Below the pieces are notes generated by a model. The model ran no database searches. It was not told where the DNA came from and worked only from the letters and a program-made list of their open reading frames with translations. From Coprinus comatus (taxonomy: Eukaryota > Basidiomycota > Agaricomycetes > Agaricales > Agaricaceae): DNA of 58,933 bases. This document shows, one piece after another, positions 1 through 58,933 of the stretch. Location: NCBI GenBank assembly GCA_034638255.1, contig JAWPGT010000115.1:1-58933 (forward strand), read 5' to 3'. A program made the position numbers and the translations under genes. Numbering within the stretch: position 1 is the stretch's first letter; each line of letters opens with the position of its first letter.

Positions 1-33
1 CCCCTAACCCCCTAACCCCCCTAACCCCCTAAG
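1..33. repeat. Telomeric repeat, chromosome end
   Basis: Four C-rich units each end in TAA, with 4, 5, 6 and 5 C residues. On the G-strand they read TTAGGGG to TTAGGGGGG, like the common fungal TTAGGG telomere but with extra, variable G. The C-rich strand lies 5' at the left edge, the orientation expected at the left end of a chromosome. Only about 33 bases are present, so the telomere is either truncated in the assembly or cut off by the window. Confidence 0.9.
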
Positions 34-1630
34 TTAACTCGTGAGGATAATCATTGGTAACACCCAGTCGTTTTGCTATCTCGATGAAGGAACTTTTGAA
101 AGTGGGAATACCAGCAGCTTCAAGGTCTGGGTGCTTGCGACGGATATGAGAGAAGGCTCGATCTCCAGTCAGCACCAGTTTGCATGTGACACAACAGAAC
201 ATCTTGAGAGTAGATTGAAAATGAAGGCCATACTGCGAAAGTTCTGCATCTTTGATGAGATCTGATGAGAGTGGAAGGTAGGAATTGGGAACATGTGATT
301 TTTCACTCTGCAAACGAGTTGGTTTCCTTCTTCAAGTATGATTTATATTAAGCGCACCTTTGTTAACAACTCGACAGCCCGAAAGTTGGCTATATTGGAT
401 GCACCAACGGTCTTGATAATTTCCTCGCCACTACTCTTTTCAACAATCGCCTCACCACTACTCTTTTCGATAATTTCCTCCCCACTGCTCTTCTCGACAG
501 CAGATTTACTACCAACAGCAGAACCATCCAAAGCAGTATCTGTGGTTTGCTTACTAGAACCTGAGCCTGATGGTTTATTGCCACAAATTCTTTCACTGTG
601 ACCGAAGATCACAGCAAATTCCTCCTCAGTGAACTTCTCAATGAAGTCACCCACATTGAAAAGTTCGTCGTCGTCGTCGTCGTCGTCAGGTCCAGCGTCA
701 TCTTCACTATCAGTGAAACACCCCAGAGGTGGCATCTGTATTGTGGGATGAAAGTTATTATTATTATTGCAGTAAAATGAACATGTAAAACAGCTTACCT
801 CTTCATAATCAGAGAGCGAAATAATAGACGTCGCCCGCTGACAACAAGTGAGTACATGTATGCAAAGATTCTTGTAGGAGTGACTTACGCCTTTGCCTTT
901 GCCTTTATCTTTGCTTTTGCCCTCATCTTTGCCTTCGTCTTTGCCTTCATCTTCACCCTCCTCTTTGCCTTCCTCTTTGCCTTTCGGAAGAAACGTTGGT
1001 GGTGATGCACTGACAGCCTTCAAAAAATGTTAAGTATTGGAAAATTCTGAATAACAACCGAATACTGACAGGACGAGAAAACATGCTTTCTTGATGCTTG
1101 AAATACCAGCTCGGTGGGGATGGTGTGGAAGTTAATAACTAAATAATTCATGATTAAATCAAACTCTTGATATGTGGGATGAAAAGACTTACAGTATGGG
1201 ATTCAACGTTGTTGTCTTCGCTAGCACTGTCTTCGCTATCACTCACATAATCTTCATCATCAGTACCGTTTGCAATGTAGCTATTTTCGGGAGAGAAGAT
1301 AATGGGAGGGGGGGTAGGAACGTCAAAGACCTATGGTTCGTTATGAATATGACAGTCATTGAGAACAGAGACAAAGGTACGCACTTCGGTGTCAACTGTC
1401 CACCGGCTACCAGTCTTGGCGTGCATACGGACGGTATCGAGGCTCTTGTATCCTGCAACACCACAACATCCAATGCCATCACAATGGCAGATGAAGAATC
1501 CTTCATCATTCTTCTGGACTCTAACAGAGCCATTGGCGAATGCAATGGTGGGGTTTTGAATACAGTTACGAGTGTGATAGTCGCGAACGCTACGAGATCC
1601 AAATTCCATGCCACAATGCCTGCAACGCAT
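29..1630 (-). CDS. Zinc-finger protein, 5' part of a telomere-linked helicase-type gene, ended by telomere
   Basis: Six exons can be read: 1630-1385, 1330-1193, 1017-889, 837-799, 735-358 and 307-29, with GT-AG introns and a constant frame (about 402 aa). The N-terminus has Cys3/Cys6 and His/Cys spacing of a C2H2/C2HC finger, with a second Cys/His cluster at about residues 50-75. A central acidic and Lys/Gly/Glu-rich linker follows, then a C-terminal CxxC-x11-HxxxxH finger. Such fingers are typical of OrsD/DUF3505-like regions found in front of subtelomeric RecQ-type helicases in Agaricomycetes (family assignment from recall). No helicase motif is present. Transcription runs toward the chromosome end and the stop codon (29-31) lies inside the first telomere unit. 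Exon structure is firm; the helicase link is inference. Confidence 0.6.
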
Positions 1631-1746
1631 TGTTGGAGTGAGAGGAGGTATGGAAATGAGAGGACGACGAAGGGTTTTTATACCCGTACAGCCAGTAAAC
1701 CACACCATATAAATTGATTCTTTTTGGTTAATGTGAGATGAATTTC

Positions 1747-2287
1747 TCCACGGTAAGAACACCGATGAATAACCAGCCACTATAGGGAAGATGAAACTCT
1801 ACGAATGGAGAGAACAAATGAAAATTACACACCCCATTTGTTTTCCTGAGAGTTGATTCGCTACCTGCTTGAAATTTTTCTTCCAAGCATTAACCTAACG
1901 AGAGTTTTTAGGACCTCTCCACGGTACGAATGCCGATGAATAACCAGCTAATACATAACTGGCCACTATAGGGAAGATGAAACTCTACGAATGTAGAGAA
2001 CGAATGAAAATTACACACCCCATTTGTTTTCCTGAGAGTTGATTCGCTACCTGCTTGAAATTTATTCTTCCAAGCATTAACCTAACGAAAGTATTTGGGT
2101 CCTCTCCACAGTATGAACGCCGATGAATAACCAGCTAATGCATAACTGGCCACTATAGGGAAGATGAAACTCTACGAATGGAGAGAACGAATAAAAATCA
2201 CACACCCTATTTCTTTTCCTGTGAGTTGATTCGCTACCCACTTGAAATTTTTTCTTCCAAGAGTTCACCTAACGAAAGTATTTCGTG
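1747..2287. repeat. Subtelomeric tandem repeat, ~186-base unit, three copies
   Basis: Three head-to-tail copies share blocks such as TATAGGGAAGATGAAACTC (starting 1781, 1967 and 2154) and CCAAGCATTAACCTAACG. Spacing is 186 and 187 bases. The first copy lacks a short block around TAATACATAACTGG that the other two have. No credible coding frame runs through it. Confidence 0.85.
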
Positions 2288-3040
2288 AAGGTATATCAAT
2301 CCACAAGAAGAATAGTGGCGAAACAGATGACAAGTAAGAATGGAGACAGCCTAACATGGTGTTCGTGTAAGTGACTACAGTAACATTTGGTGACTGCATG
2401 CATAAGGGGACTTACAAATGGGATAATATGTGCGTATATGGGGTGAAACATGAGAGAAGCTTGCTCGCCATGACACTCTTCATGGTAAAAGCCAACGACG
2501 ATATGGGTTAAAGCAAGGTTAAACGTTAAAGTGTGACGCAAATCAAACATACGGTCACGTGTATCTGGATCTTATTGTTGGACATCACTAGGCCGAGACT
2601 CGGTACCAATCAAGTTTTAACTTTTGCAGGGTTATTCTACTGAAATGGCTGTAGGAATGACTGTTGTTGTAGAACGAACATGACAAAACATACGTGGAGC
2701 GAAAATTGACCATTCAATCTAAGTTTCTTTCCTCAGGAATGGTGTCTATCCTTCAGAAAGAAAAAAAAGAAGATAACTTCATCAGCATTTCCAGCATGTC
2801 CTTAGTAGTACTCAGTATAGCTTGGGTAGCTTAGTATACTTACTGATACTTACTGATACTTAGATTTATGTTCCCAGATTTGGACTTCACGAAAAATCGC
2901 AAAATCGGACTGTCACATGATCACTCTCACCATCACATGTGACAGGATACGTTGCATCAGCAATGCAACCTCACGAAGGTCACAACTTCTACTCACTCAC
3001 TGCCGACTCTGAGTAATGTCACCACTGCACTCTCATTCCT
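2288..3040. other. Non-coding spacer between satellites
   Basis: I see no gene. Reading frames are short with no splice pattern or domain. A near-duplicated TTACTGATACTTACTGATACT run lies at about 2840-2862. Confidence 0.5.
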
Positions 3041-4130
3041 TGATGAAACTCTACGCGTTGGAGCTCGTTGGAACCGTCTCGACATTATGCATTGAATGAG
3101 TCTATGTACGCGTGATATGGTGGGGTTTTCATTATTCTTATAAGGTATGTCAATTTCGACTATTTTCCATGTATTGGGCTCATATAATCGCGTATTGGCG
3201 CGTTCTTAGGCTCTCCAGGACGGCCTCAATACTCCGCTTCAAACAAGCCTACATACACGCGTCCCGATGCAGTAGCCATGCTATAACATTAGTTTTACTG
3301 CTGGTGTGTCATTACTTGCTGTTTTTCTTCTGTATCACTCATTTTTCTACACACAGGAACATTTCTAGGCTCTCCAAAACCTTCTCGACGTGTACTATAG
3401 GATAGGAGGGTTAGGTGATGATGTGGTATGGTGTATACCCCACGAAGGGGGGTTTCTTCCTTGGTGAGTCATTATCTGTCTCAAGGGAAGTATTTTACTC
3501 ATTTCTCACTCCCTCCTGCACTCCATGGCACATTCTTAGGCTCGTCTAACCTACGCGTACCACCTCTATGACATCTCCAACTTGTAAACGATATGGAGAA
3601 GTTCTGGATATGTAGTGACCTTATCTTCTAAGGTCTATCTTGTGAGTATACTGTTCACTCTACAACTACTAACACAGTCATTTTCGCACCATACACCACA
3701 TTCTTAGGCTTGTTGGAACCGCATCGAAAAGGCAAATCGATAGAGGGTAGTACGGTGTGGTATGGTGGGGTATTCATTGGTGAAAAGTATGTTCTCTAAC
3801 TTTTACACCAATCCTGTTATTCTACTGATATCTCACTCCCTCCTGCACTACATCACATGCTTTCAGGCTCGTTTACACCACACGTACATTCTCTGTTCCA
3901 CCCCTGATTTGTACACACTATGGAGGACTGCTGGAGTTGTAGTGACCTATCTTCTGGTAAGTTCTTATTCAATCTAACACCTGTTTCGATACTCAATCCT
4001 TATCGGAATCTTATGTTCTTAGCATCGTTCAAACCGTCTCGACGGCGCCGTTGGAACGCACCTACCCACGTAACGTTCCGATCAATACTCGTATCGCAAT
4101 GTCCAGTTCTTTATTCTCCCAAGTAAGTTC
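3040..4130. repeat. Diverged satellite, ~160-170-base unit, about seven copies
   Basis: A degenerate core, CATTCTTAGGCTCGTTGGAACC, followed by CTCGACG-like and TATGGTGGGGTATTCATT-like blocks, recurs at about 3060, 3205, 3365, 3535, 3703, 3862 and 4018. Copies differ by many substitutions and small indels, so this is older than the 186-base array beside it. Short open frames here are incidental. Confidence 0.65.
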
Positions 4131-4782
4131 TCCTATTATGAATATATTCTTGTAATTTTTTATCTTTATTTCGGTACATTACTGTAGTATACACTACTAT
4201 TATGCTGTATACAATCACTCTTGTATTTTTGTACATTACTGTCTCCCTTCTGATAATATAATTCAGTTGATATACATTTACATGCATTTGAGACACTCTA
4301 GGAGTCCTTGAAATTTCGCTTTTTATATATATATATATATTCTGATATACCTGATTTATAAGCTTGAGAAAGTATTTTCAAAGGCAGTACAAGTAGATAT
4401 AAGGTAAAACTAAGTAGAATTAAGTGTGACTAACCAGGACCCCCTGCTTAGAATAGCTTGGAATCGACTTCTCAAGCATGACTAAGTAATTCCAAGGAGA
4501 AAATAAAAATTCTTTTACATTCTTGATATATCCTTGGTCATCCTTGGAAATGTTTTCAAGGAGGTTTAAGGAGGTTTAAGCTTGGCCAAGGAGATGCGCG
4601 TTTTGCTGATGTTGTTCACATTGGGAAAACAGCAATTGAGAAAGTCATGTATATTAAAATAAAACTGTTCTATCACCTGTTTTTTCTGAAACCATGACCA
4701 TTGTTTGTAATGATGGAATACATTACTTTCGAAAAATATATTAAATAAAAAGATCAGAAATAATGTAAGTGTCATAAACAGC
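4131..4782. other. AT-rich spacer with a TA microsatellite
   Basis: No gene is recognised. A short (TA)n run sits at about 4324-4341. Between 4420 and 4590 there are several CTTGG/CCAAGG-containing short repeats with no larger structure. Confidence 0.45.
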
Positions 4783-5457
4783 TCAAGTCCTCAAATTTGT
4801 AAGCTGAAAAGTTAACAAAACTGTATTAAGTGTAATAAGAGTTAACGCATGACCAGACTCCTTGTAGCGAAGTGATATTGGTACAAACTCAAGCTCATCA
4901 AGGATCTCTAGTTTATGCTGAATCAACCATTCAACAATGTCAAAACTGGAGTTGAGTAGATCGTTGTAAGAAATTTCATGCTCATCTGTCGAGTGCTGAT
5001 CAGAGAGGACAAGATGACCTAGATGACAATCTCCTCCTTTTACACATTCAAGATTATGTACCATAAACCGATTAACATCATATGGTGAGTGGAATGCATT
5101 ATCACTGAGGTAATCCATTGGAAGAGGGATCCTGTTTCCAAGCTTTAGCATCATTTCACGATGCAAGCTACTTCTGAGGATATCATGGAACTCAGCTTTG
5201 CGTTCAGTCATCTTGGTGAACTCATCTGGATTACCAATAACCCAATCATCCAGTTCCTCATTACAACTTCCGTCCAATGGTCCCATAGCAAATAAACCAA
5301 GGTGATTTCCTTCACTCATTGCCGCTAGTTTGGTCTCCACTGGTCCGCCAATTCCCATAGTCCTCAGATTAATGGGTGGACACTTATTAGTCCTTTCAGG
5401 ACAATCTTTAAAAAGATGATCCTTTGATTCACACTGGAAGCAGTGACTGTTACGGTT
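4783..5457 (-). pseudogene. CCHC zinc-knuckle ORF, retroelement gag-like fragment
   Basis: The frame is open from just after a stop at 5458-5460 to a stop at 4783. Near its 5' end it encodes CFQCESKDHLFKDC, an exact C-x2-C-x4-H-x4-C knuckle of the kind carried by retroelement Gag and Gag-derived proteins. The remaining about 200 residues are acidic and not recognised. There is no ATG before the knuckle, so this is a 5'-truncated piece. Its upstream edge coincides with the terminus of an LTR-like sequence beginning TGTTACGG at 5447, suggesting interruption by, or origin from, an element. An alternative is a host zinc-knuckle gene exon. Confidence 0.45.
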
Positions 5458-5757
5458 TCATATTTATCACAACTAATCATTAGAACTAATGATGGACAAT
5501 AGTGTACTTTCTCTTCTATCTGTTTTACATAGCCTTGGACTAATGTTTTGTATAGCCTCAGACTAGTACTTTCTACGGACTTCCACTTGTCATTTCACTC
5601 ACTGTTTCAGCTGTAGATAGTTTCACTCTCCTGTCTCACATGTATCAAGCATAGCCTACAACCTGTACTCATAGTTGTATAAATACATGGACAGTGACAG
5701 AGATTAAGCTTCAGCTTAATACTCTCTTGTTTGTTCTCTATCTCATTCATCGCCCTC
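5447..5757 (+). mobile_element. Possible LTR of a copia-type element
   Basis: The segment begins TGTTACGG, contains a TATA-like box (GTATAAATACATGG, about 5677) and ends near CCCTCA. It is followed by TTGATACCTAGAACC, which resembles a decayed initiator-Met tRNA primer site (TTGGTATCAGAGC class). I cannot find a second copy or a target duplication, so both limits are tentative. Confidence 0.3.
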
Positions 5758-5759
5758 AA

Positions 5760-6386
5760 CTTGATACCTAGAACCGGAGTCAGCTCTAACTCTTGCACGA
5801 ACGGCTTACTAGTAAGGAACACCTGTGATCTACAGTCTGAGTACTGTGGAGGTTGTCCCCTGAAAGTAGTCTCAGTCTGAGTAGACGTTCTCTTCCTACG
5901 AGCACCTTGAAGAGGTCCATTGTAACATTGTCTATACCAAAATGGAGGTATAGGCAAGTTTACAACACAATACCTGATAAGAATACAAATGAAGTAACTA
6001 TAAGTAGAAATGAGTTATAAGAACAAAGGAAAGAGTTTAATGGTAACTAACCTCAGTATCACAAAGACCAGCAAATACTGAGGTTTACATGGTATCTACT
6101 CTCTCATTATAAGTCATGAAGAACAAGACAGTCTGATAAGAAATAAAACACATATTATCATATAAAGGTCAACTTAGCTTTAAAGAAGTTTAATAAGCAG
6201 AAAAGAAAGAAAATCATGGTCTCAGATATGCTCAGTCATTGTGGTCCAAACACCATTTGCACCCCCTGACTTGACACATGTTTGCACAACAAAGATCCAA
6301 CTCCAACACAACAGTCAGATAAGGAGAACCAAATCCCACCAACAGTCCAGCCAACAGATGATGTTAGGGTCAGCACAGTCTGCAAC
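5760..6386. other. Region without a recognisable gene
   Basis: A 116-residue minus-strand frame (5607-5957) crosses the putative LTR boundary and shows no domain. A second LTR-like end, CCGTCACACATTGG, occurs at 6670-6683, beyond the minisatellites. The whole 5.4-6.7 kb stretch may therefore be one decayed element. Confidence 0.35.
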
Positions 6387-6488
6387 GTATCGCTGCGACG
6401 TATCGCTGCGACGTATCGCTGCGACATATCACTGCGACGTATTGCTGCGACATATTGCTGCAACGTATAGCTGCGACATATAACTGCT
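6387..6488. repeat. 13-base minisatellite, about eight copies
   Basis: The unit is CGTATCGCTGCGA. The first three copies are perfect; later ones diverge mostly by C-to-T or G-to-A changes (CATATCACTGCGA, CATATTGCTGCAA and so on). The array translates as a repetitive peptide in several frames but has no gene context. Confidence 0.85.
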
Positions 6489-6571
6489 AACAGTAGTATA
6501 TACTGAATTAACAGTAGTATACACTGAATTAACAGTAGTATACACTGAATTAACAGTAGTATATATTAAAC
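6489..6571. repeat. 21-base minisatellite, four copies
   Basis: Four head-to-tail copies of a 21-base unit starting AACAGTAGTATACACTG abut the 13-base array with no spacer. The two middle copies are identical. Confidence 0.85.
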
Positions 6572-6847
6572 TGGCTAAAATCAATAATAATTCTGAATAT
6601 ACCACTATAGAAGTACAAGGGACAATACTATTAGATAATTAGGAGGATAGTGACATATATCCTGACGACCCCGTCACACATTGGAATTGATATCCTTAAC
6701 ATTTATATTGATAGACTAACTTATGGTCATTACACTCATCAATATTCAATAATGAAGCCTTAGTTTATTCTTTTTAAGTACGCTTTATCATACAAAAACT
6801 GCTTCATCAATTCGTAATCCATATCCACCCCCTAAGAAATCTAAATC

Positions 6848-9431
6848 TTAAATAGTATACCTGAACTCCGGCGCACGATCACCCATCTCTCTAAGTTCCT
6901 GATCAGTATATTTATTCTTCTCTCCATTTTCCAATGCCTTTTTGATAACTTCGTCCTTGATTTGTTGATTCTCGTGTAAAGGATAACAGCAAGTGGGAGG
7001 CATATGAATCCAATTCCAACAAACATAAGTTCAATGGCATCTAAAGTAAAAACAAATAGAACATGTGAGTGGTCTTTGCGAATATGTATAGAAGAAGCGA
7101 TAGCCTTATACGTACGTCCAATAATATACCTCGGTGAATCTTGGGCACGATAGATATTCGCAGCAATAGCCCCGCTGAAATTACCAATGCCGATTTGAAC
7201 GGCCATACCGATTCCACGCTTATATTGTCCAGCCAAGTTATTTCCGAGCCTACAATGCAACACATTAAAGATAGTATAAGTATAAGAAAGAGAGATATGA
7301 CTGACCAAGCGACAATGCCAGGGAATGCAGAATAACTTCCCATCACAACAAAGAATGTGCCGAAATACTTCACACCAGTAGGTGAAGCTGAAATGTTGAT
7401 GGAGAAACCAATGCAGCAGAGGACTAAGCCAGCAAAGATGAATGGCGAACGCATTTTTATCTTGTCGGAATACCAGGCAAAGGCGTAGAGAAGCATTGCT
7501 ACGAAGATTTAAGTTAAATTCGACATCAAATAAACATCACTTACTGGCAGCAACATAAGGTGGTACGGTGAGTAGTTGACTGATTGCAGGGCTATATCCG
7601 AAGCTAGACGGGATTTTAACTTGGATACGTAAATGTCATTGGAACAAACAAGACTTACGAGTTGATGATGGAGCTGTTATGGGATGATCAATAATCCAAA
7701 TTGTGGACTCTACATGAATTATTTGGACTTACGGCAAGAAAAGTGTGATACCATACACTGAATAACTAGTCATTAGAAACTATTCCACAATACAATCTCG
7801 AAGAGCGGACAACTTACGAGGAGCAATGATTGACATGTAAATCAATACATGCAACCAGACTTGCCAGTCAAGCATAGCCATTCTCAGATGACGCCATTCG
7901 AAATGTTCTTCTTCTCCAACAGATGAGTTGTCATATTCTGGTAAAGTATTCAGTTCAAGCGACTGTGATACTATATTACACATGAGAAACTTACTTTTTC
8001 TGTGAATAATGAATGCACGTTCCTCATTGGTAAGGAATTTGGCGGTATCAGGGAAATCAATCAAAACTAAACGAATATGTCATCAGTTGTAATAAGTTAT
8101 GGAATGAAGACAACGAACGGAATAAAGCGACTACTCCGACAATGACTGTTCCCAGACCTTCAAGAATCTAAAATGGAATAGTGAACAAGGGATGGATTAG
8201 CGAGAATTCATAATGAACGTACAAAGATCCAAGACCATCCCAATTTACCACCAGTTCCACTCATATGACCGATGCCAAATGCCAAAAGTCCTGAGAATGC
8301 ACCCGCTAACGATGCAGATCCAAAGAATAGTCCGATACGGAACTGAAGCATATGCCGAGGATACCATATTGACAGACTATATAGTTATTGTTGAGGGAAT
8401 GTCTTGTTGATAAAGTGACAAGGAGACGTACTAATAGACAACACCTGGGAACAAACCTGCTTCTGCGATACCGAGCAAGATACGGAGACCCACAAGTTGA
8501 GGGTAGCTATATGGAGATTGGGGTTGGTCGATTGATTGTTCCTAAACATGACATTGAGTACTCACGTTCTCACAACTCCCATGAGAGTCCTGAGGTATTA
8601 TTGAATCAACACTCCACCCATCCAATAGCCGTGGAATACACAATATAAATAGACATACATGATTGCACCCCAAACTATCTGAGCCACGGGGAGGTCCGTC
8701 AGCATCGGAGCTCCAGATAGGAACAGGAACTACTCACCGTAATACCTGGAAGCCATCTTCACAGAGAAGGTTGAAGAGAATAAGACTTCGTATCGCAACA
8801 TGCTAAGGAACATACCTCGAAGGTCTGAAACGTTTAAGGACGAGACTATGTAGGGTGAGTATGCCATGATTTGAATATTGGGGTTGGAAAAGAAACATAC
8901 TTTGCAGGACATTCGAAAATGCAATATGGCTATTGGCATGTGAGGACTGACCACACCAGTATCCAAAAGCGACATACGTACAATGAAGAACATAGTCTGC
9001 AAGAGTTCATTAGTTGTAGGCTACATCATAGAATCAACTACGCACGAGGGCAATATTGTACTGATTTCCGGTCATGTTTAGCTCAGTTACCAAGCCTTGT
9101 AGCCTTGCATTACCTAGTAGGTGCGTGTCAACTCATGCTTCCATTTGAGAATAAGCAACTATACCGATGTTTCCTATCATATCATTCATTAATCATTTGG
9201 TGTGATTGATCGAGCATAACACGCACCTCGATCCAAGAAAGACATTAGATACATGACTGCCAAGATCGGCATTAATTTGTTATCAACCTTCCTCCATACT
9301 CTCTTCTCCTCTTCTGCAGAATAGGTAGGGACTGGAGCGTCAGCAACCTTTGCGACAGAGCTAGCGACCTCATTCTGGGAGTCAATTTGTCGTTTCTCGT
9401 CGTTGGAGTATTCCGGTTCCTTGACAGACAT
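6848..9431 (-). CDS. MFS transporter, anion:cation symporter (Dal5/Tna1-like) type
   Basis: A multi-exon gene starts at 9431. After a hydrophilic N-terminus it encodes WRKVDNKLMPILAVMYLMSF followed by LDRG, then GNARLQGLVTELNMTGNQYN in the next exon. These are hallmarks of the allantoate/nicotinate-type (ACS) branch of the major facilitator superfamily. Later exons give FECPA, GLRILLGIAEAGLFPGVVYY, the central-loop DFPDTAKFLTNEERAFI, YAFAWYSDKIKMRSPFI and a C-terminal ELREMGDRAPEFRY ending at 6848. About twelve transmembrane segments and about 500 residues are expected. It probably moves an organic anion across the plasma membrane; the substrate cannot be read. A one-base frame break lies at the AAA run 6961-6963. 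A divergent G-domain gene lies about 1 kb upstream. Confidence 0.8.
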
Positions 9432-10468
9432 CGCAGGGATAAGGGGAAGAGGTTAGATGTCAGAATTAACATGGATGGAATTTATAGGGAAATAGAACCC
9501 ATTGTTTCTCGTGGAATCCATACGGAATGACTTGTGGTCCGAATGGGGTCCGGCTAGCGCTTAAGCGAGCCCCGCAAAGTGGGGAAGTGTGAATTTCCCC
9601 ACGGAGGTTGATAATACCAGGTGATGCACTGCGAAACGTCGAGTATTGTTGGACGGGTGAACGTAACTCCAGCCCGATGAAATTATAAGTGATTGGCGAG
9701 AACCGCGTGGAGCGAACAACATAATTAAAAACAGCTGACTCTTGAGTCCTGTGGACCAGAAAGAGGGGGATATTTTGAGATATTGATTCCATATTTCCAA
9801 AGCGCTGGAAAATATGGATTCCATGTGTGAAATGTTCCAGTCCAAGTGATCGTAATGACAAGGCAACTCAAGCCAAACAAGCGCAAGCTGCGACCTTTGT
9901 CAGCACAACATAGAATGTGACTGCTATGATCAGTAGTAACCGTAACATAGAACTATATGCAGGCCATATTGCATGTGCTGGACATGAGGCTCAGTCGTAT
10001 ACAAACTTGTATTCTTACAACGGCTTGCTTGGACTATTGTTACTCGTTACATCCTCAGACCTCGCACAAGTAGTACAACTCCAAATTCTACAATGCTAAA
10101 GTCCACAAAGTCCACAGGTGTATTGAACACCATTTCTAGTAAGTGCAATTCGAAGAGATAACTTCTTTCGCTAAATGTTGCCGCTATTTATCCAGCGAGA
10201 CTTGGTACGCAAGGTTGTGGCATCCCTTGCTTGCTGTCCAGGACCATGAACCCTAATCCCCACAAATCCATATAGGATCCGAAAATGACAATATTTCTCG
10301 TCAGTCAACGGAAAGGTACTTGAGTCGATTGTCATTATTGGTTATCTTTCAAACCACTCTTTGTAGCCCAAATGCACTACGAAAGTTGTTCGGCAGTCCA
10401 GTACGATTCACTGATTTCATCCTTACCTTGCCATCAACCTATAACGTGAATGCCTGTAGCGGGCTATA
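9432..10468. promoter_or_regulatory. Divergent intergenic region between transporter and G-domain gene
   Basis: About 1 kb separates the two divergent start codons. The minus-strand frames between 9466 and 9866 show no domain. No TATA box or repeat stands out, though both promoters must lie here. Confidence 0.4.
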
Positions 10469-11696
10469 ATGCCAAACCCAAATGTCAAAGGACCTCTTAC
10501 CCAACCGAGTTCGAGTTCGCGTTCGTCTAGTCCTCAAGATTTGGGGCAACGCCCAGCGTTTGACAGTAATAAATACGTCATCGCGTGAGTCAAATTCGCC
10601 ATCAAACTCACCATTATTCAAACGTTGCTTGCTCTCATTAGTCTACTTGGCCCTTCTGGAGCAGGAAAGAGCTCTGTAAATATCACCCATTCTATCTCCA
10701 ACAATGTTTGACCTCCGAATTGCAGTTTATCGCACATGCCACTGGCCAAGACGTCGAGATAGGCCATCTTCTTAGTCCTTGTACACAAGAGATCAAAACC
10801 TACGATGTTCCTGTGGACGATGGAAAGTCGGTCATGTTCGTAGATACACCAGGTTATGATCTAGCAGACAAGAATCCCAATCGTGTTCTAAACATGCTTC
10901 AAGAGTGGCTGAAGAAACAAAATACAGGGTACGTTCAGACGTCCATCATTCCTTCCGTGATGATCTTATCATCATTTATTAGGAATGTCAAACACAATTT
11001 AAATGCCATCCTATTCTTTCACCGCATTACTGACAACCGTATGCCAAAGGCAACTCAATCACATATCAAGAAATTCGAGAAGCTTGTTGGTGGAAAAGTT
11101 GGAGCTCCTCGGAAAATACTTCTGGTTACGACGATGTGGAGTGATATAAATGAGAAGGAGATGGGAGATTTACGTGAACACCAATTACGAAGCGTCTTTT
11201 GGAAAAGCATGATACAAGGGGGATCCAACGTTTATCGTTTCGACAGATCACGTACCTCTGCCTGGGATATATTACAGCCTCTCCTTGGTGTTAACAGTCC
11301 CACTCAGACACAAATACCGTTACCATCTGGTGAAGAAAACAATCTAGTAGAGGTGGACGAGGAACAAGAGCATGAATTGGATGGTGAACAAGCATTGGCT
11401 GCGATGGAGCAAATATTCAAGGATCAACAACGACTTCTGGAGAAGCTGCAAGTGATTGTCAAAGAACAATCAGAGAAGAACGACCATTCTCTTGATCGGA
11501 AGTTAAAGGACGTCGTGGCAGAAGAGAAGAAGATTTCTGGAAACTTGGGATCGCTGCTTTCTAGCCTCAAACGTCAGAGACGCCTCAGGTATGTAAGTCT
11601 CAGACGGCATGGAATATGATTTTGACGCAATGTTCTTTTTTCGTTAGGTTTTTCTTTAAAAGTGGAGGCGGACATGAAGGTAGTAGCCATAGTTAA
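10469..11696 (+). CDS. AIG1-like P-loop GTPase (G-domain protein) with C-terminal coiled coil
   Basis: Five exons are read with constant frame: 10469-10584, 10642-10675, 10726-10928, 10983-11588 and 11648-11696 (335 aa). The 34-base second exon encodes the P-loop GPSGAGKSS (G1). Exon 3 carries FVDTPGYD (G3). Exon 4 carries LLVTTMWSD where the G4 base-specificity motif should be, rather than a classical NKxD. Residues from about 225 on are charged and heptad-like (MEQIFKDQQRLLEKLQ), then a short Gly/Ser/His tail follows. This matches uncharacterised AIG1/GIMAP-like G-domain families expanded in Agaricomycetes. It probably binds GTP and may oligomerise; its role is unknown. It appears intact and is related to the tandem G-domain gene at 40.9 kb. 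Confidence 0.8.
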
Positions 11697-13060
11697 TAGC
11701 TTTAAAGAGGTAGGGTGTACGAGTATGCCTTTGGTGTTGACTTTGTAATCGATACTGTAACGCATTATGACTGTTTGATATTTGAACAGTATGTAGATTA
11801 TTATGAAATACTTGCTAGCTTATATATCATAAAATCAATGTATAACCGCTATAAATTGAGTGGTTTGTGGTACTTTGAACCGATTGGTAAAGTTGAAAAC
11901 CGAGACTAGTTTCAGTGCTCTGTGAAGCAGTCCATGTGTTTTAAGTATTCAACGTTAATGAAACTCCTGATGATCCGGTTCGTTAGTCACAGACTCCTGG
12001 TCTGCCCATAATAGATTTGAAATCTCTTCCGTACTGCCGCGGTCGTCATTGACTTCTGGATTTCATATTTATATATACATAGTATGTCCTCGAATGAGCT
12101 CTAAACTCAGTCGTGACACATCATGTACTAAAATCAGGCCCTCACGTTGCAAGATCTCTATCAATACCTGTACAACGGGTTTACCATTTCCTTGCCAGTG
12201 AGACAGTGAGAGAATGTGGCAGTGAGCTAGTGATACTGCTTTACGGGTGAGTAGAAGTGGCCAAAAAAGGCCCTCATCGTACCCGACCATTACCATTCAA
12301 ATGGATCGGTCTGATATTACGAAGTCTCGTGCAGATATTAGATGAATTCAGAAAGATAGTAAGTACCCTCCTGGCTGCCCAGTTACGCTATTTTTATGAC
12401 CGCTCTCACGCTGGAGTATATATCCCGATGAGTCGTATATTCTTAGAGTGATTGTTACGTGCTCTGTCCGATGACACATTCGGAAGTGCTATATTTACAT
12501 TTACCATGCCTTGCGAAGGCTTAAGTTCATTCATGTTTTATGACGGTACCCTTCCTCAATGCTGCGGCTTCCGATTCTCGTATATGATCGGGTTCGGATG
12601 AAAAACCCACTAGTGCCTTGTGTGCATCTATGTATGCAATTGATAGCAAGTATATGGAAGTCTCGGCCTGTGCCATCACAACTCTCATATTTTGATGCAA
12701 AGAAATAGAAAATGTTCTGTCAAACCGTGATGCCCTTGTTTTTTATAGTCTCTTTGTATCCGTGTTTTGCTGACCGCGACGACGATAACTGCGCCCAAAG
12801 CTTACAATGTTATTCTTGTCATCGGAGGGGATTTATCAGGATACTGTCGCATTGATAATCGAGGCTGTGGTTTCAAGTTTTATGGTATATAAGCCCTAAA
12901 AATTGTTCGGGAAACCTCAGAGAGCAGGCCTCCTCAAAACAACTCCCTATTACTATTAACCGCAGGCTCGGTTTATCCACTTACACAACTCACTTCACTT
13001 ACAATTTACGACACCTCTACCACTATTCTATTCTTTTCTACTACCGAAACTCTCACGAAT
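11697..13060. other. Intergenic region with downstream promoter
   Basis: No gene is recognised; frames at 12069-12296 (-) and 12257-12451 (+) lack domains and splice support. A TATA-like GGTATATAAGCCC at about 12882 lies roughly 175 bases before the next start codon and is followed by a pyrimidine-rich leader. Confidence 0.4.
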
Positions 13061-14640
13061 ATGATTACGACGGACAATAACTCTAACTCTAATGTATAGT
13101 TATTCTTCTTCTACCCCTTCTCGGTTTTTACTGATAGTTGCTCAAGGCTTATTTCAAGTTCCTTCTTCTATCATTTTCAATTTGGGCTCTACCTTCTGTA
13201 TCTGCACTACCTTACCCAGGAGTTACATCTCATAGTCAGAACATGACGTATAATGAGGACTCTGGACGTATGTCCTACCGAGATGTGTCTGATGGCATAA
13301 ATTACTACCGTCGCGAGAGTACGAAATGTTCCAGCTTGAGCGTCGATCAAGCTAAGAAGAGTAAGTTCATAATGCATAAATTATCTCAAACACCCTTCCT
13401 ATATGATTCCTTGTTTTCCAGTGCCGGGATGGGCTAAATTGGAACAGTATGCTAAAGATACGTGGGGTGATGGCGGTTGGAATATCGTCACAAACCCGCC
13501 AGAGGTATGTTCATTAATAATACAAAATCACGTATACTGTTTTCTAGTTTTAACTCACCATTGTCTTCAGTATACGGATCGTTGGGCTGATTCTTGTGTC
13601 GACGACGCTCCTGTCAAAATTGAACCTATAGGTCAGTGTTACTATCACTAACCTATTTCACATACCAGTTACTTATTTGCAAATAAATAAAGGAAAACCA
13701 ACATGCAATACTCGCAGTGTTGGATTAGATTCGACCTCTGATGGAACTCAAGGTACTAACTCAGTCAAAGTGACAACTGGACAGTCTACGTCTGGAAGTT
13801 GGACCATAACACGTCAGTCATATATGCTATACTAATTTCTATCTGTTTGCACTGACATTTTTTTTAAATCGGCAGGTGAATCCGAATTTGGTGTTGACGC
13901 AACAGTTGAAGTCGGATTTTCAATTCCAGATATTTTCGAGGCGAGCGCTAGCGTAACGACTTCTGCTCACTTCAAGAATTCTCGATCAGACACGTTAGTT
14001 CTTTCTCCACTACATTATGTAGTACATTTACTCAATTGCAGATAATGTAGGTTTACGACTACTACAAGCAGTATGACCGAGAGTACCGTCATAAGAGACG
14101 CTATTGATGGCCAAGAGTGCAGTGTTGAGGTAAGAAGTCTATGGTTTCATCCATAAATTATTGTTAGCTGATCAAACGTTTCTGTTGCATAGCTTGAAGT
14201 CAAGTCGTGTGAACAAAAGGGGAATGGTAAGATTCGGGTTGTAGGACGCGGATTTGTCTGGTTTAATTATGAAGACAAGGTATCATCATATCATACTTGT
14301 GAAGCTCGAATTCACTCATCACAATAATATCCAGCGTGCTCCAAAGAACGGTGACCCGGAAGATAAACATTTCAAATGTACATTTTTCTCGTCTTGCCTC
14401 ATTGCTAACAGCTAATCGATTGTTTCTATTCCAGATGCGGCGAAGATTGAAGACGTCCTAAGTCTTGATGAACGTACAAGTTGGATGGAATTCGAAGGCT
14501 CTGTTAGTGGTGAATCAAAGGGGAAGGCGACTTCGTCATGCAAGAAACCCGGTCAGAAGAAGGTCGTGAAGAAACCCATTGAAAAGAAACCTGGTGAAAA
14601 GAAGCCTGATGAAAAGAACCCGCTGAAAAGAAACCGCTGA
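13061..14640 (+). CDS. Secreted protein with Ser/Thr-rich strands and Lys/Pro tail; frame broken near the end
   Basis: ATG at 13061 opens an 11-codon exon. A 44-base intron follows, then an exon encoding a hydrophobic segment (FKFLLLSFSIWALPSVSA) that reads as a signal sequence or anchor. About nine short exons follow, each flanked by GT-AG introns. They encode a Cys-containing region and then alternating Ser/Thr-rich segments (13800-14110) whose pattern recalls the membrane-insertion strands of aerolysin-type beta pore-forming proteins; that resemblance is weak and from pattern only. The last exon is Lys/Pro/Glu-rich with repeated EKKP-type units. The frame closes at 14638-14640, but another frame of the same repeat stays open to 14812. 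The tail therefore appears to have lost single bases in its repeats. Function is not established. Confidence 0.6.
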
Positions 14641-14812
14641 AAAGAAACCCGCTGAAAAGAAACCTGGAGACAAAAACCCTCCTTCAAAGCCAGCGCCAGC
14701 CAAACCAACCAAGAAGCCTGAGCCAAAGCCCAAGAAGCCTGCTCCAAAGCCAACAGAGAAGAAGCCTCCTGCTCCGAAAAATCCCGCCAAGAGACCAACC
14801 AAGAAGCAGTGA

Positions 14813-15829
14813 AGAAGGTGGTAGGTCATGAAGGGTTGTACATCAGAAAGTGTGTAGGCGAAGTTGTATAGGGATGTGAGATTGTGTTGTAATATATAAT
14901 ACGATTAATTAATTTACGCTGTGTCAGAGTTGAACGTGTAACTGCGAATCTTGCTGCTTAGATGTCCCAAAATGAGCAGAATCTATGGGCATCAAATGGC
15001 ATTCTCAAAAGACAACCACAATTAAGATTGTGATTGAATACTAGTAAACGGATATAGCCTTATGTAGCAAGGAAACGAATCAAAAAATGAAAGGAAAAAC
15101 AGAAAAGAAAACGAAGTCCGATACAGACAGTGCATGAGCAGAAGAATGTAAATCCATGTACATCAAGTGACAGTTTCGACGATGGTGGAAACCTGGCTCA
15201 AACGATTAGCGAATCTAACGTCACGATGCTAACCCTCCTTCCCCACTCTATACAGAGATGAAACGCTCCACAAAAATGAACTGAAGTGTCTTTTGGAAGA
15301 GAAAACAATTTTGAAATTCAAGGAAATGCCCCGGTCTCTACGTAGTCGTTTAGTATCGCTGATTGTTTTAGCAAAAGCAAGAGAAATTATTTTGCTGCAA
15401 GGTATCATTATTATTCATAAATCAAAACGAGTCCGGGAGTTTACTGTACTTGGTTTATAATCAGAATCCATTAATCGACTCTCAAAATGCCCATTGCTGA
15501 GAGAGGCTTGTAACGTAGGCACACAGTGCTCCCGGGCTCCACGTAGATCGCGTATGACTCATTGTTTTAGTGAAAATAAGAAAATTAAAACAAATGCAAA
15601 ACAAATATAGATTGGATGTTGAGGCAATAACCAGGCCGGTATACTGCAAGTTACTCTGAAGAACTTGCACCACTTTGTACTTATTTATTTAAAACCTACT
15701 AGTAGAGAATGTTGTTTACCCGAGAAGACAGGATGAAAGCATGAAACAGGGGCAGTTTAATCTGAATCAGACGATATTTTATTTATAATTTCCGATATAC
15801 AGGAACATTGTTTATAAGCACAATGACAT
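14813..15829. other. Intergenic region
   Basis: I see no gene. Two loosely similar blocks at about 15320-15400 and 15485-15600, sharing ATTGTTTTAG and nearby CTACGTAG, suggest an old local duplication. Confidence 0.35.
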
Positions 15830-16596
15830 TTAGAGCTTGCTGCTTTGAACAGCCTCGACATAGCGCTTCTCAGCCTCCTCAAAGTTAATGACAGACCATA
15901 TGGCGTTAAGGTACTATATGGAAATAAGCATGTAAGTGTCACAAAGTGGAAAGAGACGTACATCAGCCTTGACGTTGAGGTACTGGAGGTAGAAGGCATG
16001 TTCCCAGACATCAACACCAATGACGGGGACGAGATGAAGGAGAGGGATCCTGGTTGGGAGTGGTAGCGATCTCAAGACGCTTGGTCTGGGGATTAACGCC
16101 CTACGAACAAAGTTTATTTTTATTCTGAGAACACGGACAAACAATGACGTACGAGCCAGCCCCAGCCAGAGCCTTGGATGGCAGCAGTGGTGGCGTTGAA
16201 TTGCTTCTTGAGGGCGTCGAGGCTTCCGAAAGCGTGGAGAATGGCCTCTTTGAGAGGGCCATCAGCAAGAGAACCTCCGTTACCCTTGCCTTCGCTTGCA
16301 GCAGGAGCAAGGTTCTTCCAGAAGAGAGAGTGGTTAATGTGACCTTATCTAGCATCCGTAATCCGTTAATCTAATCAGTTGTCATATCACTCACCTCCAC
16401 CGTTGAACTTGAGAGCAGCCTGGAGGGCAATCCTCTCCTTGGGGGTGCTAGCCTTGGCGTAGGCCTGTTCAGCAGCGTTGAGAGCGTTCACATAGGTCTG
16501 ATGGTGTTTCTTGTGGTGAAGCTCCATGATCTGGCGAGAGATAAAGGGCTCGAGAGCATCGTAGGCGTATGGGAGGTCGGGGAGTACGTTGGCCAT
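15830..16596 (-). CDS. Superoxide dismutase, Mn/Fe type
   Basis: The ATG at 16596 begins [20 protein letters not shown], the N-terminal hairpin of Mn/Fe superoxide dismutase; [15 protein letters not shown] follows. Later exons give [28 protein letters not shown] and [11 protein letters not shown], and the protein ends [11 protein letters not shown]. The four metal ligands (two helical His, then Asp and His of DVWEH) are all visible. It converts superoxide to oxygen and hydrogen peroxide. The protein starts directly at the mature domain with no presequence ahead of PDLPY, so a cytosolic or peroxisomal form rather than the mitochondrial SOD2 is more likely. Introns interrupt at about 16340-16394, 16100-16155 and 15912-15965. 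Confidence 0.93.
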
Positions 16597-19499
16597 GGTT
16601 GTGTGAACGGATGAGAAGCAGTTAGGGGCATATATATCTTATCGATTTCCACTCACAATCACGTGCACAACACCATTGGTAAGTCCAGCGAACGTTCGAG
16701 AATCAGTCGAGAATTCCATTTTGCTGACACAATATTCCTACTTGAAGAACCATTATTCGTCATACTGTTTATTCTTCTCAATGCACTTGATTATACGAAT
16801 GATTAAATTAATGAGCACATTCAATATATACTGTTTGACCCTGTATCTATACTTAGAAACAGGGTCAGTTTTGAGAACATCTGATCCTTCGATACTAAAC
16901 TACTTCATACAGATAAAACCACAGTAAGAGCAAAATCCGATCTCTTTGAAAGGTCCGGTGACATCTCAATTCTCAAATCGAGCCATCAATCTTTTTCTTT
17001 ACTCGTCGATGACAAGTACAAGAGAACTAAGCATGGCAAGGAGAAATCATCTAATATTGGCCACATGCTATGACTTCTGGATACCTGTCAACAAACCAAC
17101 AAAGAAAAATCATGGTTTAATTGTTCTATCATCCTCTGAAATGTGATTAAATTTATGCGCGGTGCACGCTCTGGCCACGAATAGATCATTATCATTATCA
17201 TACAAAACAATGATAAAGAAATTTAAAGACTAAACTGATGTCATCTCCTCTTCTTTCTTAGTAAAAACGTTTCGCCACGAATTGACAATAGTAATACCAG
17301 AATAGTGCTTTACTAATTCATACACACGCTATACTTCGAATGAAATGTTCTCTTTTAGTGTCACTGTTTCTTGGAATAGAAAATATGTTGCCAGAAGATT
17401 CATACTTCCAATACATGCCCAGACTGGAAATCAATTAGATTTGAGAGAGAACGGTAGAGGTTCTGAAACTATAAAACATCGTGTCATTGTCTTCAAAGAT
17501 ACTCATTCTCTCTTCAAACACAGACTCCAATGCCTAGCCATCCCTCTTCGATTACGACATTAACCCTCAGTTATCACAGCTTCAACATAAGACAGCAAAG
17601 GAAAAGACTCTTATGATGTATCACGTATGTGTTCAAAACTCTAGTCGGATAGGATTACGATTACTCACTACATACAAACATTTATAGGCACTCATCACCT
17701 TCGGGAACGCGATGGACTGGAAGGAGTTTGAACCTTAACCACTCCACTCACTGGTTCCAGAGTAGTCTTGACTCCGGTGTCACTGGTTACTAGTTGGTAC
17801 TTATTGATACCGGGTAAGTTCAATCGTGTACTTGTAACCGAATTTCTTATATTTGAAGAATTGTTTGTATGGACTTTAGAATCATAGCTACGATTCTATA
17901 CCGCATGGTGATTTCAAATGGCATTTTCAATGTGAAGATACATTGGTTCAACACTACATCTGTTTCCTGAGCATTCAATGTTGGAATCCGAGTCACCGGA
18001 CACGGAATTCTTGGTTAATTATCAAATCCTTTCATGTCCAATTTAGGACACCCGACACGGACACGCTTTATGATCCCTTTTATTTTGCTAGACCTACATT
18101 CTACTAGACATTTATTTAGTATAAATACTGTAGATACTTGACAGTAGATACTCTACTCGTTTGCCCCAATCCCATTTCTTCTCTCTTACATCGTCTTATT
18201 CTAACATTCAACTGCTCTTTTCTAGTTCTATTCTACCTTTCATACCCATATGTTCCCCAAATCTTCAAACCCTTTGGAAAATAGCAAGTGTACCTATTTC
18301 ATATTGTAGATAACAAAAAATTAGTATAAATATTACACACAAGTTCAATTGATATTGATATTGAACTTTGCTTCAAAGTCTTTTTTCACATCTCAGCTCT
18401 CGATTCTTGAATATTTGTTTACGATCCCTCAACATATAAATTGTATCATTAAATGACACCACACGTTTATCACACTCGTATTATCCCTCTGAAATGAATC
18501 TATATTTTTCCAAATTTAAATTACACATTTACCTACAGAAAACCCATCTCCAAGTCCGTAACCACTCGTCTTGCATCCTGAACCAACCCGCATTTTCTCT
18601 CTCTTCAATAGTGCTTCGATGAGGTGTGGTGGAGAGAAGACTCTCATTAATTCAATCTGGTATAAGGTACAGTTAGTAAGTGGCATTGTGGAGGAAATCA
18701 AACGGACCGTTTGCGTACGTACTACTAGTAATTCTGACACATTACCCTAACCCGAACTCTACATTGTGATAACTTTGAGCTCCTTCACTATGCTAATAGA
18801 CTAAGAAACCCCGGGAGTGAAGAGAAAACAGAAGTTTTTCAACAACTTGATGTGTATAATGACTTTACCAAGGTGTAAACATGTTACACGCTGACGCCAC
18901 TAGCGGCCGATGCTTCATTGCATGACTGTACATAAGATGGAGATGCCCGTTCCCCAATGTTCCTTCCTCTTAGTATTAGTACTGTTTAATAGACCAGATC
19001 TCGTGGCTGTTTACTCCTCATTCCCTTGTAAGCACGTTCATCATTAATGTTCTCGTTTCGTGTTGCCCTCCGGGATTCCACAAGGCAAGTTTCCGACTGA
19101 TCCCCTAGTTAATGCTAGGTCGGCGTTTACATTTAAAGCCATGATGTATACAGCATGGACAGTTGCAATTTCCGGCATTAACCTACGTTCATTCACTTGT
19201 CGTAAGTTGAAAGTTGGTCAGCACCTGGTTCAAATTGCACTTTTCAGGCGCCATAGAACACCGCCTCCGTCAAGTTCTCACTTTCACCACCATCTATCCT
19301 TAGTTGCCAGTATGAAATCTACGTATGTTTCCGACTCGTCTTCTCGGACCATGCTGAAATACCTCATACTAGTTGTTACATTGACGCTCTGCCAAGCAAC
19401 ATACTAGAAAAAATATTCCTTATAGCCTTCGTTCCATCTATTACCCAATGGTCGCAATGCAAAGGGAGAAGTGAGAACACGTTGTGTCGTGACCGAAGT
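16597..19499. other. Long intergenic region with dispersed repeat pieces
   Basis: No gene is recognised across about 2.9 kb. Frames at 16676-17146, 17345-17563, 18516-18740 and 19060-19407 lack domains. A block at 17945-18225 shares two segments with 28700-28749: GGTTCAACAC...CCTGAGCATTCAA and CATTCAACTGCTCTTTT. In this region they lie about 220 bases apart; at 28.7 kb they are fused. Confidence 0.4.
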
Positions 19500-19500
19500 A

Positions 19501-20714
19501 CATACTGTCTAGTATGTCAAGGATGGAATGACATGATATGTCGCCTTCCGCGATTATAGTCGGATATAGTCGTCTCTAACGAGGCGCAGCTCAACGACCC
19601 GAACCCCTCGGCGAGTTATCTGGCTACCTGGTTCAATAGGGCCGCCGATGCTCCCCTCGGTATCATTCTTGACCTCAACAACAACAAACCACAATCCAAA
19701 GTATACAATACGTGTTTATTCCAACTCATAGAAGCCAACATTTCCCGCATTCGGAGTTTATCCATCTACATGATAAATGGATATTGAGGACTGTCATCAT
19801 TATCATTTCACGCGGCGTCTCAACTGGAACACTTGGAGGTCAATATCAATTGGGCGTACTTAGATACGTGTGAGGTGGCCACCAAGAACCTTGCTCTCGG
19901 ATTGGCAGCTGCACCGAAATTGACCGATTTCAACATCACACCTTGTAATGACACGGTGGCGCTCAACCTCCTGGACTCTGGGTTCGCTTTCGAACAGCTC
20001 GTCAATATAAACCTGCATGCTCAAAATCTATCTTTGAAGAATTTCTTGCAGATCATGCAGCGTTTCGCTCAGGCTGAAGAAGTGGCCTTCCATGTAGGGT
20101 TTTTATCAGGTGATATCACTAATAGCAACAACAACATCACAAACGTCCATGACTACCACATTCATCTTCCCAATCTACGACATCTTCATCTTTCTCTCTT
20201 AACATCGGACTATCAAGTTCTCAAGGCTTTCAATTTGCCTAATATACAGACTTTGGCTATATCAAGCCATCAATCTGACTCTAATATACCGCATCAATGC
20301 CCCTCTATTGCAATCTCCAACCTTATTTCACGTTCCAAACATTCTTTGCAGTACGTACATGTTACACACCATGGTCGGAAATTCCTCTTGTCCCTCTTAC
20401 ACAATCCGGACCTCGTCACAATACCAATTGTAGAGATACACGCTTCCTTCCCCTACAAAAATATCGAAGAAGTTTATGATGTAATATTAGATGCTTGTCC
20501 GATTTATGCAGACTGCAAAAAATTGACTGTATCAAAGGTTTTGGGGAAAGCGTCAAATACAAACATTGGATGGGTAGATGAAGAAGCGGAGGCGAAGATT
20601 GATCACAAGGCTATTTGGAGGTTTTTCATCAAACCTCACATGACATTGAACTGGAGACCAGCTAGCTTGAACATATGGGATATTGCAATGTCGTTACCCA
20701 CACGTAGACTGTAG
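19501..20714 (+). pseudogene. F-box/LRR-type protein pseudogene
   Basis: One reading frame from about 19501 to 20714 encodes a basidiomycete F-box-family protein body. It contains GWNDMICRLPRL, the stretch that follows the F-box and should read LW; WFNRAADAPLGIILDLN; and then about 300 residues of leucine-rich segments (LPNLRHLHLSLL, FNLPNIQTLAIS). The frame is broken by TAG at 19557-19559, exactly where the conserved Trp codon is expected, and by TGA at 19785-19787. The F-box itself is not found upstream. The downstream part (19833-20714) stays open for 293 codons, so the damage is recent. F-box proteins usually recruit substrates to SCF ubiquitin ligases. Confidence 0.6.
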
Positions 20715-21161
20715 CTACTGTCTGAGGTCTCCTCGTTCGATATAATCTCTCTCTGAAGCAATCCACTATATGAGGTAGAGCTAGAGGAGTTGTATCAAGG
20801 TAGTCGTGCATGTGTTGATTACCTTTTTGTGTAATGTTTGAAACATACCATGACACATCAGTTGACGTTCGGTGGCTTCCAGTGTATTGTAAAGCTCCTC
20901 GCCGGTTGACTGGTATATTTGGGTCATCAGTGCACATCCAGTTCAGATATAAATTATTCTTGTGTATATTAATAATAAAACCAACTATGCTACTACATAT
21001 ACGACACAAATTAAATGCTTCTACAGTAATGTCCGAGGTAATTAAGATAAAGAAAGAAATAACAATAACAGTCCATGTAGTCAAACATTTACACGAGTGA
21101 ATCAAGCGCGACTTTCATATTCTTAACTTCAAAAGCTATCAAAAAATCATATAAACCACAT
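20715..21161. other. Intergenic region
   Basis: No coding signal is recognised on either strand. The AT content rises between 20940 and 21080. Confidence 0.35.
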
Positions 21162-23390
21162 TCATCTTCGGCCAAATGAATTGTACGTACCAAGCAAAGG
21201 GCAAGAATTCGAATAAATCGAGAAAGACGTAACCGCTAAAGATAAAAGTTGTTTCAAGCTACCATTATTCGACGAATGGTGGTGTTGATATGAATATTGA
21301 GGAGATGGAGATGACGATGACGATGATGATGGTGAAGGCGAGCTTGATCGGATTATGCATTCATATATCACCTCAAATGCATCTTTCCACGCAAACTACA
21401 AATCATTGAATATTGATTAGCAATTGAAAAGAAAGAAAAAAGGAACTTTAAGAACTCACAGCAATAATCGGATTCAAAAACCCAAAATTCCAAGAAAGAC
21501 TAGCCAACTTGATATTAGCGTTCAAAATATCTTGAGCAGCCTGAACTTGGAGCAGTCTAGCCTGAGGATACCGATCCTGAGATTCTTTCGTATTACTAGC
21601 AACCAAAATACTATAAAACCGTATTAAGGCCGCATTGAGTAACGTATACCCCACATAAGCCGATCTCGTAATGTTCATATTCCAATTCGGATTTGGACTT
21701 CTTGAGTTGGAGCTTGAGCTTGTGTGAGGGACTTGGAACCAAGTGTCGAGTGATGGCAGGGATGCTCGGAATTGGATGGCGAGGTCTAGGAAATGGGTTA
21801 CTGTGGTGTAATAGTCTCGGTGTACAGTTCCTATAAGAAAAGATAAAGTATATGTTCAGAATGTAGTAAATTTCGATGTGACTGTCGGGTTGCTTGCCGT
21901 TTTGGAAATCGCGACCAAGAGCTTTACTACGTTCAAAGATAAATGTGGCTTTAACGAGAACAGTTCTACTTGATATATTCTCATCTTGGGGTTCTGAGCC
22001 TAATTTGAAATCTTCCAATGTATGTCTTTGGCGTCGAACAGCTTGATAATGCCCCTAGAAAAAGTTACATTAGTATTAGATGATGGTGATGAAAAAAGAA
22101 GACATGCGTACAGTTTCATATTCTTCTATTTCTCTGGGGAAAGGTAAGCTCAACATTTGTCTCGTTTCGGAAGTAATACTCGAAGGAGAATTGAGTACCC
22201 CATTCCAACCTTTATCAAGACAATAAACCGCCCAAAAGGCATTGGTCCGTTCTCCCTCTTCTATAAAATCATTCGTAGTCATTGAACTTGAGTTTGAGTA
22301 GTTGTAGTTTGGTTGAATGCCAAGCCCAAGTCCGAAGGATGAACCTAAGGAATGTGCCGAATTCATATGATATTTGCCTTCTATAGGACGATTGTTGGAG
22401 AAAAAATAATTTGAAAGTATTACTTCAGCTTGAATAACTTGTATCTTCCTTTGTCCGAGTGCAGTACTAACAAGTCCCATTCCCATTCCACTAGTAGTAA
22501 GAAATGTAATATCCCGTAAAGTCATGTCAAGAGCTAAATCTAAGAATCTTCTTTCTCTTTGTTTCATCTCTTGATTATCTTGAGCTTGACCATTACTTTG
22601 GATTGCTGTGAGATGTATACCAAGGAGGTACATTACGGACAAAAGAGAAGGTGTAGGACGAGAAGGATGACCGACTGGATTGGAACGTTGAACAACCGAA
22701 GATTTGAATTTGTGTGGGTGGAGGAAGAATCCGTATTGGGATGCGTGTGTTAAAAATACGTTTAATCTGTGTCATATTAATAAACCAGGGGAGAAGGTAT
22801 GAGTAAGTCCAAAAGAAGCTCTAAAAAAAGACCTGATGGCATATGATCTAAACTTACAAATCAATAGTAATGCTTTGTGGAGGTTCTTGAAAAGCAGGTT
22901 GAATCTCTCCAGAATCATGGCCGGGATAAGGAAATTGTAGAGTAACAGGTTCAAGGTATCGATTCCGGCTTGAGCTTGAGCTTGAATTTGAAGTGGAAGT
23001 GGAAATTTGTAAATGATGATGAAGTCTTTGTTCTAGTTGTTGAACTTCTTCCTCAAGTTGTTGAGTTGTCGAACGCTGTTTACCAGCTGTATATTCGCAA
23101 TCTTCTTCTTTGTGAAGTCGTACACATTGACCACAAACTGGATGACCTGCGTCACATTTCTAAACGAAAGAAAGAAAGAAAAAGGTATTTTAGTAACTTT
23201 TACGATCGTGTAGATAGTGAAGTAGTTATACAATTTTTCGTCTGCGACAATTGGCACAAGCACTACCCCGTTTGAGCATCTGCGGGAACTCATCGGAGTT
23301 GCGGGAGCTACCAGTAGTTGTAGAAGAAGGAGATGGTATTCCTCCTGGACTACTAGTATTAGACGAGTATGATTGACTACGAGAAGACAT
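21162..23390 (-). CDS. Zn(II)2Cys6 transcription factor with fungal-specific regulatory domain
   Basis: Start ATG at 23388-23390 after a Ser/Thr-rich lead. Residues about 47-80, split by an intron after RRRKI, encode ACANCRRRKI then KCDAGHPVCGQCVRLH and DCEY: six Cys in Zn2Cys6 order. A Gln/Leu/Glu heptad linker (TQQLEEEVQQLEQRL) suited to dimerisation follows. Exons at 22642-22076 carry the middle homology region of the fungal_trans family (LALDMTLRDI, EGERTNAFWAVYCLDKGWNG, SSITSETRQMLSLPFP). Further exons at 22018-21611 and 21371-21162 include a Ser/Pro-rich segment. It should be a nuclear DNA-binding regulator of metabolic genes; targets are unknown. The last exon boundary is uncertain: the stop could be at 21162 or past one more intron. 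Confidence 0.85.
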
Positions 23391-23889
23391 AGACAGGATA
23401 AGAATAATAAGTTGAAGTGTTTGTGAATCAGAGTGATAAGAAAACGACTACTACAACCCAGTCCTTTTGTAGTTTTCTCATGACTCTCGAAACCTAAAGT
23501 CTCTGAGTCAATGCGTCGAACGAATGATGAAGGATAGTCTAGCATTGACTCGAGTGCAAGTGACCACCTCGAAACGACTATCAATGCAAAATTAGACACC
23601 AAAGTAGACGGAATCATTAAGTATCTGACTCATTAATGAAATCGTGCGCCAATGGTGAAAGAGCTCTGCAATATGTTATTAAACTTGCAGCTTGAAGGCA
23701 GTGCATAAGTTGGTTAAAGGGGTCCACGTGTTCGGGATGACTTGTACCTCTGCCGAGTTGCTGATGCATACTAGGAAGAGTTGTTAAAATTACCCGTGGA
23801 AGAAGCGTCTGACTCATCACCAGAATGTGATTGAGACAAGATCTAACAGTGCAGTGAACCAACAGCCTAAAGCGGATAGGTTAATTGTA

Positions 23890-24180
23890 ACAGACGCGGT
23901 GAGTCACAGATCCGCTGAATCTGTGACAAGCGCGTTGCAAGTATGACGGATGAACAAAACAGCCACACTACCATCATATCACATAATGATGCCAAAGAGC
24001 AGATGAAGAACATATCCCTCGACGCCGGCGATAACTGCCCGGATATTGCTGGAACAGGCACAATATCCCTCCACCCGACCACTACCCCTTAATGACTCCA
24101 TTTTACAACTAAACATACTTTTCCGTGCGGTATCGTAAAAGCTTCTATTATTGGTTCACGGAAGTATGGATTTGAAAATC
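23890..24180 (+). pseudogene. Decayed duplicate of the thymidylate synthase 5' end
   Basis: This segment aligns with 26070-26375, the promoter and first codons of the thymidylate synthase gene. Shared blocks include GCGGTGAGTCACAGAT, TGACAAGCGCGTTG, GGAACAGGCACAATATCCCT and ACAACTAAACxTACTTT, then a GGTATCGTA block. Many substitutions and indels destroy the frame (stops at several points). The match fades after about 24180, so only the upstream region and roughly the first 70 codons were copied, in the same orientation as the functional gene about 2.2 kb away. Confidence 0.75.
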
Positions 24181-24650
24181 TTTGAAGTTTCTAACAGGCA
24201 TCTGATGTGCATAGTGCCCCATTCTCAAGTACAACAAAGGGACTGGCCTTGACCTGCCAAGTATAAGATTCTTGAGATGATGATGTTACGAGGTTAAGAT
24301 ATATTATTGACGTTGGTGACCGTGAAGACATCTTATATCTAGTAATCTACTACTACGTCATGTGATGTAATGTCCAACGCCAAGTACTAAACTCTCAACT
24401 TCTTGACGTGGCGACATTGTGGATCATTTAAACATTACGATTCCGAAAAACACTCAGTTCTTTCTCTGAATTCATGAGTGCTGGGACCGCTTTATGAGGC
24501 AACAACCCACTGTCAGACGATCACTTGGAACCTTCGAAGGCAATTTGACTCATTGATTCTACATGGAGAACTAGGAACTGATTTTGCGGAAGTGCTATGG
24601 TTTGTAATACCGAACTAACTTTCCTAATTCCAGAAACTTGTCTACGTACA

Positions 24651-25960
24651 TTACCAATCAATAGTCAACCAGGATCCATCAATTTCCGACCTCTTCAAGC
24701 TAGGCACCCTAGGACCACGAATTTTAGTAGACCCACACCTTGCAACAAAAGTTTCAAAAACCTCAATATCCTCTTCTATCACTTGTCCATCATCCCTACG
24801 AAATGATATACATTCTAATTTGGGAGTGGTTGGTAACGTCTTCATAATCTTTCGTACGGGAATGGTAGTAGTAACAGTAGTCATGGAAGGAGTATCAAAA
24901 TTTTCATTCTCAGAAGCGAATTGGTAAGAGACATGAATGGAAATAGTTTGAAGTTGTTTAAATGGGATCTTTACCGAACCGGTAGCATTACATGCCCATT
25001 CAACATCATCAGGAGGAATTTGAGTCAAAGTCAAAGTCAAATTTTGAAGGTTAGGAATACTACGTGATAGGAAATGAAGGTAACGACCCAACATGCGGCC
25101 TGAATAAAAATGAAGATTGACACTGGTTACGTTGGATATGGGTTCAATGTGGGTTATGACAATTGGTTGAGAAGCAAAGAGGACAAGTTTCTTGCATTGT
25201 GGAGTCTTCTTGATAATGGAGTAAAGGGCTGATTCATAGCGAATATCGACAAGTTCATAAACCATAAGCCTATCCTTAGATTCTGTGCCACAGGGTCCAA
25301 GTCGTACCTCTTGCAGTACGGGAAATGAGAGCTCTTCAAGTTGTGGAGGAAGCGTCAGGTAATAATAATGATATGGGGCCCAGGGAAGGTGGCGGAGGAG
25401 GGACATGTCCAGACATGGTAATGAGATACCTATCCTCGTCTCGACATTCAATGATTCCAATCTCGAGTGAGCCTCCTTCATTACAATCCAGATGGTTTGG
25501 GAAGAGATGAAGTAGTCATTTGGACCCTTGAATGTGAGATGAAGATTTCTCTGTTTCGACCTCTGAGCACATATTTGTACTTGCCGTGAAAGCAAACTTT
25601 CGCGCCTACCGTCGATAATTACAGTATTATCCCTGCGAGAAAGTCGTGATATCGGATACTGTACGCCCCTACAAAATATCACGTCTCGCTGGGAGTTGTC
25701 CACGATGACTTTGTTCCAGAATCATGAAGTATTCCATATGGGGTGACACCAGCAAACACAGACATTTGCAAGATTACATTCCAGAGAACCATTGGTAGAA
25801 ATGACTGGCATATATGCGTATTTGTCCTTTGTATAAGCGAATGGCGTGAAATGAGAACCCGTGACGATGACTAATGTATCAATGTGTAAGAAAATCTCTT
25901 GCAGGGTCTCGATAGGTAGTCGGTGGATGGGAGGGTCAGTCGTGTATGGGCTGTATGGAC
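24651..25960 (-). pseudogene. F-box/LRR-type protein with an in-frame stop
   Basis: A frame beginning about 25960 encodes IHRLPIETLQEIFLHID, an F-box N-terminus, and then CVCWCHPIWNTS. TGA follows at 25722-25724, then FWNKVIVD in the same frame, where family members read LW or FW after the helix. Downstream the frame is open for 350 codons with leucine-rich segments (FPVLQEVRLG, IPNLQNLTLTLTQIP, PTTPKLECISF) and ends at 24651. A TATA-like box on the minus strand at about 26014 sits just upstream. It would be an SCF substrate-receptor type protein if the stop were suppressed or erroneous; otherwise it is a pseudogene. The start codon is not resolved, as an intron probably precedes the F-box exon. 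Confidence 0.6.
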
Positions 25961-26061
25961 AAGTGTTAGGTATGAAGTTAAAGGGAAAGCTAGATATTCT
26001 GTGAGACTTTTATATGGTCAAACAATTGTACGAGTAAGTAGCGAATATAGGGGTCAAAGAA

Positions 26062-26158
26062 TGGTGTGACAGGCGCGGTGAGTCACAGATATGATGTGAC
26101 AAGCGCGTTGATTGATTAAACGAGTCAGGACGCGCGTGGTGATGCACACAACACGATC
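26062..26158 (+). promoter_or_regulatory. Thymidylate synthase promoter with repeated GCGCG motifs and a TGAGTCA site
   Basis: Within 97 bases of the start lie CAGGCGCGGTGAGTCAC, AAGCGCGTT and GACGCGCGTGG. The GCGCG/ACGCG cores resemble E2F/MBF-type S-phase elements known to control DNA-synthesis genes, and TGAGTCA is an AP-1-like site. The first two motifs are preserved in the decayed copy at 23.9 kb. Function is inferred from motif only. Confidence 0.4.
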
Positions 26159-27124
26159 ATGACACACAGTGAGCACGAAGAACAGCAATACCTTGCTCTC
26201 ATCCGAAGCGTTCTCGACACCGGAGATGTTCGCCCGGATCGTACTGGAACAGGCACAATATCCCTCTTTGCTCCACCCAACCTCCGTTTCTCACTCAAAG
26301 ACAATACTTTCCCACTCTTAACAACTAAACGTACTTTCTTACGTGGTATCGTAGAGGAACTTCTGTGGTTTGTCCATGGAAAAACAGACTCGAAAATACT
26401 TTCGAATAATGGAATCAAGATCTGGGATGGAAATGGGTCCAAGGAGTTCCTGGAAAGCAGAGGCCTTGGCCATCGTAAAGAGGCGCGATCTGGGTCCTGT
26501 TTATGGATTCCAGTGGCGTCATTTCGGTGCAGAATACGAAGATTGCGATGCGGATTACACCGGAAAAGGTGTTGATCAGCTCAGCGAATGTATCGACAAG
26601 ATCAAGAACAATCCGACCGATCGTCGTATTATCCTAAGTGCTTGGAATCCTAAAGGTGTGTTGATTGGATTGACACGTTGAAATCCCAACTCAAGTGCTG
26701 CCAACCAGCCATCCCGCTCATGGCCCTTCCTCCGTGCCATATGATGTGTCAATTTTACGTTCATCTCCCTCCTCCATCCAATCCAGATCAAAAACCCGAG
26801 CTATCCTGCCTCATGTACCAGCGATCTGCCGATCTAGGCCTCGGAATCCCCTTCAACATTGCATCTTATGCATTACTCACACATATGATTGCCCACGTTA
26901 CTGGTACCACCGCTCGTGATTTGGTTATCCAATTGGGCGATGCTCATGTATACAGAGATCACGTCGATGCGTTGGAGATTCAACTCAAACGCAATCCTCG
27001 CCCTTTCCCGAAACTACGCTGGGCTCGAGATGATATCAAGGATATCGAGGATTTCAAGTCAGCAGATATCATTGTGGAGGGTTATGAGCCTCACCCGTCT
27101 ATAGCAATGAAAATGAGTGTTTAA
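26159..27124 (+). CDS. Thymidylate synthase, with one apparent frameshift
   Basis: Encodes the dUMP-to-dTMP methylating enzyme that uses methylene-tetrahydrofolate. Visible blocks, in order: [60 protein letters not shown]; the catalytic-Cys loop [34 protein letters not shown]; and [10 protein letters not shown]. One intron (about 26656-26709) splits the frame after WNPK, joining to [10 protein letters not shown]. The 5' half (26159 on) and the YGFQW half are in different frames. Between HRKE and GDLGPVYG there are four bases (26482-26487) where three are needed. About 305 residues, the normal fungal length, would result from a continuous frame. The break must be a sequence error or the gene is inactive. 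Confidence 0.9.
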
Positions 27125-27279
27125 TGACGCATTTTGTTTTTGTATATACCGTATATGAGGTATTATTTATTGCCTGTTGTTTTCCCTTATGGTGTACTGT
27201 CTACCTGCTGTATATTCGGATTAGTCTATCTGTAGTATTACATCATATCAATGGTTATTGTACAGAGGAAAACAATTTA

Positions 27280-27700
27280 AAATCGGAAACAGTAGAACCC
27301 CAGATTATAATCTCATTAGGAGTTTCGCTACCATCACCTGGCCCTATCAATTGGAGTTTTCACGTCCAAGTTTGTTTCAAATCTACATCAGGATTTCGAT
27401 AAATAAATGTTTGGTACTTGAAAACATTGCCTCATACGACGTTTTATGTAGTGTTTTGTATAAAATATTGGGTTCTTCGCTTCTTCATCAAACTCCAGAT
27501 GTCTACCATCCATGAAGTCTCTACAGGCTAATATGGAGAAATTGCGAACATGATTGAGAATGTTTGGTGATAAAGGTTGTGGAGTTTCAGGCGGTGACGG
27601 TAGCATGAGAAAATCGTTCAGTGCATCTAAATCTGTCGTTTATTGGTTAACTTTTATTATGAATTTCATATTTCGTTTGTTACCTCTGACCATGTCGATG
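27280..27700 (-). CDS. Unrecognised spliced coding exons
   Basis: On the minus strand a short exon (SGPFIDMVR, about 27698-27671) is followed by a GT-AG intron. Then comes an exon reading DLDALNDFLMLPSPPETPQP and continuing to YIKRRMRQCFQ (about 27624-27421), ending at a GTACCA donor. A further open piece, ETPNEIIIWGSTVSDF, ends in a stop near 27267. Residue composition and splice sites look coding. I do not recognise the family, the upstream exons are missing and the last junction does not keep phase cleanly. It could be the 3' part of a decayed gene. Confidence 0.3.
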
Positions 27701-27783
27701 AATGGGCCACTCTACATGTGAAGAAATAATCGGTCTTGCATAGAATGTCTTAACCGCATACACGTCTACCAGCTGCACTGGTA

Positions 27784-28461
27784 ATGACAGCTAGAATGTG
27801 GCCGCATTCACATTCAATTTTTGCGATGGCACATGGCTGCGTTCATGGTGTCATTTTGCTTCCTCAATGTTTAATAAGCAAAACAAGCACCCTGCTTGTC
27901 ACATTCGCTCATCAAAAAGCACTATTGAAGAAGCTATTCATGTGGAATCACGTAGCCCAACGGGTGTTCAATTCATCAATTTCCTCAAACATACCCTACG
28001 CCTTGAACACCTTGAAATATCCAAGATAACGGAGATGGTAGACCCGGAGCTGACAGAAGCTGTACTTGTTTGGGAGGAAGGCAAAGCAAACAAGTACATA
28101 AACACTGGACTGGGGGGAAGTCTGGGTCATCCATGCTATTCATCATTCTCGCTTACTTCGTTGAGTATATTGCAAGAAGGAAAATGTCTCATATTGAGTA
28201 AATTCTTCCATTCCTTTGAATTTTCAGTGTTACACTTTTCGAATGCCAGGGTTCATGTACAGGATATTACATTGGAAGCCTTTGATGTATCGAAACCAAT
28301 ACTCGCTTTTCACTCAGCGGGTTGTGGAGACAGACGATCGGGTCCTTGAGAAATTACCATTTCCCAAGTCTTTTCCCTCCCCTGGTCTCCAGTTCGAACC
28401 TCACGCAACGCACATTCCGGCCCCAACTACAATTTCCATTTCCGATCACGCTGGACCCTGA
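27784..28461 (+). other. Ambiguous region, possibly a decayed leucine-rich gene
   Basis: A plus-strand frame of 183 codons contains INFLKHTLRLEHLEIS and SFSLTSLSILQEGKC, reminiscent of F-box/LRR bodies elsewhere in this window. Frames change within a few hundred bases and no F-box is visible. Confidence 0.2.
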
Positions 28462-29982
28462 CTCAACAACTCGGCCGTCACCACAACATCGGATGCTCCA
28501 CATAGGCCAACGGTTCATTCCTTTCAGAAAAACTTCACCAGGAACAACGCGCTCGAAACTCAGGAGACAGGGTCTACATTTCAGTTTGGACAGCTTAGCA
28601 GTAATAAAGGACACGAGGTCCGTTTCTTTCTTTTTCTTTTCCTTTCTTATTCTATTGTTTCTATTCCCTTTCATTTCTTTTCGGCGCTCTGCGCTTCGGT
28701 GGTTCAACACCACGTCTGTTCCTGAGCATTCAACTGCTCTTTTCCTAGCTAAAAACATTTTCTTTATTCAATTTTCCACATGTCCGAAACTTTAATCTAT
28801 GAACACGCGTACTGCTTAATGAACATTTCTAGTTTTGTGCCATAAACACGGGCTTCGAAGCCCTTCCTCGTTATCCTACTCTCTAGTATAAATACTACGG
28901 ACGATGTAGTAGAAAGACAGTGAATTTGACCCCCACTTTTCTGCTTATAACCACTCTCGAAACTTACTCGAAAATCGCTCACTTCTTATTCAAACCTTCT
29001 CAAACTTTCGCTCACCACTCACAACGTTCCCTTCTCGAACCCTTCAACAGTAGTTTCGGACTCGAAGCTCTGACAGCTGACGGACGCAGTTGTACTCGCG
29101 TTTTTATATTGTTGTGAGACGTTCGTTTTCTCTTCAGGGTATAAGTTAAAAGAGATGCTTTTGGAGTGCGACCAGTTTAAAACTCCGATTTAAACAGGGT
29201 TTAAGAGATTAATTAGCGAACTACGTCAACTCATATTCCTCGACTCATATTATCTATAAGACACAAGTAATTATGGCTTACTTGGGTAGCAGTATGTTCC
29301 CGCACTATTCTAAAACAGTCTATAGCTGATTATCATTCGAGATACTGTTCCGGCGGCGTTTTCAACGGCACTAAACGCGGCGCTGGTTGAACACCTTACG
29401 CCAACTAAAGTTACTCTTGCAAAGGTTAATGCACTGCACAATCTATGATCAGGCAGCATTTCTCAGATGGCTTGATACTCGTAGACGCGAAATATGCTCC
29501 TTGACGCAGCCTCTGGTCAATCTTGCCCTTTTGAAATTGTACCCTTCCCGGATGGCTCCATGCCGAATGCTTCACCGGTTAGTTCTTTCAACATCATTCT
29601 AACCTTTGGATACTTATCTATTTCGGAAGCATAATTTGCCGCCGTTGACCAGTGCAGCAGCGATCACTGGCCTGAATTCGGGTCAGCTTGATGCTTATTG
29701 CAATGGATATGTTGGTGTGGGTCACGGCTTAGTGGGAGCAGCAAGTCACACTGCTATTGCGCGGGCGATTGGTTGTACAGTTACGGAGTGAACAGAATTG
29801 TGGTTAAACGAGTAGCTTTGTGTAGGTATATGCGGGCTTTAATTAATTAATTAATTTTTAGGGAATGAACACCAACACTCAGAGTGAAAACACACGTGAA
29901 AGTTCAACTTGCTCAATTGACAATAATCAATTCAAACCTAAGGATGATGTGTACAACCACAACTTCCACACTCATCTTAAAC
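28462..29982. other. Intergenic region without a supported gene
   Basis: A pyrimidine-rich run (28620-28680), a dispersed repeat piece (28700-28749) and a CTAGTATAAATACT element (about 28883) occur. A plus-strand frame at 29606-29791 (ITGLNSGQLDAYCNGYVGVG) looks protein-like and ends in a natural stop, but I cannot place it in a family and its upstream part is broken by stops. Confidence 0.3.
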
Positions 29983-31361
29983 CTAACTTAACTCCTCAGC
30001 CAACCCTTCAGCCCAAAATTTATCCGAAGCAAACGATGGATGAAGTCCATCTTTCCAGATATCTGATTTTCGGACGTAAATAAGTATCTAAATCCAGCAA
30101 AGTCAAAAAATATGATAGACGTACAAACATTCACAGGACCAAGGCAAGAAGAATCAACGGTGTTATCCACAACACACGCAAATCTTGAAGCATAAGTCCC
30201 ACAAACACCATCAGGAGTAGCGAATCCAAATTCGGCAAAGTTATCCATGAGTTCAGTAAATACAGTATCTGTTACCAAGAATTCATCAGTGAATGATATA
30301 CCGTAAATTCTTAAATACTCACGTGCATCAAAAACTTCACAAATCCCGAGATCAGATTTCGATCCACAAAAGGCTGAACCTTGGATCTGAAGTTGTCGAT
30401 TAAATTCGAGGATACTTTGCTGTTTAGTACGATATATTAGACTCTGGAATAGTGATAGAGTTGTCGCAGTACACACCTTCACTTCTCCTGTAACGTCGCT
30501 CCAGCATTGATACCAATTTGCGCTCTATCAAAAGGAATAACATTATTAAAAGCGAAATTCCTTGCTCCTGCTGCATATAGTCTCTCTACAGTGCTGATAT
30601 ACGATTGTATATCTCTCGCGTATAAAGTGGTCCCATTCCCTTGTGAGTTTCGGAAGGAATTATTCACATCGTTGGCTATCGTTTTATTCCTGTGTCAGTA
30701 AGAGATGTATTTACTCAGGAAATATACGTACTTCCGAAGGATACAGTGAATAACGAATTGGCGGCGTTCCAAGAAACCTGATTAGAGTCAGCAACTTGGT
30801 TAATAAATGCCGTAGTTTGTCCGCGGAAGTCGAGAGGAGAAGTGAAAATGACACTTTGGTCTGCTACGGCTCCACTAACTGCCAACTAATATGAACTGTT
30901 AGTTTTGACCTTTGATGATAAGGAATACCTTTGTATTAGCCACCTACATTGATCAGTCTCGCGTTAAGTAGATCCGCAAATTGGGTGAGACCAGGGTGGA
31001 CCAGCGGAGAAACATTGGGATGAATGAGGGGCCAAAGGATTCCCACTTCCATTCCAACCGTCGGTAGCTATCAAGTGGTAAGTATCAGATAGCGATGTCG
31101 ATCATTAGGGATGTCAAGAATGCTCACTGTAACTGAAGTAACATATGTTGTATTGATGCTCAGAAATGATCGCGAACAATGAAGTTGGGATTCACCGTAC
31201 CTATCACCACTTGATAAAGGAATCTGAATATAACAGATACAGACAATTTAGAGATGGAGATGGACATACAACGCAAACACATTCCTTATATCACTGAGGC
31301 TTGCCCCTACTAATCCAGCAGCCCCCAACACCCCGATAATTTTCCCAGCGAGAAACAGCAT
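29983..31361 (-). CDS. Secreted GDSL/SGNH-type esterase (CE16-like)
   Basis: The ATG at 31361 opens MLFLAGKIIGVLGAAGLVGA, a signal peptide. Exons downstream give HPGLTQFADLLNARLINV, SGAVADQSVIFTSPLDFRG and YISTVERLYAAGARNFAFNN, then VIPFDRAQIG, the mid-domain of acetylesterase-like SGNH hydrolases. The closing exons give TELMDNFAEFGFATPDGVC and, after an intron, WKDGLHPSFASDKFWAEGL with the catalytic Asp-x-x-His pair (DGLH), ending at 29983. Enzymes of this kind remove acetyl groups from plant polysaccharide fragments outside the cell. The exon with the GDS nucleophile block is not resolved: a short exon around 31190-31230 reads SGD followed by Ser or Arg depending on the splice site chosen. 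Confidence 0.6.
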
Positions 31362-32520
31362 GTGTGTGAGTATTGAATCTGAGACGAGTAATTTCAAAAT
31401 TGACTGGGGTTCTGAGGTCCCATAGGCATTTTATAGTGCCAACATTGGAATTTTCCTGTCTCTCACAGAAGTCCATATGAAGAAGCTCTCGTTACATAGT
31501 ACATCACTTTGTAGCATGCGGACTAGTGAAGCCAGAGAAGACATCCTGGGAGGCCACATGTAATAGACTCCTTCGTGACAATAGACGTGTGATTGCAGTA
31601 TGAATAGCAGTTTAGTAGCACGTTGTTCACGAGTTCAGTTTGAGCAGTAAACGCGCGTGAGCTAGTCGTATTGGGGTCCCTCGGTCTACGATGAGCTGAA
31701 GAGAAACAAACTAAAATTAGATTCGTTTGCGAAACATGTCATGTGCCAGTCACATATTTGACAAGTAACGCGGCAGACAGCCAACTTACTTTAAACTTCT
31801 AGTGAGCTCAATCTACACAGGAACACTAGTACAGACAGCTCTTTGAGAGACTACTGAATTAATATAATAGGTCATAAAAAGCCTCCGCCTCCTCTTCCAT
31901 TTTGAAGCTTACTACCAAATTCTGGCAAGACTACCGTCTATTGTATACAGTTATGGAACTTCATTCATTCAGTGCTTATTACTTCTTAATAATATAATTG
32001 ACTCGTGATTACTAGATTGGTCCCGTACTGCCTACCTTCGAAGAATGAGAAAGCCTTTCGTTTCGTTTCCCTCTGAGCTAGTAGTACCTTCCCGTGACCG
32101 CCCTTCAATTTTTCAAATCTCAAGCATCCAGCTTCAAGAACAATCTGATTAATTAGGATTCGTTTGACCAAGTTCTGTGTAGATCTATGTACAGCCATCA
32201 TCTAGGAACTTCTTCGTGCTTTCGTCAATAAGAATTGTTCTAAACCTGTGGCTCGATACATTATCTCTTCACACTGACCAGATCTGCCTTATCGGCTGAG
32301 GATCATTTTTTAATATTGGACGCCTGGGATATGTGCAGAGATTAATGGTGCATTTGACTTCATGAATTTCTCGAATTATCGGAAAATTTACATAATGATA
32401 TGCGTATGTATTGTACTTGTCAGACAAGTTAAAACGCGAGAAGTTTATAATTGACATCCAGTTGCAAATCATCTACATAAAAAAACATAAAAGAAAAAAA
32501 AAACAATTCAAACAAATGCC
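31362..32520. other. Intergenic region
   Basis: No gene is supported. The minus-strand frame at 31986-32201 has no domain. The region presumably contains the esterase promoter at its left side and the terminator of the next gene at its right side. Confidence 0.35.
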
Positions 32521-33280
32521 TTACGGCTCTAGTGATACAACCGACTCAGGAGAACTAATTTCTCCCAAGACCAACATAGTACTATCCAGTGCCTTAAATT
32601 TAGCTTTCAAAACGCCTGACGCGTATTTATCCCAATCCTTTTAAAAACATATCAGTAAGATATACTTTTGAAAGGAGACAATGAAACCAAATGATGAAAT
32701 ACATACCTGCGGTTGGGACCCTGACGAACTCCAACTATTGAATGCATTCAACTCTACCTCGACTTCTCTCAGAATCTCCTCCCAAGCTTCATCTATACAT
32801 TCCATTTCTAAACCATTTTTCTTCTTTCCCTCAAGGTTCCCCAAAGCTTCCTCCAACTTCCTCCTCCTTCCATCCTCCATCTCACTCCTCATTGCCAACT
32901 CTTGTTTCCCATTCCACGAATCCTTAATCCTCCGAACAACCATAGAAAACCCTTTGAAAATCATTAAAAGAAGAAGGGGAGCTATACATAGAACAAGTAA
33001 AGCGATGAAAGCGTAGGTCCAGTTTGGTATCTTCATAGATGGCGTAGGCGTAGATGAGGGGATGATTTCTTTAAACACAAGTATTAGTATATATTGTAGA
33101 AATTAATCGTGTAGGATCTGTGGACGTACCAAATGCAGTTACAGTCGTGGGCATTGATTCCACGGAAGTAGTCAGAGTGGATGACGGAGTGGTTATGGAA
33201 CTTTCGGGAGAGTAAGGGATTGAAACAACAGTAGAGTTACTGAGATGGCGAATAATTTGGTTGACGACAACGGGGGCCAT
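32521..33280 (-). CDS. Small single-pass membrane protein, Ser/Thr-rich ectodomain, coiled-coil tail
   Basis: Three exons are joined by GT-AG introns. The first (33280 to about 33131) encodes a Ser/Thr/Pro-rich segment likely to be O-glycosylated. The second encodes one strong membrane helix (YAFIALLVLCIAPLLLLMIF) followed by basic residues and a long Glu/Lys-rich helix (EMEDGRRRKLEEALGNLEG). The third (DWDKYASGVLKAKFKALDS) ends at 32521. The basic stop-transfer after the helix suggests the N-terminus is outside and the coiled coil in the cytosol. The layout resembles fungal surface-sensor or scaffold proteins, but I do not recognise a family. Confidence 0.55.
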
Positions 33281-33559
33281 CTTCTTGAATGGAATAGTAG
33301 TATGATGCGAGTAGTTTGCGAGGGATCAGCCTTCAACCAACCCTCAGTCTTTTAACTGTTGATTGAGTAAGGCCATTTCAAAATCTGATCCAGGGATTCT
33401 ATCAGACATCCGCTCACTCCATTGGATCGAACACCCTCCTAATAGTTGGAGTATTGAGGACCCTATCCAAATGAATACTATATCTCCTTTACATAACTTG
33501 AACGTTGATATGATAACTCGAGATGAATTTATATGAGAATAAGCGACCTTATGCCAATG

Positions 33560-34120
33560 CTAAGCCTATAATAAAAGTAGCGATTATTTACATTTTGGGA
33601 AAAGACGGCCACAGAAGTACCGTTATCGTGCTTCTTTGGATATTCATCTATTTCGTTAGTCAAGTATGGAATCATTTCCTCGGGTCCTCCTAAAACTAGA
33701 TCCCACATATGCGTTGATTTCCTTAATTCTGTAAGACACGAGAGGATGTTTAAGTATCATCCCATTACGATGATCCCAGCCGGCACAAAATCACGTACTA
33801 TGATTAGGAGAAATGTATGCCATAGAGTTCCCCCCCACGCGCATCCATGTACGATACTGAAGTGTGTTTCTCAACATTGAAATCAACTGGTAGTCTTCTA
33901 AGTGGGCTGCAATATCATATCTTGTTTTTGAAGAGTACAAACTGTCGAGAAGGATACACATGTCGTTGGGCTTTGGTTAAGCGGAAAAAAAGAAGTAAGT
34001 TAGATGACACAAGCCAATGTCATAATGCCAAACTTACAGTACATTTCAAACGTTGTTCCACAGAAACATCCAGCACATCCAATGCGATAAGACGCGCTAA
34101 ATCACAATACGAATTGCCAT
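33560..34120 (-). CDS. Unrecognised protein, three short exons missed by simple ORF finding
   Basis: Minus-strand exons with fitting splice sites read LPYPNYDGNSYCDLARLIAL and on to VEQRLKC (about 34120-34037). Next comes PNDMCILLDSLYSSKTRYDI, continuing through LEDYQLISMLRNTLQYRTWM. A third reads RKSTHMWDLVLGGPEEMIPY and on to DNGTSVAVFSQN. A final piece ends at a stop near 33560. These may be 3' exons of the adjacent F-box gene (its last clear exon ends at about 34180) or a separate gene. No domain is recognised; the regular amino-acid composition and paired donors and acceptors are the only support. Confidence 0.35.
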
Positions 34121-34169
34121 CATAATTGGGATAGGGCAAGCCTAGCAAATGATTAGACTGTGACAAAAG

Positions 34170-35508
34170 TTAGTCGAAGAGGCCTCGCGAGATATCTAAG
34201 TACATTACCATGGTATTCAAACTTTGTTCGAAGTCCAGGCCCTGTAGGATGTAAAACCCCGGCAAGAAATAGTACTCCCAACTATTCCTCGGTTGAATGA
34301 TCATAGAGTTCAATGTTTTTGAGCGCGAAAAGACCACCTTTGAAATATCGCATGCAATCTTCATTTTTCCACGAGGATGAAGATAAAATATGACAAAATC
34401 CGACAGGTAAGGGATTAGTGGTTGTTCTTCTTCAGGCTTACAAATAAATAATTCCATTATATTCGATGTGATCGATCCATGGTAATAGATAGTCCAAGTT
34501 GTTTGAGATGGGGAGTAAGTTGTAGTAAATCGGAGAGTTGACTAGTATCAGTTGGACTGTCTGACGTATTGATGTGCAATCTCTTCAGAGAGCAATTTGA
34601 TCGAACGATAAGTTGCGTGAGTGCAGGTAGAATGTATAGGTACCCGTCAGTGTGGTTGCTATATAATTGAATCTCGATATCCTCTAGCGCTGGTAGAGAC
34701 AGTAAACCCAGGAATGATGTCATATCGGGTATGTTATATTGATCTCGTAGTTCCAGATGTCGAAGCCCAAAATGATCAAGTTTTGGGGAAGAGGGAAACA
34801 TCTTGATATTTCCATCCAAGATGAGTGTATGAAGGAGGGGGGAGGCCTGAAGTACATGGGGGATCGTCAAGATACACGCCACAGATGTTTCTCGGTAATT
34901 GGTGATACCGGACCACGGAATATGGGATATCATCGACCATTCCACAGCAGCTAACTCGTCAAAAATGTAGATATTTTGCAACCTTGGCGAAGATTTGAGG
35001 AAGGTTATAGTATATGCGTCTTCCCTCGCACGATAATTGTAGGTTACACCATCTTCTTGCTCGTAAGATTCGTAAATGGAGATGGAGATTGAAGTAAGGC
35101 CAGGGAATTGGATATCAGGGCCCCCGAGCCGTCTTTGAACATTGGTGAAGCTCGTTGACTGTATGGAGACATCCCCCCCCACCTATGGGAATGTGGCAAC
35201 AGCAAAGATATTATCTCGCTCAGGTCCATGTCATCATCCTCGTGGTATAGGTTGAAGGAGAATTGGAGAGTGAGGGGAGCATTTCCAGAACGTATGATGA
35301 GCTCTTGAACCATCATTTTCACTAATTCTGTGTCGTTATTAGCGTATTCGTTCAACGACGGTATATCATTCCAAAGCCAGGGCGTAGAAAACGAAATCTG
35401 CCTCCAAAGCTGGTTAACGTGTCCAAGGATCCATGGCGGACAATCGGGATTCTGGGAGTAATAATGAGTGAAGATTTCTTGCCAGAGCTCTGGAGGAATT
35501 GAGTCCAT
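34170..35508 (-). pseudogene. F-box/LRR-type protein with frameshifts
   Basis: The ATG at 35508 starts MDSIPPELWQEIFTHYYSQN, a clear F-box, followed by VNQLWRQISFSTPWLWNDIP, the conserved post-box helix with LW. The frame is lost at an eight-C run (35173-35180) and resumes in another frame with GPDIQFPGLTSISISIYESY and several leucine-rich units (LLHTLILDGN, FGLRHLELRD, LSLPALEDIEIQL). It breaks again near 34457, resuming as LIPYLSDFVIFYLHPRG. One homopolymer base would join the first two parts, so the first break may be a sequencing artefact; the second is less easily explained. As an intact protein it would be an SCF ubiquitin-ligase receptor candidate. Confidence 0.6.
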
Positions 35509-35985
35509 GTCAAGCGTTGGGCGAGGTGTTGAGATGTGGAGCGTGACCAGTGCGCGAGCCTGGTGTACCTGACATGTGACTTGAAGGTCAAGTTGACCAA
35601 TCACCAACCAAACACTGTAATTCTCAGAAATCTACAAACTGATACATAAACCAATAATCAAGGCCTCAGACTTTGCCAATAACTAATCAGTCAGATTGGC
35701 AGTATTACTTCCAGAACCGAATAATTATCGCATGCTGTTGGGGTACCTCAAGGCGTCTAGATAATTACTTGTTTTTTCATGGGTGAGTCTAAATAACTGG
35801 TGATTGTGGAAGTGGAAAGAGGTCCATAATTATAGGCTGATATGGTGGTCAAGGGTAGACCAATTTTTAAAGACCTAATCATAGTTTGGATAAGTTGTGA
35901 ATTTGAGACTGACAAAAATAGTTCGAAAGGATTCGAAATACTAATTATAAGTATGAGGCGATAAGTGTAAATAGGAATAAAAATG

Positions 35986-36277
35986 CTAAGGTTCGCGAAC
36001 GATTTGCCACAGCCTTTCGGCAAAGACACCATGTCCATCCTTAGAAAGATGTATATCATCCTCCCACATAGGCCACAGCGCCTCCACTTCAATATCTTCA
36101 ATGCTTCCTTCAGTACCAGAGTCGCCTTCTCCCTCAATACAGTCTCTCAGTCCGTACGACTCTGGGTCATCCAGAAGGTCGGAAATCAGTCTATATGATG
36201 ACACGACGTATATAGACGCCTTTGAGGTGCTGTTCGCAAATTCTTCCGCTTGTGAGAACAAGCTCGGTGCGTTCACT
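35986..36277 (-). pseudogene. C-terminal part of a second GDSL/SGNH-type esterase
   Basis: The frame encodes APSLFSQAEEFANSTSKASI then YVVSSYRLISDLLDDPESYG, the segment before the active-site Asp/His in CE16-like esterases, and ends WEDDIHLSKDGHGVFAERLW with an Asp-x-x-His (DDIH). Stops lie directly upstream in the same frame, so an intron acceptor at about 36278 is expected. No N-terminal half (signal peptide, GDS block) is visible between here and the plus-strand kinase gene, which leaves too little room. Probably a truncated duplicate of the 30 kb gene family. Confidence 0.5.
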
Positions 36278-36917
36278 CCAAATTATCTTCACTTTAGCAT
36301 CAAATATCAAAGGAAAGTGTACAGATAGCGGAGATGCGTACATAGACCTTCCGATCCACGCTGCAGCGCAGATATCCCTCAATAAATTGATACTGAAGAA
36401 GCTGTCGAGCGCCGTCGAGCGAGATCCATCTGTCGACCTTGCCGTATTTTTCTCCGACTTCAATAAATCATACCTACGAAACGTAAAATTGCAATACGTA
36501 AAGAGTACGGTTCGACCTCCAATACGTCGCAAAAAGGTGAGTCTGTACGGTTCATTCCTGAATGCCTCCACTACACCTGAGCTCTCGCAAAATGTTCCCT
36601 GACCATACCCATCGGAATGAAACTTTTCCCGAGAGGGCTCGGTTATTCCTGAGCCTGCAGCCTCAGCTCTTTTGTTTGGACATATACATTCCTCTTGACC
36701 TGCTGCTTTTCCCGCTCTGTCTCTTCTGAAGGACTGTTACCCCTGACGGATCTCGCCGCCACTCTCCTACAAAACTTCCCTAAAAAAGATCTTGGGGACC
36801 GGGGAAACTCTACTTCCCGACAGAGTAATTACCCCAAGACCAAGGTAAAAGACCTTGACAAAGTCAAAGACCTTCAAAGACCTTTTACAAGCTGTTTTAC
36901 TGACTGGAGATACATCT
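36278..36917. other. Unresolved region between esterase remnant and kinase
   Basis: Overlapping frames occur on both strands (36191-36571 minus, 36222-36602 plus), neither with a recognisable domain. Short AAGACCTT-type repeats at 36838-36890 fall in a likely intron of the downstream kinase gene. Confidence 0.3.
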
Positions 36918-37563
36918 TATGCAGTTCCTCACGAACCACTACCCAGCCGTCAAGTGTCCCAAACCCCTCGGATTCGTAGTTTTGGACGAAACCCGTTACC
37001 TCTTTATGTCACGCATTCCGGGATCGACTTTACATTCCCTATGGCCCTCATTGACGAACGAAGAGAAACAGTCTGTTTCGGAAGATATGGTTTCCGCAAT
37101 GAGTAGCCTCACCTGGACTCCAGGTACTCCACTCGGAACTATTAGTGAACCCCACATCGTTCAAGACACACGTACTTGCACTCGCATAGGCGGGCCTATA
37201 CATGATGAGGCTGCGTTTAATAACTTCCTCTTACGCGATCCTTTTCCAAAGATCTCATCATCGTATATGAAATGGCTGCGATCCCATCAAGTTCTTGACA
37301 GTCATAACATCGTCATGTCACATGGTGATCTCAATCCCTACAACCTCATATTGCAAAAGGATGGCAACGGTGCCATTATGATTTCTGTAATCATTGACTG
37401 GGAGCTTGGTGGTTGGTATCCAGAATACTGGGATGCAGTTAAGGCCGTGAATATTATGCATCCGAGTGACGACAGCGATTGGTGGTGTTGGCTACCGCCA
37501 ACCCTCAGTGGCTACACAAAAGAACTAGCTATCAATAGGATGATAGAAGCATGTACTAGGTAA
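36918..37563 (+). CDS. Aminoglycoside-phosphotransferase-fold (APH) kinase-like protein, 3' exon
   Basis: The open frame begins just after a probable acceptor at about 36909 with IHLMQFLTNHYPAVKCPKPLG. It continues with YLFMSRIPGSTLHSLWPSL, the catalytic loop HGDLNPYNL and the metal-binding IDWELGGWYPEYWDAVKA, then ends at 37563. HGDLxxxN and xxDWE are the Brenner-type motifs of the APH superfamily, which phosphorylates small molecules; fungal members are mostly uncharacterised. The N-lobe with the ATP lysine should lie in one or more exons between 36600 and 36840 (KKILGTGETLLP is one candidate) but I could not fix the joins. Confidence 0.75.
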
Positions 37564-38070
37564 TCTTTGTAGAAGAACAACTTCCGAATTCGGATTAGCT
37601 ATTCGACATAATTTCTCATCTTATACTTCTCAGAGGAATGTTGTGTCATCTATCTCACTGTATATCCAACTTGTCTTGGTCCTCTTGACGTTTGTATGTA
37701 TACATATCAACAGCCTTCTCTTTTGTTCTGACTGTGTTTAATATAGATATATATACTATTACCAACTACCACTGGAGTAATCAAACCATTTGAAATCATC
37801 ACAAAACGGAGATCCGTTCCCACTGTGCTTCACTCAAAAGGATCTTTTACCTATAAATATTCTCAATTCAACTTTCTTCCTTCTGTTGGAAGCAAACTGT
37901 GGATCCGGAACACTCCAATCGTGATTGTTTCAGACGTCACTAGGTCATTTATAGTTTCACAACATGACATTTAGCAGTACTTTCTCATCTCAATACATGT
38001 ATTCATTTAATGTACAGTCTATGCCATAAAATTAAGTATAATGAAAATAAAGACAAGAGAAAAAGATTAT
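37564..38070. other. Convergent intergenic region
   Basis: It lies between the 3' ends of the kinase (+) and the F-box gene (-). It is AT-rich with a short TA tract (37743-37758). No gene is seen. Confidence 0.4.
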
Positions 38071-39575
38071 CTAATGCTTCTTATCATAAGAAGCAACTTG
38101 TCGAAGATGAAATGGAGAACCAAACCCAAAGCCTCTTCTACTCGCCGATGAAAGACTAGGAGACAAAATGGTAGGAGAACTTGTAGAAAGATAAGAATGA
38201 TTAGGCTCATCCGTAATTTCATACTTGACATTAACCAACGGCCTAATCTTCTGAAATCGTTTCACTCCAGTCGAAACATGATTATCGACAATTGAAAGTG
38301 AACGTAAACGAGGAATAATTGAATCATCGATCGTATATTCCGTAGGCGTAGATCTATTTTGATTTCGATGAGGAAGTAAAATTTCCAATAGTTCATCGAC
38401 ATTGACATTCTTCACATGAAGTTCTTCCAAGAACCACATACGTCTAAAGCACCATTCCCATAATCCTTCCTCCCTATCTTTACATCTCTTAATCGAAACA
38501 CCACTCAAATCTAAAACTTTCAACCCACTTCCTTTCTTTCTCGATTCCCTTGGTAATCCATTCGTACCAACATTTGCCTTATAACCTTCGCAGTCTCTTC
38601 TGATGCATGAACCCTTCTACCATCCAAATCTTCCAATCGAAGTGTATTCAACTCAGGCATGATCAAAGCTGAAAGAAATTGGGGAATGTGATTTGATCGG
38701 ATGGAAATGTGGGTAAGATGTGGTAATGACAAAGGAGCAAACGGATCTTCTTCCTGTTCATCAACTTCAGGCTCAGTCATATCTTCTTCATGAACTTTAT
38801 GCGCGGAATTCGAATGTGGATCTAGGGAATCCGTAATTCTACCTTGAATCTCAAGATTGAGAAGTTGTGGTGTCGATCGCAGAATTCGAAGGATATGTGA
38901 CAGATGGATAGCTGATGAACGAACAGGATGAACGAGAGTTAGACTTTTCAAGTTTCTCAAGTCAATACAGGATGGTTCGGGTAAAGACGTGTTGGATAGG
39001 TTGAGATATTCGAGTTTTGGCAGCTTAGGTAATGTAAGCGATTGGAGGGGAGGGGTAGCTGTGGGTACGGGGGGCGAAAGTGCCGGGAGTGACAACGGAG
39101 GATGCCAGGTGTCTGATGGCTTGACTATAATGGACAAGCCCTTCAATGGAATATCTTCAGCCTCACAACAGAAAACGGTCGAAACGAATTCCTGCGCATC
39201 ACTCTCTGAAGAAGCCTGTAGTGTCAGCCATTCAGTGCGGGAAGAGAACGATCGGAGAATATGCGGCAATATCAGATGCGTCGAGTCCGTAGATGCCAGT
39301 GGGGGTCCAATGTTGATAGTTACGCGAACTGAGCACGACGCGGCACGACGGAACCAGATGAGAGCCTTGCGGGTACACGCAGCATCAGAATTGTCGACCA
39401 GTGAAAGATGTAGCTCCTTCCAGACTTGGGGTGTTGACGCTAGGACCTGATGAAACCGGTGAGACACGGTGGAAAGCACTGCCGGCGAGTCCGGATTGGA
39501 CGTGGTGCAATGAATGAGAATTTCGCCCAAGATTTCTGGAGGGAGCTGGGACACGAAGTCTGTTTTCTGTACCAT
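38071..39575 (-). CDS. F-box/LRR-type protein, one apparent frameshift
   Basis: Start at 39575 (MVQKTDF) or 39623. SQLPPEILGEILIHCTTSNP is a canonical F-box; TVSHRFHQVLASTPQVWKEL is the following helix. Leucine-rich units run through the body (LPKLPKLEYLNLS, LRNLKSLTLVHP, MPELNTLRLEDL), with an acidic loop (MTEPEVDEQEEDPFAP). The frame ends at 38520 as RKEVG. A different frame overlapping it continues directly with LKVLDLSGVSIKRC and FLEELHVKNVNVDELLEILL to 38071, so a single-base change in the A/G-rich stretch 38524-38542 separates two halves of one protein (about 520 aa). It is likely a substrate receptor for an SCF complex. Otherwise the least damaged of the four F-box loci here. Confidence 0.7.
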
Positions 39576-39623
39576 GGTTGTTGAGCAGAGTGTACGATAC
39601 GAGGTGAGAAAGTTCAACCCCAC

Positions 39624-40891
39624 GATCGTGACTCGATCGAGAAAGACTCAAAGGGAGCAGCTGTGAAGAATTTGTGGAGAAGGCAGTCCACTCATGCGAG
39701 GACCTTATTTATGTACATTGTTAATGGTGCGGTAAAACTTAATAGACCGACCTGGAACTTGAAGAATACAGTTCCAATGGTCCGCTAACGGCAAGCCCGG
39801 TAATCTCATGTGACAACAACACTAACCAATCAAAACGCCGATAACTAGCCGCCAAGCGCTCAATGCATCCTGGTTGGTCCTTTGTTTCAGTGACCCACCC
39901 AGCCCTCTTCACCAGTCAATAACCATCCCACCAATTCATGCTGCGTTAATCCAAAGAATGCTCGTGAAAATTACCCAATAATTCGCTAGGCATGTCGGCA
40001 CGCCACTTCGCGTGTTGCGGTGAATTATGAGGTATTAACCCGTGGTAAATATCTCTTCGAATTTTTGAAGAGACCAGTCTGGACCTCGCTCAGGATCCAA
40101 TTGGAATCGTCTCCGAGATCACTTTTTCTACTGGCTCTCCAACCCAAGTCAACTACGTGGATAACATATGATGATGTTGTTATATATACATAGCAACGGT
40201 GAAACAATGACCACAGAAAGCAACGATCTGCCCCGACTATTTCGGTTACAATTCCCTCAGCCTTCAAGCTCTTAACCAATCATAATGCATTCGTTCCCGC
40301 CCTTGCCATATGCTCCTTAACATATGCTCTCGCACGAGCGTCTCTTTTACTCTTCTGTCTTATTCAGTTAAGCTTGGGACATGTTACTTGTTTCTTGTGG
40401 GAATGCAATCACAGCAAACTATTATATTTTTAACTGCTCAAAAAACCCCTAACTTTTCAAGCTTCAAGCTCAAGCTCAACAAAGTGCTTCTTCTCCGAAG
40501 ACTTACTGACATCATTAAATACCTCCAGGATCCGACGCCCGGGACCATGATTGTTGATTTACCAGAACACACATTATCTGCTTCTAGTCCCCCCCAAATG
40601 CCATTATAACTCAATTCCCAGCAAAAATCACGCAAAATGATCTTCAAGTTCAATCTAGTTTAATCATACGATGATCGATTGATCAAATGATCAATGAGCG
40701 CTAACAACTATCGATAAAACGATATCGCAGTGATCACTCTTAATACTCATTGCTATAACATGCTAAATCCACGAGGCTTACTCCACGAAGTAAAACAACA
40801 ACGTCATGACTGAAGGGGCATTTTCTACCCTTTCTCTTCACTTGGTAACGATAACGAGAACCCATTCAGTTTGAAAATCGAAAAAAAAAAT
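39624..40891. other. Intergenic region
   Basis: No supported gene. A minus-strand frame at 40025-40279 has no domain. The CAAGCTTCAAGCTCAAGCTCAA block at 40458 is a short imperfect repeat. Confidence 0.35.
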
Positions 40892-42802
40892 ATGTCAAAG
40901 TACCTCCTTCAAAAAGCAAAACAACCCGAAAAGGATGATATAGTAATCGCGTAGGTTAAACGGTCTCAACTCTAAATGATTACTCATTTAGTTTTTTGTG
41001 GTGAAATAGGGTAATCGGTGATTGTGGTAGTGGGAAGAGCTCGGTAAGTAACATCAATTCTCTCTTCTACTACTAGTGATTCAGACAAACTTCAACAACT
41101 CACCCGGGGGTGGCAAATCATATTTAGTTCATCAACCAACTTCTAAAAAACACAAAATCAGAAAAAGCATATGTAGGACACAACTCATTAAGTCCAGCAA
41201 CTACCAGAATCCAGGACTACCAAATCAAACTCCAAGGACTTGGAGATGAGAAAGTGATATTACTCGATACTCCAGGTTTAGATTTTGTATTAGATTCTGC
41301 TAGTTTGGGTTCTAGCTTTGGAAAAGAAGAGTCGGTTTTTTCGTTGATTGGAGGTTGGATGTCAAATAATTATGGGTTAGTGCATTGATCCAACCTTTTT
41401 TTTCTAAAATAAAATATGAATATGACACGATATTCACAATAGGAGACAAAAAATGGACGGCATTATATTCCTCCAGTCAATCGCCAATCCATTAACAAAT
41501 AAAACTCTACGAGGAAGTACTCTAATCAACTTACACGAATCATTACTCGGTAAAGATCCTCATTCTGGAAGCAGAGTTATACTAGCTACCACAATGTGGA
41601 ACGAAGCATCAGTATCCCTTTCCGATGATAGTAGCTATGGTGACTCGAAAATTGAAGTGGCGAACGAGTTGAAGAATGATTATTGGAAGTTACTTGAAAT
41701 GAAGGGATCGACTGTGGTTGATTACGATAACACTCCAGAAAGCGCAGAGTATTACATTTGGAAAATTTTAGCTGTGAGTGTATAGACAATCTCCCAGACC
41801 GACTTAATTTTTCTCAACTGCCTGATATTCCACAATAGGCACAAACGAGAATAAAACATTTCCCCTTACAAGATCATCTAATAATCGCGTACGTACGCAG
41901 GCGATATGGACATCTTAGACTTATTATTGACTAACATTGAATTCTAGCGTTATCGGACCTTCTCCGGCTGGGAAATGTACAGTGAGTATGCGGATTACAA
42001 ACCGCTTCAATTTTCAATTCCCCTTGGGCTAAATTGTCCTAGTTCATCGAATCATTAATCGGCGAAAAAATACCACCACCAATAAGAAACGCTCGCAGCA
42101 TCACACCTTACAACCTCAAACTCAAAGAAGAGAATATAGTACTCCTCCATACACCAAACATCATTTTCGGATCCGTCGGTGTAGATTCCCCAAAACATAT
42201 CTTCAATCTCATCTCACAATGGCTTAATTTCCACTCCAGGTGAACTTCATATCCATGTATTCCAATCGCTCATAATAGTAACCTGTTGTAGAATGACCAA
42301 ACGATCAAATCTTACTCTGGACGGCATCATCGTTTTACATCCATTACATTCCAGTTTTGACGAAAATGTTCTTATGAAGCCATTTCACAAGTTATTAGGG
42401 GGTCAACGCCAATCTACCTACGACACAAACAGAGTTATATACCGACGTGTTGTGCTTGTGGGTTGTACTACGCTGGATACTGAAGACATGGAATCAGATT
42501 CAGATTCAGAGGAAGAACATTGGACGATTCTCAAAGCAGCCGGGGCATCTGTAAAGGACTTTGATGGAAGCATCAGCTCCGCTCGTGGCATCATTGACAT
42601 CGTCGTTGAGGATAGAAAAGTAGGAGATTCGATATACCAATATCGCAACATCATGAAGACACTCTCGGACCTAGTAAGTACGACCAATATGATAGGAATA
42701 AAGAGCTGATATATTTTCAAGAACACGAAAATGGAATCGCAACACCAAGAAGTCGTTGAAAAAATGCGACTTCTGGAAGTCATCGTAGGTTCCAGCACCT
42801 AA
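40892..42802 (+). CDS. Tandem G-domain protein: GTPase plus degenerate second G-domain
   Basis: Nine exons: 40892-40950, 41010-41043, 41128-41375, 41443-41773, 41839-41888, 41948-41981, 42043-42239, 42292-42673 and 42722-42802. They keep one frame (471 aa). The first half has P-loop VIGDCGSGKSS, switch-like SPATTRIQDY, G3 LLDTPGLD and ILATTMWNE at the G4 position. The second half repeats the plan but reads VIGPSPAGKCT (the P-loop Ser/Thr after Lys is Cys), LLHTPN instead of DTPG and VGCTTLD at G4. It therefore probably cannot hydrolyse GTP. Both P-loops lie on 34-base exons with the same phases as the gene at 10.5 kb, showing duplication with introns. Family: AIG1-like fungal G-domain proteins; role unknown. 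A second-half regulatory pseudo-GTPase is inference. Confidence 0.8.
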
Positions 42803-43024
42803 AAGACCCAACTGAGATCCAAAGACTGGATTTTCAAAAGAAATGGCTGCAACGAATGAACATTTTGGAGTATGCAATATGTATCATATGGCGTGAGAGT
42901 TGAATAAATGGGAGGGGTGTTCCAGGAAAAGATACCGCTTTTAATAATTTTTTTGGAGAAACACTATGTAGCGAATACAGTGCAATGCATGGCGAGGGAT
43001 AGAGACATAAAAAGCAGGTGACGT

Positions 43025-43629
43025 TTAGTCGAAGAGACCGAAGCCCTAGAGAAAGGAAAAGAAAAAACATTGTATCAGCATAACGCTCTCGGAATTGCAA
43101 TCTAATGTACATACCATGTCATCATCAGACTCCTCCTTCTCTTCCTCCTTCTTCTCCTCCTTGGGTGCCTCGGCAGCGGCACCTCCAGCAGGGGCACCTC
43201 CAGCGGGAGCAGCAGCAGCGGGAGCTCCTCCACCGGAGCCAACGTTGGACAAAAGCTCCTTCACGTTCTTTCCCTCGAGGGCCTTAGCGAGGAGCGAAGC
43301 CCAGATGGGTTCAAGTTCGACGTTGGCGGCGGATGTTAGGGCGAGGATCTTGTCAGCCTATTTGGAAAAAGCCAAAGTCAATTGATTTTTTGCAAGGATA
43401 CTGAAAAATGGAGTAAAACGTACGGTGATCTCGAGTCCATCATCAGCGAGGATGAGGGCAGCGTATGTGGCGGCAAGTTCTGAGGAGGCCTACAACGTTT
43501 CAATTCTGGTCAGCTCCGATTCATCATCCAAAGTGATTGCCCGCCATCCAGCCAAAAACCCTTGGAATTCGGCCAATAAAGCGCATAGACGTGTTGACGG
43601 TGGCATTGGGCAGTGCATTATCTTACCAT
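43025..43629 (-). CDS. 60S acidic ribosomal protein P1
   Basis: Exons read [20 protein letters not shown], then [20 protein letters not shown] and [20 protein letters not shown]. An Ala/Gly/Pro hinge follows, then the acidic tail [10 protein letters not shown] and, in the last exon, GFGLFD. This is the universal P-stalk signature; P1/P2 dimers on P0 recruit elongation-factor GTPases to the ribosome. About 110 aa, normal length. The first coding exon is only the start codon: ATG at 43627-43629 is followed directly by GTAAGA, and the next exon begins at 43489 with GCC. The final intron separates DDDM from GFGLFD. Multiple introns in a ribosomal protein gene are usual in basidiomycetes. Confidence 0.93.
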
Positions 43630-43858
43630 TTGTACGGACTGGATGCGAGAGACGGCGACGACGGGGAGATGTGGATCCTTGGTTGGGAGGCTTGTGTCGT
43701 TGAGAGCCTGATGGCTTCACGTCACGACATTGCCTTATTTGGAAGTGTAACATCACGTCACTCTATAGCTACCGAATCAACTTTGCTGCCGCCTGTCAAG
43801 CTTTAACTATATTTCCCAATAGTAATATTTCGATCCATCATCCTCAAAATATAGATAT

Positions 43859-45738
43859 TTATTTCGGCATAACACTTCGAATATTCCTCTTCCAAACAAT
43901 CCACTGGAATATAGGTAGAGTTATACACGAGATGACGATCCAAATAATCAAAACACCAAAATTCAATCCCACTAAACATATAAATATCCTCCTCTTTCTC
44001 AAATTTCAAAATAACATTTACTCACGTTCATTTTTTGTATCAGAGAAAATTGTCCGAAATCCTCTTGCAGTGTTGTGAAATGGTGAACCAAATCCATACC
44101 TGTATATACGAGGCAGGCTTTGTATCGGATACACAATAACAGATACATTTGCTATTTTGGGTAATAAAAATAGTAAGTATAGTCACCAAGGACTCTAATA
44201 CAAGTCCAATGGACGTCATATTACACCAGTTGAGTAACCAGAAAATGGCAAAACCACCTCTTCCAAATCTATATCCCAAGTGAGTTTTTATTGTCACAAC
44301 ACGATTTCAAATACGAGAGAACCAACTTGTGAGTGAAATCAATTTGAAAGGCGAGATTGATTAAAGAGTAAGAAAGCTTTAGTGGTAGTAGTTGCTTGTC
44401 AGTAAATAAAGGAACTGGGAATAGACGAATACACTTACAGAGAGGAAGAAATAAGAAATGATAGGACTTATCAAGCGAACCCTAACCAAGGCCCAAAATG
44501 TAAGTACATTGGATATAGCGGATACGTTCCTCGCTCCAACACCTATCAACTATACCACCATAAGCGTAAACTTTCAAGCAATTCAACGAATGTTAAGAAC
44601 AAACTTACTACAACGTAGAAAGATAATAGAATCTGGAATATCAACCCCGGAAATGTAGCAGCAGAAGTCACCGGTTGATAGAATGGACGCAAATTGTCAA
44701 TTGTATAGGAGACTGGTAAAATAACAACTTGAGGTGAAGTCATCAAGAGATCTACTAAAGCTTGAGGGGATAATGTTGAAGCTGCATGTTTCGCAAAGGT
44801 TAACGCATATGCATGCGTTAGTTGGTCCAGTATCTGGACAAACTGTTGGGAAGAATTATCAATGCAAAAAACCCAACAACATAATAACACCTTTGCGTAC
44901 AGCAGGTTGCAGCAATGACTGACTTGCGAATCTGTTCTCAGTTCGACACTGAATATTCACTATAAGATACTACAGACTTACTAGGTAGAGTCATATCTTG
45001 CTTGCACGACATACACAGTGATTGCTGAGCTCCCATTATATGCGCTATCGTGATATAACAATACATTATTAAGAATATTCGAAGCACCAGAGTTAACTGA
45101 CGTCGTAGAATCAACTATTGGCTCATTTGCACAACTTGAAGAAGTCGATACGTAAAACTCACTAGCAACAGCAACCCAAACCTTTTCTTCAGTCACACCG
45201 TGTTTCAAATCATCCAAGTTCCCAATTTCACTAGCGGAGTAGGTTGTCCATTTAATCACGGCATTCGATGTCCGAGGTAAATTCTCCATAAAATATGCTC
45301 CAAGATCACCCCCATCATAATCCTACATATCAAAAAAAAAAGTTGATTCAGTCACTTCTAACTCTTCTGAGCCAGAATGTTGGAAGAGTTTTGAAAAAAG
45401 AAAAGAAAGGAAAAGAAAAAGGAGCATACCACGACCCAACCATCAAAAGGACGAACAGGAAGCTTCCACAGAGAACCCCAATAAATTGGTAAGACCGCAA
45501 AAGCCAACAACATAATCAAAACCGTCCCAACTCCAAAAATCTTGGTATAAACCTTCCTAGCTCTCTTCAACTCTTTATGGTGGTTTTCAAAATAATCTCC
45601 TCTTGAAGGTGCTCCTTCTGAAGAATCTTTCGGGTTCGGTTCGGAGTAATAATGGGTTGATGATGCGAGGGTATCAGCGACATCATTACGTGTGCGTTCC
45701 CTACGATGCCAGTGGAACAACGGCATAAAGGGTTGCAC
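43859..45738 (-). CDS. SNG1-family (DUF3533) membrane protein, copy A
   Basis: A multi-exon gene whose first exon (from 45738) encodes a basic N-terminus and a membrane helix (IFGVGTVLIMLLAFAVLPIY then WGSLWKLPVRPFDGWVV). This is the family's start followed by the conserved DYDGG-type turn in the next exon. EEKVWVAVASEFYVSTSSSC and NGSSAITVYVVQARYDS form the luminal or extracellular domain. Later exons encode five or more further helices, IYRYGFGSPFHNTARGFRTI, and the last helix GLNFGVLIIWIVISCITLPI, ending RSVMPK at 43859. Yeast SNG1 affects resistance to nitrosoguanidine and plasma-membrane lipid asymmetry; whether that holds here is unknown. A paralogue lies at 50.7-52.9 kb. Confidence 0.8.
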
Positions 45739-46082
45739 GAGGCGTTGATATATGTGATCCTATGCGAATGGGTCCGAAAAGCAAGGTGGAGCTTGTTGAA
45801 TCGGATTGAATGCTAAAATGAAGTAATGCATAAGACAAGAAATGTCAGCCCAGTGAGCATATTTCATTTACAACTGAGCGATTCGATCGCCATGTTTCAG
45901 ATCTTCAAACGTGTCTATAGACCGGCCCCTTAACCGTGCTGGTGTGGGTACAATTCTAGCCAAGGCAATACATACGCAACGCAGGCGCATCCACCGTGTT
46001 TGACTTGGGGTAGTGAAACGAGGGTATTAAAATATCCTGAATCGATTCTGTTCATTGCGCATGTAAACTCGAATTCACCGAC
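45739..46082. other. Intergenic region
   Basis: Promoter side of SNG1 copy A and 3' side of the FunK1 pseudogene. No further coding or repeat feature is seen. Confidence 0.4.
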
Positions 46083-48606
46083 TCATGTAAAAATATTTGC
46101 CCTCTTAGTGATCCTTGTAAATACAACAAACAGTTTTTCATTCAGAATATCGCGGGGGAGATATCGATATTGAAAAGTTGAGCGGAGGTCACGAACGAGA
46201 TCATTGAGGGGGGTTATTATTAGTGAAGTTTGTCGAGGGATATTCTTGTGGTATGCAATAGTATGAGCATTTTTGGATTCCTCCTTCAGCGTTTCCGCGA
46301 TGGTCAAGAGTGATTTCATCAAACAATGTCATCTTGTTGTCCAGCGTCGATAAGTGATCATGATGAGTATACTTGAGTGCTATCCACAACAGGACATAAA
46401 AAGCTGATTCCCGATCGTCTTCAATATCTGGAAATTTTTTGGGATTGCGGATGCTGTGTGCAGATAAGAATGGCCATGTTCCCTGGTGAAAATTAATATT
46501 GTAGATTACTATGATGATGATACCGGTATTGTATAGATAGACACATACCATCCTATCAGGATTTTGCGGCGCATGTTTCAAATCATCTCGAAGCACAGCT
46601 AGGTCCCAGTCAATCAACATTCCCTTGCCATCCTTAAACAGAATATTCCCAACGCTGATATCATGGTGTAATATACCAGCTTTGAAATACGCGTCGTCAT
46701 GAGCTACAATAAATATATGTTAGCAACACTAACAATATGAAATAACAATCACATACCTTCCATTGCGTCTGCAATAGCAGAAACAAATTCTCTGGAAGAG
46801 CGAAACTGAGTCAATGGTTGTCCAATATCCTTCAACGCCATTCGATAGTGTAGTAAACGAACGTGGGGAACCTCGTCATCGTCGGGGAGATCCGAAGTGC
46901 GCGTCCCATGTCCCACATCATTTCCAAATGCAAATGTAGGTATATTCCGTACACCTGCTTCTTCTAATCGCTTGTATGTTTGCCCTTCACATTGGCTATG
47001 GGGATCGTCTGGCCTCCAATAGTCTTTGGTGTAGAGAATTTTCCCGTCATCCAAGTTCCAACATTTCATCCCTCTTGTTCCATTCCCAAATGGCAGCTCG
47101 TTTCTATAGGGAGGTGGGTACGATACAATAACTTGGTGTATTTTTGTTGGATTATCACGGTCAGGAATTGCCATTTTCCGGAATTCCCAGTGTTTCCTAC
47201 CATATTTAACATTATCAGACTCCAATTCTTGCAAACGATGAAGGTTCTTCCTCGCATCTTCTGTCAAGTTGTGATACTCAACCTCATTGATATTTGGTGT
47301 TTTCCATGGGACAACTGTAGAATCATAGCCACGTTCATGCGATGTGGCTCGAGAATATCGAACAAGGAATTCAGCAAGAGGACAACTTGGAGATCGGCCA
47401 TATTCAAACAGTTCTGTAACAACAGCACGACAGTGATCCCAATATACGAGCCTGGCACGATGTGCAATAATGACAATTGAGAATGCATGGAGACGGAATT
47501 AGGTATCAAGGACAGTAGAGCAGTACGTAGTGTGGGGGAAGGCAGATGGCTAGAGGAGGACGTGAGTCACACGAGTGACACGACGTCAGCAACCGTGACA
47601 TGATCTCCTTTCAAAATTCTTTTCTTTTCTTTCATTTCGTTTCATTTCTTTTTTTTTTTTTTCTTTTCTTCTTCGTTTCTTTTACTTTACGTCGTTCTCT
47701 TTAATGTCCGTTGTCCCTAACTTGTTTTGACTACTTCAAAGGGGGAAACCCTGCCCACCAAGGGTGTTTTTAGCTACATTTTCATCCTTTTTGCTCATTT
47801 TCTTTTACATACAAGTTTCGGAGACTCGTGTTCACCTTCAGCTTAATTACATACAATCGTATATTATATACGGGCAATGCCCTTTAATGCAAAACTCGTC
47901 TTTTTTCCCCAACGTTCACTTAAAAAGTCCAGTCTTTAATTTATTTTCACCTTCTTCCATTTTCGTTACTTTGGCAACTCTCATCTAGTACTGAACTCAT
48001 CCCCACAGTAGCCATCCGACCTCTAGCTTCGCGCGATTCATCATCTATTCCCTCAAATAGGTACGAGATCCCTTCGTCGTTGAAGGGGTCAGGGTCATCA
48101 AGCATGGGGTCATTGAACAGGTCATCCTCCTCCATGAACCCATAGTCGTTGTCCAGGAGCATAGGCGTCGAGTCGTGTTGGGGTTTGATGATATCGACCC
48201 AAAGCTCCATAGACGTCCAGTCGGGTTCCTTTAGATCCACTACCCCGGATTCTTGTTTGTATACAGAGACAGCCGGATAGGAGCATCTCTTGCTCTTCGT
48301 ATATGTGTTCGTGTATTTGAGGTTAGGAGTCAGACTAGATGCTATTTTTATCTACAGTAAAGGTAAGTGTGCATATGCAAAGTAAAGACTGTTAGTGTAC
48401 TCACAAACTCTCCACTCATACTACGAGGGTCATCCTGCAGCGCGATAAGTGGAAGAAATAGGTGATGGTTTATTTTCCTGGTGTGAAGGTAAGAAAGTAT
48501 TCAAAAATGCCTGCACATCGTATGGGCCTAGAAATTTGCCTGTGCACAAAGCAGCGTATTGGCGATGTACAGAGCAGTCGTATGGAATGTGAACTTGGTT
48601 GACCAT
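46083..48606 (-). pseudogene. FunK1-type protein kinase, copy A, split by an LTR
   Basis: Exon 1 (from 48606) encodes MVNQVHIPYDCSVHRQYAAL. Then comes MDLKEPDWTSMELWVDII to REARGRMAT (about 48240-48008). A 477-base insertion interrupts the frame (47531-48007). The kinase body resumes with a TAA at 47499-47501 where copy B has CAA. The core is otherwise well preserved: YRNELPFGNGTRGMKCWNLD, then YKRLEEAGVRNIPTFAFGND; after one intron, AGILHHDISVGNILFKD, the catalytic loop with HHDIS replacing HRD; MLIDWDLAVL, with DWD in place of DFG; and TWPFLSA. The C-terminal segment (TSLIITPLNDLVRDLRSTFQ) is in a shifted frame. FunK1 kinases are an Agaricomycete-expanded family of unknown substrate. Confidence 0.8.
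47531..48007. mobile_element. Solo LTR inserted in FunK1 copy A
   Basis: A 477-base segment begins TGTGGGGG and ends CCCCACA, an inverted terminal repeat of the TG...CA type. It is flanked on both sides by GTAG (47527-47530 and 48008-48011). The intact paralogue at 57.8 kb has a single GTAG at the same point, giving the empty site. Inside are a long pyrimidine tract (47620-47700) and a TATA-like GTATATTATATACGG, but no gag or pol sequence. This is a solo LTR left by recombination of a complete retrotransposon, probably Ty3-like; the superfamily is inferred. Confidence 0.85.
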
Positions 48607-49169
48607 GCGTATTAATGAGGGCTCCAAACATCGTTAAGCGGGAGAACGTGATACATTCCCACGGCCCAGACACAGCATATGTATCACGCAAAAAGTTTAT
48701 TAATTATTCACTACATCCTTGGGAGTTTAAATGTTGATATTAAGATATTACAGGTGCTACCCTGTAGGTCAAATATATTGTGACAAGCTGCTGAGGGATA
48801 ACACCAAAATATCCTTCCGGAATTGAAGAATTTTTCGATACATTCCTCCCAATCCTACCATCAAGTCGACCCCAAAATTTGTCCTCGACCTTCGACCAAT
48901 TGTCCCAAACCACGAAAGAGAGTGATATGTATGATAAGTTTATTAGTTCCCTATCTCCCATCCAAGTTGAGATAGGGCTAATTCTCCTAAGATCGATGCT
49001 GCAAGAAATTTGACCCCTAACCTTCACTATGTCAACTCGAACCTGATGAGGAACCACTTCCTTGGACCAAATGTGTCAATTTACAAAAAGTGTATGGTGG
49101 ATGAATTGGAATCAATTGGAAGGGAAAATCTCTGATCATAAGGTGCCAGACAAGGCTGGGGATAATGAG
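48607..49169. other. Intergenic region
   Basis: It lies between the 5' end of FunK1 copy A (-) and a FunK1 fragment (+). No supported gene; the minus frame at 48740-49057 has no domain. Confidence 0.35.
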
Positions 49170-49830
49170 GACGCAAGGACGGATATACTGATGTGGATGA
49201 GGAACCTGATCATCATCATCTGGATCACTTCTCATTCAATCGCCATCATAGTGATCAATTTGGTGACACCGACAGCAATTACGTCCATGGTACGAACGAT
49301 CCATTTAATGACGAAAAAAAAACCAAAGGTTGTATTTCGTCATCTGTATATCCATTCAGCAGAACCAGCGAGGTGAGAAAAAACAGGGAACAACTTGCAT
49401 CGTACTGTGCTGCCATTTTTGGAATGCAGTTTCCCCTTCATACCTTTCTATTTTATAGTGTTCTGCGACTAATGAACTAAGTTAAAGGGGAATTATGGTT
49501 TGTGGATGTCTTCCGGAAGCACTTGAGTCGTGAATCCTCCTGGTCACAAGGAGATACGGCAAAGGTGAGCCCTTTCACGACAGAAGAACTTGACGAGATA
49601 CGGTATAACGATGATATAGCCAAGCTTCATGGGGAACATAAAAGCGGAGTAATCTCAAAAATGAAGATGATGAATATCAAACATTGTGATTCATACTATT
49701 TACGAAGATCAGTAAGTGGACACATCTTTATATATGAGGTGGTGAATCATTGTACTCCCTTTTTACATCTTTCAGTTTGTATCACTTCCAGACAATATGT
49801 TTCACCATATGTTTTCAGGATTATGTAAAA
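49170..49830 (+). pseudogene. Diverged FunK1 fragment, copy C
   Basis: The segment NDPFNDEKKT, followed by REQLASYCAAIFGMQFPLHT, aligns with DPFNDEGISY and GRMATYCSALFDTQFRLHTF of the two better FunK1 copies. After a stop it continues VDVFRKHLSRESSWSQGDTA and FTTEELDEIRYND, matching the copies' SRATSHERGYDST and NEVEYHN. Only this pre-kinase region is present; the catalytic core is absent. It is much more diverged than copies A and B and on the opposite strand to A, so it is an older duplicate. Confidence 0.5.
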
Positions 49831-50692
49831 ACATACGTTCGTCCTAATGCTCGTTCGCTGTGGAGTCATGAGGCAATGATTATAACCAGGCTTATAACCG
49901 CCACGGGCGGTTTAGCCCTAAGCCCAATTTTAATTCCTTCACAAACAGTGAGCGTTGTTGTTGCATAAACCTATGTGCTCCGCAAAACATTCCCCTTGGA
50001 GTTCTGAGTATATTTAATGCGCACGAGACTGGTCTTTTCTGGGAGTACAGTCTAGTCATAGTCCATGCATAATCTGCGAGGTCCACCGAAAGGTATGGCG
50101 TATGAGCGGTTCTACTAGCACATATGTCATTTGTGATCAGGCGATTTGATCGATGTGTCTCAGCATGTAGAAATGAACACACTTCTAGTCAGGGACATAT
50201 ATGGTATCAGTTACTCAAAGAATTCAATAACTGACCTAAGCTCTCAGGGTCCAGAAGCATTCAAGTACCTTACATATACCATGTTTTCCGACGCTTTTAT
50301 CGCATTGATCACGCAACTCCCATTACTTATGCTATTTTTAGAAACGAGGGGGTGCGCTTGCCGAAGCATCGGATTAAAAACAATATTTACAATACAAATC
50401 TACAATCACAAGTCCGACTACAATAGTAAGTCCTGCTCTTGAATCTACAGATACTGGTGATATTTGTAATTCTACCAAAACTATGCAATGTCATTTATCT
50501 ATCTATATTGCATCATAATGCAACATTTCGTTCGGCGGAGTTCCCTTTTCCCCTATCAATGAAAGTCGTTGAACTAATGCCGAATGTTACAATTGCGATG
50601 ATGATGGATGATGATGGATGGATGGTGTCTAAGACCGAGAAACCGAGGTAACTGGGGAGGGTAACATATAAATAACGTTTTTTTTTTTTTGA
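49831..50692. other. Intergenic region
   Basis: No supported gene. A direct GATGATGGATGATGGATG run (about 50597) and an 11-T run (50678-50690) lie near the 3' end of SNG1 copy B. Confidence 0.35.
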
Positions 50693-52865
50693 CTAAGCCT
50701 CGATTTTCTCTGTTGCATGCGCCGGATGATGACCATGTTGTCGTGAATGAGCAGCCATATCTCTTCTCCTCGCCACATATTGGAAGAGTGGTAAAGTGAT
50801 AAGAGAGATAAATGCCCATATAATCAAGACGCCGAAGTGGAAACCAACTGTAATCGAGAAGTAAGATTGAGTATTATAGTTTGATCAGGAAAAATAGACG
50901 TGATTTGCCTACCTTCGTTCTTTGCTCCGAAAATGATGGTACGTACGGCACAACTGACATTATAGAAAGGTGCTGCATAACCATACCTGTATAAGATAGG
51001 TAAAACCTCAATCGGCATAACGCAAACAGCCACGTTGGCTGATTATTCAAAACATATCAGTAACCTAGTCGCTGAAAGAATTGTAGTTGAAACACTCACT
51101 AATGATCCATGTAAGCATGAAGAATGGAACAAAGTTAGGCGTAATTAGGGCTAGCATAGCTTCGAGAGCAAGTCCGCTGTACAGAAATATCATGCCATTT
51201 AGACCATATTTTGTATAACTTTTTGGTAAAATAGGAAGCTTACACTGCACACATGGCGGTATAATTGAGCATCCAGAAAACCAGAAAGCCGGAACGTCCG
51301 AACCTATGGTGAACACTAATCAGTACCGATCTTCAAAAATAAGAGTAATTGTTTCAAAACTGACTTTCTGCTTGTGTCAAGAAGGAAGGCCAAACTGAGT
51401 AACGAATAGAAAAGCTAACACAAATAATTAGTTTCACATAACTAAAAGTAAACTTAAGAAACACAACATACTGAAAGGATAAAATATGCAAGAAAAGACG
51501 TTGTGAAGCGAAGTTTGATAAGAGAAGGGAATGAAAGTAGCGTTTGCAAGTTTGTTGTTGTTCTTGCCGTATTTCCAAGCATCTACAAGCATCACAAGTA
51601 TTGAATTAATAAGAAAATTGGGTTGAGTTAGTTTTAATGAGATATTTACCACAACAAAGAAAGATAAAATTAATAAGAAGATTAGGCCGACGAAAGTAAT
51701 AACACCAGCACTAGGTGTGCACAAGAGGTGAGTTTTGTGTACATGGATAACGCGTATCGAATGGATCAAACTTACACTGGTTGATTGAAAGGAAGGACAT
51801 TACGCAATGTGTAATACATAGGGGCCGTAAGGGTTTGAGGTGAGGTTGCCACGAGTTGAGAAAGTACAGGTGAATCTCCCAATGTACGAACAACTTGTGT
51901 CGCGAATCGAGATGAAATTGCAATCATAGCACCTTCAACCTAAAGCAAGAATAAGTTTAATCGACATCCTCGGAAACGGAAAGAAAAACGTACAGCAGGT
52001 CGAATAAGTCCTCGGCTACAGTTTGTTTTTAGTTCCGGTATTTTTTGTGGCAACCGTAACCAATGACTCACTAAGCATTTTCGTTCCGGGCTTCAGTAGC
52101 AAATACAGTTACCGCTTGTGAGCCGTCGTAGCCAGCGTTTGGTGATGCCAGTGCCGCAGTGAGTCGGTTAGATGCTCCGGGATTAACTAAATCAAAAATG
52201 GAAATGATCGGATTAATGGACTTCGTTTAGCATGCAAAAAGAAGTTAGAGGTATGATACGCACTGGTAACCGCAACCCAAGCCTCCTGCTCAACAATAGC
52301 ACGTCCGACTTCTTCGATATTCGAAAATTGTTCTGCTGGTACAACTCTCCAAGCTATTCTTACTGGTTCTGGTCCATTGGATAGTCCAGCTATGACGCTT
52401 TGACCAATTAAACCGCCATCGAAATCCTGTTGCAAAAGAAACTCATTTAGTTGGATTTTCGTCCACTTCAAATCATTGGATTACATACAACGATCAATCC
52501 AGGAAGAGGACGATACGGGGTTCTATAAAACGCCCCCCAAAAGATTGAAAAAAAACCGTGAAAATTAGAATGGAAGTCATAAGTGTTCCACCAATAATCA
52601 TCTTGAAGTATTGTTTCCGCGCAGCAGTGACGGTGGCATCATGAGAGAAGAAGTGATTGTTGAACATAATAGGTCCAGGAAGAGGACCACTAGAAGGTGA
52701 TTCCATACGTGGAGGAATACTTTCCACAGGCTCGATGGTGACATTCATCTTTTGTCCTGCAAGTGAAGGTCGACTTTGCATGGCATCCTCTTCGTAAAGG
52801 TCATCGTCGTTGAGAGTCATGATGTTATCCCTCTGTGAGAGTCTATAAGACTGACGGTGAGCCAT
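50693..52865 (-). CDS. SNG1-family (DUF3533) membrane protein, copy B
   Basis: From ATG 52865 an N-terminal hydrophilic region (about 85 residues) leads to the first helix (KMIIGGTLMTSILIFTVFF). The frame is then lost at an eight-A/T run (52548-52555) and resumes one base off with IFWGAFYRTPYRPLPGLIV. QDFDGGLIGQSVIAGLSNGP is the conserved DFDGG turn, and EQEAWVAVT matches copy A's EEKVWVAVA. Further exons encode membrane helices, then IEVLPILYRYGYAAPFYNVS and GVLIIWAFISLITLPLFQYV, with a His-rich tail ending at 50693. Sequence and domain order match copy A, so the two are paralogues in direct orientation about 5 kb apart. The homopolymer break may be a sequencing error. Confidence 0.8.
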
Positions 52866-54822
52866 GGTTTAGGGTATGGGAACCAAGAAGCCTTCTTGGA
52901 CCAAACGTCGTTTTATAAGGGCAACATCGTCCGTTCTATTAATAAACTGTACAGATCACGCCGAACGAATTACACAGATTTATTATTCCCACGCCTACAA
53001 TTGGCTAACTCGGATCCATACTTTCCGTCCATCCGTGATAGCTACTACTATTTCTATACAGAAACGATTTGCACGACCTCTGCGGGCTTTCTAATACTCA
53101 GCTCAGCTCACGAAAGCTCGGCGGCCCTTGAAATCACGGAACCTTTTGTGAACAAGATGGCGTGTTAGATCGGCCAACGGCAAAGAGTCAAGACTACGTT
53201 TATGATACAACTCACTTCAAGTCCCATGGAGTTAAATTGTGAATCGCTTGCCACAATCGCGCCTTAGTAAACTGATAAGCCATCCAGCCATTTCGCCTTA
53301 TTTACTAGAATAGATGTCTTTTTGAGGCTACGTCGTGCCTTATTTGTGACTTAGTCTGACTCCTGTATGTCAGACTTGCTAGTATATTTAAAGGCAAGAC
53401 AGAATAAAATCGATACACTTAGCCATATGCGGTATGCCCATCTACGGCAATCACTATGTAACTTGATAAAGTGTCTTGCATGCGTTATTCGATGTTTTCG
53501 CGTTTTTGACAAAGATGCATACCTTGCCCGACCTAAGTGCTGTCTTCTTCGGCACTTGCAGGAAGGAGACTGACAGTTTCTGCGGTTGGTAGGTGGATGA
53601 TGATTGATTCGAGACATTCTATGTGAAGCCGAAGGTTCCTTGATTACTGATTAACCGTTCGTATATCTCTTATCGGAGGAGCAACGTCTATAGTACGCGT
53701 TGCATAGAAGCGCTAAAAAGTCTTCTGTTACCTACTACATGTGAAACTCAGAGAAGTCCGTCGAAGGCTAATCCAGTACAGTCAAGATTATCTGGATCAG
53801 TGTACTCCATTTACAATGCACACCAAGTTATGTACATTCTGGTATAGATCACTGATCATCGATCATTGCTCTGGCAAGAGACAAGATTATACTTTGAAGT
53901 AGTATAGCGGTATGTATAGGTTTTTAAGTCGGAATTTCAAGGTTATACTATTCGATAAGCAATCCACCTATCATCCTCTCTCTCTTGAATCAATTACAAG
54001 TATTCTGTCCAATAGAACGCCACGGAAGCGCATAGTTGCGTACCTGCGCTTCAAATGGATCTTCGGAATATAGGGAATAAGAATAACAACAGACATTCTA
54101 TTATTAATTCTCCGAGCTTCGGGAAGCATCAAAGCTTCCCGGTAGTTTCGATTGTTTCCACTTCCAGCATTATCAGGATTATCACGTAGTGCATGCCCAC
54201 TTATCATATTGTACGCATTTCACATTATCTATGGCGAATCGATAATATGTGCCACTTTAATTTTTCACCTATTTTTCCCCTTTTGTTGAGCTGGGAAAGA
54301 CTCGCCGGACAAAGTCGGGTAGTGCTTGGGAGTACTTTATATATAGACCTAATATGAAGTAAGCGCTATCAGTCCTTCTAATTGACGTAGGTGGCAAGGA
54401 GAGCTCGGAGAATGACACCCAAGTGGAAAAGGGTCCTGCCCAAATGAACCAAGCACGTGCCAGCGACTATACACAATAAGCCGCTCAAACACCGTCCAGA
54501 CTCCAGACCCCGGTGCCTTTAAGTTACCTTCTTACCATCTTACTTATATTTCCTTCCCCTCACGAAGTACTCTAGAGTTCATGCTGTTTCCAAACTACTG
54601 CAAAGCCACAATGAAGCGCCGATTCTCAACACGAACGTCTGACAGTTCTGACATTTATATTGCATCATATGAGCCTGGGCGGACCCGCGCTGTGTCAACA
54701 ACACTTGGGGTTGTGGGAGAAGCAATAGTACAATATGTCGTAAAACAAATTCCTCAACCCCGGAAGTGTTCCTTCTCCCTCTCTTTTCTCGTCAAGGCCT
54801 TCTTGTGCGCCTCTACCCAACA
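52866..54822. other. Intergenic region
   Basis: About 2 kb without a supported gene. A minus-strand piece at 54207-54090 (SGHALRDNPDNAGSGNNRNY) looks protein-like but has no continuation I trust. A TATA-like TTATATATAGACC (about 54337) and pyrimidine-rich leader precede the next gene. Confidence 0.35.
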
Positions 54823-56320
54823 ATGCTTTCCCCACCTCAACTAGTTACCTCCACAAACATCGCAACTCTCCCTTTAGAAAGCTTTCTCTATGGAATCTTT
54901 GTATTATTATTCATATTGTCTAATATTTTGTTTGTATATCGGACGAGGAGTTTACAAGGTTTAAAACGAGTTCCTCCTGCTAGTATGAAGTGGATATTGG
55001 TGTTGAGTTGGGCTGTGTTTTGCGGTGTTACTGGGGTATGATTTCTTTTTCTTATTCAGAATAATCAAACCCAGCTAAACATTATCTCAAATTCTAGCAT
55101 TGGATTGTATCATGGATACGAATATTTAATGGGTTCAAATATCACGATCCAACTATTCCACCTCATCTGTATTTTTCGGATATGGCACAAGTCACGCAAT
55201 TATTGAAGAGCACTTTCCTCTTACCATCACTCGTATTAACGGATCTTGCATTTGTACGGCAGTTCTTTTTTTACTCTTTAATTTAAAATTAATAACCTCG
55301 TGACAGATATATCGGCTGTGGCTCGTTGGGGGGCGAAAAGTGAAAAATATCATTGTCCCAATTTTGACTCTGTCTGGACTGTTTAGTGAGTCAATAAAAT
55401 AACGTATAATTTCTAACACCATAACTAACAACAGATGTTTAGTTAGTGGCGTCAATATTATAATGTGTTATGTCAAGTTTAGAGAAGGAGATTCATCTTC
55501 GATGAAGAAATTGAGAGTTTGGATTATGTGTGATCTTGTATTCACTATTTGGTACGTGTCGAAACATTTATTTCGAGAATATGTGACCGATAGTAAAAAT
55601 CAACCAGTACGAATGTATATTGTACAGGTAACGGATTTCGGCTTTAAACATTATTACATCTCCATAGTATGAACTTTTTCTCATAGTATTTATTGCATGG
55701 AGGATATGGTCTGTTGGAAGGAAGAGTAAGAAACATACCGGTTCTAATCTTTTAGTAAGTTTCTAAACATAAATATCAACAAAGAAAAATCATTTACAAA
55801 TGCACTTAAAGTGTTTACTAGCCATCATATCGGAAAGTGCAGGATTATACACGTTCGTTCATGTATCCATCTACTCTGTATCCATATCTAACCTTTCTCA
55901 CACACACTTCACAGCTCATGGATGTTAATCATATTCATCCTTCACATAATCTCATCACCAATCGACGTTCTCCTAACAGACTCAGCAGCAGCAGTAGCTG
56001 GAATAGCATTCATGTTGATAAATGTTCGTGTAGGACTTGGTTGGGCAACGGATAGAGATTCTAGAATCAAGTTTAAACCTTCACTTGAAGCTAGAAGTCC
56101 AGAATCAGATTCTGGTAAAGGTACGGAGGATACGACGGATATGAGTATGAGGTTTGCTACTAGATCTGAAGTTGGAGAAGATATTGATCTTTCGTTTGAG
56201 ATGGCTATGGAGGATAAGAGAGGGAGCCTGGGGAGAGGTAGAGGAAGAGGTAGAGGGAGAGGTATTGTAGTGACGAGAAGTATTGAGTCGGATGCGGATG
56301 TATCATCAAGGAAATTGTAA
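54823..56320 (+). CDS. Seven-helix-type integral membrane protein
   Basis: ATG at 54823. Spliced exons encode the helices LESFLYGIFVLLFILSNILF, MKWILVLSWAVFCGVTG, FLLPSLVLTDLAF with IYRLWLVGG, IIVPILTLSGLF, CDLVFTIW and WMLIIFILHIISSPI. The end of the helical part is AAVAGIAFMLINVRVGLGWA, a conserved closing motif of uncharacterised seven-helix proteins common in Agaricomycetes. The tail is cytosolic-looking, rich in Asp/Ser/Glu, with an RGRGRGRGRG run, ending at 56320. A receptor-like role is possible but unproven. Introns lie at about 55036-55097, 55254-55304 and 55385-55435, among others. Confidence 0.65.
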
Positions 56321-57217
56321 TAAGATCCTTTGTTCGTTGTCATAAGGTTACGCGATCTGAGGTTTGGGGAGTTGTACATGGATCAATGAATGCTTTCCCT
56401 TCCTCGTACTGGCACGACATCAAACCCGGGAACCTCCCTGCGTCCTTCTGTTCTTGATCTCAACAAACCAAACAGTGTTAAGGAGCTCGTTGAATAACAT
56501 GATCTAATCCCAGTCTCTAACCAGCTGGGAAAACCTGCACGAGGCTAAACACCACAAATTCCTCAGAAACATGTGAGTAATTACAATCAATCCCTTATTC
56601 TTACATGACGTATCTTTCTCGTTTATACCAGTGCATATTTCGAAACTGATCAAACATTCAACATGTTAGATTTCACATAGTATATGGATTTTACAGTCGC
56701 CAGAACAAGGTCTAGTGACAGAATGCCTTTCAGTACTCTTTGCGACACGCTTCCGAAGCGCGGACAAATCTTCTTCGAACACCCTCTTTTCAACTTGCTT
56801 CACGTCCGTAACATTCCGCTTTGAAACGTCTGCAGCTGGCCAAGATTTACGATCACGAAGATGTTTTCTGACATATTAACAAACCATGATTTCTCCAGCA
56901 TTTCCAACTTCTTTCTTCATATCTGCTCCGAAGTATACCTCTCAATTCATTGAGTAAGTCGTTGAGAGGTTTACGGTTGGTGAATGTTGGTAGCCTATAG
57001 TTCCTCGGAATGGTAAAAAAATGATGATTTCAAGTTTGCTTGTCCAACTCCTCTTCCACCTGACTTGGTGAGCAACTTACAATCATTAAACAATGCGAGC
57101 GGTTATCAGACTCCAAATGACATCATTTGTTTGTTTTTGTTATGTTTGAAGTTAGACTAATATTATGGGAAAGTTGGATACAACTATGCGCTTAACAGTT
57201 TGGACTTTTTGACACAC
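56321..57217. other. Intergenic region
   Basis: No supported gene on either strand. This is the breakpoint side of the inverted FunK1 duplication: similarity to the 48.6 kb side stops close to the start codon. Confidence 0.35.
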
Positions 57218-58933
57218 ATGGTCAACCAAGCACAAATTCCGCACGACCGCTCTGTACATCGCCAATACGCTGCTTTGTGCAGAGGCAACTTTGCAGGCCC
57301 ATACGAGGTCATGGCATTCCTGAATAAATTCTTACCTTTACACCAGGAAAATGAACTATCCCCAGAGGTCTCATTTCTTCCACTCGTCGCGCTGCATGAT
57401 GACCCTCGTAGAATGGGAGACGAGTTTGTGAATACAGTAACTGCATCTACTTTTCATTACACTCACCTTTGCTGGAGATAAAAACCGTGTCCAGTCTGAC
57501 TCCTAACCTCAAATATGCGAACACGTATACAAAGAGCAAGAAACGTTCCTATCCAACCATCTCTGTTTACAACCAAGAATCCGATATAATGGATCTCAAG
57601 GAACCCGACTGGACGTCTATGGAGCTTTGGGTCGATATCATCAAACCCCAACACGACTCGACGCCTATGCTCCTGGACGACGACTATGGTTTCATGGAGG
57701 AGGATGACCTGTTCAATGACCCCATGCTTGATAACCCTGACCCCTTCAACGACGAAGGGATCTCGTACCTATTTGAGGGAATAGACGATGAATCGCGCGA
57801 AGCTAGAGGGCGGATGGCTACATACTGCTCTGCTCTTTTTGATACCCAATTCCGCCTCCACACATTCTCAATTGTCATTATTGCACATCACGCCAGGCTC
57901 GTATATTGGGATCATTGTCGTGCTGTTGTTACAGAACTGTTTGAATACGGCCGATCTCCAAGTTGTCCTCTTGCACAATTCCTTGTTCGATATTCTCGAG
58001 CCACATCGCACGAACGTGGCTACGATTCTACAGTTGTCCCATGGAAAAAACCGAACATCAATGAGGTTGAGTATCACAACTTGACAGAAGATGCGAGGAA
58101 GAACCTTCATCGTTTGCAAGAATTGGAGTCCGATAATGTTAAATATGGTAGGAAACACAGGGAATTTCGGAAAATGGAAATCCCTGATCGTGATAATCCA
58201 ACAAAAATACACCAAGTTATTGTATCGTACCCACCTCCCTATAGAAACGAGTTGCCATTTTGGAAATGGAACAAGAGGGGTGAAATGCTGGAATCTGGAT
58301 GACGGAAAAATTCTCTACGCCAAAGACTATTGGAGGCAAGACGATCCTTATAGCCAATGTGAAGGGCAAACATACAAGCGTTTAGAAGAAGCAGGTGTAC
58401 GAAATATTCCTACATTCGCATTTGGAAATGATGTGGGACATGCGACGCGCACATCGGATCTCCCCGACGATGACGAGGTTCCCCACGTTCGTTTGCTACA
58501 CTATCGAATGGCGTTGAAGGATATTGGACAACCATTGACTCAGTTTCGCTCTTCCAGAGAATTTGTTTCTGCTATTGCAGACGCAATGGAAGGTATGTGA
58601 TTGTTATTTCATATTGTTAGTGTTGCTAACATATATTTATTGTAGCTCATGACGACGCGTATTTCAAAGCTGGTATATTACACCATGATATCAGCATTGG
58701 AAATATTCTGTTTAAGGATGGCAAGGGAATGTTGATTGACTGGGACCTGGCTGTGCTTCGAGATGATCTGAAACGCGCGCCGCAAAATCCTGATAGGATG
58801 GTATGTGTTTACATATGGTACTGGTACTATCATCATAGTAATCCACAATATTAATTTTCACCAGGGAACTTGGCCATTCTTATCTGTACACAACATCGAC
58901 AATCCGAAACAATGTTCAGATATTGAAGACGAT
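57218..58933 (+). pseudogene. FunK1-type protein kinase, copy B, partial at window end, frame broken
   Basis: Exon 1 (from 57218) encodes MVNQAQIPHDRSVHRQYAAL. An intron at about 57431-57476 joins to IKTVSSLTPNLKYANTYTKS, then MDLKEPDWTSMELWVDII and ATYCSALFDTQFRLHTFSIV with no insertion. At about 58258-58268 there is one extra base compared with copy A, so the frame leaves after YRNELPF and the kinase continues in another frame (FGNGTRGVKCWNLDDGKI). The catalytic exons follow with the same intron as copy A (AGILHHDISIGNILFKD, MLIDWDLAVL). The window ends inside the kinase domain. It lies in inverted orientation to copy A with very high nucleotide similarity, including the introns. Confidence 0.8.

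Follow-up and report, generated by a model that had tools for sequence, protein, structure and literature searches.

Structure of the tandem G-domain gene

The window, meaning the whole stretch of DNA that was analysed, is a complete contig (C115) of 58,933 bases. At 40892-42802 (+) it carries a gene whose nine exons (59, 34, 248, 331, 50, 34, 197, 382 and 81 nt) splice into an uninterrupted frame of 471 codons plus a stop. The introns are of the GT..AG type and 48-84 nt long, and the intact nine-exon frame described in the initial annotation was reproduced to the base. Exon 1 (40892..40950; this and all other exons of the gene are on the + strand) provides the start codon, an in-frame ATG that is the first after a stop, together with an N-terminal extension and beta1 of G-domain 1. 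The P-loop of this domain (VIGDCGSGKSS) is encoded by exon 2 (41010..41043), a micro-exon of 34 nt; the switch region and DTPG follow in exon 3 (41128..41375), and exon 4 (41443..41773) completes the domain with the G4 motif TTMWN and with LQS at the arginine-finger position. Intron 4 (41774..41838, +) lies between the halves, contains no ATG and has an in-frame TAG immediately 5' of exon 5. Linker and beta1 of G-domain 2 are encoded by exon 5 (41839..41888), an altered P-loop (VIGPSPAGKCT) by the second 34-nt micro-exon, exon 6 (41948..41981), and a switch region with HTPN instead of DTPG by exon 7 (42043..42239). Exon 8 (42292..42673) contains the remainder of G-domain 2, with LHP at the finger position and GCTTLD where the G4 motif TTMW is lost, and exon 9 (42722..42802) adds a short C-terminal tail and the stop.

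Exons 1-4 and 5-8 represent one four-exon module present twice, with exon-end phases of 2,0,2,0 each time and a 34-nt P-loop micro-exon in both copies. When candidate joins were scored by a splice solver against a profile built without the window gene, exons 3 and 7 and the starts of exons 4 and 8 came out identical; phases, including matching module boundaries, were preset as a condition of that search.

As modelled, the gene structure supports the earlier reading of one gene rather than two. Half 2 lacks a start of its own: exon 5, like intron 4, is without ATG, the ATG at 41906 falls in intron 5, the ATG at 41975 in exon 6 is out of frame, and the first in-frame Met is residue 319, downstream of both P-loop and switch region. 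We considered it quite improbable that two adjacent genes, each encoding a single-domain protein, were wrongly joined. A retained intron 4 would end half 1 neatly with VSV and a stop just past exon 4, and the other strong family loci of the genome are single-domain, most of them clustered on contig C10; against misjoining stand the missing start, the TAG just 5' of exon 5, the mere 65 nt between the halves and the annotation of tandem proteins as one chain in other fungi. Retention of intron 4, by which the frame would run through 41774-41785 and stop after VSV at the TAG at 41783-41785, right after G-domain 1, could give a real second, one-domain product.

The surroundings of the gene contain several repeats. 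CCCCTAA-type repeats at the contig end (window 1-32) are telomere-like, which may put the tandem gene ~41 kb from the end of a chromosome; the ends of C28, C39, C49 and C63 carry a 16-base pattern of this type too. A 187-bp tandem repeat (2.8 copies, 91% alike) occupies 1765-2283. At 5448-5967 lies a ~520-bp repeat found at no fewer than 37 other near-full-length places with 91-93% identity (40 of 183 candidates scored), several pairs of which are 8.4-8.9 kb apart within one contig; it looks like the LTR of a retrotransposon, here perhaps solo. Just downstream of the tandem gene, 43100-43700 (-) holds what we take to be an acidic ribosomal protein P1-like gene.

An intact and a degenerate G-domain on one predicted chain

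Half 1 has intact G1 (GDCGSGKSS) and G3 (DTPG) motifs. The corresponding motifs of half 2 are GPSPAGKCT and HTPN, such that the P-loop Ser has become Cys, the G3 Asp has become His and the G3 Gly is lost; the G4 signature TTMW is missing too, while the P-loop retains its Gly and Lys, and Thr directly follows the Cys. The sequence bears out the initial claim that one chain combines a G-domain that looks active with one that looks inactive. In P-loop GTPases, Mg2+ is coordinated by the P-loop Ser and the G3 Asp, and in half 2 both of these side chains are, by alignment, replaced.

To a profile of canonical fungal domains, half 1 matched with 107.6 bits and half 2 with 48.3 bits. This profile comprised 22 domains, 12 from single-domain genes of the genome (one of them at 10.6 kb of the window) and 10 from named fungal proteins; both halves of the window gene, the degenerate tandem relatives P0003 and P0005, and the loci C10_605 and C41_1 were left out. 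The half 2 match spans profile positions 4-191 of 198, compared with a best score of 5.0 bits among 400 shuffles that kept composition, and aligns GKC on GKS, HTPN on DTPG and LHP on LHR. Judged by this profile, half 2 is a real G-domain, and it has the sequence pattern of a pseudo-GTPase, in which G1 Ser to Cys, DTPG to HTPN and loss of TTMW sit in an otherwise matched domain of predicted fold.

Against the Pfam AIG1 family (PF04548; curated cut-off 27 bits) the whole window protein scored 19.6 and half 1 alone 16.8, both below the cut-off, and half 2 was not listed; the canonical paralogue C10_568 passed with 29.4 bits. The whole protein passed the cut-offs of Dynamin_N, MMR_HSR1, RsgA_GTPase, IIGP, ABC_tran and Septin, scores that the repeated P-loop helps to add up. 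Half 1 alone passed Dynamin_N and MMR_HSR1, and half 2 alone passed no curated Pfam cut-off, its best being Dynamin_N at 24.1 of 27 bits.

With the P-loop Gly and Lys kept, the Cys or His might still allow half 2 to bind metal or nucleotide weakly or in an atypical way. We regard as possible but rather doubtful the fuller proposal that half 2 still binds GDP or another ligand independently of Mg2+, the two halves then forming a regulatory pair in different nucleotide states like septin class II/III partners. The retained Gly and Lys and the Thr after the Cys would suit such a binder, and a passage in PMC10731463 describes septin pseudoGTPases of classes II and III as keeping GTP or GDP; the G1 Ser, the G3 Asp and Gly, and G4 have nevertheless all changed together. 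We favour reading half 2 as a pseudo-GTPase.

A P-loop micro-exon marks an AIG1-like family in this genome

A canonical paralogue used as query against the genome detected at least 14 single-domain loci with E below 1e-5: nine on C10 (559-610 kb), one in the window, one on C15, two on C77 and one on C41, the last a near-copy of a C77 locus (C41_1 ~ C77_34). All 14 have the 34-nt P-loop micro-exon. The pattern used required 34 nt, to which other lengths are invisible, and it missed no strong locus; one further match, at window 22255 (-), is unrelated and due to chance. Whole-domain homology and this common micro-exon place the window gene in the genome's fungal AIG1-like family, and the micro-exon may aid annotation of such genes in related fungi.

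The paralogue within the window is a single-domain gene at ~10.5-11.7 kb (+), 30 kb from the tandem gene, with GPSGAGKSS, DTPG and HRITDNR; its P-loop micro-exon (LLGPSGAGKSS; 10642..10675, +) served for comparison only. GKS is present in 15 of the 16 P-loop micro-exons solved (14 single-domain and two of the window gene), and GKC is confined to half 2. The G3 motif of 12 single-domain genes reads DTPG in nine and DTPA, ELPA or DTSG in the others, and among this genome's rows of the motif table both Mg2+ ligands are lost only in half 2. Two near-copies, C10_605 (of C10_561) and C41_1 (of C77_34), were dropped before tree and motif counts. The solver's model of C10_605 is poor and short (119 bits), that of C10_569 runs up to its locus boundary, and C115_10, C77_34 and C41_1 have doubtful first exons.

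Some single-domain paralogues diverge in their own ways. One on C15 at ~340 kb (L044) has LHHIIDDQ in place of LHRITDNR, and one on C10 at ~609 kb (L042) has ELPA in place of DTPG and the P-loop GPPHAGKSH. Five further Pfam AIG1 matches on C15 and C29 (L001-L005), three of them over the cut-off, lie in uninterrupted frames of 280-310 aa; the P-loop micro-exon pattern is absent from all five, which apparently form a second subfamily. Searched against its own genome, half 2 matched only itself and a second copy on contig C36.

Tandem relatives in other fungi

A database search with the whole protein, in which the 7999 candidates having most words in common were scored, found 12 proteins with 27-36% identity, and matches with a named organism were mostly fungal. 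Half 2 as query (residues 226-471) matched none of 2075 candidates with an E-value of 10 or below. Four of the 12 proteins are tandem. P0001 (Galerina; three domains, record marked partial) and P0002 (Phlegmacium; two domains) have intact GKS and G3 Asp. The other two have a degenerate domain: P0003 (Panaeolus papilionaceus) has GKG and YTPG in its second domain, and P0005 (Pisolithus marmoratus) lacks the P-loop in its second domain and has DVPA in its first. A profile search with the four tandem proteins returned 11 proteins, three of them new and none evidently tandem. Neither GKC nor HTPN occurs in any of the 15 proteins found by the whole-protein and profile searches, and this absence from the collection is weak evidence.

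The trees suggest that duplication within a gene has happened more than once, at the least in P0002 and P0005, whose domains are sisters with UFBoot of 99-100 and 97-98, respectively. The window halves are sisters in two trees (SH-aLRT 84/UFBoot 91 and SH-aLRT 91/UFBoot 93), though their support does not reach the level starred by the tool; half 2 is flagged as a long branch (2.31 vs 1.12 for half 1). P0001 domains group at 77 in one tree and not in the other, and those of P0003 have no stable position. We also constrained the trees towards a duplication shared with P0003. Joining window half 2 with P0003 domain 2 cost 6.4 log units (p-AU 0.16; long branches flagged), joining half 1 with P0003 domain 1 cost 2.8 (p-AU 0.35; P0003 domain 1 flagged as a long branch) and grouping all four cost 1.5 (p-AU 0.41; three flagged long branches).

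Half 2 is constrained between two gene copies

The second copy of the gene on C36 is 98% identical. The C36 parts that were fetched align to the window collinearly and in the same orientation with 94.6-99.1% identity, apart from two out-of-order pieces (181 nt at 77% and 1761 nt at 90%). A probe from window 52000-56000 matched only C115 and C36; one from 5000-9000 did not match C36 and gave partial matches to the end of C28 (96%) and to C117 (92%), and C36 probably ends before reaching this stretch. From their collinearity, we consider the two copies probable alleles of a heterokaryon. An intron-rich, apparently heterokaryotic genome, together with the relatives found, suggests a mushroom-type fungus.

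Between the copies of the gene there are 24 exonic substitutions in 22 codons, of which 17 changed synonymously and 5 nonsynonymously, and four indels, all intronic. The GT/AG ends of all eight introns, the Cys and HTPN are identical in both. Against a null of 20,000 draws, each moving every substitution to a randomly chosen site with the same base, nonsynonymous changes were depleted in half 1 (2/9 observed vs 6.3 expected, P 0.0026) and in half 2 (3/15 vs a null mean of 10.7, P 1e-4), a test that covers one pair of copies with 24 substitutions and takes allelism as inferred. A count this far below the null indicates that half 2 has been under constraint since the copies parted and is not simply decaying; the earlier statement that the intact frame argues against simple decay thus gains support from both halves. 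C115 and C36 could instead reflect a recent segmental duplication or, in part, assembly redundancy. In its favour, collinearity is all that speaks for alleles, and C36 was missed by the 5000-9000 probe, although that stretch probably lies past its end. We think such a duplication or redundancy very improbable, and it would hardly alter the conclusion, as synonymous changes have accumulated with the amino acids mostly unchanged.

The same data bear on whether half 2 is a degenerating passenger, drifting to loss while half 1 does the work. Its branch is about twice as long as that of half 1, it has lost several motifs, and degeneration of one domain recurs in P0003 and P0005. Yet both copies keep the open frame, the splice sites and a half 2 nonsynonymous count far below the neutral level, and the profile match covers nearly the whole domain, making a passenger unlikely. 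We accordingly disfavour simple decay and return to half 2 as a retained pseudo-GTPase.

The arginine-finger position is lost in both halves

The solved structure nearest by sequence is GIMAP7 (3zjc, E 1.1e-9), followed by Der, GIMAP4, mitochondrial EngA and septin-9 among others, in a PDB search whose profile held 8 domains, two of them the window gene's own halves. By profile alignment, on which the equivalence of the finger position rests, the first Arg of the family motif LHRITDNR aligns with the Arg of GIMAP7 LGRYTEEE, position 108 of the 3zjc chain, which we take to be R103 of the GIMAP7 protein. GIMAP7 is described as stimulating GIMAP2 through dimerization and a catalytic arginine finger (PMC8066113), with activation by heterodimerization also described in PMC4201521, and R-fingers are reported in AIG1/GIMAP and Toc GTPases (PMC11238149).

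This Arg is widespread in the family. It is present in 11 of the genome's 12 single-domain rows (C15_340 has His), in all five domains of P0001 and P0002, in all five further single-domain proteins and in five of six among P0009, P0010 and P0012-P0015 (P0015 has Asp). C41_1, dropped from the counts, has it as well, and the C10_605 model lacks that stretch. In both window halves it is gone, replaced by Ser in half 1 and Pro in half 2, as it is in P0003 (Pro and Asp) and P0005 (Ser and Pro). The totals are 26 of 28 other domains examined versus 0 of 6 in the three tandems with a degenerate domain, six that are not independent if the window gene and P0003 have common ancestry. The most telling new point from these alignments is that tandems with an apparently dead domain have no Arg, in either domain, at the position aligned to the trans-acting arginine. 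Its absence from both window halves speaks against an activating dimer of the GIMAP type. Three of the six domains, P0003 domain 1 and both P0005 domains, still have the motif's second Arg (DNR), which could serve there instead.

An AlphaFold model of P0003, the closest analogue, was built from a 12-row alignment and reached a mean pLDDT of 53.9, with a fairly confident G-domain in half 1 and mostly values under 50 in half 2. It is a poor model with a low-confidence second half, and so says nothing on pairing of the halves. Its best 20 PDB matches are chains of Rag/Gtr, GIMAP2, Toc34/Toc33, Irga6 and GIMAP7, with TM by target of 0.31-0.67 over 183-218 columns, which corresponds to a single domain in length.

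Comparison with known systems

Active and pseudo G-domains on one chain are already known elsewhere, as p190RhoGAP and EhRabX3 illustrate, and septins and GIMAP8 offer related precedents. Septin pseudoGTPases are described as keeping a G interface working without hydrolysis (PMC10731463), a likeness in that a degenerate G-domain is retained as partner across the interface; in septins separate chains pair, whereas the supposed partners of the window protein share one chain. p190RhoGAP is noted as having two pseudoGTPase domains besides a GTP-binding domain (PMC5593906), and EhRabX3 as a tandem, atypical GTPase (PMC8514894; PMC5593906). Both, on these descriptions, combine GTP-binding with pseudo or atypical G-domains on one chain, but they belong to the Ras superfamily rather than to AIG1/GIMAP and differ in architecture. 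GIMAP8, for which the source mentions three potential G-domains (PMC4201521), likewise has several on one chain. GIMAP7 is the best PDB sequence match of the window family; as described it supplies its catalytic arginine in trans, whereas neither window half has Arg at that position.

Closer to home, the fungal single-domain AIG1-like proteins (the C10 cluster; P0004, P0006-P0008) have the same domain with G4 TTMW or a close variant, and this genome's loci have the same P-loop micro-exon. They differ in having one G-domain, mostly with intact G1/G3 and HRITDNR and in several cases a long C-terminal tail, while the window protein combines two such domains, of which one looks inactive, with a short tail. 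P0001 and P0002 are tandem like the window protein, but GKS, the G3 Asp and the finger Arg are present in all five of their domains. P0003 and P0005 resemble it further in their degenerate second domain and in lacking the finger Arg in either domain, with only ~30% identity and other substitutions. Among the papers listed from an open-licence library there was no description of a fungal AIG1-like active/pseudo tandem, which is weak evidence, none of a fungal AIG1-like protein with both finger arginines lost and no fungal study of the AIG1/GIMAP family.

A candidate one-chain active/pseudo pair

The built-in dimer or self-regulation first proposed for this protein is a plausible hypothesis. We give an even chance to the following reading: a single gene that arose by intragenic duplication of an AIG1/GIMAP-like module and encodes an active/pseudo pair, with half 2 as built-in partner and without arginine-finger activation. 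On this view a fungal AIG1/GIMAP-like GTPase gene would have duplicated its four-exon G-domain module in tandem. Half 1 would bind GTP-Mg as a slow-hydrolysing switch, and half 2, having lost nucleotide binding, would be a pseudo-GTPase without a nucleotide cycle and the permanent partner of half 1. Contact between the halves would make half 2 a cis replacement of the GIMAP/septin G-dimer that stabilises or reads the GTP state of half 1. Hydrolysis is probably not stimulated across the dimer, unlike in GIMAP7, since the arginine is absent from both halves, and GTP may be retained to give a long-lived or structural signal, much like in septin complexes that contain a pseudoGTPase.

More speculatively, mushroom-type fungi may repeatedly have converted a homodimeric arginine-finger GTPase into an obligate one-chain active/pseudo pair, a GTP-gated scaffold and not a cycling enzyme. 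The path would run from intragenic duplication of the exon module, through loss of the Mg2+ ligands or P-loop in one copy, to loss in both of an arginine finger that had become useless; we put this forward tentatively, as a doubtful extension of the single-gene case. In animals and plants, the AIG1/GIMAP family is known above all for its part in immunity. If the pairing is true, the window gene would represent, within this family, a one-gene G-dimer with one side frozen. With one active site and both arginine fingers removed and the fold kept, it lets one ask what GTP hydrolysis serves in such dimers.
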